Assembly (NCBI GenBank): GCA_026390815.1
Contig: JAPLFH010000040.1
Span: forward strand, 62,001 to 126,000
Origin: Ignavibacteriales bacterium
Lineage (GTDB): Bacteria; Bacteroidota; Ignavibacteria; Ignavibacteriales; SURF-24
DNA: 64,000 bases
Reading direction: 5' to 3'
How positions within the stretch are numbered: the first letter of the stretch is position 1; each line of letters opens with the position of its first letter. Shown here piece by piece: positions 1 through 64,000 of the stretch. Both the position numbers and the translations under genes were made by a program. The notes under the pieces were generated by a model. The model had not been told where the DNA came from, did not search any database, and was given only the letters and a program-made list of their open reading frames with translations.

Positions 1-222
1 GGTTCTCATTTTTTTCAGAACATAACTTCATTCCAGGTTGGATACTTTACCATTAACGAAAAAGATCAGCATAGTTTTTTGGATTGGGACTGGCTGTTAA
101 ATCGCGAGCCATATGATCAACTGGAATTTACAAAGTTAATTCGTTTTGAAAAACCAATAACTATAAAAATGAATGGTCAGCAAAGTAAAGGAATAATTTT
201 GAAACCGGAGGATGAAAATTGA
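1..222 (+). CDS. C-terminal end of a PEP/pyruvate-binding (PPDK/PEP synthase-like) protein, cut by the window edge
   Basis: An open frame runs from the first base to the TGA at 220-222, giving 73 residues. The fragment opens with GSHFFQ and later has a DWDWL segment. The GSHFFQ/GTHFFQ motif is characteristic of the extreme C-terminus of large proteins with PEP/pyruvate-binding domains that resemble pyruvate phosphate dikinase or PEP synthase. The reaction cannot be assigned because the catalytic domains lie outside the window. The stop overlaps the start of the next gene, so the two are probably co-transcribed. The family call rests on one motif. Confidence 0.5.
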   Translation, partial: GSHFFQNITSFQVGYFTINEKDQHSFLDWDWLLNREPYDQLEFTKLIRFEKPITIKMNGQQSKGIILKPEDEN

Positions 223-428
223 ACGAAGAAAAACCTGATCCGACCAGGAGAGCCGCAGTTTTCGATTCCTGCCCGCATTGCGGAAGAGTATTAAGCCCGT
301 GGGAAAAAGTACTGCTTAATGTTGATCGTATGCTGATGTGTAAAGGCTGCTGGTATAGAATTGTTCTTGATGTCTTTACAGATGATAAATCAGCCGATGA
401 GAAAAACAAGAAGGATAAAAATAAATGA
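219..428 (+). CDS. Small zinc-ribbon protein
   Basis: The 69-residue product has two CxxC pairs, CPHC near residue 18 and CKGC near residue 42, which suggests one zinc-ribbon fold. The tail is lysine-rich and charged. The start is a TTG at 219, chosen because GGAGG at 207-211 is 7 nt upstream; the ATG at 212 is in another frame and soon stops. It overlaps the preceding stop by 3 nt and its own stop overlaps the gdhA start in an ATGA arrangement, so translation of the three genes is probably coupled. The function is unknown; binding to a partner protein or nucleic acid is a guess from the fold. Confidence 0.65.
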   Translation: MNEEKPDPTRRAAVFDSCPHCGRVLSPWEKVLLNVDRMLMCKGCWYRIVLDVFTDDKSADEKNKKDKNK

Positions 429-1669
429 AATCTTACAATTCTTTTGATGTTGCACAAGAACAAATTCTTCAGGCAGCAAACCTGCTTAACCTTGATGAAG
501 CTACAAAAGAGCTTTTACTATGGCCCCAGAAAGAGTTCAAATTTACTTTGCCTATAAGAATGGATAATGGAAAAGTAAAAATTTTTCATGCTTACAGGAT
601 TCAATACAATTATGCAAGAGGACCAGCAAAAGGTGGCATCCGTTTTCATCCTGATGAAACAGTAGATGTAATCCGTGCACTTGCAAGCTGGATGTGCTGG
701 AAAACCGCAGTAGTTGATCTTCCGCTTGGTGGTGGTAAAGGTGGTGTTGTTTGCGATCCTAAAAATATGTCTGAACGTGAACTCGAAAATCTTTCCCGCG
801 CTTACATCCGTGCTGTTGCACATTATATTGGATTGGATAAAGATGTGCCAGCACCGGATGTTTATACAAATCCTCAAACCATGGCTTGGATGATGGACGA
901 ATACGAAACAATAATGAATCGTCATCATACCGGAGTTTTAACAGACAAGCCAATGCAGCTTGGCGGAACTGAAGGAAGAAGAGATGCTACTGCCCGCGGT
1001 GGAGTAATTACAGTAAGGGAAGCCTGCAAACGACTTAACATAGATCCCAAAAAATTTGCAATCCAGGGATTTGGAAATGCCGGACAACGCGCCGCATTGC
1101 TTCACCAGGAAATTTTAGGAACCGGAAAACTAATTGCGTGCAGCGATAGCCGCGGTGCTGTTTATAATGAAAACGGGATGGATCCCAAAGAACTTGTTAC
1201 TCATAAACTAAAGACAGGTTCTGTAAAAGGATTCCCCGGTGGAAAAGAATTTCCGCATAAGGGAGTTCTTGAACTTGATGTGGATGTTCTCTATCCGGCA
1301 GCTTTAGAAAATTCAATTACTGCTGAGAATGCAAATAATATAAAAGCAAAAATAGTTTGTGAACTTGCAAATGGTCCAACAACTCCAGAGGCAGATTTAA
1401 TTTTGAATCATAAAGGTGTTTACGTTATTCCGGATATTTTGGCAAGCGCCGGAGGTGTAACAGTCTCTTATTTTGAAATGGTTCAGGACAGCTATTCATA
1501 TTTTTGGGATGAAAATCTGGTTCATCAACGGCTTGATGATAAACTTACAAAAGCATACAATACTGTACACGAAGCAGAGCGTGAAAAGAAAGTACACCCG
1601 CGTTTAGCTGCCATGGTTGTAGGTGTTGCCCGCGTGTCCGAAGCATGCAAATTAAGAGGATGGGTGTGA
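425..1669 (+). CDS. gdhA: Glutamate dehydrogenase (Glu/Leu/Phe/Val dehydrogenase family)
   Basis: This cytoplasmic enzyme interconverts glutamate and 2-oxoglutarate plus ammonium with NAD(P). The 414-residue length is normal for the hexameric family. The N-terminal substrate domain has GPAKGGIRFHP near residues 66-76 and the GGGKGG segment at 102-107, which carries the active-site lysine (K105). GTEGRRDATARGG follows near 181-193, and the Rossmann motif GFGNAG is at 215-220. Cofactor preference cannot be read with confidence. The start overlaps the zinc-ribbon gene stop (ATGA), placing it last in a three-gene transcript. Confidence 0.93.
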   Translation: MKSYNSFDVAQEQILQAANLLNLDEATKELLLWPQKEFKFTLPIRMDNGKVKIFHAYRIQYNYARGPAKGGIRFHPDETVDVIRALASWMCWKTAVVDLPLGGGKGGVVCDPKNMSERELENLSRAYIRAVAHYIGLDKDVPAPDVYTNPQTMAWMMDEYETIMNRHHTGVLTDKPMQLGGTEGRRDATARGGVITVREACKRLNIDPKKFAIQGFGNAGQRAALLHQEILGTGKLIACSDSRGAVYNENGMDPKELVTHKLKTGSVKGFPGGKEFPHKGVLELDVDVLYPAALENSITAENANNIKAKIVCELANGPTTPEADLILNHKGVYVIPDILASAGGVTVSYFEMVQDSYSYFWDENLVHQRLDDKLTKAYNTVHEAEREKKVHPRLAAMVVGVARVSEACKLRGWV

Positions 1670-1712
1670 TTCTTTTATTTTTTATTGTTATTTAAGTAAA
1701 ATTCTTGATTTT

Positions 1713-1770
1713 AACCTTGATCTCCTTTCAAAATAAAAGTTAAGATCAGGAGCAAGATTAAAAAAGATCT
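1713..1770. repeat. Dispersed intergenic repeat, copy 1 (degenerate)
   Basis: The segment contains AGGAGCAAGATTAAAAAAG and a nearby CCTTGATCTCC. Both resemble the AAGAACAAGATTAAGAG-type sequence seen at 10994-11042 and 52683-52760. This copy is the weakest of the three. Confidence 0.35.
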
Positions 1771-2023
1771 AATATTATTTTGTGAGGACTTAGTTATTCA
1801 AACATTGTTTGTAGAGTTCACCGACTAATTTCCTGCTTTAACCGATTAACTGTTCATCAAAATAAACATACCCATTATTTTACCATCAACTTTTAGAATA
1901 ATAATTCACATTACGGAACTAAACCATATTTTGCGACGTCTGAATCTGAAAATCGAATAATCGTTCAATCAATGAATTAGAATTCATAAAATAAACGGGT
2001 AATTCAAAAATAGAATTGATATA

Positions 2024-2050
2024 TTAGTGATGGAAATAATAATTCACTAA
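2024..2050. promoter_or_regulatory. Candidate TetR-family operator
   Basis: A perfect 7-bp inverted repeat, TTAGTGA at 2024-2030 and TCACTAA at 2044-2050, is separated by 13 nt. It ends 14 nt before the tetR start codon. TetR-family regulators usually bind palindromes of about 15-30 bp beside their own promoter, so size and place fit autoregulation of the efflux operon. Binding is inferred. Confidence 0.5.
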
Positions 2051-2064
2051 AAGAGAAAGAAAAA

Positions 2065-2694
2065 ATGGAAGAATTAAATTCATTAGGCAGAAAAGAAAGA
2101 GAAAAGCTTTTAAGAAAAAAAGAAATAATGAATGCTGCGGCAATTCTTTTTGCGGGAAAGGGATTTAGCCACACTACGCTTGAAGAAATTGCTGTAAAAG
2201 CTGAGTTCGGTATCGGTACAATATACAATTACTTTCAATCCAAGGAGGAAATATATAAGTCCATTATAGATTCCACTTTTGATGCGAGCCTTGAAATTAT
2301 AAACAGATGTATAAATTCCACCAGCTCACTGATTGAATTTTTTAATATCTACACAAAAGAAATTTTTGAGTATTACGCAAAAAATAAGGAAGCACTAATA
2401 ATTATTGCCGGGTTTTATACTGCAGTAGGTGAAGGACCAGCTAACTTAAGACACGATACCTTTGAAGCCAAACATAGCATTTTAGATGACCTGCTTTTTA
2501 AAAAAATAAAAGAAGGTATAAAGAATAAGGAGATTAGAAAGGTAAATCCCGAATATCTTTATCAGTTATACCACGGACTTCTTTTTCCCTACATAGCAAA
2601 TTTAGCTTTTATGAATAAGTTGAATGAGTCAGAAATTTTGCAGCACGTCAATTTTATTCTTGACGTTATTTTTAATGGAATTTTAGTTAAGTAA
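2065..2694 (+). CDS. TetR/AcrR-family transcriptional regulator of the efflux operon
   Basis: This is a probable ligand-responsive repressor. The N-terminal TetR helix-turn-helix spans about residues 18-63, with the typical TTLEEIAVKAEFGIGTIYNYF recognition region near 37-57, split here by a conserved GIGTIYNYF helix. The remaining 145 residues are helical and should form the ligand and dimer domain. The 209-residue length is typical. It lies 17 nt upstream of the tolC-like gene on the same strand, the usual TetR-TolC-MFP-RND order, so it most likely controls the pump genes and itself through the palindrome at 2024-2050. The inducer is unknown. Confidence 0.88.
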   Translation: MEELNSLGRKEREKLLRKKEIMNAAAILFAGKGFSHTTLEEIAVKAEFGIGTIYNYFQSKEEIYKSIIDSTFDASLEIINRCINSTSSLIEFFNIYTKEIFEYYAKNKEALIIIAGFYTAVGEGPANLRHDTFEAKHSILDDLLFKKIKEGIKNKEIRKVNPEYLYQLYHGLLFPYIANLAFMNKLNESEILQHVNFILDVIFNGILVK

Positions 2695-2711
2695 TTATTT
2701 CAGGAGAAACA

Positions 2712-4136
2712 GTGAAAAAAATAATCCTTTTCTTACTAATACTTTTTATTAGTAAAAATTATTCACAAAACAACTTTATAACACAGGATTATATTCCAGG
2801 TGGAATTAGTAGTTTGTCATCGCAATTGAACAATGAGAAAGCGAATAATATAAAATTATCTTCCAAAGAATTGAATCTCTCTTTGAACGAAGCTATATCT
2901 ATGGCTCTTGAGCAGAACAAAGATGTTTTGGTTTCAAACGAAGATTTGAAAAAATCGGAAGCCCAGATAAACGAAGCTTACGGAAATGCATATCCAACGC
3001 TAAACTTTGAAGCGCAATATGTTAGAAATATTAAAAAACAAGCTTTGTTTCTACCGGGCAATTCACCTTTTAATCCAGATCCTACACCAATTAAGTTAGA
3101 ACTTGGTACAGACAATAACTATTCGGCTTCACTTACATTAACCCAGGTATTGTTCAGTGCTAAAGTAAATACGGCAATTTCTATAGCAAAAGAATATAGC
3201 CACTATACAGAGCATAACGCACAATCTGTTAGGCAGGATGCTGTACAGAATGTTAAGAAAGCTTATTACGGAGTTTTGTTTACTAAGAAAATTATTGAAG
3301 TTACAAGACAAGGTTTGGAATTAGCAAAAGCGACTTATGAAAATCTTCAAAAACTATATAAGGAAGGAATGGCTTCTGAGTTTGATCTTCTTCGGGCAGA
3401 AGTACAGGTTGCAAATACAGAACCACGGCTAAGTCAATCGGAAAATAATTACGTATTGGCAAAAAATGCGTTAAGAAATGTTTTAGGATTAGACATAAAT
3501 CAGGAAATCAATTTGACCGATGACCTAAAGTTAGATGAAGTTCCATTGAATGTTGTTGAAGAAGAAAGCCAGCAGTCATTACAACGTAATAGTCTTTTGC
3601 TTGGATTACAGGCATACGAACTGATTTTAGACAAGAATATTACAATTCAAAAATCTGATAATTACCCAACACTTGCGGCATTTGGAAATTATCAGTACCA
3701 AACGCAGGATGACGGTTTCAAATTTAATCAATATAACACGCTCAATACTGCAATGGTTGGCGTTACTTTAACTTACAATATTTTTAATGGTTTGCAAACT
3801 AAGTACAGAATAGAGCAGGCAATAATTGAAAAGGATAAAACAACATTAAACAGAAAAAAACTTGAAGATGGAATAAAGATACAAGTTGACGAAGCAAAAC
3901 TTAGAATGCTGGAAGCTAAGAAAAGAGTTGATGCTCAGGCAAGGAGTGTTGAACAAGCTACAAAAGCCGTATCAATTGCAGAAGTTAGATTTAAAAATGG
4001 TTTAGGTACACAATTAGAATTAATTGATTCCCAGGTAGCGCTTACCAGTACTCAAATAAATAAAGCACAAGCAGTTTATGATTATCTTGTTGCCCGTGCT
4101 GACTGGGAAAGAGCATCTGGGTACAATCAACTTTAA
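2712..4136 (+). CDS. TolC-family outer membrane efflux protein
   Basis: This is the outer-membrane channel of a tripartite RND exporter. A signal peptide occupies about residues 1-18 and ends near YSQ. Two OEP repeats follow, with long helical stretches such as LNEAISMALEQNKDVL in the first half and a matching heptad-rich region in the second. At 474 residues it is a normal TolC length. Translation starts at GTG 2712 behind CAGGAGAAA. The adaptor and pump genes lie downstream, but a four-helix-bundle gene with inverted-repeat flanks separates this gene from the adaptor. The transported compound cannot be told from the sequence. Confidence 0.9.
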   Translation: MKKIILFLLILFISKNYSQNNFITQDYIPGGISSLSSQLNNEKANNIKLSSKELNLSLNEAISMALEQNKDVLVSNEDLKKSEAQINEAYGNAYPTLNFEAQYVRNIKKQALFLPGNSPFNPDPTPIKLELGTDNNYSASLTLTQVLFSAKVNTAISIAKEYSHYTEHNAQSVRQDAVQNVKKAYYGVLFTKKIIEVTRQGLELAKATYENLQKLYKEGMASEFDLLRAEVQVANTEPRLSQSENNYVLAKNALRNVLGLDINQEINLTDDLKLDEVPLNVVEEESQQSLQRNSLLLGLQAYELILDKNITIQKSDNYPTLAAFGNYQYQTQDDGFKFNQYNTLNTAMVGVTLTYNIFNGLQTKYRIEQAIIEKDKTTLNRKKLEDGIKIQVDEAKLRMLEAKKRVDAQARSVEQATKAVSIAEVRFKNGLGTQLELIDSQVALTSTQINKAQAVYDYLVARADWERASGYNQL

Positions 4137-4140
4137 TTAC

Positions 4141-4550
4141 GGATTACGAATTCAGAATTACGAATGCTAAAAAAAGATTTATAAATGAAAAAGAATAATA
4201 TAGTAATAGATAAGAGTTATCAATTTGCACTCAGGATTATAAAATTATATAAATATTTAATTCAAGAGAAGAACGAATATGTTCTTGGAAAGCAATTATT
4301 AAGATGCGGAACTTCAATTGGGGCAAATATTGAAGAGGCAATTGGTGGGCAAACAGAAAAAGATTTTTATGCAAAAATTACTTTGGCTTATAAAGAAGCG
4401 AGAGAAACTAATTACTGGTTAAGATTATTAAAAGATTCCGAAATACTGGAAATTAAAGTTTCTGATTCTTTATTAAAAGACTGTGACGAATTACTTAAAA
4501 TTATTGGCAGTATTCAACTTACTTTAAAAAACTGTAATTCGTAATTACTA
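4141..4550 (+). mobile_element. Putative four-helix-bundle insertion with imperfect terminal inverted repeats
   Basis: The 453-bp gap between tolC and the adaptor gene is filled by one small ORF flanked by related sequences. The left flank has ATTACGAAT twice (4143-4151 and 4157-4165). The right flank has the inverse: AATTACGAAT at 4156-4165 is the exact reverse complement of 4537-4546. The right arm includes the stop codon of the ORF. Proteins of this family are known from intervening sequences of bacterial 23S rRNA, which makes a mobile origin plausible. No target duplication was recognised, and mobility is inferred. Confidence 0.4.
4185..4544 (+). CDS. Four-helix-bundle protein (23S rRNA intervening-sequence protein family)
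   Basis: The 119-residue product has the family landmarks: FALRIIKLYKYL in helix 1, LLRCGTSIGANIEEA near residues 38-52, DFYAKITLAYKEARET near 60-75 and YWLRLLKDSEIL after it. These proteins form pentameric bundles with positively charged surfaces; members include the protein of 23S rRNA intervening sequences and the accessory protein of diversity-generating retroelements. No reverse transcriptase or variable repeat is nearby, so a DGR role is unlikely. It sits inside an efflux operon in the same direction, between inverted repeats. No function in efflux is suggested by the sequence. Confidence 0.85.
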   Translation: MKKNNIVIDKSYQFALRIIKLYKYLIQEKNEYVLGKQLLRCGTSIGANIEEAIGGQTEKDFYAKITLAYKEARETNYWLRLLKDSEILEIKVSDSLLKDCDELLKIIGSIQLTLKNCNS

Positions 4551-4589
4551 ATTTGAAATTGAATTTTTATTATAGGAGAATAAATTAAA

Positions 4590-5672
4590 ATGGAAAAAAG
4601 AAAAAATATGTGGCTGATGATGGCTGTTGTGCTTATTAGCGTAATTTCTTTTCAGTACATAGGATGTGGTGCAAAGGAAAAAGAAGAATCAAAAGCAGCT
4701 AAAAGAGTGGCAAGCTCAGATTCAGTTTCTGTACTTACGGTAAAAGTTGAGAGTAAAAAACTTACCTTAACTAAAACTTATACAGGTACAATTGAAGGAG
4801 AGCAGCAGGCAAATATCGTATCGCAGCTTGCGGAAAGAATTGTTGAAATTCCTGTTAAAGTTGGCAGTAATGTTAGTGCTGGGCAGGTTTTAATTCGATT
4901 GGATAAAAGTGGAGCAACATCGCAATATTACCAGGCGCAGTCCAATATGAAAAACTTTGAACGCAATCTGGCAAGGATGAAATCCCTGTACGAAGGTGGA
5001 GCTGTATCAAAACAAAATTTGGATGATGTTCAAACCGGATATGATGTAGCCAAAGCAAACTTTGATGCCGCAAGAAGTGCAATTGAAATAACTTCTCCAA
5101 TAAGCGGAGTGGTAACAGAGGTTAAACTTAATCCAGGTGATTTTGCTGCACCGGGTATGCCGATAATTACCGTTGCAAAAATAAGTATGTTAAAAATGGT
5201 TCTTAGCGTTGGCGAAGCAGATGTTCCTTACGTAAGCCTTGGTCAATCAATTAAAATATATTCGGAAATTAATCCTTCAATAACTGCAACCGGAAGAATT
5301 TCTGAGATTGCAAAATCTGCCGATCTTCAAACAAGAACTTTTGTTGTTAAAGCAACTTTCCCAAGCGGTAAAGACCAGTGGTTCAAACCAGGAATGTTTG
5401 GCAAAGCTGAAGTAATACTTGTTTCGTCCAGGGTTTCGCCGGTAATTCCACGCGAGGCTGTAACATATACAGAACAGGGTCCTAAAGTTTTTATTGTGAA
5501 AGATGGGAAAGCATTTGGTAAGGAAGTAAAACTTGGAATACAGAATGAAACCGATATTGAAGTATTGGAAGGTATAGGTGCTGGAGATGAAGTTGTAAAA
5601 ATAGGTATGAACAATCTAAAAGATTCTATGTTAGTTGTTCGGACAAAAGAAGATATCCTTTCATCAAAATAA
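4590..5672 (+). CDS. RND efflux periplasmic adaptor (membrane fusion protein)
   Basis: The adaptor links the inner-membrane pump to TolC. The N-terminus has a hydrophobic segment followed by IGC at residues 24-26, so it may be a lipoprotein anchored at C26, although the lipobox is not ideal. Next come a biotinyl-lipoyl half-motif (VSQLAERIVEIPVKVG), a helical hairpin (about 105-150), the second lipoyl half (TSPISGVVTEVKLNPGDF) and a beta-barrel domain. The 360-residue length is typical for HlyD/AcrA-type adaptors. AGGAG at 4575-4579 precedes the ATG. The pump gene begins 23 nt downstream. Confidence 0.92.
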   Translation: MEKRKNMWLMMAVVLISVISFQYIGCGAKEKEESKAAKRVASSDSVSVLTVKVESKKLTLTKTYTGTIEGEQQANIVSQLAERIVEIPVKVGSNVSAGQVLIRLDKSGATSQYYQAQSNMKNFERNLARMKSLYEGGAVSKQNLDDVQTGYDVAKANFDAARSAIEITSPISGVVTEVKLNPGDFAAPGMPIITVAKISMLKMVLSVGEADVPYVSLGQSIKIYSEINPSITATGRISEIAKSADLQTRTFVVKATFPSGKDQWFKPGMFGKAEVILVSSRVSPVIPREAVTYTEQGPKVFIVKDGKAFGKEVKLGIQNETDIEVLEGIGAGDEVVKIGMNNLKDSMLVVRTKEDILSSK

Positions 5673-5695
5673 TTTTTTAAGAAGGAAATGAAAAT

Positions 5696-8600
5696 ATGAA
5701 ATTAGCTGATATATCAATTAAACGCCCGGTCTTTGCCACTATGATGATTTTATCATTGGTTGTGCTTGGACTTTTTTCCCTGACGCGTTTAAATGTAGAT
5801 CTTTATCCAAACGTTGATATACCATTTGTTGTTATAACTACAGTATTACCTGGAGCTGGTCCAGAACAGATTGAATCGGATGTGACCAAACAGTTGGAAG
5901 ATGCTGTAAATACAATCGGCGGTATTAAGCACGTTGAATCTAGATCGCAGGAAAACGTATCGCTTGTTATTATTGAGTTTAAACTTGAGATTGATGGCAA
6001 GCAGGCAGCACAGGAAGTAAGAGAAAAGGTAGCGGCAGTTAGAAGCCAGCTTCCAAAGGAAATTGAAGATCCTGTTATTCAACGGTATGATCCTGCCAGT
6101 TTACCAATTATGACTTTTACTGTATCAGGTCAGAGATCTGAAAAAGACTTAACTACATTCACGAAGAATGTGATAAAGAAAAGGATTGAAAACATTCCGG
6201 GTGTTGGTAATGTTGTGTTAATTGGTGGAGCAGAAAGAGAAATAAACATCAATGTTGATCTTGAAAGATTACGTGCATATTCTCTTTCAATAAATGATGT
6301 TATTCAAAGTGTAGGTGCTTCAAATGTGGAAATACCTGGTGGCAACCTTAACCAGGGAACGCGCCAGTTGCTTCTTAGAACAATGGGTAAATTCCAGGAT
6401 GTGAAAGATTTTGGTAAAATAATTATTGTAAATGATAAAGGAAATATTGTCCGCCTTGAAGAAATTGCAACAATAGTAGATGGCGCAAAAGAGAAGGTTA
6501 GTTTGTCGCGCTATAATGGATTACCTGCAGTTGGTTTGAATATTTTAAAACAGTCAGGCTCAAATACAATCCAGGTAGCAGACCAGGTAAAAAAACAAAT
6601 TCAAAAAATTGAAGCTGAACTTCCAAAGGATTTAGCAATATCAATTGCCCAGGATAATTCAGTTTACATTAAAGATTCAGTTAATGATGTTCTTTTTGAT
6701 CTTATCTATGGTGGTTTGTTAGCGATAATAGTTATCTATTTATTTCTTGCCAACATAAGAAGTACTATTATAAGCGCAATAGCGCTGCCTACATCTGTTA
6801 TTGCCACATTCTTTGCAATGTATATTCTAAACTTTACTTTAAATATGATGTCCCTTCTTGCCCTTTCACTGGCAGTTGGATTGTTGATTGACGATGCTAT
6901 TGTTGTTATAGAAAATATTTACCGGCATCTCGATCAGGGAGAAACTCCATTTGAAGCAGCCAAATCCGCCACCAATGAAATTGGACTTGCTGTTCTTGCA
7001 ACTACATTTACAATTGTGGCGGTATTCGTTCCAGTTGCATTTATGGAAGGTATTGTTGGTAGATTTTTCTATGAGTTTGGAATTACCATTTCAGTGGCAG
7101 TAATGGTTTCCTTGTTTGTAGCTTTTACTTTAACGCCAATGCTTTCTTCGCGCTGGTTATCAAAGGAAGATGAGCATTTAACAAAGTCTCGCAATGTTTT
7201 AAGAAACATTCTCTATTATTTCAACTATTACTTTAATAAACTTAACGACCTATATCGAAAAATATTAAAGTGGGCTTTGAATCATAGAAAGACAATTATC
7301 TTAAGTTCTATCGTAATATTTTTTGCAAGTCTTATGCTTGGTGGTTTAATCGGTAGTGCGTTCTTTCCTAATACTGATAGAAGCGAATTCTATATTAAGG
7401 TAAATGCAGCAGCAGGTACCTCGCTGGATCAAACAGATCAAATTTGTAAGCTTGTAGAAGAAAAATTAAAGCTGCGTCCAGAAGTAACAAATCTTCTTAC
7501 AACAATCGGTGGAGAAAATACACCGGTAAATAAAGGACAGATTCTTGTTAAATTAGTAAAGAAAAAAGATCGTAAGAAAAGCGATGAAATAATAATGGAT
7601 GAAATTCGTACTGCCTTAAAGGGAATTCCTGGAGTTGCTTTTGACTTTAGAGTAGAAGGTGGACCTGGCGGTGGAGAAAAACCAGTAACACTTAGTTTAC
7701 AGGGTCCGGAAATTGAACAGTTAAAAAAAATATCCGAAGAAGTTAAAACTATTTTCAAATCAACCCCTGGAGCAGTTGATATTGAAACAAGTTTGGAAGC
7801 TTCTAAACCGGAAATAAGAGTAAAAATTGATCGCGACAAAGCTTCTGATTTGGGAGTTAATGTTTACTCCATTGCTTCTTCTGTAAGAGCAATGGTTGAT
7901 GGTTACGTTTCTACTAAATACCAGGAAGGCGATGAACAATATGATGTAAGAGTAAGATTGAAAGAAACAAACCGTAAATCCATTTCCGATGTTCAGAACC
8001 TAATGATAATGAGTTACAAGAAAGGTAACGCTGGAGAAAAAATTAATGTTCGACTTGGAGACGTAGCGCAAGTATATGAAGGGACTGGACCTTCAGTTAT
8101 TAACAGGTATGCAAGACAACGTGAAATCCGTGTGGATGCCAACGTTTCCGGAAGATTAATGGGAGAAGTACTTGGTGATATTCAGAAACAAACAGCAGGA
8201 TTGAGTCTTCCTGCCGGCTACAACATCAAAGTAATTGGCGAAGGTGAAATGCAAGCCGAATCATTCTTTAACATTTTAATTTCGTTGATGCTGGCAATCG
8301 TGTTTGTTTACATCGTTCTTGCTATGCAGTTCGAAAGTTTCATCCATCCGTTCAGTATTATGTTGTCGCTCCCGATGGCAATTATTGGTGCTATGTTAGC
8401 TTTGGTTATTGCCAATAGTGCGATGTCGGTTATATCAATGATTGGTATTATAATGCTTATGGGACTTGTAACCAAGAATGCAATTCTTCTAATTGATTAT
8501 ACAAATATTCTGCGGGAACGCGGACTATCCAGAACAGAAGCATTGCTACAAGCCGGTCCAACCCGTCTTCGTCCAATTTTGATGACGACCTTTGCGATGA

Positions 8601-8848
8601 TCTTTGGAATGGTGCCGGTTGCATTTGCTTTAGGTGAAGGCTCGGAATTCCGTTCTCCAATGGGTCAGGCAGTAATTGGTGGATTGATTACATCTACAAT
8701 ACTAACATTGTTAGTAGTTCCGGTTGTTTACTCAGTACTTGATGACTTATCTTTCGGTAAACTTGTAAAAGTTTTTTCCAGAATATTTTCCTTTGCAGGA
8801 AAGAAAAAAGAAATATTGTTAGAAGCTGAACCCGTTTCAAATAAATAA
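5696..8848 (+). CDS. RND-family inner-membrane efflux pump (AcrB/HAE-1 type)
   Basis: This proton-driven exporter is 1050 residues, the normal size for AcrB-type pumps. It shows the duplicated layout: TM1 near residues 11-29, a large periplasmic loop, TM2-6 from about 335, a second loop, and the last TMs from about 865. The proton-relay pair in TM4 is present as D399-D400 in [18 protein letters not shown]8-9 region with [17 protein letters not shown] is also recognisable. Position after adaptor and TolC genes supports a complete tripartite pump. The substrate may be a drug, detergent or lipid-like compound; heavy-metal pumps differ in the TM4 motif. Confidence 0.93.
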
Positions 8849-8872
8849 ATTTAATTATTTATTGCTTTTAAT

Positions 8873-8955
8873 ATCTCTGTGATTCTGTGTTTCTGTGGTG
8901 AATGTTTTAAATGAGAATAAAGAATTTACCACAGAGGCACAAAGACACAGAAAAA
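8873..8955. repeat. Hairpin-forming CACAGAG-type intergenic repeat
   Basis: Left arm 8873-8899 contains TTCTGTGTTTCTGTGGT and right arm 8928-8955 contains ACCACAGAGGCACAAAGACA. They are imperfect reverse complements around a 28-nt loop. Similar CTGTGT/CACAGAG repeats occur in intergenic regions of many unrelated environmental bacteria. It lies between the pump gene and its small downstream gene and could affect mRNA stability. Confidence 0.65.
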
Positions 8956-9007
8956 ACTTATTTTTTAGACAACTTTTTAGGGTAAAGATTAAATTAAGGA
9001 GAACTTT

Positions 9008-9307
9008 ATGAAAATTGCATTCCTTGTTTATCGTGAAGTACATGACGAAAGAATTGAAGAATTGCTAAACAAAGCTGGCGTTGATTTTTATACTGAGTGG
9101 GAAAATGTTAAAGGCAAAGGACACGAAACTATGCCGCATCTTGGTTCCAGAACTTTTCCCGGATTTAACTGTGTTAGGATGATTGCATTTGAACATGAAG
9201 AGCAGTTGGAAAAAGTAATTGATATGGTGAAAGAATTGAATACAACAATAAAGATGAAAGATGATTATGTACGATTGTTCCAGATGCCGTTAGAAAGAAT
9301 ATTATAA
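9008..9307 (+). CDS. PG0541-type transporter-associated small protein (PII-like fold)
   Basis: This 99-residue protein begins KIAFLVYREVHDERIEELL and contains GSRTFPGFNCVRMIAF near residues 47-62, matching a family found directly downstream of RND pumps in Bacteroidota. The pattern of strands and helices suggests a ferredoxin-like, PII-like fold that could sense a ligand or regulate the pump; this is inference from family and context. TTAAGGAGAACTTT before the ATG is a good ribosome binding site. It is separated from the pump gene by 159 bp that contain a hairpin repeat, so its expression may be uncoupled from the pump. Confidence 0.75.
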   Translation: MKIAFLVYREVHDERIEELLNKAGVDFYTEWENVKGKGHETMPHLGSRTFPGFNCVRMIAFEHEEQLEKVIDMVKELNTTIKMKDDYVRLFQMPLERIL

Positions 9308-9372
9308 TAGAATTCTCTATCATTATTTATGCAAGTAATTGTGCTAAAGATAAATAAATTTACAAAGATTGG

Positions 9373-9390
9373 TAGTCCCGTTAGGGACTA
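9373..9390. repeat. REP-like hairpin upstream of the Y1 transposase
   Basis: TAGTCCC-GTTA-GGGACTA is a perfect 7-bp stem with a 4-nt loop. Three similar GTCCC/GGGAC hairpins lie at 9427-9439, 9929-9942 and 9983-9993, two on each side of the transposase gene. Confidence 0.75.
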
Positions 9391-9413
9391 AAAATTGTTA
9401 GACAATAAATTTA

Positions 9414-9956
9414 ACAACAGTAAGTAGTCCCATAGGGACGAAATATTGCATACAACAATGAGCAACACCTATACACAAATTCATATTCAAATAATTTTTG
9501 CTGTTCAATACCGAAGGGCAATTATTGATGGTATATGGAAGGATGAATTGTACAAATACATTACAGGAATTATTCAAGCACAAAAACACAAATTAGTTAT
9601 AATTAATGGAGTCGCAGACCATGTTCATATACTAATCGGTTATAGACCTCATCAATCATTATCTGATTTGCTTCAGGATATAAAAGGTAGTTCATCAAAA
9701 TGGATTAATGAAAGCAAGTTTACACACTCAAAATTTGCGTGGCAGGAAGGATATGGAGCATTCTCATATAGTCATTCACATTTATCTAAAGTAATCAATT
9801 ACATAAAGAATCAAGAACAGCACCATAAAAAAATAACCTTTACCGAAGAGTATAAATCGTGGCTTAAAGCCTATAACGTTGAATTTGATGAACGATACAT
9901 TTTAAGAGAACCTGAATAATAATATTTCGTCCCTGACGGGACTTTACTATTGTTGT
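9414..9956 (+). mobile_element. IS200-like element or REP-transposase module bounded by inverted hairpin repeats
   Basis: The left arm (9414-9447) and the reverse complement of the right arm (9921-9956) align almost throughout: ACAACA, a short spacer, GTCCC, loop, GGGACGAAATATT. The inner 13 bp (9435-9447 and 9921-9933) match perfectly. Each arm contains a GTCCC/GGGAC hairpin (9427-9439 and 9929-9942). Classical IS200 ends are not inverted repeats of each other, whereas paired inverted REP units around a Y1 transposase are typical of REP-associated transposase loci. The outer hairpins at 9373-9390 and 9983-9993 extend the array. Confidence 0.7.
9458..9919 (+). CDS. IS200/IS605-family Y1 (HUH) transposase
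   Basis: The protein (153 residues from the ATG at 9458) has the HUH metal-binding motif as DHVHILIG near residues 53-60 and the C-terminal helix with the nucleophile tyrosine in NYIKNQEQHHKK. These belong to single-strand transposases that cut and join DNA through a 5'-phosphotyrosine bond. No tnpB is present. An upstream in-frame TTG at 9446 lies within the left inverted repeat and is less likely as a start. The gene looks intact, so the enzyme may act on the hairpins that flank it. Confidence 0.88.
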   Translation: MSNTYTQIHIQIIFAVQYRRAIIDGIWKDELYKYITGIIQAQKHKLVIINGVADHVHILIGYRPHQSLSDLLQDIKGSSSKWINESKFTHSKFAWQEGYGAFSYSHSHLSKVINYIKNQEQHHKKITFTEEYKSWLKAYNVEFDERYILREPE

Positions 9957-10076
9957 TTTGAAAGATTTTTACCAATATTGGATCCCTCTGGGACCAGTGA
10001 TTCTAAATATTTTCTAGTAAATAAAGGTAGGACTTCATTGCATTAACAAAGAAGTAATGAAGAAAGGGTAAACTAG

Positions 10077-10955
10077 ATGAGAGCAATTATTCTGTTATTG
10101 ATTTTTCTTACTTCAACATGTTTTTCTATTCCCTCAAATAAAGATTCTAAAAATTGTTTTAGAGTGATGACTTATAATATCCGGTATGCCGGGGATAAAA
10201 TTTCTGATGGTACAAATGCCTGGGATAATAGAAAGGAATTTGTAAGTAAAACAATAAGATTCCACAAAGCTGATATAGTTGGTCTTCAGGAAGCGCTCAA
10301 GATACAACTTGATGATTTTAATAAACTTCTTCCAGAGTACATCCAAATTGGAGTTGGACGAGATGATGGAAAAGAAAAAGGGGAGTTTTCTGCTGTGCTG
10401 ATACGAAAAGATCGGTTTAAGATTTTAACCCAATCAACTTTTTGGTTATCAGAAACACCGGATCAACCATCCAAAGGCTGGGATGCCGCATTCCCTAGAA
10501 TTGTAACCTGGGCAAAACTTCTTGATAGCCAAACAAAAAAAATATTTTTTCTGTTTAATACTCACTTCGATCATATGGGTGAAGCGGCAAAGAAAAGCAG
10601 CGCAACTTTGATATTAAAAAAGATATCAGAAATTGCACCTGGTTTTCCGGTAGTTGTTACCGGCGATTTTAATTCACTTAAAGATTCTGATCCGTATAAA
10701 ATTCTAACCGAATCTAAAGGCAAAGATTCAAAGCATGAATTATTTGATTCTCAATTCATTTCGCAAAACGGGCATTACGGTGGCTACGTTAGCTTTAATG
10801 GATTCCAGGACACATTGGAAGTGAACAACAAGATTGATTACATTTTTGTTAATAAGAAAATAAATGTTTATCAGCACGGTATAATTGGAGAAAAAATTGA
10901 TGGGCGTTATCCATCAGATCATATGCCGGTTGTAGCGGATCTTTATATTAAGTAA
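10077..10955 (+). CDS. Secreted endonuclease/exonuclease/phosphatase-family protein
   Basis: A signal peptide spans about residues 1-20. The rest is one EEP domain with VMTYNIRYAG (first motif, Asn), IVGLQEA (Glu), FNTHFDHMGEAAR-like FNTHFDHMGEAAK, VTGDFNS (Asp/Asn) and the C-terminal SDHMPVVADL (Asp/His). These form the Mg-dependent hydrolase site. At 292 residues it matches small secreted EEP proteins of Bacteroidota, which hydrolyse phosphodiesters or phosphomonoesters of uncertain nature. It begins an accessory stretch after the transposase. GAAAGGGTAAACTAG before the ATG is a weak ribosome binding site. Confidence 0.85.
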   Translation: MRAIILLLIFLTSTCFSIPSNKDSKNCFRVMTYNIRYAGDKISDGTNAWDNRKEFVSKTIRFHKADIVGLQEALKIQLDDFNKLLPEYIQIGVGRDDGKEKGEFSAVLIRKDRFKILTQSTFWLSETPDQPSKGWDAAFPRIVTWAKLLDSQTKKIFFLFNTHFDHMGEAAKKSSATLILKKISEIAPGFPVVVTGDFNSLKDSDPYKILTESKGKDSKHELFDSQFISQNGHYGGYVSFNGFQDTLEVNNKIDYIFVNKKINVYQHGIIGEKIDGRYPSDHMPVVADLYIK

Positions 10956-10993
10956 ATCATCATGCTATAAGAATAAATATTTTTCTAAATCAT

Positions 10994-11042
10994 TCTCTAA
11001 CTCTTGTTCTTAATCTTGCTCTTGTTCTCTCTCTTGCTCTTG
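10994..11042. repeat. Dispersed intergenic repeat, copy 2, with hexanucleotide periodicity
   Basis: On the minus strand the segment reads as successive AGANNN units (AGAGCA, AGAGAG, AGAACA, AGAGCA, AGATTA, AGAACA, AGAGTT). It contains the TTCTTAATCTTG core shared with 52683-52760. It lies between the EEP and epimerase genes. Confidence 0.6.
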
Positions 11043-11141
11043 TGATGAAGTGGAACAAACGCGCCCATTACAAATGTTATAAGTGTGGTTAAGCAAGCAA
11101 ACAAATTTAAAATACAAAACACAAACAAATAAGATAAAATT

Positions 11142-12077
11142 ATGAGACATACAATTTTAGGCGCTGGTGGTTCAATAGGAAACGCACTAGCATATGAATT
11201 ATTAAAAACTAAAGATGATAACATTCGTCTTGTTTCGCGGAGCAACTATACAATACCAGGAACGGATTCGTTTAAGGCAGATATTACTTCCTATGAAGAA
11301 ACTTTGAATAGCGTTAAAAACTCCGATATAGTTTATTTAAGTGCAGGTCTTCAGTATGATACAAAAGTATGGACAGAATTGTGGTATAAGATTATGCAAA
11401 ACACAATAGATGCCTGTAAAAAAGTTGGAGCTAAATTGATCTTTTTTGACAACGTTTATATGTACGGTAAAGTAAATGGTAAAATGACTGAAACCACACC
11501 ATATAATCCCTGCAGTAGAAAGGGCGAAATAAGAGCAAAACTTGCAACTATGTTGGAAGACGAGTTTAAGAAAAAAAATATAAATGCTATTATTGCAAGA
11601 GCGGCAGATTTTTACGGTCCATATGCAACAAAATCCAGTGTACCATACGTATTAGCAATTGATAAATTAATGAATGGAAAAAGTGCGCAATGGTTAGTTG
11701 ATGTTAATAAACCGCATTCATTTAGCTATACAATAGATTGTGCAAAAGGACTAAAGTTACTCTCAAAAAGTGATGAATCATTTAATCAAATTTGGCATTT
11801 ACCAACATACAATCCTGCACTAGATGGGAAAACATTTATCAACCTGATTGCCAAAGAATTAGGTGTTGCTCCAAATTATTCTGTTCTAAAAAAATGGATG
11901 ATAAAAGCTGTTGGTTTCTTTAACAAAACTTTATCAGAAATTTATGAAATGCTTTACCAGAGTGAGTTTGAGTATTATTTTGATTCAACAAAGTTCAACA
12001 ATTTTTTCAATTATAAACCAATATCTTACGCTGAAGGAATTCACGAGACAATTGAGTTTATAAAAAAAAATAAATGA
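11142..12077 (+). CDS. NAD-dependent epimerase/dehydratase-like SDR protein
   Basis: The N-terminus has the nucleotide-binding motif GAGGSIG at residues 7-13. A NVYMYG segment occurs near residues 104-109, where extended SDRs carry the catalytic Tyr region, but the classical YxxxK is replaced by SRKGEIRAKL, so it is an atypical extended SDR. It resembles cytoplasmic enzymes acting on sugar nucleotides or other small substrates; the substrate cannot be predicted. The 311-residue length is complete. It is flanked by intergenic repeats and has no obvious partner gene. Confidence 0.78.
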   Translation: MRHTILGAGGSIGNALAYELLKTKDDNIRLVSRSNYTIPGTDSFKADITSYEETLNSVKNSDIVYLSAGLQYDTKVWTELWYKIMQNTIDACKKVGAKLIFFDNVYMYGKVNGKMTETTPYNPCSRKGEIRAKLATMLEDEFKKKNINAIIARAADFYGPYATKSSVPYVLAIDKLMNGKSAQWLVDVNKPHSFSYTIDCAKGLKLLSKSDESFNQIWHLPTYNPALDGKTFINLIAKELGVAPNYSVLKKWMIKAVGFFNKTLSEIYEMLYQSEFEYYFDSTKFNNFFNYKPISYAEGIHETIEFIKKNK

Positions 12078-12297
12078 AGACCATTAACAGATTATAAAAA
12101 CCGTAAGGATTCATTCGATTTACAGTGAAGTTTTACACCTGAAGACTTAAAGTTACTTGAATTATGTCGCAACGACCTTTCCTAAATTTTGGGGGTACTG
12201 TATTATTGAATAACAAAGTATTATAGTGAATTGTCTGAAAAGCTATTTCAATTTATATATACAATAATTAAGTTTGTTACGTAAAATCAATTTTTCT

Positions 12298-12798
12298 ATG
12301 AAACAAGCAGATATTGATGCCCTGATTATAATGCCTAAGCTTATTTCTTCTTCTACTAAAGGGAAGTTCAAGCTTATAAATAGAAGTAGAAGAATTAATC
12401 TTGAAGCGATTTCTGAAGATGAAAAAAATTCATTTGAAATATTTATAAGGCAAAGTGAAAAATTTGAAGAACGTTTTTCCATAGGCTTAATGTTAATTCC
12501 ACCGGAGGAGGATAATATAATATTAGTAAGATATAATGGAGTACATGGAGAGCATAAAAATTTATTTACTGACAGAAAAGTCTATTACTCTTTTCATAAA
12601 CATTATGCTACTGAAGAAGCAATATTGCAAGAAATTAAACCAGAACATACGGCAAAAGAATCTAATTACGTACATTTTAAAGGAGCCTTGATAAAGTTCT
12701 TCGAAGAATTAAATTTTATCAATTATAAAGATTATTTAAAAATTTTTGAAATAGAATACGAGGATCCTGACCAAACGAATTTATTTGGAATACAATGA
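12298..12798 (+). CDS. Protein of unknown function resembling DUF6978, first gene of a two-gene cassette
   Basis: The ATG at 12298 is preferred (166 residues) over the upstream TTG at 12274. The sequence begins KQADIDALIIMPKLI, and has a central region IILVRYNGVHGEHKN that resembles, by memory only, the DUF6978 family. There are no signal peptide, membrane segments or recognised catalytic motifs. The stop overlaps the start of the next gene by 4 nt (ATGA), so the two proteins are almost certainly made together. Such tightly paired small genes in variable DNA are often toxin-antitoxin or defence modules, but nothing in this protein proves that. Confidence 0.6.
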   Translation: MKQADIDALIIMPKLISSSTKGKFKLINRSRRINLEAISEDEKNSFEIFIRQSEKFEERFSIGLMLIPPEEDNIILVRYNGVHGEHKNLFTDRKVYYSFHKHYATEEAILQEIKPEHTAKESNYVHFKGALIKFFEELNFINYKDYLKIFEIEYEDPDQTNLFGIQ

Positions 12799-13568
12799 AT
12801 GAAGTAAACGAAATAAGGAAAATACTAACAAGTCAATTTTCGGATTTGTTTGATATTAAATTAATAAGACCTAATATTTACCAGGTAATGCTTCCTTTCT
12901 ATTATCCCGATGGCGATATATACGAGATTTTTATTGAGAAAAATAATGGCAATTATATAGTTCAGGATTATGGTTTGTCTTTAATGAAATTATCATATGA
13001 CACTGAAACAGAAACGGATTCAAAAAAAGATTTGATAAAAAAAATAATATCAGAAAATCAGGTAAAATATGATTCAGGGAATATTTATCTGCCTTCTGAA
13101 CAGGATTCACTGATTCCTAATCTATTGGCAATTATAGATACTATTACAAAAATTACATCGCTTAATGTGTTAAATAGAAAACTCATTAGAAATGTATTTT
13201 ATGAATTATTGGAATCATTTCTGTCAGAAAAATTTAAAGATTACGGTTTTGAAAGAAAATTTATTCCTGATGCAGTCCCTTTTGCTTCTGATTATTTAGC
13301 ACCCCATGCAATAACCAAAACTAAATTGAACACACCTATTTGTATATTTCCTATTGCTTCCAATGATAGATGTGACCAGGTTACAATTACTGTACAGCAT
13401 TATTTATTGAGCAATTATCATCCTTTGTTAATTGGGATATATGAGAACATGGAAGATATTTTTCCTAAAAAGAGTTCAAAAGTAACTAATCTTTTAGACA
13501 AACAATTTTCTTACCTGGATAAAAACGAAGAATTTATTAGCAGCTATTTGGTTGAACGAATTAACTGA
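12795..13568 (+). CDS. DUF1828-domain protein, second gene of the cassette
   Basis: The N-terminal part shows a compact strand-rich module, DGDIYEIFIEKNNGNYIVQD followed by YGLSLMKL (about residues 37-65), which matches the DUF1828 pattern of an acidic, glycine-turn beta domain. The C-terminal 150 residues are helical with a strand-rich end, without motifs that I recognise. At 257 residues it has no signal peptide or membrane segment and is predicted cytoplasmic. It starts inside the end of the preceding gene (ATGA). The biochemical role is unknown. Confidence 0.6.
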   Translation: MNEVNEIRKILTSQFSDLFDIKLIRPNIYQVMLPFYYPDGDIYEIFIEKNNGNYIVQDYGLSLMKLSYDTETETDSKKDLIKKIISENQVKYDSGNIYLPSEQDSLIPNLLAIIDTITKITSLNVLNRKLIRNVFYELLESFLSEKFKDYGFERKFIPDAVPFASDYLAPHAITKTKLNTPICIFPIASNDRCDQVTITVQHYLLSNYHPLLIGIYENMEDIFPKKSSKVTNLLDKQFSYLDKNEEFISSYLVERIN

Positions 13569-13806
13569 CCATTATACTTTTTCACTTGGTTGTCATGAAC
13601 TATAAGAATTTCCGAGAATTCATTTCCCTAACTTTTGCCAAAGCCTGAATGGTAATCTTGTTGACATCAATTTTTCAATTCACTATGTTTCAAACAAAAT
13701 ACTACTCTAATTACTTAGATAATTACTGTTCTTGCAAAAAAAAATATTCTAATATTTCGGAAAATAATTATGCTTTTATAAAAAATAACACGGATTTTAA
13801 AAATAA

Positions 13807-14877
13807 ATGTTAATCGCTATAAATGAAAGTGGAGATAGAACCAAACCATATAAAAAAGGTATTGGACTATGCCCTATTTGTATGGATAAAGTTCAGGCCG
13901 TATGTGGACCAATAAACAAGCATCATTGGCGTCATGCACCTAATCCCCGTTGTGATCCTTGGCAGGAACATGAAACAGAATGGCATAGGCGATGGAAAAG
14001 CGAATTCCCAGAAGATTGGCAAGAAATTATAATAAACAAAAATGGAGAAAAACATAGAGCTGATATAAAAACCACGAATGAATTGGTAGTAGAATTCCAG
14101 AATTCTTCAATTTCAGCTGATATAATAAAAGAAAGGGAAACCTTTTATGAGAAAATAATTTGGCTAATAAATGCAAATAATTTCAAGGATAATTTTAAAT
14201 TTGGGATGAAGGCACCTCAAGATTTGGTTGAAAATTCCTGTCTCCGAATTATAAATGAGAATTTAAAAAAAGAGAAAGAAGAGATTGATTCACTCAAATC
14301 GAAAATTCAAGAGAAAAATATTGAGTATTTGCATTATGTTGATACAATTAAAAATATTGTTTCTATTTACCAAGATCTCTTGAATAGGAAATGTGATTAT
14401 CATTATCCATTCCCTTCAAGTAATAAATTATTCAATGAGTTGAAGGGAATCCGACAAAAGCAGGCTAAAGTGTATACTGAGCTCGAAGATTTAAAATTAA
14501 AAAAGAAAACATTTCTAAATTATGAAAAGTGCCCAAAATATGAGTATAAAGATTATAGTATAATATCATTTGCAGATATAAATAAATTGAATTTCAGAAA
14601 ATGTAAAGTAATTGAATCCTCTACAATACATGAATTATTTCCAATGGTTTATGACTTGAATAGTGAAAATGATTTTCAATATTTTAAGAGTCATCCTAAT
14701 AAATATAAGTTAATTATAAATCTTACTGATAGTATTAGAAACATTGATGAAAAGATGGAAGTCAATGAAAATGAAATGGAAATATTAAACAGTATCAAGG
14801 ACAATATTAAAAAGGAAATATATAATTCTCTTTCAAGTTGGTTAATAAAAAAAAAGAAGAACTTGAAGAAGAGTTAA
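13807..14877 (+). CDS. CoiA-like competence/nuclease-family protein, zero-frame product ending early
   Basis: Residues 20-115 carry the CoiA-like nuclease pattern: a CPIC zinc-type pair at 22-25, HHWRHAPN at 39-46, EHETEWHRRWK at 54-64, HRADI at 83-87 with D86, and VVEFQNSSIS at 94-103 with E96 and Q98. This matches restriction-endonuclease-like domains of CoiA relatives, a family linked to natural transformation. A coiled-coil region follows. Frame zero stops at 14875-14877 after KKKKNLKKS, but a -1 reading continues the coiled coil for 99 more residues. The gene is AT-rich, stands alone and lies within accessory DNA. Confidence 0.75.
   Translation: MLIAINESGDRTKPYKKGIGLCPICMDKVQAVCGPINKHHWRHAPNPRCDPWQEHETEWHRRWKSEFPEDWQEIIINKNGEKHRADIKTTNELVVEFQNSSISADIIKERETFYEKIIWLINANNFKDNFKFGMKAPQDLVENSCLRIINENLKKEKEEIDSLKSKIQEKNIEYLHYVDTIKNIVSIYQDLLNRKCDYHYPFPSSNKLFNELKGIRQKQAKVYTELEDLKLKKKTFLNYEKCPKYEYKDYSIISFADINKLNFRKCKVIESSTIHELFPMVYDLNSENDFQYFKSHPNKYKLIINLTDSIRNIDEKMEVNENEMEILNSIKDNIKKEIYNSLSSWLIKKKKNLKKS
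14850..14856 (+). promoter_or_regulatory. Candidate -1 frameshift slippery heptamer A AAA AAG
   Basis: In the reading frame of the CoiA-like gene the sequence is A-AAA-AAG, the same heptamer used in E. coli dnaX. It lies at the end of a run of nine A (14847-14855). A -1 shift would join KKK to EELEEELKKIEWK and give a protein of about 449 residues. Polymerase slippage on A9, or a sequencing or real indel, would have the same effect. Confidence 0.5.
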
Positions 14878-15155
14878 AAAAGATAGAATGGAAATTATCA
14901 TATCTTGAATCAGAAAATTCAAAACAGCAAACAATTTATGATAAGAAACGTGTTTTACTAAAAAATAAACTTATTCGACATGACGGCTTATATAAATACT
15001 ATTGGAATTATAAAAGAAAATCGTGGGAAGAATCAAGTAAGAATTTATATTTCGATTTTGGTGGTTGTATCTTTGAAATACTAAATGATAGTTTCTTAAG
15101 AAAAATTACAAAGGATGAGTTTATAAAAGAAATAATGAGTTTTGAATGTCAGTAG
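14856..15155 (+). CDS. C-terminal portion of the CoiA-like protein in the -1 frame
   Basis: This frame encodes 99 residues. It opens with a charged helix (EELEEELKKIEWKLSYLE) that continues the coiled coil of the upstream frame, then a compact end with KYYWNYKRKSWEESSKN and FGGCIFEIL. As a separate gene it could start only at TTG 14838, which has no ribosome binding site and overlaps the preceding frame by 40 nt. I therefore read it as the tail of the preceding protein, reached by frameshifting, or lost by a frameshift mutation. Confidence 0.6.
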   Translation, partial: EELEEELKKIEWKLSYLESENSKQQTIYDKKRVLLKNKLIRHDGLYKYYWNYKRKSWEESSKNLYFDFGGCIFEILNDSFLRKITKDEFIKEIMSFECQ

Positions 15156-15297
15156 TTCATGCTCTATTTGTATTTTAGAAAGTTTTGGCAGTTCAGTGCA
15201 TTGGTAAGGTTGCAATAATGAATTAAGATACTTTTGTAATTCCAAACTGCGCATACCTGCAAACCGTTGCTAGAAATTATACGAACAATAAACATTT

Positions 15298-16266
15298 ATG
15301 AAAAATTTACTTTTAACTCTTTCACTTGCATTACTTGCAAGTACCCTTTTTGCACAGACAGAGAAAGCTGTTTACAAATCCGTTGCAGATAAATTAGAAT
15401 ACTTTTATAATACTGAAAAGTATGACAGTGTGTTTGCTTTGTTTTCAAGTGAGATGCAAAATTTCTTGCCTCTTAACAAAACAATCGATTTTTTAACCGG
15501 CTTAAAATCGCAGGCAGGAAAAATTACAAAGCGGCAGTTCGTGAAGTATGTAAACGGAACATATGCTTCTTACAAGACAAATTTTGAAAGAGCTTTATAT
15601 GCTGTAAATATTTCAGTTGATAATAATTCAAAAATTAATGGATTATTTGTAAAACCTTTTACAGAAGACAATTTGCCAAAGATTGATCGTAACTCAACCA
15701 AATTAACACTTCCATTCAAAGGTGAGTGGACAGTTATTTGGGGTGGCGATACAAAAGAATTAAATTACCACATTGAAAGTCCCGCACAGAAAAATGCTTT
15801 CGACTTTGTAATCACTGATATTAAAGGAAATTCCTTTAAGACAGATGGTAAAACGAATGAAGATTATTATGCTTTTGGTAAAGAGTTAATAGCACCCTGC
15901 GATGGAGAAATAGTTTTAGTTGTTGATGGCGTCAAGGACAACATACCAGGGAACCTGAATCCAGTTTATCTTCCGGGAAATACCGTTATTATAAAAACTA
16001 TGAATAACGAATATTTGTTCTTTGCACATTTCAAGCAGCATTCAATTAAAGTTACCGAAGGACAAAAAGTTAAACAGGGAATGGTTTTGGGACTCTGTGG
16101 CAATTCAGGAAACTCATCTGAGCCACATTTGCATTTTCACATTCAGAACGTAGAAGATATGAATGTTGCAACAGGTGTTAAATGTTTCTTTGATAAGTTA
16201 ATTGTAAACGGACAGACAAAAACAGATTATTCACCAATTAAAAAAGACAAAATTAAAAGCGAATAA
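15298..16266 (+). CDS. Exported M23-family peptidase
   Basis: A signal peptide covers about residues 1-19 and ends at LFAQ. The N-terminal 120 residues resemble a small helical DUF3887-like domain, a tentative call. The C-terminal LytM domain holds AFDFV (metal-ligand Asp), IIKTMNNEYLFFAHF and HLHFH with H277, H279 and H281. The usual first zinc-ligand His four residues before the Asp is not present (Lys there), though many exported relatives share this. It may cleave peptidoglycan cross-bridges or may be a divergent non-catalytic form. It is complete at 322 residues and appears monocistronic. Confidence 0.82.
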   Translation: MKNLLLTLSLALLASTLFAQTEKAVYKSVADKLEYFYNTEKYDSVFALFSSEMQNFLPLNKTIDFLTGLKSQAGKITKRQFVKYVNGTYASYKTNFERALYAVNISVDNNSKINGLFVKPFTEDNLPKIDRNSTKLTLPFKGEWTVIWGGDTKELNYHIESPAQKNAFDFVITDIKGNSFKTDGKTNEDYYAFGKELIAPCDGEIVLVVDGVKDNIPGNLNPVYLPGNTVIIKTMNNEYLFFAHFKQHSIKVTEGQKVKQGMVLGLCGNSGNSSEPHLHFHIQNVEDMNVATGVKCFFDKLIVNGQTKTDYSPIKKDKIKSE

Positions 16267-16677
16267 AAACATGGTAATTCTTTCGGTTATAATTTAATCT
16301 AATATTTTTTTCACGTTCTATTTTTCCCCTGTAAGTTTAAGCAGTACAATTTTTAAAGGGATGGATTGGGTATACGAAGTATCTTTTGTAACAAGCTTAA
16401 ATATGACTATTTATAAAACCTTATTGACTTAAACCAATCCGTTTGTTAAGTTGAAAGCAAAATTTTACTTTCCTTGTTTTGAAAAAAGAAATTATAATTA
16501 CTACGGAATCAAAGTTGAACGGTGAGGAGTTAGAAAAACTCGAGTAAAGATATTTGATAATTAAAGTTTCCGCTTTACACCTAATCAAGGATTTTTGACC
16601 TTGATAGATATAGATAACATTAATGGCACGAGCTATTCCTGCTGGGACAAAAAGATCAAAGCTTTTGGGAGGATGGG
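16267..16677. other. Intergenic region, 411 bp, no gene recognised
   Basis: No ORF with a convincing start or family resemblance is seen on either strand. The last 60 nt contain the ribosome binding site of the next gene (GGGAGGATGGG). A short 5-bp stem (GAGTT/AACTC near 16527-16541) is too weak to name. The base composition is uneven, with a more GC-rich part at 16600-16660, which may be a remnant of something lost. Confidence 0.5.
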
Positions 16678-17784
16678 ATGAAAAAAATATTTTTAACAGT
16701 CTTTTTTCTATCGATAACCATAGTATGCTATTCACAAGAAACAATTAACCTTCATAAACCGAAAGAAAATCCTTTTAAATATGAGTGGGAACAATTCGAT
16801 CTGCTCTTTGATTCAAGTTATGTTCACACCTGGTTGGAAAACGGTTGGATAAATATTGAACAAATCAGTAAGTCGAATAAACTTATTTGGCGAACAGTTC
16901 TTGCAAAAGGAGATCTACAAAACAAACCAATAATAATAAAAAGCAAAACCCTTATAGAAATAAATGATGCTACTAAAAAATATTTTATAAGAGCTGAAGC
17001 ATCAATCAATCGAATTCCTTTTATAGTTTTGCGTGGATTAATACAAGATGACATTTCAGAGAATGAGGGATTTGATCCTACCGAATATAACTTAAATTTT
17101 GTTTATTCAAAGGTTATTAACGAAGAAAAGGGTTTCCAAGAATGGGAATATGCTGGTTGGAAATATATTGGATTCGGAAAAAATGACAATCCAAAGACAA
17201 ACGGAATTTTCAGGCTTGACCACTATAATTATACAGATGAAACCGATTTTAGGTCAGGCTTAAGTAATAATAGTGTGTTTATTTGGGAAGACAAACATTT
17301 CTATTATGATAAAGGATTTTTATATGCCGAGCTTCTTTCTGACGCCTATGTAAATAGTACAGCATCGTTAGAAGAGTGCCCTAATTTTACGATTGAGAAA
17401 TGGTACAATAGTGATAAAGGAATAACAAAAAATGAATTGAAAGGTAAGCTTTCTATTGTTTATTTTTGGCGTGCAAACTGTTGGATTACGACTTATCCAC
17501 TCGTAAAATTGAATTATTTACATGAAAAATACAGTAAAGACGGATTGCGAGTAATTGGTATCCACGAAAATAAACGAAAAGACCTACTTGAAAAATATCT
17601 TCTTGAGAATCCGGATATCATTTTTCCTATTGGTTTCGATTCCGGAAAAACAAAGGTAGATTTCGAAGTTGATTCATCCCCATTTTTTTTTATTATAGAT
17701 GGTAAAGGGAAGATAATTAAAATGCTAAAGTTCATTCCATCAGAAGAACAGGTTAAAAAGCTATTATTCAATTTAGATAAATAA
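16678..17784 (+). CDS. Exported TlpA/thioredoxin-fold protein lacking the CxxC motif
   Basis: A signal peptide spans residues 1-20 (ending YSQE). The N-terminal 240 residues are strand-rich and unrecognised. From about residue 245 a TlpA-like thioredoxin fold is visible: KGKLSIVYFWRANCWITTYP, VKLNYLHEKY, GLRVIGIHENK, a cis-Pro site in SSPFFFIIDGKGKII. The active-site WCxxC is changed to NCWIT, leaving C268 alone, so ordinary dithiol exchange is not expected. It could be a peroxiredoxin-like or structural derivative. The gene is complete at 368 residues. Confidence 0.78.
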   Translation: MKKIFLTVFFLSITIVCYSQETINLHKPKENPFKYEWEQFDLLFDSSYVHTWLENGWINIEQISKSNKLIWRTVLAKGDLQNKPIIIKSKTLIEINDATKKYFIRAEASINRIPFIVLRGLIQDDISENEGFDPTEYNLNFVYSKVINEEKGFQEWEYAGWKYIGFGKNDNPKTNGIFRLDHYNYTDETDFRSGLSNNSVFIWEDKHFYYDKGFLYAELLSDAYVNSTASLEECPNFTIEKWYNSDKGITKNELKGKLSIVYFWRANCWITTYPLVKLNYLHEKYSKDGLRVIGIHENKRKDLLEKYLLENPDIIFPIGFDSGKTKVDFEVDSSPFFFIIDGKGKIIKMLKFIPSEEQVKKLLFNLDK

Positions 17785-18044
17785 AACAATAACCTGTCTT
17801 GTAAGTTCACTAACGGTAATTTTTATGCATAACATCATAAAATCATTCCTTAGTTGGCAAGGACCGTACCTTACCAGAAGTCTAAACTCAGAATGAGAAA
17901 AAAATAATTACTCTACATTTATTTATGAAAGATAATAATCTTCAACTTTCCTTAATCGCAGCAGATTTAAAATTGTAGTTGCAACATTAGACAATCCCGG
18001 ATTTTGAACCTTCGCTTTAAAACGCTTTTAGTTTTTATCCCGGC

Positions 18045-18239
18045 TTAATCCAATATCTTTTTTACACGCCCAACTTCACCAGTTTCTAAACGGACTTTTA
18101 TTCCATGCGGATGTTTTGAGGAATTGGTTAGAATATTTCTTACATAGCCTTCCGTCAGTTCACCTGAGCGCTGATCTGCCTTTAGCACAATTGCCACGTG
18201 TAAGTCGGTCTTTATATCACCTCGTTTTATTCCTTCCAT
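18045..18239 (-). CDS. ywbE: YwbE family protein (DUF2196)
   Basis: The 64-residue product matches the YwbE signature: GDIKTDLHVAIVLKADQRSG, LTEGYVRNILTNS, HPHGIKVRLETGEVGRVKKIL. The family is small, conserved and of unknown function; the fold is probably a KOW-like beta barrel. I chose the ATG at 18237-18239 because GGAG lies 7 nt upstream, although the frame stays open into the neighbouring helicase gene. The extended N-terminus would be the translation of an inverted repeat (18257-18316). It follows the helicase gene on the same strand. Confidence 0.82.
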   Translation of the reverse strand: MEGIKRGDIKTDLHVAIVLKADQRSGELTEGYVRNILTNSSKHPHGIKVRLETGEVGRVKKILD

Positions 18240-18256
18240 AATCATACTCCAAATAA

Positions 18257-18316
18257 GAATCGGTGAATCGACGAAACGGTGATCCCCGTTTCTCCGTTTC
18301 ACCCATTCCCCGATTC
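18257..18316. repeat. Imperfect inverted repeat between ywbE and the helicase gene
   Basis: Arms 18257-18279 (GAATCGGTGAATCGACGAAACGG) are not written out further here; the 23-nt left arm matches the reverse complement of 18294-18316 at 19 positions, around a 14-nt loop. It is noticeably GC-richer than its surroundings. The right arm reaches the stop codon of the helicase gene, so it may act as a transcription or stability element. Confidence 0.6.
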
Positions 18317-19593
18317 TACTTTTTATTACTCCACGCTTTGGTATACCATTTCCTTTTATTTTGCTTTGTAGTGCCGGGTGCATCACTTTTTTTAATTTTA
18401 TTTCTTTCGGGCGGAGCTTTATTTACAATTGGTTTAGGTTTTTCATTACCGGTTTCAATCATAACATAAGGATGATCTTTAATAACAGGAATTGGAATCC
18501 CGATAAGTTTGTTTATATCCTTCAGGTATGCTTTTTCATCTGCATCGCATAATGAAAGTGCAATTCCGCTTAATCCCGCTCTGCCCGTGCGCCCGATACG
18601 GTGGATATAAGTTTCGGATATGTTTGGTATCTCAAAATTTATTACGTGGGAAAGTTCATCAATATCAATTCCCCGTGCAGCTATATCTGTTGCTACAAGC
18701 ACCCTGGTTTGTTTCGTTTTAAAATTATTCAAAGCACGCTGCCGGGCATTCTGCGATTTATTTCCATGAATAACTTCCGCGTGGATTTTTGCTTTGATTA
18801 AAAACTTGGCAACATTATCAGCGCCGTGTTTGGTTCGTGTAAAAACAAGTGCGGAATCAATTGTTTTATCTTTTAACAGGTGAATGAGCAGATTTCTCTT
18901 ATCCTGCTTACTTACAAAATATACTGCCTGCTTTATCGCTTCAACTGTTGGCGATTCTGGTGTTACCTCAATTTTAACCGGGTCTGTTAAAATAGTGCGC
19001 GCCAGTTTTACAATTTCCGGTGGCATAGTTGCAGAAAAAAACAACGATTGCCTTTTTACGGGCAACTTAGAAATTATTTTTTTTACATCGTGTATAAAAC
19101 CCATATCCAGCATACGGTCAGCTTCATCAAGCACAAACAATTTAATATGCTTTAGACTGATATAGTTTTGATTCATCAGATCCAGAAGCCTGCCTGGTGT
19201 AGCGATAAGTATATCCACGCCATCTCTCAATTTATCGGTCTGATTTTTTTGCGGCACTCCGCCAAATATAACCAGGTTCTTAAGCCCGGTATGTTTTCCG
19301 TAAGCAGAAAAGCTTTCTCCAATCTGAACCGCAAGTTCCCTTGTTGGAGTAAGAATAAGGGAATTTATATTTTTCTTTGTATTCCATTCAGCTTTTTCAG
19401 CATAAAGAATTTGCAGGATTGGAACAGCAAAGGCTGCTGTTTTACCTGTTCCCGTTTGTGCACAGCCAAGCAAGTCTCTTCTTTCCATAATAACAGGAAT
19501 TGCCTGAAGTTGAATTGGTGTGGGCACAGTATATCCTTCAGTTGCCAATGCTTTTTGTATAGGTTTTATAAGATTTAGTTTTTCGAATGACAT
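18316..19593 (-). CDS. DEAD-box RNA helicase, RhlE-like
   Basis: This ATP-dependent RNA helicase acts in ribosome assembly or mRNA turnover. Motifs in order: Q motif [10 protein letters not shown] at 24-33, AQTGTGKT at 45-52, PTRELA at 84-89, DEAD at 157-160, FSAT after it, then the second RecA domain with [27 protein letters not shown] and HRIGRTGR. The basic C-terminal tail after residue 375 ([18 protein letters not shown]) probably binds RNA. The 425-residue length and motif set fit the RhlE group of Bacteroidota. A GC-rich inverted repeat lies at its stop codon. Confidence 0.92.
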
Positions 19594-19847
19594 TAATTAG
19601 TTTTTCCTTTTTAAGACCAGACTGATAAAATTTTTTGTATTCTGAAACAGCGGTCAAATGATTGATTATTTTATTAAGAATAGCACTATTGGTTTTTGAG
19701 GAAGCATATTTTTAATAACTACACATTAAAAGTATGGTAATTATACTATATCTCAAAGTGCCTTTCTTTAGCCGGTTAAATCCACTTTACAATAACATAA
19801 CTGATGATTTAACGATAAAACCTATTTTAATTCTTCACAGGATTTAT

Positions 19848-19855
19848 TAAGTTTG
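19848..19855 (+). promoter_or_regulatory. Possible Bacteroidota -7 box for the PstS-like gene
   Basis: TAAGTTTG matches TAnnTTTG exactly, 38 nt before the ATG at 19893. The -33 region has only TTTT at 19825-19828 rather than TTG, so support is partial. Confidence 0.35.
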
Positions 19856-19892
19856 TAAAGAATTTCTAATTCAAATTAATTTGGGGTTCATC

Positions 19893-20879
19893 ATGAAAAG
19901 ATGTAGAAAATATCTATTAGATTTCTTCACTGCTTTTAGTTTTATGTTTGCTTTAATTGCCTGCGAAGTATCCGATAATGAAAAAGAAACTCCGGAAGAA
20001 ATAGTTGATATTAGCCATTTTAATGTTGAAAATTTTCGCAGGGTTGATGGTTCTACTTCAAACATTCCAATGATGACCGTAATTGCCTGCGAAATATTCA
20101 AGTTATCTTATAATTGGTACGATGCCGGTGATGGTACAATGGTGCCTATCGCTTTACACGATACTGCAAAAACAAAAGAAGTAGATTTTGTGAGAAGTAT
20201 ACATTTTGCTAAAAGTATAAGAGCATTTAACAGACTTATATTCGACAGCACAGATGTAATTCTTGTGGCAAATGCTCCTTCGGCAGACCAGCTTCAGACT
20301 GCTGCCAGCCAGGGTGTAAGCTTTACAGTTGCACCAATTGCTTTAGATGGAATTGTATTTCTGGTCAATGCGGCTAATCTATTAGATAATCTTACTTCTG
20401 ACCAAATTATTGGAATTTATACTGGTGAAATAAAAAACTGGAAAGAAGTTGGTGGTAATGATGCAGCAATAAATCCATATATAAGAAATCCAAATTCAGG
20501 CAGCCAGGTGTTAATGGAAGAACTTGTTATGAAAAACCGCTTGATGATTTATGCTGAACAAATGATTTTAATGGATATGATGGGATTGATAAATCAAATT
20601 ATTGCGGATCCAAATGGTATTGGATACTCAGTTTATTTTTACAGTTCAACTATGGTTCCGCGTAATGATATAAAAAGAATTTCTGTTAATGGTGTTAAAC
20701 CTGGTACAGCAACAATCAATAGCGGAGCATACAAATATACTGCACCTGTTTACGCCATTATTAGATCTAACCTAAATAAAAATTCCAATGCCTACCTTTT
20801 CTGGAAATGGCTGCAAACTAATGCTGGACAAATTGCAGTTGCAAAAAGCGGGTATGTTTCTTACAGTGGTAAAAACTAA
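19893..20879 (+). CDS. PstS-like phosphate-type substrate-binding lipoprotein
   Basis: The product resembles periplasmic binding proteins of phosphate ABC transporters. A hydrophobic segment ends in a lipobox, LIAC (C24 counted from the ATG at 19893), so the protein is probably lipid-anchored. The binding fold shows GSTSNIPMM (ligand-binding Ser/Thr loop), LDGIVFLVNAAN, LTSDQIIGIYTGEIKNWKEV and RNPNSGSQVLMEE. No pstC, pstA or pstB follows; the next gene encodes an outer-membrane-type barrel. It may therefore work as a stand-alone binding protein or with a transporter elsewhere. The upstream in-frame TTG at 19881 is a less likely start. Confidence 0.78.
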   Translation: MKRCRKYLLDFFTAFSFMFALIACEVSDNEKETPEEIVDISHFNVENFRRVDGSTSNIPMMTVIACEIFKLSYNWYDAGDGTMVPIALHDTAKTKEVDFVRSIHFAKSIRAFNRLIFDSTDVILVANAPSADQLQTAASQGVSFTVAPIALDGIVFLVNAANLLDNLTSDQIIGIYTGEIKNWKEVGGNDAAINPYIRNPNSGSQVLMEELVMKNRLMIYAEQMILMDMMGLINQIIADPNGIGYSVYFYSSTMVPRNDIKRISVNGVKPGTATINSGAYKYTAPVYAIIRSNLNKNSNAYLFWKWLQTNAGQIAVAKSGYVSYSGKN

Positions 20880-20893
20880 ATGGGAGAAAACAA

Positions 20894-21526
20894 TTGAAAA
20901 CAAAAATCATTTTATTTCTAATATTGGCAGCTACTATTGCAGCGCAGGATAACAAAACTGAAGTAGCCAGTATGCGAAATAAGCAATCATTACTTTTCAG
21001 CATAAATGAATTCCGGTTGGAGTCATTTAATGGCGGATTCGGTTTTAAATTTTGGGCATTAGATGATTTTGCTTTGCTGGGAAAAATAAATTATTCGTAT
21101 TCCAAAGCTGAAAGAGATAAAACCGCAAAATTGACAGGCAATATTGATGAGAATATGTCTTATGGTGCTTCAATTGGAATTGAAAAGCATATAAGTATGG
21201 CGAAAAATATTTCGCCTTATATTGGAGTAAGTTTTACTGCCGGGTTTGAAGACAAAAATGAAAAAGTAAATTCAGCTAACTATCTTGGTGCTATTTATAC
21301 CAACGAGCAGAAAACTTTATCCAAATCAATATCTGTTAATTTAAGTTTTGGAGTTGAATATTTCTTAACGGAAAGTGTTTCTCTTGCAGGGCAGTACAAT
21401 TTTGGGGCAGTTTTTAATTCAGGAGAAGAAGAATACAAAACACCATACAGCGCAACTAAAATGGATGTGTCAGATTTTAAGATAGGAATCTCATCGGGAG
21501 CATTAATTGTAGCAGTGTATTTTTAA
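20894..21526 (+). CDS. Outer-membrane beta-barrel-like protein, unknown function
   Basis: Translation starts at TTG 20894 behind GGGAGA. A signal peptide (KTKIILFLILAATIAAQ) is followed by about 190 residues of alternating strands with aromatic ends, for example GGFGFKFWALDDFALLGKI and YGASIGIEKHI and SVNLSFGVEYFLTESVSL. This is typical of small 8-stranded barrels. It begins 15 nt after the PstS-like gene, so the two form an operon and may act together at the cell envelope. I do not recognise a specific family. Confidence 0.7.
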   Translation: MKTKIILFLILAATIAAQDNKTEVASMRNKQSLLFSINEFRLESFNGGFGFKFWALDDFALLGKINYSYSKAERDKTAKLTGNIDENMSYGASIGIEKHISMAKNISPYIGVSFTAGFEDKNEKVNSANYLGAIYTNEQKTLSKSISVNLSFGVEYFLTESVSLAGQYNFGAVFNSGEEEYKTPYSATKMDVSDFKIGISSGALIVAVYF

Positions 21527-21599
21527 AAGAAGGAATACCAAACAATTTTTTTAGATTTTATTTTCTTTCCATTATAAATCATCCATTACACCTCAACCA

Positions 21600-22220
21600 T
21601 CACACCATCGGTTGCCTGATGATTGTCTTTAACTTTTCCGGTGTGCTTTTCCTTGGGTCACTTAAATAAATCTCGTGGTGCTTTTGTTTTTCTCCACTAA
21701 ATTTACCTCCATTGGATTTAATAAATTCGTGCAGGCTTTTTATTGTTGGTTCTTCTGCTGCATAAGGACCAATATGCATTATCTGCGCGCACTTTCCTTC
21801 ATTGAATTTTTCAAATCTTATTTTGGACAAGGCTGGAAGAGTTTTTTTCTTTTCTACTTCTTTTATTGCTTTCTCAACCATTTCTTTAGTTACCAACTCA
21901 GGCTGCATAATCATAGATGTCCACTTCCACAGGTTTTTATTTGCACTGCTGAATTGATTCATATCATCCATCCACCACAAACCTTCAAGCGGTAAAACTC
22001 CATAATCAATTGCCAAAGCAGATTTCTTGATTGAAAATTTAATTGTATATGAAACCGTATAAAGCGCTTCAATCGAATCCTTATAATCCTGCGAAGTATT
22101 TGGGTCTCCTTCACCATCGATCATAAAAAAATTCATAGCTGGCACTTCAACAATCTCTGGTGCTTTTGATGAAGCATTATAATATTTTTTCAGTTCTTTC
22201 TTGAAATCAATTTTTTGCAT
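21600..22220 (-). CDS. GyrI-like small-molecule-binding protein
   Basis: The sequence has the pattern of stand-alone GyrI-like proteins: APEIVEVPAMNFFMIDGEGDP near residues 19-39, then AIDYGVLPLEGLWW and later KCAQIMHIGPYAAEEPTIKSL. The two-fold SHS2-type fold binds small hydrophobic ligands and some members hydrolyse cyclopropanoid toxins. At 206 residues it is complete and has no export signal. It is the next gene after an AraC regulator whose C-terminal half has the same fold, which suggests a shared ligand. Confidence 0.8.
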   Translation of the reverse strand: MQKIDFKKELKKYYNASSKAPEIVEVPAMNFFMIDGEGDPNTSQDYKDSIEALYTVSYTIKFSIKKSALAIDYGVLPLEGLWWMDDMNQFSSANKNLWKWTSMIMQPELVTKEMVEKAIKEVEKKKTLPALSKIRFEKFNEGKCAQIMHIGPYAAEEPTIKSLHEFIKSNGGKFSGEKQKHHEIYLSDPRKSTPEKLKTIIRQPMV

Positions 22221-22344
22221 GTCTATTTCCTTTTAAATTTTTATTCCTCATTGATAAAGAGAACCAACTCTTAAATGGTTTAAACCAGGCAGTACAGCCA
22301 AAAAGAAAACCAGCAACACACACATTCATTATTGTCAACATTTT

Positions 22345-23301
22345 TTAAAGTGGTTTTACAGGTAAACAAATTGCCATATCATATTTATTTTCAGGATTCT
22401 TATCCGCACTTCCGTAGTATATTTCATAACAATATTGATTATCCGGCTGATATCCGCTTGTAGGGAGCCAATCCTTAAAAACAGAATCGTATGCTGCCTT
22501 TATCTCTTCTTCTTTTATTTTGAATCTGAAGACAGCGGAGTTAGTTTCCGGAATATCAATTATATTGATTTCACCCTGGGCAGCAACTTCTTGCGGAACA
22601 GTTATGCAGGCATAATAGCGGCATTTATTTTCTGGAGTTATTTCCGGATCATCAAGAGAAATTCCGACGAACAGGGAATCTTGGTTTATGTAACCTCTCG
22701 GTCCCGCCCAACGGCAAAGTTTATCATACGCATCGGTTATACCTTTATTATAACCTTTAAGATGAGCAACGTATGCTAAATGAAGTGCCGGCATTTTTTT
22801 AATTTCTGGTTTCACTATTTCCTTCAATAAATTAATCTGTGTAGTTAAATTATTTACAGAAGAAAAATACTTTTCATTTTGGAGTTTATCTTTTCTATTC
22901 TTGCTAACTGTTTTACTATTCTTGCTATTATCAGAAGAAATATTTTTGTAACCATTTTCTTTCCATTTAGTTGCGCTTAATCCAAAGTGTTCTTTAAATG
23001 CACGCGCAAATGAAGCAGATGAAGAGAATCCACAGTTAAATGCTATTTCTGTAATTGACAGGTTTGGAAATAAGGTCAAGTAATTTGCTGCCTTTTCAAT
23101 TCGCAATCTTTTTACAAAATCACCCGGAGTTTCTCCAATAATTGAATTAAAGATTCTATGAAAATGGAATTGCGAGAAGCAGGCTGCATTAGCAAGCACT
23201 TCAAGTGAAAGATCTTTGTTTAGGTTATCATCAATAAATTTAATAACCCGGTTTATTCTTGCTTTATATTCAGCTAAAGAAATTTCTTGCTTTGTTTTCA
23301 T
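22345..23301 (-). CDS. AraC-family regulator with GyrI-like effector domain
   Basis: The N-terminal 105 residues form the AraC double helix-turn-helix: NLSLEVLANAACFSQFHFHRIF and then TEIAFNCGFSSSASFARAFKEHFG. A low-complexity linker (NSKNSKTVSKNRKDK) follows, and the C-terminal region from about residue 165 is GyrI-like (MPALHLAYVAHLKGYN at its start, GSADKNPENKYDMAICLPV at its end). This N-HTH/C-GyrI order is the Rob/SoxS-related arrangement. It probably responds to a lipophilic compound and may regulate the neighbouring GyrI-like gene, 124 bp downstream. Confidence 0.87.
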   Translation of the reverse strand: MKTKQEISLAEYKARINRVIKFIDDNLNKDLSLEVLANAACFSQFHFHRIFNSIIGETPGDFVKRLRIEKAANYLTLFPNLSITEIAFNCGFSSSASFARAFKEHFGLSATKWKENGYKNISSDNSKNSKTVSKNRKDKLQNEKYFSSVNNLTTQINLLKEIVKPEIKKMPALHLAYVAHLKGYNKGITDAYDKLCRWAGPRGYINQDSLFVGISLDDPEITPENKCRYYACITVPQEVAAQGEINIIDIPETNSAVFRFKIKEEEIKAAYDSVFKDWLPTSGYQPDNQYCYEIYYGSADKNPENKYDMAICLPVKPL

Positions 23302-23329
23302 TTATTGGTTTAGTAAAAGTCCAAAAATT

Positions 23330-23737
23330 TTATTTCGCACCTTTCTTAAGCAGATATTCGGAATACTTCTTATCAGTACCCATAACATGCTGGGATATCC
23401 AGTCTTTAAGAAAGTGGAGCATCTCGATTGAGGTCATACCGCTTGATAGATTAAACTTGTCTTGAAATTCAATTACTTTAGCAACAAAAATATTGTGCTC
23501 TTTTTTGTGCCCCAGGTAAGTGGGATAGTTATACGTTTGAAGATAATTTTCTTCAGTTGAAAAATGGAAAGTTGTGTATTCGAAAAGTTCAGTTATAATT
23601 TGTGATAGAATATTTTTTGCTTTCCCAATCTTCATCGCATCGTGTAAGTTGTTTAATATTTCAAATAGTTTTTTATGCTGTTCATCAATAGAACTGATTC
23701 CAACACTGTATTCTTCATTCCAAATTAGATATGCCAT
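23330..23737 (-). CDS. Bacteriohemerythrin
   Basis: This is an O2-binding diiron protein. The 135 residues include the conserved ligands: IDEQHKKLFEILNNLHDAM (His/Asp start), TTFHFSTEENYLQTY (His and Glu), HKKEHNIFV and the late HFLKDWISQHVMGTDKKYSEYL (His and Asp). Length and motif order fit a single-domain cytoplasmic bacteriohemerythrin, used for oxygen storage, sensing or delivery in microaerophiles. It lies 28 nt upstream of the AraC gene on the same strand and may be in the same transcript. Confidence 0.9.
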   Translation of the reverse strand: MAYLIWNEEYSVGISSIDEQHKKLFEILNNLHDAMKIGKAKNILSQIITELFEYTTFHFSTEENYLQTYNYPTYLGHKKEHNIFVAKVIEFQDKFNLSSGMTSIEMLHFLKDWISQHVMGTDKKYSEYLLKKGAK

Positions 23738-23846
23738 AACTGTTTCTCCAAAAAAAATATATTAAAGCTGAATAAGAAATTTGTCCTGCATCTTATTTTT
23801 CAAAGCAATGAGGTTTATTAACCAATCCTTAAATAAAAAATCGTAA

Positions 23847-24284
23847 TTATAATTCGCCAATATCTTCATTCCAAAGTTTGGGATTGGATTGAATGAAATC
23901 CAACATCAACTTTTTGCATTCATCTAAATCAAGATCAATCACCTCAACGCTATGTTCCTCTAGAAAATTTTTTGAACCAGGGAAAGTTTTTGATTCGCCA
24001 GCATAAACTTTTTTTATCCCAAATTGTACAATGGCACCTCCGCACAGATAGCAGGGCATAAGTGTGGAATAAAGGATTGTATCTTTATAACTGCCGATCC
24101 TTCCGGCATTTCTTAAACAATCAATTTCTGCATGAATAATTGGATCATTTTCCTGAACACGTTTATTATGTCCGCTTCCAATTATTTTATTGTCTTTTAC
24201 CAAAACCGATCCAATTGGAATTCCGCCTTGCTTTAACCCAAGTTTAGCTTCTTCTATTGCTGCTTGCATAAAAATATCCATCAA
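23847..24284 (-). CDS. Cytosine deaminase-like nucleoside/nucleobase deaminase
   Basis: This zinc enzyme deaminates a pyrimidine or purine base. The motifs are HAE at 51-53 (His ligand and catalytic Glu) and PCYLC at 77-81 (C78, C81). The C-terminal end KLWNEDIGEL closely recalls yeast Fcy1 (its WFEDIGE ending), and VPIG-like GGIPIGSVLVKDNKIIGSGHN is also shared, which favours cytosine deaminase over tRNA adenosine deaminase. At 145 residues it is the right length. An AzgA-type permease gene lies 89 bp upstream on the same strand, so the pair fits base uptake and salvage. Confidence 0.82.
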   Translation of the reverse strand: MMDIFMQAAIEEAKLGLKQGGIPIGSVLVKDNKIIGSGHNKRVQENDPIIHAEIDCLRNAGRIGSYKDTILYSTLMPCYLCGGAIVQFGIKKVYAGESKTFPGSKNFLEEHSVEVIDLDLDECKKLMLDFIQSNPKLWNEDIGEL

Positions 24285-24373
24285 TTATCTCCAGAATATT
24301 CTTGAAATAGTTTGTTTGAAAAATACAAAAAGGAATATTTTCATTCTTTCATTCCGGGTTTTGAACAACAATA

Positions 24374-25687
24374 TTATTTAAGAATAAAATCAATTATAAA
24401 AACAATTGTTGCAATATACATTAAAAGATGAACATCTTTGGCTTTTCCAACAAGCAATTTGATTACTGTGTATGATATAAAACCAATTCCAATTCCATTT
24501 GATATACTGAAAGTAAGTGGAATAGTAATTAAAGTTAAAAAAGCCGGGAATCCTTCTTCGAAAGAATTAAAATTTATTTCCAGAATTATAGACATCATTA
24601 GGAATCCGACTATTATTAACGCAGGTGCAATTGCCTGAATTGGAACTATACCAATTAGAGGTGCAATAAATATTGCTAAAATAAAAAATATTCCCGTTAC
24701 AACAGAAGTTAAACCGGTTCTACCACCCGCTGTAACTCCTGAAACGCTTTCAATGTATGTAGTTGCTGAACTGGAGCAGAAAAATCCACCCAATACAGCA
24801 GCAAGTGAATCTATTAATAAAACATTTTTTAACCTTGGTATCTTTCCTTTTGCATCCAGAAAATTTGCTGCACCCGCAATTAATATAACTGTTCCCATTG
24901 TGTCAAAAAAATCACTTATAAGAAATGAAAAAATAGGTACAGCATAATTCCATTTTAATGCTCCAAGAATATCCAGATGTCCGATGGTTGAAAAAGCTCC
25001 CTGACTGAAATCTGTGAAGATGATTTTGGGTAAAGAAGTAATTGCTGTTCCGTCAGCGTTTTTAAAAATCATTCCGATTAAAGAAGTTAAAATAATTCCA
25101 TATAAAAGTGCGCCTTTTATTTTTTTCACTATTAGCAAGGCGGTAATAAAAATGCCGATTGTAGCTACTAAAACTCCGGCGCTCTTTATATTTCCAAGCG
25201 CAACGAAAGTAACAGGATGACCAGTTACAATACCGGCATCTTTCAATCCGATAAAAACAATAAACAATCCAATGCCTACACCAATTGCTTTTTTTAAATT
25301 CATTGGAATTGCATCCATAATTGCTTCGCGGAAATTAGTTAATACAAGGATGGCAATTATGATTCCTTCAATGAAAATCATTCCCATTCCAACCTGCCAC
25401 GGAACTTTCATTCCGATAACTACACCATAAACCAGGAAGGCATTTAACCCCATTCCGGCTGCCAGTGCAAATGGATAATTTGTAAAAACACCTATCATTA
25501 TTGTTACAATTGCCGCCACCAGGCAGGTGGAAACTACAGTTGGCTCAAATGGTAAACCCGCATCTTTAAGAATATTTGGATTAACAAAAATAATATAAGC
25601 CATCGTCATAAAAGTTGTGGCACCAGCTAAAACTTCTGTTTTAAAGTTAGTGTTATGTTCTTTTAACTTAAAAAATTTTTCCAGCAT
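24374..25687 (-). CDS. NCS2/AzgA-family nucleobase permease
   Basis: An inner-membrane transporter of about 12-14 segments. The opening FKTEVLAGATTFMTMAYIIFVNPNIL and the later GGRTGLTSVVTGIFF and FLISDFFDTMGTVILIAG are characteristic of AzgA/PbuG-type purine permeases (adenine, guanine or hypoxanthine). It is 437 residues and complete. GGAGGGG 5 nt before the ATG is a strong ribosome binding site. Together with the deaminase downstream it suggests uptake of bases such as cytosine or adenine followed by deamination. No purine riboswitch could be found in the 260 bp upstream. Confidence 0.88.
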   Translation of the reverse strand: MLEKFFKLKEHNTNFKTEVLAGATTFMTMAYIIFVNPNILKDAGLPFEPTVVSTCLVAAIVTIMIGVFTNYPFALAAGMGLNAFLVYGVVIGMKVPWQVGMGMIFIEGIIIAILVLTNFREAIMDAIPMNLKKAIGVGIGLFIVFIGLKDAGIVTGHPVTFVALGNIKSAGVLVATIGIFITALLIVKKIKGALLYGIILTSLIGMIFKNADGTAITSLPKIIFTDFSQGAFSTIGHLDILGALKWNYAVPIFSFLISDFFDTMGTVILIAGAANFLDAKGKIPRLKNVLLIDSLAAVLGGFFCSSSATTYIESVSGVTAGGRTGLTSVVTGIFFILAIFIAPLIGIVPIQAIAPALIIVGFLMMSIILEINFNSFEEGFPAFLTLITIPLTFSISNGIGIGFISYTVIKLLVGKAKDVHLLMYIATIVFIIDFILK

Positions 25688-25946
25688 TATTGCCCCTCCG
25701 GGATTCCTTTCAGCAAAAATTATGTTAATAGAAAAATATTGCGTGGGTAATTTAATTATTTGATTCTGCTAACTCAAATAAAAACTGGTTGTATAAAGTC
25801 GAAAATAATATTTCTGGAAGATGAACTTGGTTGCAAAATTCTGTGCTTACAATATATAGAAGGACATAATTATTATTGTATATTTAATCGTCAGGTTGAT
25901 TGAAAATAGTCCAAATAGGAAGAATTAAATAAAACGGGGCAATGCA

Positions 25947-26138
25947 TTAAACTACTCTTAAAAATTTTAGCAATTCGAGGATTAGAAAGATAGAGACAAT
26001 AATGATTATTATGAATAGTAATCCTCTCTTAAATTTTTCATTTCTTTTCCGTTTTTTATAACCCGGTTCATTTTTAAAGCTTCGCTGATAGTCGCCTTGC
26101 TTAATATTCCATTCATCTAACTTCTTGTTACGATTCAT
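25947..26138 (-). CDS. Small single-pass membrane protein, unknown
   Basis: The 63-residue product has a highly basic, charged N-terminal 40 residues and one hydrophobic segment (about residues 41-58: LLFIIIIIVSIFLILELL). The ACAGGTATTAA before the ATG is a modest ribosome binding site. The orientation suggests the basic part stays in the cytoplasm. No family is recognised, and the gene stands between unrelated genes. It could be a real small membrane protein; length alone makes this uncertain. Confidence 0.45.
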   Translation of the reverse strand: MNRNKKLDEWNIKQGDYQRSFKNEPGYKKRKRNEKFKRGLLFIIIIIVSIFLILELLKFLRVV

Positions 26139-26206
26139 TTAATACCTGTTTAGTTTTAGTAACTGAGAAGCTAACTACTTTTTCGGTCTTCTCAATCTGA
26201 TGATTG

Positions 26207-27637
26207 TTATTTCATCAACACCAATTTTTTAGTAATGTGGATTTTCCCAGCAGTCATCTGGTAAATGTAAACGCCAATTGGATAGCCAGTTGCATCCCAT
26301 AAAAATTTATGGCGACCTGCCGGAACAACATTATCTATCAGGGTCTCAATTTTAATTCCGTTTGAATCAAAGATTTCTATTTTTACTTGCCCTTCTTTTT
26401 TTACATCGGCGATTATTGTTGTTCTTGGATAAAAAGAATTGGGAAAATTATAATAGAGTCCATAACCGGTTGATTTTTCAGGGAAAATATTTGCTGGATT
26501 AGAACAAATTAGTTTGTAAATTTTTCCATCATACGAACAAACATAAATCTCATCATTTTTATCTGTACCGAAAGATGAAATATTTTTTTTGCTATTGATA
26601 AGTAATTGGTTTGCAGTTTGGCTAATACCAGTATAATCTAATGCCCATATTTTACCAGACACATAATCGCCATAAATGTATTTCCCATATAAATCTATTA
26701 TTGAAGAACCACGGTACACGTAACCACCTGTTATAGAATAACCACCGCTGTCATTGTGACCGTATTCCCAAACCGGTAATACTATATCAGAAGTATCGCA
26801 ATTATTTGCCGGGTTATAACAATGATTTCCTTCCATCGTTCTCCAGCCATAAAATTTTCCTTTCTTTATGATATCAACTTCTTCCCATTTGTCCTGCCCA
26901 ACATCTGCTGCCCAAAGCCATCCAGAAACAAAATCAAAACTAAAGCGCCAGGGATTGCGTAATCCTAAAGCCCAAATTTCTTCGCGGAAACTTCGGGTAT
27001 TATTTAAAAATGGATTATCCTTTGGAATAGAATAATTTCTTCCACCACTGGATTTATCAATATTAATGCGAAGCATTTTGCCTAACAGTACTGAAGTATT
27101 TTGAGCATTGTTTTGAGGATCTCCATAGGAACCACCATCACCCATTCCTATATACAAAAATCCATCCGGTCCAAATGCAAGTTGTCCACCATTATGGTTT
27201 TCAAAAGGTTGTTTTACTTCAAGAATTTTTAATTCTGTATTCTTATCAACTACATCAGGGTTGTTTTTATCCACTGAGAATCGCGCGATTATAGTTCTTA
27301 GCGGAGCCGGCGCAGTATAATTAACATAGATGTACTCGTTGCTTTTAAAGTTAGGATGAAAAGCCAATCCCAGTAATCCCATCTCGCCGCCACTTTTCAC
27401 CTTATCTTTTATATCCAGAAATATTTTTTTAGTGTTGACTGATGGACTGTTTTCTAAAACGTATATTAACCCTTCCTGCGTTACAATAAAAACTCTATTT
27501 GTACCATCCCGTGCATCCTGAAAACCTAGTGGTTGATTGAAAGTTAGTTTGGGAAAAGCATTTTGCAATTTGTACTGGGCAAAAAATGCATTAGCATTAA
27601 CGAGAGTTAAAAGTATAAAAATTATTTTAATCATCAA
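26207..27637 (-). CDS. PQQ-dependent sugar dehydrogenase-like beta-propeller with type IX sorting domain
   Basis: A signal peptide covers about residues 1-21. The body is the glucose/sorbosone dehydrogenase propeller: VFIVTQEGLIYVLEN near 47-61, GGEMGLLGLAFHPNF near 83-97, HNGGQLAFGPDGFLYIGMGDGG near 147-169 and the sorbosone motif RNPWRFSFD. The C-terminal 80 residues (YYNFPNSFYPRTTI to TKKLVLMK) match a type IX secretion sorting domain, so the protein is secreted or surface-bound. It probably oxidises aldose sugars with PQQ, as in the family, but the substrate is not known. The C-terminal tag supports Bacteroidota ancestry. Confidence 0.87.
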   Translation of the reverse strand: MMIKIIFILLTLVNANAFFAQYKLQNAFPKLTFNQPLGFQDARDGTNRVFIVTQEGLIYVLENSPSVNTKKIFLDIKDKVKSGGEMGLLGLAFHPNFKSNEYIYVNYTAPAPLRTIIARFSVDKNNPDVVDKNTELKILEVKQPFENHNGGQLAFGPDGFLYIGMGDGGSYGDPQNNAQNTSVLLGKMLRINIDKSSGGRNYSIPKDNPFLNNTRSFREEIWALGLRNPWRFSFDFVSGWLWAADVGQDKWEEVDIIKKGKFYGWRTMEGNHCYNPANNCDTSDIVLPVWEYGHNDSGGYSITGGYVYRGSSIIDLYGKYIYGDYVSGKIWALDYTGISQTANQLLINSKKNISSFGTDKNDEIYVCSYDGKIYKLICSNPANIFPEKSTGYGLYYNFPNSFYPRTTIIADVKKEGQVKIEIFDSNGIKIETLIDNVVPAGRHKFLWDATGYPIGVYIYQMTAGKIHITKKLVLMK

Positions 27638-27738
27638 TGATTTTATTTATTAATAAAAATATTCCAGAATTTGTGGTTTAATTAACCACTCCTTGCTGCT
27701 GAATCTGAAATTATAACTTGTGAATGAGCAGAATAAAA

Positions 27739-28644
27739 TTATTTCTTAAGGGAATTATTAACAATTTTATCAACCAGTAGTCTTATTGCTTTAATATGTT
27801 GTGGTCCGGTACCGCAGCATCCTCCAATTATATTTACGCGCTCATTCAATAAATATTCTACTTTAGCTGAAATTAATTCAGGAGTTTCTTTATAAACATT
27901 TATTCCATTTATCAATTCAGGAATACCGGCATTAGCCTGGGCAAGTATTGGTAATGAAGTTAAAGATCTCATCGCTTTTACAACTTCAATCATTTCATCA
28001 AAACCCCGCCCGCAGTTCGATCCAATAATATCTGCTCCTGCGCTTGTCAATCTTTCCACCGCTGTTGTAATATCAACACCCCACATTGTTCGTAAACCAG
28101 ACTGACCTGCTTCAAACGTCATTGTTGCGGCAACCGGTAAATTAGTTTTTTCTTTAGCAGCTTTTACAGCAATTTCTGCTTCCTCTATTGCCATCATCGT
28201 TTCAATAAAAATAATATCAACTCCGCCTTCTGCAAGTGCTTCTAATTGTTCAGCAAAAATATCATAAGCTTTATCCAGACTCAAATCACCGAGTGGCTCC
28301 AGAATATTACCAGTAGGACCAACAGAACCAGCAACAAATTTTCCTGGTGGGCAAACTATTTTTGCATTTTCTGCTGCCAATTTTGCAAGTTCGCTAATAC
28401 GGTTCTCTAATTGATGCATTGCAAGTCTTGCCCTGCTGCCACCAAAGGAATTCGTTTCTACTATGTTTGAGCCGGCATCAAAGTAATCTTTGTGAATTGC
28501 CCGGATCAGTTCGGGATCCGTTGCGTTTAACAATTCAGGACAGGTACCGGGTTTCATTCCCCGTTTTTGAAGTTCTGTACCCATTGCGCCATCAGATACA
28601 AGTATGATCCCTGATGAAAGTAATTCTAAAATATTCTTTGACAT
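27739..28644 (-). CDS. Homocysteine S-methyltransferase-family protein
   Basis: This family transfers a methyl group to homocysteine to form methionine. The zinc site is intact: C211 in GSNCGRG and C276-C277 in GGCCGTG. The N-terminal DGAMGTELQKRGM (residues 18-30) is typical of BHMT and MetH N-terminal domains. At 301 residues it is a single-domain form, lacking the folate and cobalamin domains of MetH. The methyl donor (betaine, S-methylmethionine or a partner protein) cannot be deduced. It is monocistronic on the minus strand. Confidence 0.88.
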   Translation of the reverse strand: MSKNILELLSSGIILVSDGAMGTELQKRGMKPGTCPELLNATDPELIRAIHKDYFDAGSNIVETNSFGGSRARLAMHQLENRISELAKLAAENAKIVCPPGKFVAGSVGPTGNILEPLGDLSLDKAYDIFAEQLEALAEGGVDIIFIETMMAIEEAEIAVKAAKEKTNLPVAATMTFEAGQSGLRTMWGVDITTAVERLTSAGADIIGSNCGRGFDEMIEVVKAMRSLTSLPILAQANAGIPELINGINVYKETPELISAKVEYLLNERVNIIGGCCGTGPQHIKAIRLLVDKIVNNSLKK

Positions 28645-28739
28645 AAATTTTTTCTTTTTTTAATCTGGAAACAATATAGAAATTATCAATTAATCTTTCA
28701 ATCAAACTTATTAAAATTTCAATTGGATTAAATGATCTG

Positions 28740-29672
28740 TTACCGTACTATTCTTTTAACGAATTTAACCAACTCATTATTTCCAATTTCCCGTTTTATT
28801 TGTGAAGGTAGTTTTCTAATAAACCATTTCATATTCCAATTAATTTCTTTTCCAGCTTTAACAATTTGAAAAGGTCCTTGTGCTTCAATTTCAAGGTAAG
28901 GATAATCTGGACTAACATATAAAGGTATTTCACCTTCACCTTGAGCCTGATTTTCCGGTAGAACGTCTCCCCATTTTTTTATGAATATGAATTCATCAAC
29001 CGTGTAAGCAAACCAGCCATCGGAGCCGTCAGCAACACTTAGTTTATGATTTGATTCCTTTTTATTTTCACTTTTATACCATAATAAATTATTAATCTCT
29101 TCGTAAGGAATTGGATCAAAATTTTTTACCTTTGGCTCTGTTAATCCTTTTGGAAAAAATGCAATGCCGCCTTTGGGCATCCTGGTAATTTCCCAGGGAG
29201 AAATTTTTGTATCCTTACCGGAAGGATTGATAATTGTATATTTGATTTGTATTGAAGTGTCTGCTTCTGAAATTGAAAATTCTTTTGTAAACTGTAATGC
29301 AAGTACAGTATCAACTTTACTTTTAAGCAATATTGTCTTTGATGATGAAATTACTTCATACGGTGCTTGATCCAAAGTAAATGGAGGCGGCCAATTCCAA
29401 ATGCTCTGCGGTGCGGGCCAAAAAGTAGAACCATAATTTAATTGATGAACTTCTTTCCCAACCAGAAATTCCTTTGCATCTAATTTTATTGATGTAATTC
29501 TTCCACCAATAAGTGGATTAACAACAAGTTGTAAATTCGCAAACTTTAACAGATAAGTATTATCATTTTGCTTAATTATTGAAGTTTTGTTTTTCTCAAG
29601 ACTTATGATCTGGCTGTTAAGGAAAATGCAAACTAAAAAAACAGTTGACATAGTCTTCATTATTACGCTCAA
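28740..29672 (-). CDS. Exported DUF4380-domain protein
   Basis: A signal peptide lies in the first 24 residues (VFLVCIFLNSQIISLE). The mature protein has NLQLVVNPLIGGRITSIKLD near residues 47-66 and DQAPYEVISSSKTILLKSKVD after it, a strand-rich arrangement like galactose mutarotase-type folds, typical of DUF4380. The activity is unknown. It begins 1 nt after the DUF1028 gene stop, so both are co-transcribed. An internal ATG at 29660 could be the true start, since the first Met has no clear ribosome binding site. Confidence 0.68.
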   Translation of the reverse strand: MSVIMKTMSTVFLVCIFLNSQIISLEKNKTSIIKQNDNTYLLKFANLQLVVNPLIGGRITSIKLDAKEFLVGKEVHQLNYGSTFWPAPQSIWNWPPPFTLDQAPYEVISSSKTILLKSKVDTVLALQFTKEFSISEADTSIQIKYTIINPSGKDTKISPWEITRMPKGGIAFFPKGLTEPKVKNFDPIPYEEINNLLWYKSENKKESNHKLSVADGSDGWFAYTVDEFIFIKKWGDVLPENQAQGEGEIPLYVSPDYPYLEIEAQGPFQIVKAGKEINWNMKWFIRKLPSQIKREIGNNELVKFVKRIVR

Positions 29673-29673
29673 T

Positions 29674-30663
29674 TTAATTTCCTAAAATTTTTTTCAAACC
29701 AGCGTCATCTACTTTTAGCTGACCGACTTTTATAAGTCTTGGAGTTAGGATTTTCCAGTTATTGTTTTTGGCAAAAACTTTTTTAAAAATTGGAATAGCT
29801 TTATCCAGTAATCCATTATTGGTTAAAGTAACCGCATGCCAAAATTGCATTTCTTCATTTTGTGGAAACATTTTTTCAGCAGTGGAATATTCCTGCATGG
29901 CTAATTCCATATTTCCTTTTTCGGTAGCCAAATCGCCGGCGTTCATGTGTTCATATGCTCGGAATACTTTTAATGTTCTTTTTATTTCTTTTATAGGTTC
30001 CGGATTATCTTCAACGTGCAGGTCAATCAATTTATCCTCCCACGCCTTTCCGCTTGATTTCCCTTTAAAAACTAATATTGCTGCGGATTGTTTTCCTCTA
30101 ATATCACCACCAGCTTTTTGCCCCGCTTCTAAAGCAGCAATCATTCTTTCAGCAAGCTGATCTTTTGATTCCTGAAAAGCCTTTGCCATCGCGGGCCAAA
30201 CTTTATCGCTCGCCATTAAATTTGCCTGTACAGAAAAATTATTGCCAACAATATGTCCAGCATCTGGAATGCAATTTTTCCCGGTGTATGCAGCTACTCT
30301 TCCTTTTGCATCCAATATAGCAAGCTGGCGTACATCTCTTCCTTCATCTTCTTCAATCAATTTATCAACAGCTTCCTTTGGAGATAACCCTTGTTTTAAT
30401 AGTTCAAGCCCGCGGATTCCGAAGGATGGATTTACAAATGATTGAGTGGCAACAACTCCAACACCTGCTTCGCCCCAGGTAACAACCGCACCAACATTAA
30501 ACCAATGAGATTGTACGGCAATTCCAATCTCCCCGGTAATTGAATCCCTTGCAACAATAGAAAATGTGTGCGCTAATGGATTTGATCCAAAAAAAGTTTG
30601 TGCGCTATTAATGGTAGTGAGAATAAAAATTATTCCTAAAATTAATTTAATTCTTGATTTCAT
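29674..30663 (-). CDS. Exported DUF1028 protein with C-terminal TPR-like helices
   Basis: After a signal peptide (residues 1-21) comes the DUF1028 fold, an Ntn-hydrolase-type domain, with THTFSIVARDSITGEIGIAV-like residues 32-50, WFNVGAVVTWGEAGVGVVATQ near 53-73 and QKAGGDIRGKQSAAILVFKG near 187-206. The last 90 residues are helical with a tetratricopeptide-like repeat (AEKMFPQNEEMQFWHAVTLT). The function is not known; some members are thought to be peptidases or amidases. The gene is upstream of DUF4380 by 1 nt, suggesting a two-gene exported module. Confidence 0.78.
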   Translation of the reverse strand: MKSRIKLILGIIFILTTINSAQTFFGSNPLAHTFSIVARDSITGEIGIAVQSHWFNVGAVVTWGEAGVGVVATQSFVNPSFGIRGLELLKQGLSPKEAVDKLIEEDEGRDVRQLAILDAKGRVAAYTGKNCIPDAGHIVGNNFSVQANLMASDKVWPAMAKAFQESKDQLAERMIAALEAGQKAGGDIRGKQSAAILVFKGKSSGKAWEDKLIDLHVEDNPEPIKEIKRTLKVFRAYEHMNAGDLATEKGNMELAMQEYSTAEKMFPQNEEMQFWHAVTLTNNGLLDKAIPIFKKVFAKNNNWKILTPRLIKVGQLKVDDAGLKKILGN

Positions 30664-30820
30664 TTTTCTTCTCCATAGTTAATGAATTGAAATTGTCTTA
30701 AAAGTTGAATTCCTAATGTCATTCTAAAGTAAACTTGAATTCAAGTTTCAATATTTAAGTGGGTTTCCACTTTTGTGTGAATGACAACCTAAAAAAACGT
30801 TTGAGACATCCTTAAAATAT

Positions 30821-31582
30821 TTATTTCTCTGCTTTCTTCACTTCCAGCTGTTTGTCTTGGCTTAAATCAGCATCAAAAAATTCTTTAGTTGATGGAAGAG
30901 AAACCAAAATATTCTGCTTCTGATCAATTGAAATATTTCCTTCAACCAGGTTGCAATCCAATAAATGTCCACCGCACTTTTTATCTTCGGATAAGAAGTG
31001 AAAATGGTAACCAGGAACATTAAATCCGTTTGCATAAGTTGGAACTCTAAATCCTATCAATGTGCCTTTCAGATTCTTGAATTCGAATACTGCTTGATTC
31101 TTGGTTACTTCAATTAGTTTTGGATACGGTTTAGATTGACCCGGAACGCTCCGTGTTTTAACATAAGCAAAATTTCCTGTTACCTTAAATGCGTAAAACA
31201 AATTTTTTGATGGAATACTTTTATCGATTTCCTCTTCAATTTTTTTAAGATCAATTTCTTTTACCGCAAAAGAATTATCTGCTTTGAAAAAAGTTACGAC
31301 AGAAAATGGAGTTTGCATTTTCCCATCAACGGGATAGATCTTTCCATCTGCTTTTACCTGGTAAATTATTCCATCAAGCTCAATCATTTCTCCATCTACC
31401 GAATTAAATGTGCCTAAGCCAAAATCACCATGCTTTTTAAGCTCAGCAAAAGATACTGGTCCATCAAACACACCTTCCATCAGCGCATTGATTGTGGAGG
31501 TTTGATAAATAATATCCAACTTATCCTGCGAATAGGTAATTGCATAAATTGATAGAATGGAAATCAGTAAATATTTTTTCAT
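30821..31582 (-). CDS. budA: Acetolactate decarboxylase with a signal peptide
   Basis: The enzyme turns 2-acetolactate into acetoin. Zinc ligands are visible in GYHFHFLSEDKKCGGH: H193, H195 and H206. The family blocks GVFDGPVSFAELKKHGDFGLGT (residues 37-58) and GFRVPTYANGFNVPG are intact. The 253-residue length fits after removing a signal peptide of about 18 residues (KKYLLISILSIYAITYSQ). Export is unusual for a fermentation enzyme, but secreted forms are known from Gram-positives. It follows alaX-like and EamA genes in close order (26-27 nt gaps). Confidence 0.85.
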   Translation of the reverse strand: MKKYLLISILSIYAITYSQDKLDIIYQTSTINALMEGVFDGPVSFAELKKHGDFGLGTFNSVDGEMIELDGIIYQVKADGKIYPVDGKMQTPFSVVTFFKADNSFAVKEIDLKKIEEEIDKSIPSKNLFYAFKVTGNFAYVKTRSVPGQSKPYPKLIEVTKNQAVFEFKNLKGTLIGFRVPTYANGFNVPGYHFHFLSEDKKCGGHLLDCNLVEGNISIDQKQNILVSLPSTKEFFDADLSQDKQLEVKKAEK

Positions 31583-31608
31583 CTTTATCCTTAAAATAGT
31601 TTTTGTGG

Positions 31609-32058
31609 TTATTCCAAATCCAACTTGAATCTCAATCTTAAAACTCCATCACTAAAATCTGTAGAGATGATTTTAAAACCACCAATTTCACTTGTTGTCT
31701 TTACGTGCTGACCGCTGCAAGGACATTTATCATAATCACCAATCTTGATGATTCTTATTGTCTCACCAGCATCTTCCGGCAACTTTGATAAACTCACTTC
31801 TTTGTGTGCTTCTTCTCTTGTTAGAAAAGCTTCAACAACCGGCACATCAGCTTTTATAATTGAATTAACACGTGCTTCAATTTCGTTTTTTTCTTCATCA
31901 GTTAAATTATGGTCAAGCCGGTAATCGCACTTTGATTTTTTACTTTCGATATGAGCACGGAAAGACCTGCCGCAGTTATACATTCTTACCATCGTTTGAT
32001 TCAATATGTGCTCTGCTGAATGCATACGAGGATCATATTCTTTTTTATTTTCTACCAT
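31609..32058 (-). CDS. Stand-alone alanyl-tRNA editing domain protein (AlaX-like)
   Basis: The zinc-binding motifs of the tRNA editing (SAD) domain are present: HSAEH with H13 and H17, and CSGQH with C114 and H118. The 149-residue size fits the short form that has only the editing core, without the N-terminal barrel. Such proteins deacylate Ser-tRNA(Ala) or related mischarged tRNAs. The protein is cytoplasmic. It overlaps neither neighbour but is spaced 26 nt from both, so it may share a transcript with the EamA transporter and budA. Confidence 0.8.
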   Translation of the reverse strand: MVENKKEYDPRMHSAEHILNQTMVRMYNCGRSFRAHIESKKSKCDYRLDHNLTDEEKNEIEARVNSIIKADVPVVEAFLTREEAHKEVSLSKLPEDAGETIRIIKIGDYDKCPCSGQHVKTTSEIGGFKIISTDFSDGVLRLRFKLDLE

Positions 32059-32084
32059 AATTTGCTGTTCCTCAATTTTCTCAA

Positions 32085-33005
32085 CTATCTTTTTTCTGAT
32101 GTTGGGATTAATTCCATTTTACTTTTTTCAACACCACGTTTTACAATTGCCACTCCAAGTATAATAACAAACGAAGCGATGACGGTTATCAGATTTAATG
32201 TTTCTCCAAGAACCAGCCACCCTAAAAAAACAGCAATCACCGGATTTATATACGCATAAGTTGAAACTAAAGATACCGGTAAATGAGTGACAGCATAAAT
32301 ATAGGATGTATAACCGATCAAAGATCCAAATGTAACAAGATATAAAAATGCCAAAAAGCTGTTAACCTGAAAGTTTAGTTTTGGAAGTTCGCCTAAAATA
32401 ATTCCTAAAATTGTTTGTAAAACTCCTGCAACTAACATTTGTACTGAAGCACTCATTAAAGGATGAACGTTTAACTTTTTGTATTTGGAGTAGAGTGTAC
32501 CGATTGACCAAATTGCAACTGCTATCATTAAGCTAATAATACCGGCAATGTGTGAGGGTTCAAAAAGATATTTTAAGTTACTTCCGAAAATTAAAGTAAC
32601 ACCAGCTAAACCGAGGAATAAACCTATAAGAACTAAAGCATTTATTTTTTTTGCTCCGGGCATAAATGCTTCAAGTCCAACTATCCAGAATGGTACAGTT
32701 GTAATTAGCAGTGCAGCCAATCCGCTTTCAATCCATTGTTCACCAACAACAACTAAACCATTGCCAAAACCAAGTAAAAGAATTCCGATAACGGAAATAT
32801 GCAAAAATTCTTTTCGGTCGGGTAATTTGTAACCACTAAGTTTTAAATAAATGAAAAGAATCGAACCAGCCAGAATCCATCTTAAGCCAGCAAATAGCAT
32901 TGGTGGTAAACCTTCTACTCCAATTCTAATAGCAAGGTAAGTAGTTCCCCAAACTATGCAGATGTTAATCCAAGCTATGTATGCTTTTATGTTTTCTTTG
33001 TTCAA
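32085..33005 (-). CDS. EamA/DMT-superfamily transporter
   Basis: The protein is predicted to have 10 transmembrane segments in two EamA repeats of about 130 residues. The first repeat shows WGTTYLAIRIGVEGLPPMLFAGLRW near residues 19-43; the second starts near 155 and ends with VFLGWLVLGETLNL. It probably exports or imports amino acids or other small metabolites; a substrate cannot be inferred. It is the first gene of a minus-strand set followed by the AlaX-like and budA genes. Confidence 0.87.
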   Translation of the reverse strand: MNKENIKAYIAWINICIVWGTTYLAIRIGVEGLPPMLFAGLRWILAGSILFIYLKLSGYKLPDRKEFLHISVIGILLLGFGNGLVVVGEQWIESGLAALLITTVPFWIVGLEAFMPGAKKINALVLIGLFLGLAGVTLIFGSNLKYLFEPSHIAGIISLMIAVAIWSIGTLYSKYKKLNVHPLMSASVQMLVAGVLQTILGIILGELPKLNFQVNSFLAFLYLVTFGSLIGYTSYIYAVTHLPVSLVSTYAYINPVIAVFLGWLVLGETLNLITVIASFVIILGVAIVKRGVEKSKMELIPTSEKR

Positions 33006-33068
33006 TATAGTTTTAATGTAATTTCAAATCCTAATGAAAATAAAAGTAAAATAATTAAAATTCCCAAA

Positions 33069-34754
33069 TTAAAAATCGCGGGAGAGAGATTTTATACAAA
33101 GCCTATAAAAAAGGAAAGAAATTAAGATTGATGTAACTCCGATTATCGATACAGAAATAATCATATTAGTTAGATCAGGAACAAGATAGTTTTTAACTGC
33201 TTCGAAATATTTGCTGATAGGAATTAGCATAACCGAAACAAGAAAAATCATGTAAACTATATTTAGTAAAAATGCTATAGAAGCACCTTGTGAAGAAGAA
33301 ATCCGGATTGGATTTCGCTCTTTAAAATTTGCAAAAATGCCGCCCATCCCAAAATTTAACATTACCAAAACAATAGTGGAAAAAGCTGAAATAATTCCGG
33401 CTATCAAAATTAAATCGCTAGAAAATTTCCGGTTAGAGAAGAAACTTAGAATTTGCGAAATAATAAAAATTGGAATAATGTAAACCATCAACTTTATGCG
33501 CATTGCTTTAACAACATTTATTGGTGAAGTTTTAATTTTCCAGAAAGATTCACCCTCCAGGCTGATGATTGGAAAAACAAAACGCAGCGATAATGTTGAA
33601 ACAAACAAAATGTTAAATAGAAAAACCGATAGATAAATAATTGTTTGAAGTTCTGTTATTCGTGTTCCAAGAAGCGATAAACCTTTGAGACTAAAAATAA
33701 AAATAGTAATTAGAATTAATAGCAGGCTAAGATGGATTACCTGGCTTGGTTCACGGAAAAATAATTTGTATTCTTTTTTCAGAATCATTTCCGTTTGTGA
33801 TTTAATTGCTGATTTATTTTCAAAATCAAATAAACTCGTGTTATGATTTTGTCTTTTCTTTTGCCCATTCCGAAGGTTAAAGGAACTAAGCCATGTTTTG
33901 TAATACCATTTCCTTCCAATCATTACAGCAATTGAAAACAATATAACTGAGGATAAAACTTGAAAAATAAAATATGGAAATGCTCTATCCGAATGATTTA
34001 AAACTATCCAATAAAGCGATTCTGACAGCCAGTGGTTGGGTAGCAGTTTTGTTATTGGTGGAATAAGCTGTCCAAAATATTGATCGACATTTGGATAATA
34101 TTCCATTACACTATTAACAAGTTTAACAGGAGATGAAATTTTAAAGAACGTAATTAACGATGTTAAATAAAAAATGATTAAGCCATAAATTATATATTTA
34201 AAATTTATCTTAGAAGCCAACTTCATTACTAACAAAAGAATTATAACACCGATAGCGGCGGCTGTAAACATAAATGGCAGGAAATTGAAGAGGACAACTG
34301 AAAAAATTGTTAGAAGGTCAATTTTAAAATAAATCCCGTATCCAAGGAAGGAAGAAAATATTATTAACAGCAGAGTTGATGAGCTGTAGAAAAAGTTATC
34401 TAAAAATTTGATAACAAAAATTTTTAACGGGCTAATTGGTTTTGTAAGCAGAAAGTCAATCTCGCCTGATTTGTAAAGTGTAGAATAAGAAACAATAATG
34501 TTACCAACGTTAACAGAAAGAAAAAAGATGAATAATATAATTGAAAGAAATTCGTGAAGCAGGAACAAACCGATTTTCATTTCTACTAACAGGTAATTTA
34601 TTACAGACTTAGAGAAAAAAAATGTTCCGATTGCAAAACCTGAATAAACAATCACGCTTCCAAAACTTTTTAAAAAATCACCGGAGGTATTTATTGGATT
34701 TAGCTTTAGGAATGTAAGAATCTTGTATTTGATTATGTGAGCAATCTGCTTCAT
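33069..34754 (-). CDS. ABC transporter permease (putative ABC exporter)
   Basis: The 561-residue protein has about 11-12 hydrophobic segments and no extracytoplasmic domain of size, for example FLLHEFLSIILFIFFLSVNVG, FTAAAIGVIILLLVMKLA and VILFSIAVMIGRKWYY. A hydrophilic loop of about 40 residues follows the sixth segment. Its start overlaps the stop of the ATPase gene by 4 nt, so it is the membrane partner. The layout suits an exporter of unknown substrate. Confidence 0.8.
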   Translation of the reverse strand: MKQIAHIIKYKILTFLKLNPINTSGDFLKSFGSVIVYSGFAIGTFFFSKSVINYLLVEMKIGLFLLHEFLSIILFIFFLSVNVGNIIVSYSTLYKSGEIDFLLTKPISPLKIFVIKFLDNFFYSSSTLLLIIFSSFLGYGIYFKIDLLTIFSVVLFNFLPFMFTAAAIGVIILLLVMKLASKINFKYIIYGLIIFYLTSLITFFKISSPVKLVNSVMEYYPNVDQYFGQLIPPITKLLPNHWLSESLYWIVLNHSDRAFPYFIFQVLSSVILFSIAVMIGRKWYYKTWLSSFNLRNGQKKRQNHNTSLFDFENKSAIKSQTEMILKKEYKLFFREPSQVIHLSLLLILITIFIFSLKGLSLLGTRITELQTIIYLSVFLFNILFVSTLSLRFVFPIISLEGESFWKIKTSPINVVKAMRIKLMVYIIPIFIISQILSFFSNRKFSSDLILIAGIISAFSTIVLVMLNFGMGGIFANFKERNPIRISSSQGASIAFLLNIVYMIFLVSVMLIPISKYFEAVKNYLVPDLTNMIISVSIIGVTSILISFLFYRLCIKSLSRDF

Positions 34755-35497
34755 TCGCTTGTAAGTTCTATAAACAATTCTTCAAAATTATTGTTCTTTT
34801 CATTCTTCATTTTCTGAAGCATTTCGATTGAACCATCATAAATAAGTTTGCCATTATTAATTATTCCAACCCGGTTACAAATCTCCTCCACTATGTGCAG
34901 ACTATGTGTGGACATAAAAACAGTTGCACCATCATTTACTTTTTGTTTTAACACTTGTTTAACAATAAAAGCGCTTTGTGGATCAAGTCCAATCATTGGT
35001 TCATCAATAATAATTAGTTTTGGATCGTGCAGAAAAGCAGAGGCAATAACAATCCGCTGCCGCATTCCTTGCGAGTAAACTTCTGTTCGCTTGTTAATCC
35101 AATCACCTATTTTTAACAATTCAATTAACTCTTCAATTTTATTTTTGATATTGTTCTTTGAGAGATTGTATAAACCGCCGCAGAAGAATAAATATTCTCT
35201 TCCGGTTAATTTGTCATAAACAAATGGTTGGTCTGGAATGTATGCGAATAATTTTTTTGTTTCATTTTGGAAGTCAGCAGCATCCTTTTCATTTATTATG
35301 ATTGAACCAGAGCTCGGAGCATAAAGGCTAACCATCATTTTTATTGTGGTTGTTTTTCCTGCACCGTTGGGACCAAGGAAGCCAAATAAATCTTTCTTCT
35401 TTATGTGGAGATTTAAACCATCAACTGCGGTAAAGCCGCCAAATTTTTTAGTCAGGTTCAAAAATTTAAGCATATAACTAACGATAATAAAAATCAT
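34751..35497 (-). CDS. ABC transporter ATP-binding protein
   Basis: The nucleotide-binding domain has Walker A GPNGAGKTT (residues 42-50), signature YSQGMRQRIVIAS, Walker B LIIIDEP and the switch His in MSTHSLHIVEEI. This is the pattern of exporters with a separate permease (CcmA/NatA-type). The frame allows a start at ATG 35497, but an ATG at 35473 (MLKFLNLTKKFG) is more like family starts; neither has a clear ribosome binding site. The gene overlaps the permease gene. Confidence 0.9.
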   Translation of the reverse strand: MIFIIVSYMLKFLNLTKKFGGFTAVDGLNLHIKKKDLFGFLGPNGAGKTTTIKMMVSLYAPSSGSIIINEKDAADFQNETKKLFAYIPDQPFVYDKLTGREYLFFCGGLYNLSKNNIKNKIEELIELLKIGDWINKRTEVYSQGMRQRIVIASAFLHDPKLIIIDEPMIGLDPQSAFIVKQVLKQKVNDGATVFMSTHSLHIVEEICNRVGIINNGKLIYDGSIEMLQKMKNEKNNNFEELFIELTSE

Positions 35498-35662
35498 TAA
35501 AAAATTATTGTCCCTTTAGAAAATTACTAATTTTAAGTCTAAATTGTTCTTATTCGTTTATTAAACAAGTTTACTTTTGTTGTATTAACAAGATGATTTT
35601 ATTTTCGATAATTAGATATAAAACAATATATTTACGGTGGCTGTTATTATTAAAAAACCTTT

Positions 35663-37696
35663 ATGAAAATCAAATTATTCCTATTATTGTTTGAAGCTTG
35701 CGTAATTGTCAATTCATTTGCTCAAACGATTATCGAAAACAAAATAGATAGTCTTTTGAACAAAATTCCCACACTTGTTGGTACAAAGAAAGTAGATGCT
35801 ATTACAAATCTTGCAGAATGCTATTCAAAGGTCCAACCATCAGAAGGAATGAAATGGATAGATAACGGATTGGAGTTTTCCAGAAAGTTGAATTATAAAA
35901 AGGGAGAATCTGATTTATTACTCGAATTAGGTACGGTTCAGTACAATTTTCATAAATACTACAATGCATATGATAATTTTCAGACTGCATATGTTATAAA
36001 AAAGTCAATTGCGGATAATAATGGAATTGCCAGGTCCTTGAATTTTTTAGGGATGACAGATATCTGTTTAGGTGATTATGAAAAAGCCATTGAGCATAAT
36101 TTTGAAGCAGTAAAAGTATCAGAAAGTATTGGCGATAAAAAGAATTTAGCAACCGGTTATAATTTTATCGGCATTACAAATTATATACTTAATGATAATC
36201 AAAAAGCAATAAAATATATGCAGAATGCTTTGAGAGTTTCCAGCCAAATTAATGATCTGGAAGGAATTGCATTATCTTATGAGCATCTTGGTTTTGTTTT
36301 TATACGCAGCCATAATTTTGATAGAGCTTTAAGCTACAACGAAAAATCTTTAGCAATTAGAAAAATGCTGGGTGATAGATTTGGAATTGCAGCCATTTAT
36401 GATAACCTGGGAATTATTAATAGAGAAAAAGGATCACAGAATAAAGCATTAGAATATCTTCAGCAATCGCTTAAAATAAAGCAGGAGCTTGGTGATTTAA
36501 AAGGAGTTGGGAATACTTATACCGATATTGGTAGCGTTTATTTAAAACTAAACAACTTTAAACAGGCACTAGACTATTTTTTTAAATCAGTCGAAACCAG
36601 GAAAAGTTATTACGATTTAAGGGGCATTATTTCTTCATATCAAAAAATTTCAGAAGCTTTTGAGAAAAAAGGTGATTATAAAAACGCACTTCAATATCAA
36701 AAACTTTTTAAAGCTTATAGTGATTCAATGGTCACTGAAAAAAATGGCGGCGTAATTGCGGAAGTTCAGGTTAAATACGAAACCGACAAAAAAGAAAAGG
36801 AATTGAACATACTTCAGAAAGATTCTATAATTGATAAAAACTGGCGAATTTTTTTAATAATTGTTATTGTTTTAATTACTAGTTTGGCAGGCGTAACGTT
36901 TTCGGCATATTTCTCTAAACGAAAATCTCTAAATGTATTAAAAGAAAAAAATAAAGAAATAAACTCTCAGAAAGAGCAGTTGCAGTTGTTAAATAGAGAA
37001 TTGACTAACCTAAATTCTGATAAAGATAAACTGTTCGGAATTATAGCCCACGACCTAAGAAGCCCTTTTACTTCTTTAATCGGTCTTTCTCAATTTCTAT
37101 CAGAAGATTATGAATCTCTTACCAGTGATGAAATTAAAAATTATTCTTTTGGTATAAACGATTCAGCAAAAAAAGTTTTTGAATTGCTCGAAAACTTACT
37201 CAACTGGTCAAGATTGAATCTGGGAGGAATTGAATTTAATCCAGAAATAATTGAAGTAAATAAAATTGTAGAAGATGTAATCGGTTTATTTAAATCAAAT
37301 GCTATAAATAAAAATTTGAACTTGATAAACGAAATTAAGTTTGAGCAAAAAGTTTTTGCAGATAAAGAAATGGTACATCTAATATTTCGCAACTTGATTT
37401 CAAATGCAATAAAATATAGCTGTAACGATGGAAAAATAATTATATCTTCAATTTCAAAAAATAAACACAAAGAATTTTCCGTTAAAGATTTTGGCGTTGG
37501 GATCGGACCAGAAGAAATGGGTAAAGTCTTTACCTCCAGGTTAGAATCGAGCAACGGTACTGCGAAGGAAAAAGGAACAGGATTAGGATTATTGTTGTGC
37601 AAAGAAATGGTTGAGAAATGTAGCGGTGAAATTTGGGTTAAAAGTGATTTAGAGTCAGGCAGTACATTCACCTTTACACTTCCATCGGGGAATTAA
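35663..37696 (+). CDS. TPR-containing membrane sensor histidine kinase
   Basis: A signal peptide (about residues 1-20) is followed by roughly 360 residues of tetratricopeptide repeats, seen as repeated units such as ALEYLQQSLKIKQELGDLKGVGNTY. One transmembrane segment lies near residues 395-416, then a coiled coil and the kinase core: HisKA with H463 in AHDLRSPFTSLIG, and an ATPase with NLISNAIKYS (N box), VKDFGVGIGPEEMGKVF and GTGLGLLLCKEMV (G boxes). The TPR part is in the periplasm and probably senses protein or peptide partners. No response regulator is adjacent. At 677 residues it is complete. Confidence 0.88.
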   Translation: MKIKLFLLLFEACVIVNSFAQTIIENKIDSLLNKIPTLVGTKKVDAITNLAECYSKVQPSEGMKWIDNGLEFSRKLNYKKGESDLLLELGTVQYNFHKYYNAYDNFQTAYVIKKSIADNNGIARSLNFLGMTDICLGDYEKAIEHNFEAVKVSESIGDKKNLATGYNFIGITNYILNDNQKAIKYMQNALRVSSQINDLEGIALSYEHLGFVFIRSHNFDRALSYNEKSLAIRKMLGDRFGIAAIYDNLGIINREKGSQNKALEYLQQSLKIKQELGDLKGVGNTYTDIGSVYLKLNNFKQALDYFFKSVETRKSYYDLRGIISSYQKISEAFEKKGDYKNALQYQKLFKAYSDSMVTEKNGGVIAEVQVKYETDKKEKELNILQKDSIIDKNWRIFLIIVIVLITSLAGVTFSAYFSKRKSLNVLKEKNKEINSQKEQLQLLNRELTNLNSDKDKLFGIIAHDLRSPFTSLIGLSQFLSEDYESLTSDEIKNYSFGINDSAKKVFELLENLLNWSRLNLGGIEFNPEIIEVNKIVEDVIGLFKSNAINKNLNLINEIKFEQKVFADKEMVHLIFRNLISNAIKYSCNDGKIIISSISKNKHKEFSVKDFGVGIGPEEMGKVFTSRLESSNGTAKEKGTGLGLLLCKEMVEKCSGEIWVKSDLESGSTFTFTLPSGN

Positions 37697-37711
37697 TATT
37701 AATCATTCAAT

Positions 37712-39163
37712 TTACTTTGCTATGAAACTGCTTTTCTCCAGCATTAAATTTTCAATTTCGTCAATTTCTTTTGGAGCTTTAGATGAAAGAACTTGGCAGC
37801 TATTATTTGTGATTACAACAGTATCTTCTATACGGATACCAATGTTTTTATATTTTTCAACGTTAGGTTTAACCTTAATTATAAATTCCTCTAATTCGTT
37901 TTTATTAACTTTATATCCATAAAATTCTTTTAGGTTGATCAAAACATTTTCACTAACATAAATACCAGGTTCAATAGTAAAAACCATTCCGGGTTCAACC
38001 AGTCGTCCTATGGGATCGCTATAATTTACATCGCCAACATCATGAACGTCCAAACCGACATAATGACTAATACCATGAGGCATCCAGATATCCGTTTGCC
38101 AGCTTTTTGTTTTATCGAATATTAAGCCAAGATTGAATAATCCATCGGTTATAATATTTTTAGCATGGTTCTGAATTTCATTGAATCCAATGCCAGGTTT
38201 TGCATAATCTATCGTTTCATTTAATGCATGCAGTACAATTTCATAAATATCTTTTTGTTCTGTAGAAAATTTTCCATTAGCCGGAATTGTGCGTGTAATA
38301 TCTGAAGCATAATTATTATATTCAGATCCCAAATCCATAACAACAACATCATTTTTCTCCAACTTTCTGTTACCGGCTTCGTAATGTAGTATTGTTGAAT
38401 TTATTCCTGAACCAACAATTGATGGAAATGCAGTGTATTGGGCTCCATCTTTTTTAAATATGTATTCGATTATTGCAGCCAGCTCAATTTCCATAATGTT
38501 TGGTTTGGCTGCCTTCATTGCTTCAATTTGTGCTTCCGCTGTAATATCGCACGCAGTTTTTATCAATGAAATTTCTTCGGGACTTTTAATAACTCTCATC
38601 TCCGCAATAATCTTATTCACATTTAAGTTTTCTTTGTTCAGATTGCCATTCGCTTTTTTATATAAACTATCAATAAGTTTAACAAAATCTTTGTCGGAAG
38701 TATTAAGATAAATTTTATTTTTTCCTTTTAAATAACTGGTCAACGTTTTTTCAAACAAACCGATTCCAAAGGCAGTATCAGCGTCAAAATTTTTTATGGC
38801 ACCTTCAATTCCAGATCTTGCGCCCATCCATGCTTCCATCATTAAATTTTTTTGGCGAACGAACATAACAAACTTTTTATTTTCCCCTGGAATTAATAGC
38901 AATGCTGAACCTGGTTCTTCAAATCCAGTTAAATAATAGAAATCACTATTTTGTCTAAACTGAAAATCAACATCACCATTTCTGTTGGCAACCTTTGCCC
39001 CTTTAATTATGGCAATCCCGCCATCCATTTTACTAAGAAGAGATTCTCTTCGATTTTTAAAAGTGGTTTTATCGCTTAATTGAGGATAATAGTTGATAAA
39101 CGGAATGATGATTAGAAAATTTAAAATCACCAAAAAAGGATTGACCGGATTTCTATTCCACAT
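37712..39163 (-). CDS. Xaa-Pro aminopeptidase (M24B), exported or membrane-anchored
   Basis: This enzyme removes N-terminal residues before proline. The M24 metal site is present in order: VVMDLGSEYNNYASDITRT (two Asp), HGISHYVGLDVHDVG (His), FTIEPGIYV (Glu) and RIEDTVVI (Glu). The N-terminal domain (residues 30-200) is the creatinase-type AMP_N domain. A hydrophobic stretch near residues 8-28 suggests an uncleaved signal or signal peptide, so it may act outside the cytoplasm. It converges with the TPR kinase gene with only 15 bp between. Confidence 0.9.
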   Translation of the reverse strand: MWNRNPVNPFLVILNFLIIIPFINYYPQLSDKTTFKNRRESLLSKMDGGIAIIKGAKVANRNGDVDFQFRQNSDFYYLTGFEEPGSALLLIPGENKKFVMFVRQKNLMMEAWMGARSGIEGAIKNFDADTAFGIGLFEKTLTSYLKGKNKIYLNTSDKDFVKLIDSLYKKANGNLNKENLNVNKIIAEMRVIKSPEEISLIKTACDITAEAQIEAMKAAKPNIMEIELAAIIEYIFKKDGAQYTAFPSIVGSGINSTILHYEAGNRKLEKNDVVVMDLGSEYNNYASDITRTIPANGKFSTEQKDIYEIVLHALNETIDYAKPGIGFNEIQNHAKNIITDGLFNLGLIFDKTKSWQTDIWMPHGISHYVGLDVHDVGDVNYSDPIGRLVEPGMVFTIEPGIYVSENVLINLKEFYGYKVNKNELEEFIIKVKPNVEKYKNIGIRIEDTVVITNNSCQVLSSKAPKEIDEIENLMLEKSSFIAK

Positions 39164-39333
39164 TTTATTTTCCTAAAAATTTACCAATAACGAATAATTT
39201 TTGAATCATATTTAATGAACTCATTGTTTAAAATCCATATAAATATTCTATTGATTAGTATAATATTTTCAAAATTATTTTGAATAGTAAAGAAAAATTT
39301 TAAAATTGTGGTGTAACAAATATTTAATTGCTA

Positions 39334-40260
39334 ATGGATTTTAAAGATTACTACAAAATATTGGGAGTGGGTAAAACCGCTACGCAAGATGAGATAAGGA
39401 AAGCTTATCGCAAGTTGGCTAAACGTTTTCATCCGGATAAGAACCAGGGGGATAAATCCTCCGAAGAGAAGTTTAAGGAAATTAATGAAGCTAATGAAGT
39501 GCTTAGCGATCCTGATAAAAGAAAAAAATATGATCGATTAGGTTCAAATTGGAATAATTCTCAATTTGCAGGCAGCGACTTTGATAATTGGTTTAAGAAT
39601 CAATCATCTTCCAGAAATAAAAGTTCTGACTTTTCAGGAAATTTTAAAGATATTTTTGAAGATTATGGCGGATTTTCTGATCTGTTCGAAAATTTTATGG
39701 GTGGTAGAACAAGAACATCGCGTGTGCGGGTGCGTAAAGGTGCTGATTATGAAGCAGCACTTCATATTTCTTTGGAAGAAGCTTTCTCTGGAATAGAAAA
39801 ACAGATTACCGTGGATGGTAGAACTTTGAAAGTGAAAATTAATCCTGGAATTGAAGACGGGAAAAAACTTCGATTGAAAAATCAGGGTGCCTCTGGCTTA
39901 GGTGGCGGTGATAAGGGTGATTTATATTTAACTATTCATATTGGTAAACAATCGTTGTTTGAAAGAAAGGGGAATGATCTTTACCTTACATTAAACGTCG
40001 ATTTGTTCACTGCAATACTTGGTGGAAAAAAACAAATAAAAACTCTTGATGGAAAAACGATTAGTATCGATATTCCGAAAGAAACAGAGAATGGAAAATT
40101 ATTAAGGATTAAAGGAATGGGTTTTAGGGATTATGATAATAATTCATTTCGTGGTGATTTGTTTATCAAAATTAACATAACTATTCCCCAAAACTTGTCT
40201 CATGAAGAAATTAAGTTATTCAATAAATTAGCTGAATTGAGAAAGGGAAAACTAAATTGA
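39334..40260 (+). CDS. DnaJ-like co-chaperone, CbpA-type (no zinc finger)
   Basis: This Hsp70 co-chaperone has an N-terminal J domain with the HPD motif (residues 33-35 from the ATG at 39334) in KRFHPDKNQGDK. A Gly/Ser-rich and Phe-rich linker follows (about 75-130), then two peptide-binding C-terminal domains that begin near residue 135 (ADYEAALHISLEEAFSG). The CxxCxGxG zinc repeats of DnaJ proper are absent, so it belongs to the CbpA-type group. A TTG two codons upstream (39328) could also serve as start. It stands alone. Confidence 0.9.
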   Translation: MDFKDYYKILGVGKTATQDEIRKAYRKLAKRFHPDKNQGDKSSEEKFKEINEANEVLSDPDKRKKYDRLGSNWNNSQFAGSDFDNWFKNQSSSRNKSSDFSGNFKDIFEDYGGFSDLFENFMGGRTRTSRVRVRKGADYEAALHISLEEAFSGIEKQITVDGRTLKVKINPGIEDGKKLRLKNQGASGLGGGDKGDLYLTIHIGKQSLFERKGNDLYLTLNVDLFTAILGGKKQIKTLDGKTISIDIPKETENGKLLRIKGMGFRDYDNNSFRGDLFIKINITIPQNLSHEEIKLFNKLAELRKGKLN

Positions 40261-40263
40261 TAT

Positions 40264-40578
40264 TTAATATTCACAATTTTTAAGTTTCGCCAAGATATCT
40301 TTAACACTTACTAATTGTTTTCCTTCTTCACAAAAAACGGTCTTGTAAAAGTTACACTCTAAGCAATTTCCATATTTAACAGCAAATGTTCCTTGAATTT
40401 TGCCACCACAAAAAGTACCTGAAATTGGCCAGCAACATCTACCGCCATTTTGCCCTGAATTTATTCCATTCAAACGCACTTCTGTGGAAGCAGGACATTC
40501 CCGATAATCTTTTACCTTTACTCCACCAGGTTGCCGCCCACAATTTTTAATTTCCCAGCAATTAGATTTTGCCATCAT
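40264..40578 (-). CDS. Two-CW domain protein, copy 1
   Basis: The 104 residues have a cysteine pattern of repeated CW/CC pairs: NCWEIKNCGRQPGG at about 6-19, then CPASTEVR, RCCWPISGTFCGGK and NCLECNFYKTVFCEEGKQL. This matches the two-CW family, of unknown function and presumably metal-binding or disulfide-bonded. It is closely similar to the neighbouring gene at 40737-41039 throughout its length, so the two arose by tandem duplication. There is no signal peptide. Confidence 0.8.
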   Translation of the reverse strand: MMAKSNCWEIKNCGRQPGGVKVKDYRECPASTEVRLNGINSGQNGGRCCWPISGTFCGGKIQGTFAVKYGNCLECNFYKTVFCEEGKQLVSVKDILAKLKNCEY

Positions 40579-40736
40579 TTAATTCCGTATATATAACTAA
40601 AGTCTATTATCGATTAAAAAGTAAAAAATTTTAGCACGCGAATAATAAGATTTAAATAATACCTGCCCGCCAATCAAATTTAGAAAAGCAATCAAGTTTG
40701 ATTGTAAAACATCTCCTTTATAAATAAAAATAATTA

Positions 40737-41039
40737 TCAGTTTTTAAGTTTTGCCAAAATATCTCTTACACCCATTAGCTGTTTTCCTTCATCGTTTAGA
40801 ACGGATTTATAAAAAGCACATTCTAAACAATTACCAAGTTTAGTAGCAAAGGATCCCTGTACTTTACCACCGCATAAAGTGCCAGTAATTGCCCAGCAAG
40901 ATCTTCCACCATTTTTCCCCGAATTAATATCATTCAACCGCACTTCAGTTGAAGCTGGGCATATTCCAAAATCTTTAATTTTTATGCCACCAGGCTGCCG
41001 CCCGCAATTTTTTATTTCCCAACAATTTGATTTAGCCAT
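40737..41039 (-). CDS. Two-CW domain protein, copy 2
   Basis: This copy has 100 residues and the same cysteine arrangement as the gene at 40264-40578 (SNCWEIKNCGRQPGGIKIK at the start, SCWAITGTLCGGK in the middle). It ends at LAKLKN; the other copy has four extra residues (CEY and one before). Upstream sequences of the two genes also match (TATCGA(T/G)TAAAAAGTA-like), so the duplication included the promoter. It could provide a gene-dosage effect or diverged binding. Function unknown. Confidence 0.8.
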   Translation of the reverse strand: MAKSNCWEIKNCGRQPGGIKIKDFGICPASTEVRLNDINSGKNGGRSCWAITGTLCGGKVQGSFATKLGNCLECAFYKSVLNDEGKQLMGVRDILAKLKN

Positions 41040-41221
41040 GTATAACTCCGCATTTATAGTTAAGTAAATTATCGAGTAAAAAGTATAAAAATTAAGTACT
41101 GGAATAAGTACACTGAAAGAACATTCCTTTGTTATTCAATTTGAGGAAAATACGCAGGAATTAGATTGTAAAATATCTCATTTAAAATTTATATATTTCC
41201 CCATCAGAAATTTACAGCTAT

Positions 41222-42700
41222 ATGAAAATTATAGATAAACAAGAAATATATTTTGAAAAGTTTAGAAGTAATATAGTCGGGTATAATCAACACTTCCAAA
41301 CCCCTTTTGGTAAAAAAAGAATTGTATATGCCGACTGGATTGCCAGTGGCAGGTTATACAAACCCATCGAAAGAATAATGCTGGAAAGATTCGGTCCGTT
41401 TGTTGGCAACACACATTCGGAATCAAGTATAACCGGTTTAACAATGACAAGAGCTTACCATGCTGCTCACGAAATGATTAAGAATCATGTAAATGCAGGA
41501 ACTGACGATGTAATAATAACCGCCGGATTTGGAATGACTACTGTTATTAATAAATTCCAACGCATTTTAGGACTTGCGGTACCAGAACAAGTTAAGGATT
41601 GCATAAATCTAAAAGGGGACGATAAACCGGTTGTTTTTCTTACACACATGGAACATCATTCAAATCATACTAACTGGCTTCCAACTCTGGCAGAAGTAGT
41701 TGTACTAGAACCGGATGCTGATGGTTTAGTTGATCTTAACAAACTTCATCATCAATTAAACAAATTTAAAAATAGAAAAATTAAGATTGGTTCTTTTACT
41801 TCTTGTTCAAATGTTACAGGTATTCGAACTCCATATCATCAAATGGCAAAATTGATGCACGAATATGGAGGCGTTTGTTTTATTGACTTTGCTGCTTCTG
41901 CACCTTATGATGAAATCAATATGCATCCTAAGGACCAACTTGAAAAATTAGATGCAATATTTTTTTCACCGCACAAATTTTTAGGTGGACCAGGAACACC
42001 AGGCGTAATAGTATTCGATTCTAAACTTTATGATAGAAAAACTCCGGATCAACCTGGGGGCGGAACTGTTGATTGGACAAATCCATGGGGAAAATATAGA
42101 TTCCTGAATGATATTGAAATTAGGGAAGATGGAGGAACACCTGGATTTCTTCAGACAATTAAAGCTGCTTTATGTATACAGCTTAAAAACGAAATGAATG
42201 TGAAAAATATGCAAGTAAGAGAAAAGGAATTATTGAAAATTGCTTTCAAAGAATTTAAAAAAATTCCCAGTCTTCATATTCTTGCCAATAATGTAGAAGA
42301 GCGAATGGGAATTATTTCATTCTATGTAGAAAATGTTCACTATAATTTAGTTGTAAAGTTATTAAATGATCGATATGGTGTTCAGGTTAGGGGCGGTTGT
42401 TCTTGCGCTGGAACTTATGGGCATTATTTGCTTCATATCGGTCCGCAGCTTTCTAAAAAAATAACAACCCAAATTGATCATGGAGATCTATCGGCAAAAC
42501 CGGGCTGGGTTCGCCTATCTCTCCACCCAACTACAACAAATGATGAATTATTTTTTATAACAGGTGCAATTAAAGAATTAGTTGAAAATATTGATAAATT
42601 AAAAGCGGATTATCAATATTCTCCAACCAAAAATATATTTTACAATATCAATTCAAGGGAGGATAAAGTTCAATCAAATAAACTTTTTAATTTAGATTAA
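41222..42700 (+). CDS. Class V aminotransferase-fold PLP enzyme, cysteine desulfurase-like
   Basis: The product has the class V fold. The PLP lysine is K252 in FFSPHKFLGGPGTPG. Earlier, HMEHHSNHTNWLPTLAE and SNVTGIRTPYHQMAKLMHEYG match the substrate and cofactor region, and FIDFAASAPYDEINMHP carries the PLP-ring Asp. A cysteine occurs in VRGGCSCAGTYGHYLL, where desulfurases carry the persulfide Cys, but the loop differs from SufS or IscS. At 492 residues it is longer than those. The substrate is unknown; sulfur transfer is possible. Confidence 0.78.
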   Translation: MKIIDKQEIYFEKFRSNIVGYNQHFQTPFGKKRIVYADWIASGRLYKPIERIMLERFGPFVGNTHSESSITGLTMTRAYHAAHEMIKNHVNAGTDDVIITAGFGMTTVINKFQRILGLAVPEQVKDCINLKGDDKPVVFLTHMEHHSNHTNWLPTLAEVVVLEPDADGLVDLNKLHHQLNKFKNRKIKIGSFTSCSNVTGIRTPYHQMAKLMHEYGGVCFIDFAASAPYDEINMHPKDQLEKLDAIFFSPHKFLGGPGTPGVIVFDSKLYDRKTPDQPGGGTVDWTNPWGKYRFLNDIEIREDGGTPGFLQTIKAALCIQLKNEMNVKNMQVREKELLKIAFKEFKKIPSLHILANNVEERMGIISFYVENVHYNLVVKLLNDRYGVQVRGGCSCAGTYGHYLLHIGPQLSKKITTQIDHGDLSAKPGWVRLSLHPTTTNDELFFITGAIKELVENIDKLKADYQYSPTKNIFYNINSREDKVQSNKLFNLD

Positions 42701-42959
42701 TACCGCTTCCAGTTTAACAAAAGAATATTCAAGCTAGAAGTTATGTAAAGCGAAAAATTTGGTTCTATGTAATTTATATTGTTGCTTAATTATATTTTGA
42801 TGTAATGATAAATGTTTGCCCGATTATTGTGAATAAAATCAAAAGAGATTTTCTATGCTTAACGTAAATTGTACTCAATTATTTAGATTTGTTTTAGCTT
42901 ATTTAATTTTCTTTGAATTTTGTCGATAATTCAATACAAAACTCAAAAGAGAGGGGTTT

Positions 42960-45422
42960 ATGAATAATATTTCTCTAACTATCGAAGAATTATCTGCGGA
43001 AAATGAATTTCTTAAAGAGAGAATCAGATATTTAGAATCAGCCTATCCTGGTTTTCCAAAAATCAATCAACCAATTAATATTAGTGAGGATTATAAGTCA
43101 TTAGGCAATATTTTAACTTTAATGTGTAATGACCTTCCAGATATGATCTGGGTTAAGGATTTGGATAATAATTATATCTTCACTAACAAAGCGCTTTGTA
43201 ATAAATTGCTGATGGCAAAAAGTACAGATGAACCAATTGGAAAATCAGAATCCTTTTTTGTTGAAAGAGAAAAAGCTTTGCATCCCGCGAATGCGAATTG
43301 GTATACTTTCGGAGAAATTAGCGAGGAATCAGATTCCAGGGTAATGAATAGTAAAAAGTTAGAAAGATTTGAAGAATTTGGTAATGTTAAAGGCGAATAC
43401 TTATTTCTTGATATTTACAAAGCTCCGTTGGTTGATGATCTTGGAAATATTATTGGAACGATTGGATGCGCAAGAGATAATACAAATGAAAAGAAATTAG
43501 AAAGAGAATGTAAACTTGCCAAATTAGCATTAACTGAAATTGAAGATCAATATCGGGTAACATTAAAAGCAATTCCTGATTTAATGTTCAGAATTAATCT
43601 GGCAGGAGTATTCGTCGATTTCCATGCAAACAATACTGGCGAATTAGCCCTTCCCAAGGAAAAAATAATTGGAGCAAATATAAAAGATATTTTTAACTCC
43701 GATCTTTCCGAAAAAATATTAGGATTGGTAAAACTTTGTATAGAATCCGGGAATAATGAAGTGCTGGAATATAGTATGAATCTTGCCGGCAAGACCAATT
43801 TTTATGAATCGCATATTGTTAAAGCCGGGCAAAATGAAGTTTTGGCAGTTGTTAGGAACATTACCACAAGAAAAAAAACTGAGATCACGCTGGAAAATGA
43901 GAGAGATGAAATGCTTTATCTATTTGATAGTTTAAGTGAGCTAATATACGTGGCGGATTTAAATTCCCATGAAATACTTTATACAAATCCGTTTACTCAA
44001 CGACTAGTTAAATCTGAGGCTATTGGAAAAAAATGTTATAAAATTTTGTATGGATTTGATTTACCATGTAAATTTTGCACAAATGCAAAGATCAAAGAAC
44101 TTAATGGCGAACCTTACCAGTGGGAATTCCACAACCATTTGCTTGGTAAAGATTATCTTATTACCGATAAAATAATCAGATGGCCCAATGGTAAAGATGT
44201 TCGATTTGAAATTGCGATTGATATTTCCCATAGAAAAAATGCAGAAAAGGAAATTATAATTGCAAAGGAAAAAGCAGAAGATATGAATCGCCTGAAGAAT
44301 AGTTTTCTTGCTAATATGAGTCATGAACTGCGTACACCACTAATTGGCGTAATGGGTTTTGCTGAATTACTTTCAACTGAGCTTGTTGATCCGGAATTAA
44401 AAATGCGTGCTGATATGATTCACGAAAGTGGGCAAAGATTACTTGAAACGCTAAATCTTGTTCTCGATCTTTCTATTATCGAAGCGAATAAACTTGAATT
44501 AGAACTAAAGAAAGTTAATGTTTCTCAAATTGTACAAGAATCAATAGAAAAATTTCAGGAGTATGCCAGGAAGAAGAACTTATACCTTAGAACAACCATT
44601 AAAAATGAAATGTTGTTTGCTTATCTTGATGCAAAAATATTTTTACAGGTGCTATCTAATCTTTTAAATAACGCGATTAAGTACACAGAAACCGGCGGGA
44701 TTAATTTAGAAATTGTAAAAGAAAATTATGAGGGAAATGAGTTTGCCGTTATTCGTGTTATAGATACTGGAATCGGAATTCCTCCGCAGAGTATGGATAT
44801 TATATTTGAACCCTTTAGACAAGTAAGCGAAGGTTATAACCGGAAGTTTGATGGTTCGGGCTTAGGTTTAACTATTACAAAAAAGTTTGTTCAGTCTATG
44901 AATGGTTCAATTGATGTTGAAAGTAAAGTAGGTATTGGTTCTATCTTTAAAATAAGTTTTCCAATCATAGTTTCTAAACCTGATTCTTTAGGTCCAATCA
45001 AAATAGTAAAGCAAAAACAACAACCAGCAGAAATTTCAAATATCGCTAAAAGAAGAAGCATTCCTGCACTTCTTTTCGTAGAAGATGACGAGATTAATCG
45101 CTCAGTTGTTAAACTGTTTCTAAAGGATTCCTATCATCTCGATTTTACTTCTACCGGTGAAAACTCAATTGAAATGGCGCAAAAGAAAAAATATTCCGCA
45201 ATTCTTATGGATATAAATCTTGCCGGTAAAATGAATGGGCTTGAAGCAGCAAAGGAAATAAGAAAACTAAATGGTTACCAGGACATTCCTATAATTGCCA
45301 TTACAGCTTGTGCTATGGTTGGTGACAGGGAGAGAATTCTTAATGAAGGTTGCACGCATTATTTATCTAAACCTTTTTCTAAAGATAAAATTGTTAAATT
45401 AGTTGATAAAGTGTTGGACTAA
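42960..45422 (+). CDS. Hybrid sensor histidine kinase with PAS domains and receiver
   Basis: The 820-residue cytoplasmic protein has PAS-type domains at about 40-190, 195-300 and 315-430, the second with LKAIPDLMFRINLAG. HisKA has H455 in MSHELRTPLIGVMG; the ATPase shows LLNNAIKYTETGG, VIDTGIGIPPQSMDIIFEPF and GSGLGLTITKKFV. A receiver domain begins near residue 700 with D751 in MDINLAG and K near 805 (SKPFSKDKI). A coiled-coil start (residues 1-30) may dimerise it. No separate output gene is nearby, so phosphate may pass to a distant HPt protein. Confidence 0.9.
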   Translation: MNNISLTIEELSAENEFLKERIRYLESAYPGFPKINQPINISEDYKSLGNILTLMCNDLPDMIWVKDLDNNYIFTNKALCNKLLMAKSTDEPIGKSESFFVEREKALHPANANWYTFGEISEESDSRVMNSKKLERFEEFGNVKGEYLFLDIYKAPLVDDLGNIIGTIGCARDNTNEKKLERECKLAKLALTEIEDQYRVTLKAIPDLMFRINLAGVFVDFHANNTGELALPKEKIIGANIKDIFNSDLSEKILGLVKLCIESGNNEVLEYSMNLAGKTNFYESHIVKAGQNEVLAVVRNITTRKKTEITLENERDEMLYLFDSLSELIYVADLNSHEILYTNPFTQRLVKSEAIGKKCYKILYGFDLPCKFCTNAKIKELNGEPYQWEFHNHLLGKDYLITDKIIRWPNGKDVRFEIAIDISHRKNAEKEIIIAKEKAEDMNRLKNSFLANMSHELRTPLIGVMGFAELLSTELVDPELKMRADMIHESGQRLLETLNLVLDLSIIEANKLELELKKVNVSQIVQESIEKFQEYARKKNLYLRTTIKNEMLFAYLDAKIFLQVLSNLLNNAIKYTETGGINLEIVKENYEGNEFAVIRVIDTGIGIPPQSMDIIFEPFRQVSEGYNRKFDGSGLGLTITKKFVQSMNGSIDVESKVGIGSIFKISFPIIVSKPDSLGPIKIVKQKQQPAEISNIAKRRSIPALLFVEDDEINRSVVKLFLKDSYHLDFTSTGENSIEMAQKKKYSAILMDINLAGKMNGLEAAKEIRKLNGYQDIPIIAITACAMVGDRERILNEGCTHYLSKPFSKDKIVKLVDKVLD

Positions 45423-45601
45423 AATTCCAATCTTATAAAATTAACAACTGATTGCTCCAGATAAACAATTGGTGACTACAACATAAATTTCTCTCAATAG
45501 AATTTTCTGCTATACGCTAAGCCCAATAATAGTTTTAATTTCATTTTTAGAAAATTATATTCATTAATACTTTCCAATTGCACCTTGGGCTGGAAAATAT
45601 T

Positions 45602-45632
45602 TTGTACTGCTTTAAAATAAATGTTATTTTTA
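45602..45632 (+). promoter_or_regulatory. Possible Bacteroidota-type promoter of serA
   Basis: TTG at 45602-45604 is followed after 20 nt by TATTTTTA at 45625-45632, 7 of 8 matches to TAnnTTTG. The serA ATG is 27 nt further. The fit is suggestive only. Confidence 0.4.
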
Positions 45633-45658
45633 GAACACAATAAAAATTTAAAGAAAAC

Positions 45659-46855
45659 ATGAAAGCGCTATTATTAGAAAATATTCATCCGTTTGCAGAA
45701 GAAATTCTTAAAAAAGATGGAATTGAGATTGAGAGTTTGTCTAAAAGTTTGCCAGATGATGAACTGATTGAATCATTAAAAAAGGTACAGCTTTTAGGAA
45801 TTCGTTCAAGAACACAAATTTCAAAAAAAGTTCTGGAAAATTCACCAGACCTGCTTGCCATTGGTGCGTTTTGCATAGGAACAAACCAGATTGAACTGGA
45901 AGCAGCATCATTAAATGGAGTTGCAGTTTTTAATGCACCGTATAGTAATACCCGCAGTGTAGCAGAAATTGTTATTGCTGAAATTATTTTCCTTATAAGG
46001 AAATTATATGATAAAATATACAAAGCCCACCAGGGAATTTGGGATAAATCAGTAAATCACGCTCACGAAGTCCGTGGAAAAAAGCTTGGGATTATTGGTT
46101 ATGGAAATATAGGCTCACAGGTTTCTATGCTTGCGGAAGCAATGGGCATGACTGTTTATTATTACGATGTTGTTGATAAACTAACAATAGGAAACGCAAC
46201 CCGCTTATCTTCACTTGAAGAGCTTTTTAAAATTGCTGATGTAATAACAATTCACGTTGACGGAAATCCTAATAATGTAAAATTGATTGGAGAGAAAGAA
46301 TTTGATCTGATGAAGGATGGAGTAATTGTTTTAAATCTTAGCCGTGGCTTTGTTGTTGATGTTGAAGCGTTGAAAAATAATATTGTATCTGGTAAAATAG
46401 TTGGTGCTTCTATTGATGTTTTTCCGGAAGAACCCAAAAGTGCTGATGAAAAATTTTATTCTCCATTACAAAATCTTCCAAACGTTCTATTAACCCCGCA
46501 TATTGGTGGTAGTACGGAGGAAGCGCAGTACAATATAGCGGAATTCGTTTCTAATAAGATGATTGAGTATCTCCGAACCGGAAGTACTTATACAAGTGTA
46601 AATTTTCCTAAAATTCAATTACCTTCAATGTCAGATTCTCACCGGTTGCTTCATGTTCATAAAAATCTACCAGGCGTTCTTTCGCAAATCAATACCATCT
46701 TTGCAAGAAATTCTGTTAACGTAGAATCACAATTCCTCCGAACAAATGAGTTGATTGGTTACGTGATTGCCGATGTAGACAAAAATTATAACGATTCACT
46801 TATGGGTGATCTTGAGAAAGTAGCTCACACAATAAAGTTAAGAATACTATATTAA
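45659..46855 (+). CDS. serA: D-3-phosphoglycerate dehydrogenase with ACT domain
   Basis: This is the first enzyme of serine synthesis; it oxidises 3-phosphoglycerate with NAD. The 398-residue form resembles the E. coli type: FCIGTNQIELEAASLNG near residues 79-95, PYSNTRSVAEIV near 102-113, Rossmann GYGNIG near 145-150, catalytic Arg in NLSRGFVVD, Glu in FPEEP and His in TPHIGGST. The C-terminal ACT domain (HKNLPGVLSQINTIFARNS) makes serine feedback likely. A 5-nt gap to the ogt gene shows co-transcription. Confidence 0.93.
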   Translation: MKALLLENIHPFAEEILKKDGIEIESLSKSLPDDELIESLKKVQLLGIRSRTQISKKVLENSPDLLAIGAFCIGTNQIELEAASLNGVAVFNAPYSNTRSVAEIVIAEIIFLIRKLYDKIYKAHQGIWDKSVNHAHEVRGKKLGIIGYGNIGSQVSMLAEAMGMTVYYYDVVDKLTIGNATRLSSLEELFKIADVITIHVDGNPNNVKLIGEKEFDLMKDGVIVLNLSRGFVVDVEALKNNIVSGKIVGASIDVFPEEPKSADEKFYSPLQNLPNVLLTPHIGGSTEEAQYNIAEFVSNKMIEYLRTGSTYTSVNFPKIQLPSMSDSHRLLHVHKNLPGVLSQINTIFARNSVNVESQFLRTNELIGYVIADVDKNYNDSLMGDLEKVAHTIKLRILY

Positions 46856-46860
46856 TATTC

Positions 46861-47385
46861 ATGGTTTCCCAAATTCCAAAAGAATCGGTTGAATATTGTG
46901 GTTATTATCAATCACCGGTTGGTGTTATAGAAATTATATCCTCAGAAACCAGCATCATTTCCATATCGTTCCTGCGAAATGATAAATCTAAACCAGAAAA
47001 TAAAAATGACATTCTTGATTATTGTATTGTTGAGTTGGATAAATATTTCAAAGGTGAGTTGACTGAATTCTCAAGCAGGTTAAGTTTAGGTGGAACAATT
47101 TTTCAGCAAAAAGTATGGAAGGAATTAATGAAAATTCCGTTTGGACAAACCATATCATATTTGGATTTAGCCAAAAGAACAGGTGATATAAAAGCTGTAC
47201 GGGCAGTTGGATTGGCGAACGGTAAAAACAAAATTCCTATCATCATTCCGTGTCATCGCGTTATTGGGAGCAATGGAAATCTAATAGGTTATAGCGGAGG
47301 GTTGTGGATTAAGGAATGGCTGTTAAATCATGAAAGAAAATTTTCATCGAATCAAGAAACAGGAAACCAATTAAACCTTTTTTGA
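46861..47385 (+). CDS. ogt: Methylated-DNA--protein-cysteine methyltransferase
   Basis: This DNA-repair protein removes alkyl groups from O6-alkylguanine. The acceptor cysteine is C131 in PCHRVIGSNG. The helix-turn-helix core has FQQKVWKELMKIPFGQTISYLDLA near residues 81-104, and the N-terminal domain begins CGYYQSPVGVIEI. At 174 residues it fits the Ogt form without an Ada-type domain. It follows serA by 5 nt and is probably carried on its transcript. Confidence 0.92.
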   Translation: MVSQIPKESVEYCGYYQSPVGVIEIISSETSIISISFLRNDKSKPENKNDILDYCIVELDKYFKGELTEFSSRLSLGGTIFQQKVWKELMKIPFGQTISYLDLAKRTGDIKAVRAVGLANGKNKIPIIIPCHRVIGSNGNLIGYSGGLWIKEWLLNHERKFSSNQETGNQLNLF

Positions 47386-47392
47386 AATAAAT

Positions 47393-47668
47393 TCACCCGT
47401 TCCTTTTCCGTCTTCTTTTTTTTGCGGCTGGGGATAGATCGATTAACACTGCAATTATTAATCCTGCAATTGGAATTGTTCCCCAAGAATTATCATACCA
47501 CTGAAAAACCACGCTGTACCAAAGAAGAGTTGTTGGAAGAAAAATGAATCCAATAATTGGCCAAAGCAAACTGGAAAAAACACCATCGAACCAGTGACTA
47601 AAAAACCAGAGTAAAACAACAATGATCCTGGGAGCAAAAAATGAAAAAATAAAAAGTATTATAGCCAT
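47393..47668 (-). CDS. Small membrane protein, three hydrophobic segments
   Basis: The 91 residues hold hydrophobic segments near 2-25, 33-55 and 62-82, and end in a basic tail (AAKKRRRKRNG), so the C-terminus is probably cytoplasmic. TTAAGGAGTTAAGA upstream of the ATG is a good ribosome binding site, which supports a real gene. It converges with ogt. I do not recognise a family. Confidence 0.6.
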   Translation of the reverse strand: MAIILFIFSFFAPRIIVVLLWFFSHWFDGVFSSLLWPIIGFIFLPTTLLWYSVVFQWYDNSWGTIPIAGLIIAVLIDLSPAAKKRRRKRNG

Positions 47669-47774
47669 CTTAACTCCTTTAAGATATTTGGAAGATTATC
47701 TTTTACTTTGCACAAAAATAATACAACTTTAATTTGATAGTTTCAATGCTGCATTTTATAGTTTTTATGGAATT

Positions 47775-47804
47775 TTGAAAACTTAAAAATTTTTTATAAC
47801 TTTG
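47775..47804 (+). promoter_or_regulatory. Bacteroidota-type promoter of the his operon
   Basis: TTTTG at 47773-47777 (TTG at 47775-47777) is followed, after a 19-nt spacer, by TAACTTTG at 47797-47804, a full match to the TAnnTTTG -7 element. Transcription would begin near 47808-47811, only a few bases before the leader-peptide ATG at 47815. The leader mRNA would thus have almost no 5' untranslated region. Confidence 0.75.
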
Positions 47805-47814
47805 TAACAGTATT

Positions 47815-47910
47815 ATGAAGACCAAATCAGTAAATATTATTAGTTCTGTTAAACCGATGATTCATCATCATCATTTAAATTTCCCACTTGGTGGTGTCGG
47901 TTTGTTTTAA
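47815..47910 (+). CDS. hisL: His operon leader peptide
   Basis: A 31-codon ORF (ATG 47815, TAA 47908-47910) has four consecutive CAT His codons at 47863-47874, encoding MIHHHHLNF. Such runs are the hallmark of his attenuators: a ribosome waiting for His-tRNA stalls here. The codons lie ahead of a hairpin-terminator array and of hisG. The start directly follows the promoter, so translation is probably leaderless or nearly so. The peptide has no role beyond regulation. It is too short for normal gene prediction. Confidence 0.9.
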   Translation: MKTKSVNIISSVKPMIHHHHLNFPLGGVGLF

Positions 47911-47963
47911 GTAAAGTTCAATACGCAAAATAGAAAGCCCCGACACAAAATCGGGGTTTTTTA
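47863..47963 (+). promoter_or_regulatory. Transcription attenuator of the his operon
   Basis: Three alternative pairings can be read. The His codons CATCATC (within 47863-47874) can pair with GGTGGTG (47890-47896). GTGTCGG at 47894-47900 is the exact reverse complement of CCGACAC at 47940-47946, making the antiterminator. CCCCGA (47938-47943) pairs with TCGGGG (47951-47956) followed by TTTTTT, making the terminator. The last two share bases 47940-47943 and are exclusive. Stalling at His codons would free GGTGGTGTCGG and favour read-through when histidine is scarce. Confidence 0.85.
47938..47962 (+). terminator. Rho-independent terminator of the his leader
   Basis: A 6-bp GC-rich stem CCCCGA/TCGGGG with a 7-nt loop (CACAAAA) is followed by six T. 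The ATG of hisG is 28 nt downstream. Confidence 0.9.
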
Positions 47964-47989
47964 GTTTTAAACACTTTGAGGAAAGAAAA

Positions 47990-48859
47990 ATGGAAAATGG
48001 AAATCTTAAATTAGCACTTCAGAAAAAAGGCAGGCTTTCGGATAAATCTCTTGAACTTCTTAGACATTGCGGCTTGGATATAGAAACTTATTCGGAAAGA
48101 TTGATAGTTTCTGCGCGTAACTTTAAAATTGATTTACTTTTCCTCCGCGATGATGATATACCTGAATACGTTCAGGATGGTGTAGCTGATATTGGTATTG
48201 TTGGTGAAGATGTTTTATTTGAAAAGCAGGCGGAAGTTATAATTAATGAAAAACTTGGATTTGGAAGATGCCGGTTGATGATTGCAGCACCGAATGATTC
48301 CGTTCCGGATTCAATTAAGGCATTGTCCGGAAAAACAATTGCCACATCTTATCCAAACATTTTAAAAAAATATTTAAACGAAAACTTAATTAATGCTAAA
48401 GTAATTGAAATCAGTGGATCGGTGGAAATTGCTCCTTCGCTTGGTGTGGCTGACCTGATTTGTGATATTGTTTCCACCGGTACAACCTTAATGATGAATA
48501 AACTTAAAAAATCATTTGTTGTTTTTGATTCTGAAGCTGTTTTAATTTCCAATAAAAGTTTAAAAGAAGATGACGAAAAATTCCAAACGCTTAACAATCT
48601 TTTAATAAGAATCCGTTCGGTTTTATTAGCCAAAAATTCTAAATACCTGATGATGAATGTACCTAAAGAATCACTTACAGAAATAATTAATGTTATTCCT
48701 TCGCTAAAAAGTCCAACTGTACTTAGCTTAGCTGATGGTAATTCTCTGGCGGTTCATGCGGTTATTCCATCGGATCAGTTCTGGAAGATAGTTGGTGACC
48801 TGAAAAATGCCGGAGCATCAGGAATTCTTTTATTACCTATTGAGAATATGATAATATGA
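47990..48859 (+). CDS. hisG: ATP phosphoribosyltransferase, long form
   Basis: HisG joins ATP and PRPP in the first step of histidine synthesis. The 289 residues are the long form: catalytic domains with KLALQKKGRLSDKSLELL, GVADIGIVGEDVL and the PRPP loop ISDIVSTG-like LICDIVSTGTTL, and an ACT-like HisG_C domain from about residue 215 (NVPKESLTEIINVIPSLKSPTV) that binds histidine. No HisZ is needed. ATG 47990 follows TGAGGAAAG. It is 28 nt from the leader terminator and overlaps hisD by 4 nt. Confidence 0.95.
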   Translation: MENGNLKLALQKKGRLSDKSLELLRHCGLDIETYSERLIVSARNFKIDLLFLRDDDIPEYVQDGVADIGIVGEDVLFEKQAEVIINEKLGFGRCRLMIAAPNDSVPDSIKALSGKTIATSYPNILKKYLNENLINAKVIEISGSVEIAPSLGVADLICDIVSTGTTLMMNKLKKSFVVFDSEAVLISNKSLKEDDEKFQTLNNLLIRIRSVLLAKNSKYLMMNVPKESLTEIINVIPSLKSPTVLSLADGNSLAVHAVIPSDQFWKIVGDLKNAGASGILLLPIENMII

Positions 48860-50148
48860 AAACTTACGAACTTAAAAACCTGAATCCTGAAGAGCGGGAA
48901 AAACTACTTAAACGACCGGCAATAAATCTTGATGACACGTTAAGTATTGTTAAACCAATTCTAAGCGACATAAAAGAAAATGGATTGCAAGCTGCATTAA
49001 AGTACGCTGAACTTTATGATGGCTTTTCTTCAGACGATATTCTTGTTTCAACTAAAGAATTTGAATCTGCAGAAATTAACCTGGACGAAAAAATTAAAGA
49101 TGCTATAAAATCAGCGGCACGCAATATTGAATTTTTCCATCGTAATCAAATTCCAAAAGATTATGAAGTTGAAATGATGCCCGGAGTTCGCTGTTCAAGA
49201 GAATTCAGAGCAATTCAGAATGTAGGTTTGTACATTCCTGGTGGTAACGCTGTTCTTCCTTCAACAATGCTTATGCTTGGTATTCCAGCAAAGCTTGCTG
49301 GTTGCAAAAGAATTGTTGTCTGTTCACCGGCAAAAGATGGTAAAATAAATAATGCTTTACTTTTTGCAGCCAAGTTAATTGGAATAAATGAATTTTATAA
49401 ACTTGGCGGAGCGCAGGCAATTGGATTGATGGCTTACGGAGATGCCAACTTCAAAAAAGTTGATAAAATATTTGGTCCTGGGAATCAGTACGTAACAGCG
49501 GCAAAACTTCTTGTAAGTATTGATTTATCCGGTTGCACAATAGATATGCCCGCTGGTCCAAGTGAAGTTTTAATAATTGCTGATGAAAGTGCAAACCCGG
49601 CTTTTATTGCTGCCGATCTGCTTTCGCAGGCAGAGCATGGAAGTGATTCCCAAGTAATTCTCATCAGTAATTCGTCTTTAATTATTCAGCAGGTTCAAGT
49701 TGAGATTGCTGAGCAAATAAAAGGTTTATCACGTCAAAAATTTGCTGCTGATTCCCTCAATTCATCTTTCTCCTTACTTGTTGAAAATATTGATGATGCA
49801 TTTTTGTTTTCAAATGAATATGCTCCTGAGCATTTAATCCTTCATATTAATATGGCGGAAAATTATAAAATGAATGTGATTAATGCCGGCTCAATATTTC
49901 TGGGAGAGTACTCACCGGAAAGCGCTGGCGATTATGCTTCAGGAACAAATCACTCATTACCGACTTATGGTTATGCAAAATCAATTAGCGGCGTTTCAGT
50001 AGAGAATTTTATGAAATCAATAAGTTTTCAAAAATTAACAAGAAGAGGCTTGAAGGGATTAGCAAATACAGTAGAAACTTTAGCGGAAGTGGAAATGCTT
50101 GGTGCGCACAAAAATGCTGTTACAATAAGGATAAAGAAAAATGATTGA
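48856..50148 (+). CDS. hisD: Histidinol dehydrogenase
   Basis: HisD carries out the last two oxidations, histidinol to histidine, with NAD and zinc. Typical blocks are NVGLYIPGGNAVLPSTMLMLGIPA-type residues 118-135, the LGGAQAIGLMAYG segment, FGPGNQYVTAAK, DMPAGPSEVLIIAD and LLSQAEHGSDSQ (zinc and catalytic Gln/His). The closing SVENFMKSISFQKLTRRG is also standard. At 430 residues it is the normal length. It overlaps hisG (ATGA) and hisC (8 nt). Confidence 0.95.
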   Translation: MKTYELKNLNPEEREKLLKRPAINLDDTLSIVKPILSDIKENGLQAALKYAELYDGFSSDDILVSTKEFESAEINLDEKIKDAIKSAARNIEFFHRNQIPKDYEVEMMPGVRCSREFRAIQNVGLYIPGGNAVLPSTMLMLGIPAKLAGCKRIVVCSPAKDGKINNALLFAAKLIGINEFYKLGGAQAIGLMAYGDANFKKVDKIFGPGNQYVTAAKLLVSIDLSGCTIDMPAGPSEVLIIADESANPAFIAADLLSQAEHGSDSQVILISNSSLIIQQVQVEIAEQIKGLSRQKFAADSLNSSFSLLVENIDDAFLFSNEYAPEHLILHINMAENYKMNVINAGSIFLGEYSPESAGDYASGTNHSLPTYGYAKSISGVSVENFMKSISFQKLTRRGLKGLANTVETLAEVEMLGAHKNAVTIRIKKND

Positions 50149-51187
50149 AAACTTAGTTAGAGAAAATATCAGGAAGTTGAAACCTTATACTTCAGCGAGA
50201 GATCAGTATTCGGAAGGTATCCTGCTTGATGCAAATGAAAATGGATTAGGTACAACAGTTGAAGAATTTGCATTTCTTGAATTAAACAGGTATCCGGATC
50301 CCCATCAAAAAGAATTAAAAAAAGCTGTGGGGAATTATTACAATATTCAGAAAGAATCTCTTTTCTTTGGTGTTGGTTCAGATGAAATCATCGATCTTTT
50401 GATTAGAATATTTTGTGAACCAACCAAAGACAAAGCAATGATTCTTGATCCAACTTACGGAATGTACAAAGTTGCCTGCGATATAAATAATGTTGAAACC
50501 ATTTCCATCGATTTGAATCCCGACTTTCAAATTGATTTGGATGCTGTTAAGGCAAACTTTAATTCAACAATTAAAATGTTATTTCTTTGTTCACCAAATA
50601 ATCCAACTGGAAATCTTTTAAACAGGGAAGACATATTGAAACTATGTTCAATGTTCAATTCAATTGTTGTGGTTGATGAAGCATATATTGACTTTGCAAA
50701 AGATAATACGCTAATTCAGGATGTAAAAAATTTTCCTAACCTTGTAATTCTCCGGACTTTTTCTAAAGCCTGGGGCTTGGCAGGGATAAGGCTCGGTTTC
50801 TGCATTGCCAATTCGGAAATAATTAATTTCTTGTTTAAAGTGAAAGCACCCTATAACATTAACACGCTTACCCGCTACGCTGTTTTAAAAGCGATTGAAA
50901 ATAATAAAAAGAAAGACGAATTTGTAATGCGCCTGATTTCTGAAAGAGAAAGAGTTAAATTTGAATTGCAGAAAATATCCGGTATAAATAAAATATTTCA
51001 TTCTGATGCAAACTATCTTTTATTCACGTGTAAGAATGCAAAACGAATACAGAAAAAATTAGCTGACGAAGGAATAATAATCAGAGACAGAAGCTCTTAC
51101 CGGATGCTTGAGGATTGCCTGCGTTTATCAATTGGAACAGTAGAAGAGAATAATAAATTTTTGGAAGCAATAAAGAAGTTGTTATGA
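50141..51187 (+). CDS. hisC: Histidinol-phosphate aminotransferase
   Basis: HisC is a PLP enzyme that makes L-histidinol phosphate. The PLP lysine is in RTFSKAWGLAGIRLGF, and PNNPTGNLLNRED, VVDEAYIDFA and DANENGLG are typical of class I aminotransferases of the HisC group. At 348 residues it is complete. It overlaps hisD upstream by 8 nt and hisB downstream by 4 nt. Confidence 0.94.
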   Translation: MIENLVRENIRKLKPYTSARDQYSEGILLDANENGLGTTVEEFAFLELNRYPDPHQKELKKAVGNYYNIQKESLFFGVGSDEIIDLLIRIFCEPTKDKAMILDPTYGMYKVACDINNVETISIDLNPDFQIDLDAVKANFNSTIKMLFLCSPNNPTGNLLNREDILKLCSMFNSIVVVDEAYIDFAKDNTLIQDVKNFPNLVILRTFSKAWGLAGIRLGFCIANSEIINFLFKVKAPYNINTLTRYAVLKAIENNKKKDEFVMRLISERERVKFELQKISGINKIFHSDANYLLFTCKNAKRIQKKLADEGIIIRDRSSYRMLEDCLRLSIGTVEENNKFLEAIKKLL

Positions 51188-52086
51188 ATAAAGTAACCAT
51201 TGACAAGAATTTTTTCGATTTCAATTTGCAAGAAGCTTCCGGTTTAATAAGCGGATTGAAGAAACTTGCACAGAAAAATTTTGTAATTGAAGTTAAAGAC
51301 TTCGAACCGGATGAGTTGATGAAAAAAATTTTATTGAGCGAAGGAATTTCGATTAATCAAAAACTGGAAAAAGAAAGCTCATTCAAAGCAAAATATTTTA
51401 TAAGCAAAGCTGAGCAAAAACTTAATGATTATAAAACCATCGTTGTTTCCCAACAGTCAGAAATAAAATCCTTTGAGCAGGCAATTGAAAAAATCAACAG
51501 TTCGTTAAGAACAGCATCCGTAAATCGTGTTACAAAAGAAACAGATATTAAGATAAAACTTTCGCTTGATGGCGGCGCAAAATCGAAAATAAAAACCGGT
51601 GTTGGCTTTTTCGATCATATGCTTGAACAGATAGCCAAGCATGCAAATATCAATTTGAACATAGCTGTTAAAGGTGATCTTGAAGTAGACGAACATCATA
51701 CAGTTGAGGATGTTGGGATTGCACTCGGTACTGCTTTGAACGAAGCGCTTGGTGATAAGAAAGGAATTAAACGCTATGGTTTTTTTCTTCCAATGGATGA
51801 ATCGATTGCCAGATGTGCAGTTGATCTTGGTGGAAGAAGCAGTTTGAATTTTAAATGCAAATTTAAACGCGAAAAAGTCGGTGACTTTCCAACAGAATTA
51901 ACCGAAGAATTTTTCAGAGGATTGGCTTCCGGGCTTAAAGCAAATATTTTTTTGCGAGCAAAAGGTAAAAATGATCATCACAAAATTGAAGCAATGTTTA
52001 AAGCATTCGCCAAATCGTTGAACGAAGCTTGCAGAATTGATGAACGAAGTGAAGGAAGTCTTCCATCAACAAAAGGAGTTATATGA
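51184..52086 (+). CDS. hisB: Imidazoleglycerol-phosphate dehydratase with a degenerate N-terminal HAD-like extension
   Basis: HisB dehydrates imidazoleglycerol phosphate. The C-terminal domain from about residue 109 is intact: GVGFFDHMLEQIAKH, EVDEHHTVEDVGIALG (metal His), KRYGFFLPMDESIARCAVDLGGR, KGKNDHHKIEAMFKAFAKSL and the ending SLPSTKGVI. In the bifunctional HisB the first 165 residues are a HAD phosphatase with DxDGT. Here about 108 residues replace it; GLISGLKKLAQKNFVIEV and KNDYKTIVVSQQSEIKSFEQAI recall a shrunken HAD, but DxD and the other catalytic residues are absent. This activity must come from elsewhere. Confidence 0.9.
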   Translation: MNKVTIDKNFFDFNLQEASGLISGLKKLAQKNFVIEVKDFEPDELMKKILLSEGISINQKLEKESSFKAKYFISKAEQKLNDYKTIVVSQQSEIKSFEQAIEKINSSLRTASVNRVTKETDIKIKLSLDGGAKSKIKTGVGFFDHMLEQIAKHANINLNIAVKGDLEVDEHHTVEDVGIALGTALNEALGDKKGIKRYGFFLPMDESIARCAVDLGGRSSLNFKCKFKREKVGDFPTELTEEFFRGLASGLKANIFLRAKGKNDHHKIEAMFKAFAKSLNEACRIDERSEGSLPSTKGVI

Positions 52087-52667
52087 TTGCGCTGATTGAT
52101 TACGGAGCGGGAAATACGGCTTCGGTGGCTAATGCACTTAGAACTCTAAAACAGGAATTTATTCTAACCAATAGTGAGGTGGAAATTTGCAAAGCAGATA
52201 AAGCAATCTTTCCTGGTGTGGGAGAAGCATCGTATGCTATCAGACAGTTGCATAAATATAATTTGATCAACCTTCTCCGGATAATCAAACGCCCCATCCT
52301 TGGTATATGTCTTGGTATGCAGTTGCTGGCAGATTATTCTAAAGAAGGAAATGTTTCTTGTCTCGGAATAATTCCAGGCATAATTGAAAAGTTTGATTCT
52401 TCAAAAGTAACAGTTCCACATATGGGTTGGAACGAAGTATTTCAAATCAAAAAAAGTCCGTTGTTCGATGGAATAAAGGATGGAGAATTCTTTTACTTTG
52501 CACATTCCTATTTATTTTCTTTAGGTGAAAGTACAACTTCTAAAACAAATCATGGAATCGATTTTTCTGCTTCAGTCGAAAAGGAAAATTACTTCGGTGT
52601 GCAGTTTCATCCGGAAAAATCTGGTGATGCAGGATTAAGAGTTCTAAAGAATTTTATTGAATTATGA
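52083..52667 (+). CDS. hisH: Imidazole glycerol phosphate synthase, glutamine amidotransferase subunit
   Basis: HisH supplies ammonia to HisF. The class I amidotransferase triad is visible: Cys in GICLGMQLL, His and Glu in FHPEKSGDAG. The oxyanion and interface regions include YGAGNTASVANAL near the start and PHMGWNEV. At 194 residues it is complete. It overlaps hisB by 4 nt, and a 141-nt gap with a repeat follows before hisA. Confidence 0.94.
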   Translation: MIALIDYGAGNTASVANALRTLKQEFILTNSEVEICKADKAIFPGVGEASYAIRQLHKYNLINLLRIIKRPILGICLGMQLLADYSKEGNVSCLGIIPGIIEKFDSSKVTVPHMGWNEVFQIKKSPLFDGIKDGEFFYFAHSYLFSLGESTTSKTNHGIDFSASVEKENYFGVQFHPEKSGDAGLRVLKNFIEL

Positions 52668-52682
52668 AGAGCGTGATCTCAA

Positions 52683-52760
52683 ACTTGATCTTAATTGTTC
52701 TCTTAATCTTACTCAGCATTTTCTTTTGAAAAAAGAGTAAGAACAAGATTAAGAGTAAAA
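52683..52760. repeat. Dispersed intergenic repeat, copy 3, inside the his operon
   Basis: The left part (52683-52714) is rich in CTTAATCTT and TGTTCTC; the right part (52735-52760) holds GAGTAAGAACAAGATTAAGA. TCTTACTC at 52707-52714 is the exact reverse complement of GAGTAAGA at 52735-52742, forming a hairpin with a 20-nt loop. The AAGAACAAGATTAAG core also occurs, inverted, at 10994-11042. Confidence 0.6.
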
Positions 52761-52808
52761 CATAATCTTTCTTTTTTTGTAAGAATAAATAAATATTTTT
52801 TAATAACT

Positions 52809-53528
52809 ATGATAGTAATTCCAGCAATAGACATATTTCAAAACAAAATTGTCCGTCTTCGGCAAGGAGAATTTGACAAAATTGAATACTATCCAAATTC
52901 GCCATTACACCAGGCAAGGATTTTTGATGAATTCGGATTTGAGTGGTTGCACCTGGTTGATCTTCTTGGTTCAAAATCCGGAGAAATATCTGTTAAAGAT
53001 TTAATTGGAGAAATAAAATCTGAAACCAATTTAAAGATTGAGTTTGGAGGTGGAGTTAGAAATAGTGAAAATGTTTCTGAACTTTTATCTTTGGGAGTTG
53101 ATAAAGTAATTATCGGTTCTCTATCTATTCAAAATAAAAATGAGTTTGTAAAGATTACTGAAAAATTTGATGTTGAAAAAATTATTGTTGCCGCAGATGT
53201 TAAAAACGAAAAAGTAGTTATAAAAGGTTGGACAGAGCAAACATCTATCTCCATCTTTGATCATATAGAATATTGTAAAGAAATTGGAGTAGTAACTTTT
53301 TTGTGTACAGATATATCAACAGATGGAATGTTGACAGGTGCAAACAGAACACTTTATGAGAAAATTCTTAAGAAAGAACCGGGAATTAAATTAATTGCTT
53401 CCGGTGGCATTAAAGATTTACAAGATGTAATTGCTGTAAAAAACACAAATATATTTGGCGTTGTAATTGGAAAAGCAATCTATGAAAATAAGATTGATTT
53501 GAAGGAGCTGGTAAAAATTGGTAAGTAA
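52809..53528 (+). CDS. hisA: ProFAR isomerase
   Basis: HisA is an Amadori isomerase with a TIM barrel. The catalytic Asp residues are D8 in VIPAIDIF and a second in [19 protein letters not shown] and GGGVRN are the phosphate-binding regions. At 239 residues it is normal. The gene sits 141 nt after hisH with a hairpin repeat between, and its end overlaps hisF by 11 nt. Confidence 0.94.
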
Positions 53529-54273
53529 AAGAATCATCCCTTGCCTTGATGTTAAAGATGGAATTGTTGTAAAAGGAACAAACTTTGTCAATCTTGTAGA
53601 AGCCGGAGATGCAGTTGATTTAGCAAAAAGATATGTTCTGGAAGGTGCAGATGAATTAGTATTCCTGGATATAACTGCTTCGGTGGAGAAAAGAAAAATA
53701 TTAATTCATCTTGTAGAAGAAGTTGCACGCGCTATTCAAATTCCATTTACAGTTGGTGGTGGCATTACTGATTTATACGATATTGAAAATTTATTAAAAG
53801 CCGGCGCTGATAAAGTATCATTAAATTCTTCTATTGTTAAAGATCCTTCGTTAATTTCCAGAGCCGCAAAGCAAGTTGGCAGCCAGGCTGTAGTTGCTGC
53901 TATTGATGTTAAATCAGTTAATGGTAAGTATAAAGTATTTGTTAAAGGTGGAAGAGAGGAAACAGAATTGGAAGGTTTTGAATGGTGCTGGCGTGCAGCC
54001 GATTTAGGTGCTGGAGAAATTCTTTTAACTTCGATGGATAAAGATGGAACCAAAAGTGGATATGACAATATATTTCTTAAAAAATTGAAAGAGTTGGTAA
54101 GCATTCCGGTCATCGCAAGCGGTGGAGCTGGAAGAAAGGAGGATTTCCTGGATACATTTAGAAAAACAGATGTTGATGCATGTCTTGCTGCAAGCCTTTT
54201 CCATTTTGATATTTTGAAAATAAGAGATTTGAAAAATTACTTGAATGAAAATAATATTAAAGTCAGATTATAA
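53518..54273 (+). CDS. hisF: Imidazole glycerol phosphate synthase, cyclase subunit
   Basis: HisF forms the imidazole ring. The catalytic Asp pair is visible, in [11 protein letters not shown] and in AIDVKSVNG. The barrel also has [15 protein letters not shown] and [18 protein letters not shown]. Start is TTG 53518, chosen because the family begins two residues before [15 protein letters not shown] at 53501-53506 is about 11 nt upstream. It overlaps hisA by 11 nt. At 251 residues it is complete. Confidence 0.94.
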
Positions 54274-54372
54274 ACAGTGGTGCTTGAAGCGGGATTCCAA
54301 ACTTCAGTTAACATTTCCACTTTCCAACTCAAAGTATCCGAAAACCAGAATCAAAAAACTTAATAAAAAACT

Positions 54373-54981
54373 ATGATTGAATTAGAACAACTCAATTTTG
54401 TAAAATTAAACGGACTAATACCGGCAATAGTAACCGATAATAGAAACGATAAAATTCTAATGCTAGGATTTATGAATAAGGAATCCTTACAAAAAACTAT
54501 TGAAACAAAACTGGTTACGTTTTACAGCCGAACAAGGAAATCCCTTTGGGTAAAAGGAGAAACCTCTGGAAATTATCTTAGGCTGGTTGATATTAAAGCT
54601 GATTGCGATAACGATTCGCTGCTTGTTTCTGCGCTGACAGATGGTCCAACTTGCCACACAGGAGATTATTCTTGTTTTAATTTGGAAAAAACTGAATCGC
54701 TTGAATTCCTAACAACTCTTTTTAATTTGATTAAAAAAAGAAAAGTTGATCTTCCCCCAAATTCATATACGACTAAATTGTTTGAGGATGGCGAGAACAG
54801 AATCATTCAAAAAGTCGGGGAGGAAGCAATTGAAACGGTTATAGCGGCTAAGAATCACGATAAGAAAGAAATAATAAATGAAGTGTCTGACCTGATCTAT
54901 CATCTCTTTGTTATGCTTGCAAATCAGGAAATAGAAATTTCTGATATTGTAAAGAATCTGCAGGACCGTCATATTAAATGA
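54373..54981 (+). CDS. hisI: Bifunctional phosphoribosyl-AMP cyclohydrolase/phosphoribosyl-ATP pyrophosphatase
   Basis: The N-terminal cyclohydrolase domain (about 1-115) has TRKSLWVKGETSGNY, the zinc and magnesium residues DCDNDSLL and GPTCHTGDYSCF. The C-terminal pyrophosphatase domain (about 120-200) has KVGEEAIETVIAAKN and EVSDLIYHLFVML, the EExxE/ExxD metal-binding helices. The fusion, 202 residues, is common in Bacteroidota and Enterobacteria. It lies 99 nt after hisF and is the last his gene. Confidence 0.94.
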   Translation: MIELEQLNFVKLNGLIPAIVTDNRNDKILMLGFMNKESLQKTIETKLVTFYSRTRKSLWVKGETSGNYLRLVDIKADCDNDSLLVSALTDGPTCHTGDYSCFNLEKTESLEFLTTLFNLIKKRKVDLPPNSYTTKLFEDGENRIIQKVGEEAIETVIAAKNHDKKEIINEVSDLIYHLFVMLANQEIEISDIVKNLQDRHIK

Positions 54982-55205
54982 TATTCAGAATTTGAATTTG
55001 GATCCGTTCATTTCCATTATTAACAAAGTATTACATTGTGATAGTGAGGCATCTTTAAAGTTATACAATTTCTTGTCCTCATCCGTAGCCTCCCAATTTT
55101 CAAATTCAAATAACTAATCCTTCATTAATGATTTATCTTTCATAAAATTTTTCCTTAATTTTACACAAAAATTTTACTGATTTTTCTTTTCAAAGGGCAA
55201 TTCCA

Positions 55206-55415
55206 TTGTTATTGATTGAAATTCTACCAAATAAATGCGATTACTGTGGCTGCTGTGTTGGCATTTGTCCGGAAGATGCCATTGAGCTGCAGGAATCTTC
55301 AATAAAAATAATTGAAGAGTTATGTACAAATTGTTCTAAATGCGTTTGGAGTTGCCCAATTGAAGTTTTAGTATTTAATAAAGAGAAAGCGAGCGGAATT
55401 AAAAGTGGATCCTAA
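55206..55415 (+). CDS. Two [4Fe-4S] ferredoxin
   Basis: The 69-residue product has two cluster motifs, CDYCGCCVGICP near residues 11-22 and CTNCSKCVWSCP near 40-51. It starts at a TTG (55206) with no strong ribosome binding site; another in-frame TTG lies two codons later. The gene overlaps the flavoprotein gene by 11 nt, so the ferredoxin is probably its direct electron donor. It is cytoplasmic. Confidence 0.85.
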   Translation: MLLIEILPNKCDYCGCCVGICPEDAIELQESSIKIIEELCTNCSKCVWSCPIEVLVFNKEKASGIKSGS

Positions 55416-56568
55416 TTATGATGTAATTGTAGTTGGTGCTGGACCTGCGGGATCAGTAGCCGCAAGAGCAGCAGCCGAAAAAGGTTTATCCGTGTTAATG
55501 CTTGAGAAAGACAGAGATGTTGGTTATCCTGTGCGCTGTGGTGAAGCTGTTAGAAAAGATGGTATTGAAGAATTTATTGAGACCGATAAAAAATGGATTG
55601 CTGCGGAAGTAAATAAATTTTCCTTTAATCCACCCAGTGGAAAAGAAGTTGTTATTGAATTTAAAGAAAGCGGTTATATTCTTGAGCGAAGGATTTTTGA
55701 TTATGAATTAGCAAAATTAGCTTCCCGAGCCGGTGCTGAAATTCTTACCAAAGCATATGTTAATGATTTAATTTTTAGTGATGGAAAAGTTTCCGGTGTA
55801 AAGTTCGAACATCTTGGAGAATTGAAAACCGCAACTGCAAAAATAATAATTGCTGCTGATGGAGTTGAATCGCGTGTTGGAAGATGGGCGGGAATAAAAA
55901 CTTTTATTGATTTCCGCGATATGGAATCGTGCGTTCAGGTTACTGCATCAAATATTAAAGTTAATAAGGATACTTGTTATTTTTATTTTGGAAGCCAATT
56001 TGCTCCACACGGTTATTTGTGGGTTTTTCCAAAAGGAAATGATATTGCCAATATTGGAGTTGGAGTAAATGGAGCCGTTGGTAAAAAGAAATCAGCACTA
56101 TCTTTTCTAAATGATTTTTTGGAATCCAGATATCCTACTGCTTCAATACTAACAACAGTAGCTGGTGGTGTTCCTTGTTCTGGTACGTTAGAAAAAATTT
56201 CTGCACCTGGAATATTGTTGGCTGGTGATGCGGCTCGACAGGTAAATCCACTTACCGGTGGTGGTATTGTTAGTGGAATGGTTGGAGGAAAACTTGCCGG
56301 AAATATTGCTGCTGCAGCAATATTAAAAAATAATCTTGATCATATTCTTAGTTATGATGCAGCCTGGCAGGAAAAACTTGGTAAGAAACATAAAATCTAT
56401 AATAAGCTTAAAGAAGGTATCTACAATTTTTCTGATGAGAAGTTTGAAAGTATAGCAAAATCTTTTATAAAGGTACCGGTTGAAAAAAGAACAATTGGAA
56501 GTATTTTTAGAGCTGCTCTTTTTGATCAGCCTTCTTTGTTAATTGATGTTGCAAAGGTGTTTATTTAG
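55405..56568 (+). CDS. Geranylgeranyl reductase-family FAD-dependent oxidoreductase
   Basis: The N-terminal FAD-binding motif is DVIVVGAGPAGSVAARAA (near residues 5-22), followed by GYPVRCGEAVRKDG near 40-53. The C-terminal half has GILLAGDAARQVNPLTGGGI. The 387-residue length and motifs fit the family that reduces isoprenoid double bonds, as in chlorophyll, archaeal lipid or menaquinone side-chain synthesis. The substrate is likely an isoprenoid quinone or lipid here. GTG 55405 is inside the ferredoxin gene. The kinase gene follows by 2 nt. Confidence 0.85.
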   Translation: MDPNYDVIVVGAGPAGSVAARAAAEKGLSVLMLEKDRDVGYPVRCGEAVRKDGIEEFIETDKKWIAAEVNKFSFNPPSGKEVVIEFKESGYILERRIFDYELAKLASRAGAEILTKAYVNDLIFSDGKVSGVKFEHLGELKTATAKIIIAADGVESRVGRWAGIKTFIDFRDMESCVQVTASNIKVNKDTCYFYFGSQFAPHGYLWVFPKGNDIANIGVGVNGAVGKKKSALSFLNDFLESRYPTASILTTVAGGVPCSGTLEKISAPGILLAGDAARQVNPLTGGGIVSGMVGGKLAGNIAAAAILKNNLDHILSYDAAWQEKLGKKHKIYNKLKEGIYNFSDEKFESIAKSFIKVPVEKRTIGSIFRAALFDQPSLLIDVAKVFI

Positions 56569-56570
56569 TA

Positions 56571-58076
56571 ATGAAAAAAATTATTTTAGAACTGCTTAAA
56601 AGGAATTTTGATTTTATAAAAGATAATTGGGTTAACTCACTTCTTAAAATGTTCGATCAGAAATTAGCAGAAACCCAATTATCAATCTTCGTTGAAAGCA
56701 CCATCCAGGCAATTATTAATATTGTAGAAAAGTCAGATTATTCATCCGCCGATAATAATATAATTGACATTTATAATCTTTTTGAAAAAACCAATTTTAA
56801 CCTGCTGGAAGTAAGCCAGCTTTTTAATAATGGAAGATTATCAATCTTACACATAGTATCTAAAGAAAAAAATCCAAACTTCGATTCGATGCTTATAGTT
56901 GAGTACATTGATGAAATTATAGATCAGCTTTTTGCTCGTTACAGTATGCTTCGGCAGGAAGTTCAAATGAAAGAACTTTCCTTAGACAGAGATCGTCTTG
57001 CCCTCAAATTAGAGATTAACCAGCAGTATTTAAAAAATATTTTGCATACATCAGATGCGGCTATTATGGTTGTTGATCAAAATGAAAAATTTATTGCGTG
57101 GAGTAAAGGTGCTGAAAAAATATTTGGGTACACTGAAGATGAAGTTATTGGACAGCTATCCTCTCTACTATTACCTGATGAAGAAAAGTATGAAAAAGAG
57201 TTAAGTAAAATAATTGATGATGTATTGAAAAACGGGTATTCTAAAATTTCTGAAACTGAAAGGAAGACAAAGTTTGGTAAGATAATTCCAGTTGATTTGA
57301 ATGTAACTAAATTGCCGACTAAAAATGGTGAGTACATTGGTAGAACAGTTATAATAAAAGATTTTACTGAAGTAAAAAAATTAAAACAGCAAATTGATCA
57401 GTCAGAAAAATTAGCAGTTATTGGTCAGTTAGCGGCTGGGGTAGCACACGAAATTGGAAATCCACTTACTTCAATATCATCAATTGTGCAATTGCTGCAA
57501 AGAAGAGCTAATGATGATTTCGTAAGCGAACAGTTAGCCAGCATCCGCTCAAACATTGATAGGATTTCCAAAATTGTACGAGAGCTTGTTGATTTTTCAC
57601 GCCCACCTGGACAGGAAAGACTAATGATTCAGGTTACTGATATTATAAAAACTGCAATCGGAATAGTGAAATATGACAAGCGTGTAAAAAAGGTTCAGTT
57701 TGAAACCACACTGGATCCGAATCTTCCCAAAATAAATATTATTCCGGATCAAGTACTGCAGGTTTTTATAAATATTCTGATCAATGCTTTAGATGCGGTT
57801 GATGGAAATGGCAGAATTGATGTTAATTCTTCTCACGATAAGGAAAACGTTTTTATTAAAATCCAGGATGATGGATGCGGAATGGATAAAGAAACTATGT
57901 CTAAAATCTTTGATCCTTTTTTTACGACTAAGGAAGTAGGCAAAGGAACCGGGCTTGGGCTTTCAGTTAGTTATGGCATTATTAGAAAATTTAAGGGAGA
58001 TATTTTGGTTCAAAGTGAATCTAAAAAAGGGAGTTGTTTTATAGTAAAACTTCCAATTAACCAAACAGTTCTGTAG
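56571..58076 (+). CDS. NtrB-like PAS sensor histidine kinase
   Basis: The first 150 residues are helical with no membrane segment and resemble RsbR-type N-terminal sensory domains. A PAS domain follows at about 160-275 (AAIMVVDQNEKFIAWSKGAEKIFGYTEDE). HisKA has H293 in VAHEIGNPLTSI; the ATPase has ILINALDAVDG and GTGLGLSVSYGI. The total is 501 residues. It begins 2 nt after the flavoprotein gene and is followed by a sigma54 response regulator, so they form a two-component pair. Confidence 0.88.
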   Translation: MKKIILELLKRNFDFIKDNWVNSLLKMFDQKLAETQLSIFVESTIQAIINIVEKSDYSSADNNIIDIYNLFEKTNFNLLEVSQLFNNGRLSILHIVSKEKNPNFDSMLIVEYIDEIIDQLFARYSMLRQEVQMKELSLDRDRLALKLEINQQYLKNILHTSDAAIMVVDQNEKFIAWSKGAEKIFGYTEDEVIGQLSSLLLPDEEKYEKELSKIIDDVLKNGYSKISETERKTKFGKIIPVDLNVTKLPTKNGEYIGRTVIIKDFTEVKKLKQQIDQSEKLAVIGQLAAGVAHEIGNPLTSISSIVQLLQRRANDDFVSEQLASIRSNIDRISKIVRELVDFSRPPGQERLMIQVTDIIKTAIGIVKYDKRVKKVQFETTLDPNLPKINIIPDQVLQVFINILINALDAVDGNGRIDVNSSHDKENVFIKIQDDGCGMDKETMSKIFDPFFTTKEVGKGTGLGLSVSYGIIRKFKGDILVQSESKKGSCFIVKLPINQTVL

Positions 58077-58095
58077 AAATGCAAAGGCAGAGGAG

Positions 58096-58132
58096 AAGGT
58101 AAAGATCACTGAAAATATTTGTGCTTTACCTT
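58096..58132 (+). terminator. Hairpin between kinase and regulator genes
   Basis: AAGGTAAAG (58096-58104) and CTTTACCTT (58124-58132) form a perfect 9-bp stem with a 19-nt loop, followed by AATCTTTT. The weak T-run and loop size leave open whether it terminates or only stabilises the message, which could lower expression of the regulator. Confidence 0.4.
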
Positions 58133-58158
58133 AATCTTTTAAACCAGTGGAGCAAATA

Positions 58159-59532
58159 ATGAATGCAAAAGTATTAATTGTTGATGACGAAAAAGTAATT
58201 AGAGATTCTTTAGAACTTTTACTTAAAGAAGAAGGATATAAAGCTGATACATCTGCTGATGGTGAAGAGGCTCTTATAAAGATGAAAGAGCTGAGTTATG
58301 ACGTTGTTATCACTGACATCAAAATGCCAAAAGTGGACGGAATTGAATTGATGCAAAAGGCAAAAGATATTTCTCCAAATACTTTTTTTATAATTATGAC
58401 TGCCTATGCTTCTGTTAATACAGCAATTGAAGCGCTTAGGCAGGGAGCTTATGATTACTTAATTAAACCAGTTGAATTTGATGATGTTATTCTTCGCTTA
58501 AAACGGTTAGTAACTTATAAAAATTTAGCGGCAGAAAATATTTCACTTAGACAAAGGCTTTCTTCCGAAACTGGCTTCCAGAATCTAATTGGTAAAAGCG
58601 AATCAATGAGAAAAGTTTTTGATCTTATCACACGTGTAGCAACTACAAATAGCAATGTTTTAATATCAGGTAAAAGTGGAACCGGAAAAGAACTGGTGGC
58701 AAAGGCAATTCATTATAATGGATTAAGAAAAGACCAAATATTTCTTCCAGTAAATTGCGGAGCTATTTCCGAAAATTTAATTGAAAGTGAATTATTTGGT
58801 CATAAGAAAGGGGCGTTTACAGGTGCAACAGAAGAGAAGATGGGCTTATTCAAAGTAGCTGATGGCGGAACAATTTTTCTGGATGAAATTGCGGACTTGC
58901 CATTAAACTTGCAGGTAAAACTTCTTAGAGTTCTGGAAGATCGGCAATTTATTCCTGTTGGCGGAACAAAAGCTGTAATAACAGATGTTAGAATAATTGC
59001 AGCAACAAACCAAAATCTTTTTGAAAAAGTTAAAGCTGGTGAATTTAGAGAGGATTTATATTACCGACTTAATGTTGTAGAAATAAAACTTCCAACATTG
59101 AATGAAAAAAGAGAAGATATTCCATTGTTAGTAAATCATTTTATAGAAAAATTTCGTATAGAAATGGGAAGAAAAATAATTGGTGTGGATAATGAAACCA
59201 TGCGCCTTCTAATGAGTCACGATTGGCAAGGTGGAGTAAGAGAACTGGAAAACATTATTGAACGAGCAATTATTTTTGCAAAGGAAGAAATCATTACCGT
59301 TAATGATCTTTCCGATTATATTAAAGGAAGCAGTTTTAGTGATGCATTTCCGGATTCCCTTAAAGATGCTATGCGTATTTTTGAAAGGGAACATATCATT
59401 AAAACAATTAAAAAGTATGATTATGATAAGGAAGAAGCAGCAAAAATGCTTCAAATTGGTTTGTCTTCTCTATATAGAAAGATGGAAGAATTGGATATTC
59501 CAACAAAAGCTCCAAAGGATGTAGAACAGTAA
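58159..59532 (+). CDS. Sigma54-dependent response regulator, NtrC family
   Basis: A receiver domain has the phosphoacceptor Asp near residue 53 in VVITDIKMP. The AAA+ domain has Walker A SGKSGTGKELVAKAIH, GAFTGA in KKGAFTGATEEKMG (the sigma54 contact) and Walker B GGTIFLDEIADLPL. The C-terminal Fis-type helix-turn-helix shows EEAAKMLQIGLSSLYRKMEEL. I chose ATG 58159 (457 residues) because GGAG is 6 nt upstream; the earlier GTG at 58147 is less likely. Target promoters are not evident nearby. Confidence 0.9.
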   Translation: MNAKVLIVDDEKVIRDSLELLLKEEGYKADTSADGEEALIKMKELSYDVVITDIKMPKVDGIELMQKAKDISPNTFFIIMTAYASVNTAIEALRQGAYDYLIKPVEFDDVILRLKRLVTYKNLAAENISLRQRLSSETGFQNLIGKSESMRKVFDLITRVATTNSNVLISGKSGTGKELVAKAIHYNGLRKDQIFLPVNCGAISENLIESELFGHKKGAFTGATEEKMGLFKVADGGTIFLDEIADLPLNLQVKLLRVLEDRQFIPVGGTKAVITDVRIIAATNQNLFEKVKAGEFREDLYYRLNVVEIKLPTLNEKREDIPLLVNHFIEKFRIEMGRKIIGVDNETMRLLMSHDWQGGVRELENIIERAIIFAKEEIITVNDLSDYIKGSSFSDAFPDSLKDAMRIFEREHIIKTIKKYDYDKEEAAKMLQIGLSSLYRKMEELDIPTKAPKDVEQ

Positions 59533-59545
59533 GTTCTTCCTGCCG

Positions 59546-59576
59546 TTGGATATAAAACGATTCTTCTTTATATTTA
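59546..59576 (+). promoter_or_regulatory. Possible Bacteroidota-type promoter of rpmE
   Basis: TTG at 59546-59548, then 20 nt, then TATATTTA at 59569-59576 (7 of 8 matches). The rpmE ATG is about 33 nt downstream. Confidence 0.4.
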
Positions 59577-59609
59577 AGCAGTAATTTTTAGAAAGGATTA
59601 AGGTTAGTA

Positions 59610-59819
59610 ATGAAGTCAGGAATTCACCCAGTTTATAAAAAGGCAGTTGTAACTTGTGTATGTGGAAATACATTTGTAACGCGGTCAACAGCAGGCGATA
59701 TTAAGCTCGAAATTTGTTCAAATTGCCATCCATTTTTTACCGGCAAACAAAAATTGTTAGATTCCACTGGTCGCGTGGAAAGATTTAACAAACGCTACGG
59801 CAAAAGCCTCGCAAAATAA
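59610..59819 (+). CDS. rpmE: Ribosomal protein L31, zinc-binding type
   Basis: The 69-residue protein has CVCG near residues 16-19 and CSNC near 37-40, the zinc-ribbon cysteines of the C+ form of L31. The motif [21 protein letters not shown] near 41-61 is highly conserved. It is a component of the 50S subunit. It is monocistronic with a possible promoter just upstream. Confidence 0.95.
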
Positions 59820-60152
59820 ATTTAGATTATTAATTTCTGACCTGCCTGTAAAAAGGCAGGTAATGGAATGAATTGGATTCGTCATCCAGCAATCTTTTTT
59901 ACTTTAAACACAATTATAAAATTTTATTCCGCTTTGTTAAATAACTCCAATGAAAAATTATTTTCCATGGAAATACTCAATTCGGAATAAAAAACTGTAG
60001 CGGAATTTTTACTTATCGTTTAGAATTGAAATGCGAAATTTGGAAATAAGAAATAAAGTATCTGTAAAAGTTCAGAGTCACAATGCTATTCTTTAAACAG
60101 ACTTCTTTTTTAGTTATATTTTTAATAATTGAAAAACTAAAAAGAGGGCATT
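59820..60152. other. Intergenic region, 333 bp, one palindrome
   Basis: No gene is seen. The region has a perfect hairpin ACCTGCCT-GTAAAA-AGGCAGGT at 59840-59861. It is GC-rich for this DNA, and its lack of a downstream T-run argues against a simple terminator, so it may be a small dispersed repeat. Confidence 0.6.
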
Positions 60153-61412
60153 ATGCAGCTTTGCATTTTTGAAGATATTTATTTCGATAGACTCGAACCA
60201 TTGATTTATTCCCGACCTGTGCACGATTTAATCTGTGGAATAAATTCGATAAGAGCCAAAATTTTACGCGCGTATCCTGGAGTTAAATACTCACTTCACA
60301 CAAGACCATATTTGGATCAAGTAGTAAAATCCAAGAATCCAGCCGTTGCAGTTAACACAATAGAAGATAATGATTGCCTGTTTATAAATGGAAGAGTTTT
60401 AGCTCCACCAAATATGGAGGAAATAATTTCATTAAAAGAAAATGGCAATAAACTTTATTTAAATAAAGGAACCGTTATAGCTGCCAGAGTATCCGGAAAG
60501 AAATTGGAAGAATTGAAATCGAATCTTTCCGACTTATTTTCCAATTCCGATTTTGATGGATTTCCTACGGAGCAAGTTGATATAAAACATGTAGATTATA
60601 TTTGGGATTTAGCAGCAAACAACAGAAGTGAATTTATTACTGACTATAATTGTTTGATAGAAAAGCAGAAAGAAAAAATTCTGGGTAAAGTTTACGATGG
60701 TGTTCATTTTATTGAAAAGGGAAATATTTTTATTGATGAAGGCGCAGAAATAAAACCCGGAGTTGTTTTGGATGCTTCCAAGGGTCCAATTTATATTGAT
60801 AAAAACGCCGTGGTTGCAGCTAACGCCGTAGTTGAGAATTGTGTTTACCTTGGTGAATCCAGCCAGATAAAAAGTTGTGCAAGAATTTATGATAACGTTA
60901 GTATTGGTAGAATTTGTAAAATCGGCGGCGAAGTAGAAGATTCGATTATACTTCCATTCACTAACAAACAGCATTCTGGATTTTTAGGTCACGCTTATCT
61001 TGGCTCCTGGGTAAATCTTGGTGCTGATACAAATTGCAGCGATCTTAAAAATAATTATAGTACAATAAAAATTTATGTAAATGGAGATATAGTTGATAGC
61101 GGCACTCAATTCCTTGGATTAATTATGGGCGATCATTCAAAATCTGCAATAAATACAATGTTTAATACAGGAACCATTGTAGGATTTTCCTGTAATATTT
61201 TTGGAGCTGGATTTCCGGATAAATATATCCCTTCTTTTTCCTGGGGTGGAGTTGGTTCTAAAACCACATATGATTTATTAAGAAGCATCGAAACAGCCAA
61301 TCGGGTTATGATTAGACGAAATCATGTTCTTAATGAGTACGATGAAAAACTATTTAAAAAAATATTTGATTTAACAGCAAAGGAACGAAGAAAACGTGGA
61401 TACCCATATTGA
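60153..61412 (+). CDS. Bacteroidetes-type GlmU (sugar nucleotidyltransferase/acetyltransferase)
   Basis: The 419-residue protein has an N-terminal degenerate nucleotidyltransferase-like region (LCIFEDIYFDRLEPLIYSRPVHDLICGIN near the start) and a C-terminal left-handed beta helix of hexapeptide repeats from about residue 190, such as AVVAANAVVENCVYLGE. This matches the alternative GlmU of Bacteroidota that makes UDP-GlcNAc for cell-wall synthesis. It overlaps rsmB by 17 nt. Confidence 0.82.
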   Translation: MQLCIFEDIYFDRLEPLIYSRPVHDLICGINSIRAKILRAYPGVKYSLHTRPYLDQVVKSKNPAVAVNTIEDNDCLFINGRVLAPPNMEEIISLKENGNKLYLNKGTVIAARVSGKKLEELKSNLSDLFSNSDFDGFPTEQVDIKHVDYIWDLAANNRSEFITDYNCLIEKQKEKILGKVYDGVHFIEKGNIFIDEGAEIKPGVVLDASKGPIYIDKNAVVAANAVVENCVYLGESSQIKSCARIYDNVSIGRICKIGGEVEDSIILPFTNKQHSGFLGHAYLGSWVNLGADTNCSDLKNNYSTIKIYVNGDIVDSGTQFLGLIMGDHSKSAINTMFNTGTIVGFSCNIFGAGFPDKYIPSFSWGGVGSKTTYDLLRSIETANRVMIRRNHVLNEYDEKLFKKIFDLTAKERRKRGYPY

Positions 61413-62784
61413 GACTGAACCAGTTGATCCTCAGGGTTATCATCAACTGGATTTATATACCGGTGTAAGAGGAACTGCAGTTAAAGTTCTTAACAGAATT
61501 GATAGAACTGATGCTTATTTGGATAAGCTGCTTGATAGCGAAATGAAAAATACAGAATTGCATGGTCCAGATAAAGCTCTGCTTTTTGAAATTGTTCATG
61601 GTGTTTTAAGATGGCTTAATAAAATCGATTGGATTTTGAACGGCTTTTATAAAGGTGCATTTTCTAAATGCATTCCGAATGTTAAAAATGCTTTGCGAGT
61701 TGCTTTATATCAAATTTTATTTCTTGATAAAATACCGGATTATGCAGCAGTAAATGAAGCCGTAGAATTTGTAAAAAAAATGCAGGGACAAAAACCTGCC
61801 GATCAGGCAAACGCGGTTTTAAGAAATATAATTAGAAATAAGGAAGGAATTCGTTTTCCTGATCCTGGTGAAGATTTGGTCGGTTATTTCAGTACTTTTT
61901 ATTCCCATCCAACTTGGTTAGTTAAACGATGGTTGAATTTTTTAGGAAAAGACCAAACCGAAGCATTAATGATTGCCAATAACGAAAAACCGACTTTAAT
62001 TCTTCGGATCAATACTGACAAGGTTTCTATAAATGATTTTAAGGAATTACTAAAGTCTGTTGAGTTAAAATTTACTGAAGGAAAATTTCTAACGGATTTT
62101 GTAAAATTAAAAACGCTTACGAATATTGCTGGCTGGGAGTATTTTGATAAAGGTTATTTTTCTATTCAGGATGAAAGTACAGGTTTTCCTTGCCTGTTAC
62201 TGGATGTGAAACCTAATATGAGAGTTTTAGATTTGTGTGCTGCCCCCGGAGGTAAAACTGCTTACTTATCTAACCTGATGAAAAATACCGGTGAAATTGT
62301 TGCAATCGATCGTTATGAAAGCCGGTTGAAAATATTAGAGAAAAATTTAGCTCGCCTTGGAGCAAAAAACGTAAAATTAGTTGAAGAAAATTCCCTTGAA
62401 TTTAAAAGTGAAGAATTTGATAGAGTGCTGCTTGATGCTCCATGCTCTGGTTTGGGAACATTGTCCAAGAAACCGGATATCAAGTGGAAGAGAGATCTGT
62501 CCGATATTCGTAATCTTACTAAAATTCAATCAGATTTATTAAAATCTGCCGCTTCTTTGATAAAAATTGATGGAAGTATTGTTTATAGTACCTGTACAAT
62601 TGAGCCGGAAGAAAATTTTGAAATTATTAAAAAGTTTCTTGCTGAGAATACCAATTTTACATTAGATAATGCAAAGAATTATTTACCTGAGGCGGTTATA
62701 GATTCCAACGGATGCGTTCAAACTTATCCTCATATTCACCAGCTTGATGGCTCTTTTGCTGCCAAGTTGGTTAGAGTAAGTTGA
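61396..62784 (+). CDS. rsmB: 16S rRNA m5C967 methyltransferase
   Basis: RsmB methylates C967 of 16S rRNA. The N-terminal NusB-like domain covers residues 20-160 and the methyltransferase follows. Motifs are LCAAPGGKTAYLS (SAM), APCSGLGTLSKKPDIKW with Cys and YSTCTIEPEEN with the catalytic Cys. The 462-residue length is normal. Start is GTG 61396, within the glmU end; a later Met start is possible because the first 25 residues are not family-like. Confidence 0.9.
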   Translation: MDTHIETEPVDPQGYHQLDLYTGVRGTAVKVLNRIDRTDAYLDKLLDSEMKNTELHGPDKALLFEIVHGVLRWLNKIDWILNGFYKGAFSKCIPNVKNALRVALYQILFLDKIPDYAAVNEAVEFVKKMQGQKPADQANAVLRNIIRNKEGIRFPDPGEDLVGYFSTFYSHPTWLVKRWLNFLGKDQTEALMIANNEKPTLILRINTDKVSINDFKELLKSVELKFTEGKFLTDFVKLKTLTNIAGWEYFDKGYFSIQDESTGFPCLLLDVKPNMRVLDLCAAPGGKTAYLSNLMKNTGEIVAIDRYESRLKILEKNLARLGAKNVKLVEENSLEFKSEEFDRVLLDAPCSGLGTLSKKPDIKWKRDLSDIRNLTKIQSDLLKSAASLIKIDGSIVYSTCTIEPEENFEIIKKFLAENTNFTLDNAKNYLPEAVIDSNGCVQTYPHIHQLDGSFAAKLVRVS

Positions 62785-63036
62785 TAATATATTTTAAAGC
62801 TCAACTTTTTTTATTTGTTTAATTGCTTAATTGTTTTCACTTTTTTGTTCCCAGGATAAAATTATAGACCACCTATAAACACTGAAAACTGATAACGGTT
62901 GACCGACAATAGAAAACCGCAGGAAGCCCGCAAAAAAAATGTTGCGTCAAATGTCAAATGCAAGAAGTCAAAAAGGAAATAGATCAACTATTCAATAATT
63001 TACTGTCTAACGTGCTTTGGTATCTGGTAAAAAATA

Positions 63037-63063
63037 GCAGGCTGAAACAATGCTTCAGCCTGC
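63037..63063 (-). terminator. Rho-independent terminator of the last minus-strand gene
   Basis: GCAGGCTGAA and TTCAGCCTGC form a perfect 10-bp stem with a 7-nt loop. Read on the minus strand it is followed by a T-rich stretch (TATTTTTTACC). It lies 13 nt past the stop of the minus-strand gene. Confidence 0.8.
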
Positions 63064-63075
63064 TTAAGCGGGATA

Positions 63076-64000
63076 TTACTTAACTAGCAGCATCTTCTTC
63101 GTTGTTACAAATTCATTTGTTCTAAGCTCGTAGAAATAAATTCCGCTTGTAAGATTACTACCGTTAAATTCAATAGAGTATTTTCCTTCGTCTTTCCTTT
63201 CATCAACAAGAGTAGCTACTTCTTTGCCTAATACATCATAAATCTTTAAGGTTACCCTGCCAGCTTTAGGCATTTGATAATTTATTATTGTGGTTGGATT
63301 GAAAGGATTGGGGTAGTTTTGAAATAGTTCATAACTTTTAACAATTGCATTACCAGAAAAGCTAATCTCTTCACTTGTACCTTTTGGCAAGCCATCTGTT
63401 TTTTCATACTGTATGTCACTCACGTAGTATTCAGCATTTGTATTGCCCGCATTATCTGCTACTATCATAAGGTAGTATTCACCTTCCTTTATATTACTGC
63501 AATCAATATTAAAATTAACCTTACCGGAATCATTAATATTATTTTTATCTATCCATAAATCTCTGAACTTACCAACGGGTTTGTTATCATTTGCGGAGAT
63601 CAGTTCAGTGTGGAAATTAAATTTAAGGTTTTCATTCTTCACCGCATCATCAAGTACCGTACTTACCCAATAATAAATGCTGCTGAATTGCAGTTTGCTC
63701 TCTTTATTCAAACTGAATTTATCAGTAGTCAGCACATTATTCAAATCGTCTGTTGTTTTTATTTGTGCGGCAGTATTAAAATCGCTGAACAAAATATTTT
63801 CACCGTCAAGTTTTATATTTTCAAGATAGTATACAATTTCAGTTTTACCAATAGATATAACTGCCTTACGCCCAAAAACTAAATCAGGATTTGTGCTTTC
63901 TTTCTGAAGAGTTAGAAAATTATATGTAAGCGGATTGACAGCATAAGGAGCTGAACCACCGGAGTTAAATATAACCGCTTTCATAGCAGAAAAACTGGTG
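63076..64000 (-). CDS. C-terminal part of a secreted protein with type IX sorting domain, cut by the right edge
   Basis: The frame is open to the right edge of the window, so the ATG at 63984 may be internal; upstream codons keep reading. The visible 302 residues have a Big-like or adhesin-type beta region ending near NAGNTNAEYYVSDIQYEKTDG, then the sorting domain: YELFQNYPNPFNPTTIINYQ-like residues near 220-239, VTLKIYDVLGKEVATLVDE and TSGIYFYELRTNEFVTTKKMLLVK at the end. It is probably surface-attached or released by the type IX system. The N-terminal function is unknown. Confidence 0.85.
   Translation of the reverse strand, partial: TSFSAMKAVIFNSGGSAPYAVNPLTYNFLTLQKESTNPDLVFGRKAVISIGKTEIVYYLENIKLDGENILFSDFNTAAQIKTTDDLNNVLTTDKFSLNKESKLQFSSIYYWVSTVLDDAVKNENLKFNFHTELISANDNKPVGKFRDLWIDKNNINDSGKVNFNIDCSNIKEGEYYLMIVADNAGNTNAEYYVSDIQYEKTDGLPKGTSEEISFSGNAIVKSYELFQNYPNPFNPTTIINYQMPKAGRVTLKIYDVLGKEVATLVDERKDEGKYSIEFNGSNLTSGIYFYELRTNEFVTTKKMLLVK

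Follow-up and report, generated by a model that had tools for sequence, protein, structure and literature searches.

Probable frame break at an A9 tract in an accessory CoiA-like nuclease gene of an Ignavibacteriales bacterium

A CoiA-like gene of an Ignavibacteriales bacterium, analyzed here in a window of 64,000 nucleotides (the whole stretch of DNA examined), is divided between two reading frames at a run of nine adenines (A9). Comparison with uninterrupted homologues indicates that the frame entered beyond this run encodes a conserved C-terminal domain. The reading that we favor as probable is that a change of one base, in a poly-A tract coding for lysine, broke an accessory CoiA-like nuclease gene lying in a defence slot, with nothing to indicate that slippage at the tract has been selected.

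Structure of the split gene and its uninterrupted homologues

The features of the locus are given in Table 1. Across the tract the zero frame reads ATA AAA AAA AAG AAG AAC TTG AAG AAG AGT TAA, with the stop codon at 14875-14877, and the in-frame A_AAA_AAG heptamer followed seven codons later by this stop was found exactly as the initial annotation had described it. A -1 shift at the tract leads to a stop at 15153-15155, giving a fused protein of 449 aa. The -1 frame is open over 99 codons and carries no further lesion; its starts in the ORF list include no ATG and only the TTG at 14838, upstream of the A-run, in agreement with the earlier description of a 99-residue frame without a good start.

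Table 1. Coordinates of the features discussed, in positions of the window.
Feature	Position	Strand	Description
Left flank common with relative G949	10077..10955	+	DNA match 10149-10946
Neighbour DUF6978 / PADLOC PDC-M24A-like	12274..12798	+	Pfam 7.7e-08, PADLOC 1.4e-05
Neighbour DUF1828 / PADLOC PDC-M24B-like	12795..13568	+	Overlaps DUF6978 gene; Pfam 3.6e-13, PADLOC 3.2e-13
Zero-frame ORF, 356 aa	13807..14877	+	CoiA-like N-terminus and nuclease region followed by coiled coil; ATG start 13807
-1 frame ORF	14838..15155	+	Rest of coiled coil and conserved C-terminal domain; aligns with C-termini of L011, L012 and L022, tail common to L091
A9 tract, frame-break site	14847..14855	+	G at 14856
In-frame heptamer A_AAA_AAA	14847..14853	+	Second heptamer, absent from the initial annotation
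Zero-frame heptamer A_AAA_AAG	14850..14856	+	Sequence inspection
Right flank, M23 peptidase gene	15298..16266	+	81% identical protein in G949; DNA match 15298-16267

The CoiA-like label previously given to the gene was borne out in Pfam searches, CoiA_nuc (PF06054) scoring 23.1 bits with the zero-frame protein and 21.5 bits with the fused protein against a cut-off of 20.3. CoiA_N (PF25164) scored 14.7 bits, below its cut-off of 26.3, and at an E-value of 0.01 CoiA_nuc matched one of the four members of alignment A1. An AlphaFold model of the homologue L022, generated from a nine-row alignment (A2), had a mean pLDDT of 79.3 and a pTM of 0.46. It comprised a nuclease-like N-terminal part, a long helix (residues 318-419) and, at the C-terminus, a small domain of strands and helix (residues 426-474) with low to middling confidence. 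The model served solely to place the break, which according to it sits within the long predicted helix, ahead of the small C-terminal domain.

Four unsplit long homologues were found, L011 (491 aa), L012 (488 aa), L022 (478 aa) and L091 (430 aa), all uninterrupted through the region of the break. In a single alignment, from which L091 was left out and to which the identities and alignment columns given here refer, L011, L012 and L022 shared 35%, 29% and 40% aa identity, respectively, with the fused protein, and an invariant tail pattern (G-Y-W-KRK-W-DF-L-F) was common to these three proteins and the -1 frame of the window. Since the homologues pass through the break region without interruption and have this C-terminal domain at their ends, the -1 frame is real coding sequence, and the split, judged by this comparison, is more than a chance juxtaposition of open frames: the -1 frame encodes a domain conserved in the homologues. 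None of the long homologues found stops at the zero-frame stop, the observation that the initial annotation had named as pointing to a non-coding second frame, and its proposals of a split gene with a full length of 449 aa and of a coiled coil carrying on over the break are likewise supported by the unsplit proteins. A regular expression for the tail motif detected the tail in at least 18 of 28 rows, a lower bound given by an expression that proved too strict, as it missed L022 (DFD in place of DFG/Q) and, through its start filter, the -1 frame of the window, both of which carry the tail in the alignment; the argument made here does not depend on this count.

The same four homologues bear on the reading of the locus as two overlapping but separate genes, with the -1 frame starting on its own at TTG 14838. 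A TTG start is present at this position; however, the coiled coil is continuous here in all four unsplit homologues, which largely refutes the two-gene reading and leaves it extremely improbable. The locus should be annotated as a single gene of 449 aa carrying a frame break and not as two proteins.

The long form of the protein is sparsely distributed. A search with the fused protein found matches in 11 of 395 genomes of the phylum, its own included; G088 and G250 matched unbroken over query residues 1-443 and 2-443, respectively, and the other eight matched in the nuclease part. Scanning a collection of 84,980 species with the zero-frame protein returned three loci, one of them the long homologue L022 (from UBA5697). 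A profile built from four sequences matched four of 199 genomes in the family of G088, including G088 itself and G510, the source of L091, and in the order to which G250 belongs, a profile search matched seven of 128 genomes, G250 included. Among 391 genomes of the window's own class, five had a match, with no long homologue besides the window's own, and these genome searches found no close relative carrying the CoiA-like gene. No close homologue was found in an annotated phage collection. Plasmid records gave 43 matches, none covering 80% of the query, and among the matches listed it was the nuclease part that aligned. Viral contigs gave no match to a single-protein query and eight loci, matching the nuclease part, to an alignment query. 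One viral contig matched a 21-base pattern laid over the site and was dismissed as a chance match, as it encodes no relative (best tblastn E 0.16).

The break itself is not shared. The longest A-runs in L011, L012, L022 and L091 are of 9, 8, 8 and 9 nucleotides, in frame at their own codons 357, 399, 418 and 357, respectively, those of L011, L012 and L022 falling at alignment columns other than that of the window's tract, and all four unsplit long homologues read through the site. The break thus belongs to the genome of the window and is not conserved among these homologues. Two further relatives are broken elsewhere. In L093 (from G403), which has the nuclease part and the tail, the reading frame shifts within the nuclease region, where there is an A8 run, and in L092 (from G517), a shorter relative that shares the C-terminal tail and lies near a McrBC gene, an in-frame TAG lies inside a conserved stretch of the nuclease region. 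Counting the window, seven loci combine the nuclease part with the tail (most with a coiled coil between them), four being unbroken and three broken, each differently, in keeping with frequent loss of an accessory gene. Some of the broken loci may be draft errors.

Defence-type surroundings of the gene

Two genes upstream of the CoiA-like gene resemble PDC-M24A and PDC-M24B, a candidate defence pair in PADLOC (Table 1), while no PADLOC model was matched by the window's CoiA-like protein itself. In G949, a relative from the same family and another genus, the same two flanks enclose a 1016-aa type IIG restriction-modification enzyme. The slot extends over 10956-15297 in the window and over 7196-11222 of L131 in G949, and its contents differ between the conserved flanks; it is likely to be a defence hotspot. 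No CoiA-like relative was found in the G949 genome in a search run without a positive control. Near the homologues were an nSTAND3 protein with an HNH-effector-like start, McrBC genes (at two loci), a KAP NTPase and a RES protein, and a CoiA-domain protein is described among validated anti-phage systems (PMC9519451). Given the PDC-M24-like pair, the type IIG enzyme in the corresponding slot of G949, the neighbours of the homologues and this anti-phage precedent, a defence role for the CoiA-like gene is likely as far as gene content can tell. From the description in PMC9519451, the two proteins have in common a CoiA domain and a defence-type neighborhood, whereas a long coiled coil and the lack of a PADLOC match set the window protein apart.

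A-run statistics and programmed frameshifting

The zero-frame ORF contained an A-run of at least nine in 67.8% of 2000 synonymous-codon shuffles. The gene is rich in lysine and AAA codons, so that an A9 is expected from its composition. In the wider genome, 425 kb were sampled, covering all 41 A9G sites and the A9 runs in the same stretches. Among the 62 runs of A9 or longer examined there, that of the window alone resembles a split gene; apparent splits at A9 runs in L035 (position 12611) and L086 (position 2172) were rejected because their translations, read by eye, look like ordinary gene junctions. The former we take to be a junction from a HypB-like to a HypF-like gene, and the latter presumably involves the gene preceding an M20-like peptidase. 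As a separate count, GAAAAAAAAA had 67 matches in the genome and was commoner than AAAAAAAAAG, with 41.

These counts bear on the possibility that the consensus miscounts the homopolymer and that the true gene is unbroken. A homopolymer that is off by a single base, with the second frame otherwise intact behind it, is how an assembly or sequencing error classically looks; however, none of the 61 other runs of A9 or longer resembles a split gene, so there is no general weakness of the assembly at runs of this length, and the genome has a completeness value of 99.96. We consider an error of this kind unlikely.

The share of A/T runs lying inside ORFs of at least 150 aa in the 425 kb fell from 72% at lengths 5-7 and 65% at length 8 to 50% (28/56) at length 9 and 17% (1/6) at length 10 or more (Fisher p 0.0005 for length 9 versus 5-7). 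The organism of the window therefore seems to shun runs of this length, a sign of selection against slippage-prone runs that suggests slippage of its polymerase on an A9. Avoidance of runs is reported to become visible from length 9 in many genomes (Baranov et al. 2005, PMC1088944).

Variation of the tract length within the population, toggling the nuclease between a full-length and a truncated form, would be an alternative source of the break. Defence genes can carry a cost, which counts in favor of such phase variation, and L093 is likewise off frame at an A-run, in a different place. Poly-A tract variation has also been estimated at about 1000 times the frequency of an average point mutation (PMC2831843), a variability in keeping with this alternative. 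However, the tract is unconserved and expected from composition, and phase variation appears distinctly unlikely.

The initial annotation had also put forward a programmed -1 frameshift of the dnaX type. The 101 nt past the heptamer (14857-14957) had a folding z of -0.28, a stability that 69 of 200 shuffles reached or exceeded, and a downstream stem-loop stimulator was rejected on this value. In one 101-nt window a hairpin enclosing the A9 reached z = -2.56, but of 250 windows taken along the gene 32 were at least as stable, and this hairpin was rejected as well. No Shine-Dalgarno-like stimulator was seen just before the tract in a by-eye, unscored reading of the sequence. The genome carries both tRNA-Lys CTT (L043) and tRNA-Lys TTT (L053), as assigned by ARAGORN, which was applied to 30 of the 46 tRNA hits, and so differs from the single tRNA-Lys state of E. 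coli. The E. coli site is described as shifty because its sole tRNA-Lys pairs weakly with AAG, while CTT and TTT tRNA-Lys together are described as giving tighter AAG pairing and making A_AAA_AAG less shifty; for Thermus, which has two lysine tRNAs, polymerase slippage on A9 is described, perhaps for this tRNA reason (PMC5009743). With a break that is not conserved, RNA structure that is unremarkable and offers no stimulator that stands out, separate tRNA-Lys for AAA and AAG and an A-run expected by chance, the dnaX-type programmed frameshift is not supported.

The same results weigh on the broader proposal of an evolved dual-product gene, in which, as with tssM1 or dnaX, slippage or -1 frameshifting would yield a long and a short product that are both functional. 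The layout is the same as that described for Citrobacter rodentium tssM1 (PMC4256274), both heptamers are in frame and the second frame is intact. Against this, the site is unconserved in homologues, neither the downstream RNA nor the tract hairpin is exceptional by the values given above, and the presence of both tRNA-Lys is said to lower A_AAA_AAG shiftiness (PMC5009743). A dual-product gene is thus very unlikely.

Proposed course of events and comparison with known systems

In the favored reading, the gene encodes an accessory CoiA-like nuclease that combines a long coiled coil with a conserved C-terminal domain, and it lies in a swappable defence slot; as comparison with the unsplit homologues shows, a change of one base in the poly-A tract within the coiled coil has put it out of frame. 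The main product would then be the 356-aa protein, in which the long helix is cut short by its second half and the C-terminal domain is missing, and would probably be impaired. The A9 lies at the break and one added transcript base restores the frame to give 449 aa; as a tract of this length is long enough for RNA polymerase slippage, a minority of transcripts would probably gain one A and some 449-aa protein is probably made. A -1 ribosomal slip would be expected to yield the same protein, and if full-length protein is made, we infer that polymerase slippage is the likelier route versus ribosomal frameshifting. Transcript rescue could also be negligible, since E. coli RNA polymerase is reported to slip little on poly-A reporters, with hardly any rescue (PMC6260861). 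The intact 99-codon second frame would equally fit continued use of the full-length protein. Taken together, we read the locus as a frame break of an ordinary kind, located at an A9 prone to slippage in an accessory nuclease gene of defence type; the break may be leaky.

Among described cases, C. rodentium tssM1 comes closest; there an A11 lies 28 nt before a stop and both variants are reported to be made and needed (PMC4256274). As in that account, the window has a poly-A tract just ahead of a premature stop and a conserved C-terminal domain in the other frame, but its tract is an A9 and not an A11, and two products were demonstrated for tssM1 whereas here they are predicted at most. The window also resembles the disrupted 9A/9T ORFs described by Baranov et al. 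2005 (PMC1088944) in having an A9 at the break, a frame restored by one additional A and a disruption recognized against unsplit homologues; it differs from the cases described there in being an accessory nuclease gene and not an IS gene, and in being known from DNA alone. An A9 run and two lysine tRNAs are shared with Thermus thermophilus dnaX, which uses transcriptional slippage at A9, and an in-frame A_AAA_AAG with E. coli dnaX, which uses ribosomal frameshifting. However, the zero frame of dnaX gives the long product and slippage the short one, whereas in the window the zero frame gives the short product, and the window has neither a conserved site nor a stimulator that was found. In a literature search over titles and abstract openings, no paper on frame-broken CoiA-like defence genes was found, which leaves their absence from the literature unproven.

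A bolder view would make the A-tract a tuned switch of a defence nuclease, keeping the enzyme mostly in a silent, truncated 356-aa form until slippage adds the C-terminal domain and arms it. We regard this as highly improbable; if it were true, slippage would perhaps be raised by phage infection or by a slip-prone phage RNA polymerase. As an ordinary frame break, the locus adds to the bacterial genes interrupted at an A9 prone to slippage, the gene being that of an accessory nuclease of defence type and not part of an insertion sequence. CoiA-like proteins of the long form, with their coiled coil and C-terminal domain and found mostly beside defence-type genes, may merit testing as a separate defence family.

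What the first reader, a model, noticed from the sequence alone, without database searches (positions are those of the whole stretch)
47773..47963. Histidine-codon leader peptide and attenuator upstream of hisG in a Bacteroidota-type genome
The sequence shows a promoter, a 31-codon leader with four adjacent His codons, and an antiterminator (47894-47900 with 47940-47946) that excludes a terminator (47938-47956 plus six T). The His codons can also pair with GGTGGTG just upstream of the antiterminator arm, so a stalled ribosome would release it. This mirrors the enterobacterial his attenuator but has different sequences and a nearly leaderless start. Such attenuators are best known from proteobacteria; I am not aware of a description in Ignavibacteria.
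Basis: partly seen in the sequence, partly recalled or inferred. Interest (0 to 1): 0.78.

Follow-up and report, generated by a model that had tools for sequence, protein, structure and literature searches.

The report
Histidine-sensing attenuator before his operon
Just before the histidine-making genes lies a tiny gene packed with histidine codons, followed by a genetic stop signal, so the cell can turn the pathway on only when histidine runs short; the mechanism is classical, but it proves conserved across a bacterial phylum where it is hardly described.

Summary
Upstream of a complete hisGDCBHAF-IE operon lie a Bacteroidota-type promoter, a 31-codon leader ORF with four adjacent His codons, and three competing pairings: protector 1:2, antiterminator 2:3 and intrinsic terminator 3:4.

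Comparative tests:
- 56 of the 58 closest named hisG loci (Ignavibacteriales and relatives) carry both a His-rich short ORF and a terminator. Only 1 of 54 control upstream regions had a His-rich short ORF.
- The antiterminator and terminator helices, which share an arm, both show compensatory changes and beat slid controls.
- Antiterminator and protector duplexes are more stable than shuffles across 58 leaders. Arm 2 sits where a ribosome at the leader stop codon would cover it.
- TTG-N17-22-TAnnTTTG precedes 37 of 68 leaders (1.0 expected).

Rfam's proteobacterial His_leader does not match. In mechanism this is classical ribosome-mediated attenuation. Leader-peptide attenuation has been inferred before in Bacteroidota (Flavobacterium psychrophilum) and proposed for Firmicutes his operons, so the novelty is modest. 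The same genome also carries trp, thr and ilv leaders. An anonymous family, f27, has His leaders without a recognisable terminator, hinting at a Rho-dependent variant. Histidine dependence itself is untested.

The parts
47774..47804 (+). Bacteroidota-type promoter: TTTG (-33 box, 47774-47777), 19-nt spacer, TAACTTTG (-7 box, 47797-47804); start site predicted near 47808
   Evidence: Sequence. TTG-N17-22-TAnnTTTG found upstream of 37 of 68 homologous leaders, 1.0 expected from shuffles. Start site itself is inferred.
47815..47910 (+). Leader ORF, 31 codons plus stop: MKTKSVNIISSVKPMIHHHHLNFPLGGVGLF
   Evidence: Translation; 56 of the 58 closest named hisG loci have an equivalent His-rich ORF plus terminator.
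47863..47874 (+). Regulatory codons: four adjacent CAT (His)
   Evidence: Sequence; relatives have 3-6 His in a cluster with both CAT and CAC (214:57), so the amino acid rather than the triplet is kept.
47852..47874 (+). Segment 1 (protector): AACCGA and the His codons, pairs with segment 2
   Evidence: MFE and centroid fold; 1:2 duplex more stable than shuffled in the window (p=0.007) and over 58 leaders (Wilcoxon 1.4e-10).
47890..47902 (+). Segment 2: GGTGGTGTCGGTT, antiterminator 5' arm; [quoted passage not shown]
   Evidence: Core GTGTCGG 47894-47900 pairs with 47940-47946; 2:3 helix conserved with compensatory changes.
47938..47946 (+). Segment 3: CCCCGACAC, shared 3' arm of the antiterminator and 5' arm of the terminator
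   Evidence: Sequence.
47938..47962 (+). Intrinsic terminator: CCCCGA-CACAAAA-TCGGGG then TTTTTT
   Evidence: Sequence; 95.3% of cells paired over 56 leaders with compensatory changes.
47990..48859 (+). hisG, first gene of the regulated operon
   Evidence: PF01634 and PF08029.
48856..54981 (+). hisD, hisC, hisB, hisH, hisA, hisF, hisIE, same strand downstream
   Evidence: Pfam matches and ORF layout.

Best explanation
This is a ribosome-mediated transcription attenuator that sets his operon expression by the supply of charged tRNA-His. RNA polymerase starts near 47808 and a ribosome loads on the almost leaderless AUG. When His-tRNA is plentiful the ribosome reads through the four His codons to the stop at 47908 and covers segment 2 (47890-47902); segment 3 then pairs with segment 4 and transcription ends at the T run before hisG. 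When His-tRNA is scarce the ribosome stalls on the His codons and occupies segment 1; segment 2 is then free to pair with segment 3, the terminator cannot form, and the operon is transcribed. If no ribosome loads, segments 1:2 form early and the terminator forms by default. The anatomy and the conservation of each pairing are shown; stalling, termination and the histidine response are inferred.
For: Anatomy is exact. 56 of the 58 closest named hisG loci have both a His-rich short ORF and a terminator, against 1 of 54 control upstream regions with a His-rich ORF. The 2:3 helix has 88.5% of cells paired, against 6-58% when slid by 1-3 columns, and 19 cells changed on both sides, against 7.1 shuffled. 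The 3:4 helix has 95.3% paired, against 35-58% slid, and 28 such cells, against 3.7. Over 58 leaders 2:3 and 1:2 duplexes are stronger than shuffled (Wilcoxon 4.6e-11 and 1.4e-10). Geometry is constant: arm 2 starts a median 13 nt before the stop codon and 30 nt after the first His codon. Freeing arm 2 by stalling at the first His raises predicted P(2:3) from a mean of 0.52 to 0.84, with a rise in 59 of 66 leaders. Downstream genes are the complete his pathway.
Against: There is no expression data. The compared leaders are related, so their number overstates independent events. For the window itself, equilibrium folding of RNA ending at 47950 favours 2:3 even without a ribosome (P = 0.99), and in the full leader the terminator wins even with the ribosome stalled at the first His (P = 0.95); the switch therefore has to be kinetic (co-transcriptional), as in known attenuators, and this was not modelled. 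The 2:3 helix of the window alone reaches only p = 0.093 against shuffles.
Confidence: 0.93

Rival explanations
1. The hairpin is a plain terminator that insulates hisG from upstream transcription, and the His codons are incidental.
For: An intrinsic terminator is present and an unrelated gene (46861-47385, O6-methylguanine methyltransferase) is transcribed towards it.
Against: The terminator lies downstream of a promoter that reads into hisG. The His-rich ORF recurs before hisG in 56 of the 58 closest loci but in only 1 of 54 control regions. The terminator arm covaries with a second, exclusive partner.
Confidence: 0.02
2. The leader ORF acts by translational coupling or re-initiation, delivering ribosomes to hisG, rather than by attenuation.
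For: Short ORFs close to a start codon can raise translation; in Bacteroidetes the excess is at 11-14 nt (PMC4833913).
Against: The leader stop is 79 nt from the hisG start with a strong terminator in between. The His cluster and two covarying helices are not explained.
Confidence: 0.02
3. The peptide itself works in trans, for example as a metal-binding His-rich peptide or a regulator, and only shares a transcript with hisG.
For: His-rich peptides bind metals; a leader peptide with a trans role is published for S. meliloti trpL (PMC7298713, seen as title and abstract).
Against: Outside the His cluster the peptides differ in length and sequence, and the C-terminal residues follow from the RNA pairing arm (GCCGGT gives Ala-Gly). 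Cognate codon runs also precede trpE (Trp) and thrA (Thr) in the same genome.
Confidence: 0.02

Closest known systems
Enterobacterial his operon attenuator (hisL; Rfam RF00514 His_leader)
   Same: His-codon run in a short leader ORF before hisG, exclusive protector, antiterminator and terminator pairings, same regulated operon.
   Different: No match to RF00514 even at E up to 10. Four His instead of seven in a row (enterobacterial number from memory). Bacteroidota promoter with a predicted 5' UTR of about 7 nt and no Shine-Dalgarno. Segment 2 lies inside the leader ORF.
His attenuators of Firmicutes (B. cereus group, Peptostreptococcaceae, Erysipelotrichales; PMC9413887)
   Same: Leader with 3-5 His codons in a row, terminator and antiterminator before the his operon; no RF00514 match.
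   Different: Different phylum and sequences. That paper proposes that the B. cereus group acquired its attenuator independently.
Leader-peptide attenuators inferred in Flavobacterium psychrophilum (PMC9723704)
   Same: Same phylum in the sense of GTDB; 'strong clues' for leader-peptide attenuation before amino-acid operons; a structured 5' element before hisG conserved in Flavobacteriaceae with no Rfam hit.
   Different: The passages read do not describe Ignavibacteria and give no pairing model for hisG. Terminator sequences differ between families of the phylum.
Proteobacterial survey of amino-acid attenuators (Vitreschak et al. 2004, FEMS Microbiol Lett 234:357)
   Same: From memory, its abstract mentions candidate attenuators in some Bacteroidetes/Chlorobi.
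   Different: The text is not held, so which genes and species were covered could not be checked.

Membership tests
Ribosome-mediated (leader-peptide) transcription attenuator | Short translated ORF with a run of codons for the operon's end product | tested here: met
   Four adjacent His codons; conserved cluster in relatives. Translation itself not shown.
Ribosome-mediated (leader-peptide) transcription attenuator | Intrinsic terminator between leader ORF and first structural gene | tested here: met
   47938-47962; conserved and covarying.
Ribosome-mediated (leader-peptide) transcription attenuator | Antiterminator that excludes the terminator | tested here: met
   47894-47900 with 47940-47946; conserved with compensatory changes.
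Ribosome-mediated (leader-peptide) transcription attenuator | Protector pairing 1:2 that is broken by a ribosome on the regulatory codons | tested here: met
   Window p=0.007; 58 leaders Wilcoxon 1.4e-10, though only about a third reach p<0.05 singly.
Ribosome-mediated (leader-peptide) transcription attenuator | Segment 2 covered by a ribosome at the stop codon and free when it stalls on regulatory codons | tested here: met
   Arm 2 starts a median 13 nt before the stop and 30 nt after the first His, inside and outside a standard footprint respectively (footprint size from general knowledge).
Ribosome-mediated (leader-peptide) transcription attenuator | Read-through rises when charged tRNA-His falls | not testable with these tools
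   Needs expression data.
Rfam RF00514 His_leader (proteobacterial family) | Match to the covariance model | tested here: not met
   Absent from all matches to E=10 on 47700-48100; no gathering-level match on ten relatives.
T-box (His-specific) | Match to the T-box model | tested here: not met
   No T-box match at gathering level or to E=10.

The most novel reading that the evidence does not exclude
Leader-peptide attenuation is an old, phylum-wide mode of amino-acid control in Bacteroidota (GTDB sense), with leaderless or nearly leaderless leader ORFs, and its termination step has diverged. Most families use unrelated intrinsic terminators. At least one family (anonymous f27) keeps a leader with 9-11 His codons ending one to four codons before the stop, with no recognisable intrinsic terminator; what follows its stop codon is a C-rich, G-poor stretch (25% C, 5.5% G), which would fit control of Rho access by a ribosome stalled at the end of the leader.
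Probability: 0.35. Interest if true: 0.62.

Novelty: new member of a known kind. Interest (0 to 1): 0.42.

Why it matters
It shows that the textbook his attenuator logic operates, by all comparative signs, in a lineage with a different promoter type and no Shine-Dalgarno-led translation. It is one of a set (his, trp, thr, ilv) in the same genome. It gives a ready list of leaders for annotation and an Rfam-style model, and a testable case of how one sensing device keeps its logic while its RNA sequences and perhaps its termination mode change.

Tried and rejected
RF00514 and other Rfam families were tried and do not match; Trp_leader at 21 bits is far below its cut-off and reflects shared hairpin layout. 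The first scan of relatives wrongly suggested that half lacked the leader, because loci on the minus strand had not been turned; corrected. One genome search used a guessed accession that turned out to be another enzyme, and its loci served only as controls. pheA in this genome showed no Phe leader by the scan used. In the MAFFT alignment a few leaders with a shifted pairing register lower the 2:3 score; they were left in.

Full report
What is there. The region before hisG (47990) contains, in order, TTTG-N19-TAACTTTG (47774-47804), the ORF 47815-47910 with four adjacent CAT codons (47863-47874), segment 2 GGTGGTGTCGGTT (47890-47902) at the end of that ORF, and a C/G hairpin with six T (47938-47962). 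Downstream are hisG, hisD, hisC, hisB, hisH, hisA, hisF and hisIE on the same strand, identified by Pfam.

Chance. None of 3000 dinucleotide shuffles of the 250 nt before hisG gave a short ORF with four adjacent His codons, and 0.7% gave 3 His in 6. No other short ORF in the 64 kb window has four adjacent His. Of 54 upstream regions of other genes or domains in the same group of genomes, one had a His-rich short ORF.

Relatives. HisG of the window was searched in 39 related genomes (30 with hisG) and in GTDB species genomes (80 named loci). After turning minus-strand loci, 28 of the 30 relatives had a His-rich short ORF ending 64-112 nt before hisG and a hairpin with a T run. Of the other two, one (L014) was not turned correctly by the script but appears intact as L047, and one (L028, the same as L086) has neither. 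Of the 58 closest named loci (Ignavibacteriales, Melioribacteraceae and relatives), 56 have both; L032 has the peptide but no hairpin by the rule used, and L086 has neither. More distant named loci (Chitinophagaceae, Sphingobacteriales, Pedobacter) have the peptide with unrelated or weaker hairpins.

Pairings. Across relatives the antiterminator changes in step: GTGTCGG/CCGACAC (window), TGCCGG/CCGGCA, GGCGCCGG/CCGGCGCTT, GTACCGG/CCGGTAC, ATCGGGG/CCCCGAT. On a MAFFT alignment of 56 leaders, made without regard to structure, the 2:3 helix has 88.5% of cells paired, against 6-58% when slid, and 19 cells changed on both sides, against 7.1 in shuffles. The 3:4 helix has 95.3% paired, against 35-58% slid, and 28 such cells, against 3.7. 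The two helices share an arm, so both being kept is the signature of a switch. Sequences are related, so these counts are not independent events. With fixed windows chosen without reference to pairing, 2:3 and 1:2 duplexes are stronger than dinucleotide shuffles over 58 leaders (Wilcoxon 4.6e-11 and 1.4e-10); for the window, 1:2 has p = 0.007 and 2:3 p = 0.093.

Geometry and mechanism. Arm 2 begins a median 13 nt before the leader stop and 30 nt after the first His codon. A ribosome at the stop would cover it and one stalled at the His codons would not. Predicted P(2:3) in RNA truncated before the terminator's 3' arm rises from a mean of 0.52 to 0.84 when RNA up to the first His is masked (59 of 66 leaders rise). 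In the window itself 2:3 is strong in truncated RNA with or without a ribosome, while full-length RNA prefers 1:2 plus 3:4. The decision must therefore be kinetic, which is inferred and not modelled.

Promoter and start. TTG-N17-22-TAnnTTTG occurs within 110 nt before the first His codon in 37 of 68 leaders, 1.0 expected. The -7 box lies 10-12 nt before the leader ATG in the window and most of its nearest relatives, about 21-30 nt in many Melioribacteraceae, and 4 nt in several Chitinophagaceae-like loci. Taking the usual position of this box near -7, the window's 5' UTR would be about 7 nt and the last group would be leaderless. Start sites are inferred.

Distribution in the phylum. 198 genomes of the phylum were searched and 60 further upstream regions were taken out, making 73 with the auto-fetched loci. 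His-rich leaders with a terminator occur in families f20, f22, f25, f29, part of f32, and one same-class family (f7). They are absent from the sampled members of f4, f10, f19, f21, f23, f28, f34 and f37, and ambiguous or mostly absent in f26, f33 and f35. In f17 and Pedobacter the hairpin is AT-rich and fell below the rule. In f27 the sequences examined have a His-rich leader; 13 were aligned and show no conserved hairpin. There the last His is one to four codons before the stop, and the following stretch is 25% C and 5.5% G, against 19% and 20.5% further upstream. These genomes are anonymous. A Rho-dependent reading is a hypothesis only.

Same genome, other operons. trpE is preceded by MKRNKTYYFNFTINFWWFTINTLT and a terminator (found in 11 of 11 genomes with trpE), thrA by MKIKATHITGSTTMHTTTPTPFTG with an antiterminator of -16.1 kcal/mol, and ilvD by an Ile/Leu/Val-rich ORF with a strong downstream helix but no T run. 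The his leader is one of a set.

Known work. His attenuators are described in proteobacteria and proposed in Firmicutes (PMC9413887). Leader attenuators are also described in Actinobacteria (PMC1262725). For Bacteroidota, F. [quoted passage not shown] thetaiotaomicron has short ORFs 'reminiscent of leader peptides' (PMC7366714). A 2010 survey knew of leader-peptide systems only in Proteobacteria and Actinobacteria besides its own Bacillus find (PMC2965389). The 2021 study of his genes in this superphylum mentions attenuation only for enterobacteria (PMC8305728). No paper on Ignavibacteria was found; subscription papers, including Vitreschak 2004, could not be read.

Verdict. The element is a real, conserved his attenuator that works like the enterobacterial one but is not a member of Rfam RF00514. 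It is a new member of a known kind with a firm comparative case; interest is moderate, mainly for its phylum-wide spread and the possible terminator-less variant.

Noticed in passing
L245:3720-3794 (- strand), same genome, before trpE: Trp leader peptide MKRNKTYYFNFTINFWWFTINTLT followed by a terminator; equivalents before trpE in all 11 genomes searched that have it, most with a conserved Tyr (often T-Y-Y) ahead of the Trp codons.
   Followed up: partly
L238:1667-1741 (+), same genome, before the bifunctional thrA: Thr-rich leader MKIKATHITGSTTMHTTTPTPFTG with a terminator and a -16.1 kcal/mol antiterminator pairing; relatives also carry Met codons in the run.
   Followed up: partly
L238 (- strand, leader stop near 1308), same genome, before ilvD: Ile/Leu/Val-rich leader (VSNSIKYTPSVIVLGISIILALIAIISIIG) with a strong conserved GGTCAATCCCTAA/TTAGGGGTTGACC helix but no T-run terminator; conserved in eight genomes. 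How it would act is unexplained.
   Followed up: partly
L129, L131, L133, L136, L142, L147, L155, L158, L159, L165, L167, L172, L173 (anonymous family f27): hisG leaders with 9-11 His codons running almost to the stop codon, often a GTG start just after a -7 box, no conserved hairpin, and a C-rich, G-poor stretch after the stop: possible Rho-dependent attenuation.
   Followed up: partly
L104, L105, L106, L096, L108 (Pedobacter) and L126, L130: Highly conserved His leader followed by an AT-rich hairpin (GTTTTG-TACTT-CAAAAC with T run in some) that standard terminator rules miss.
   Followed up: no
window 51184-52086: HisB has the IGPD domain only at residues 138-279; the first 137 residues match no Pfam family.
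   Followed up: no
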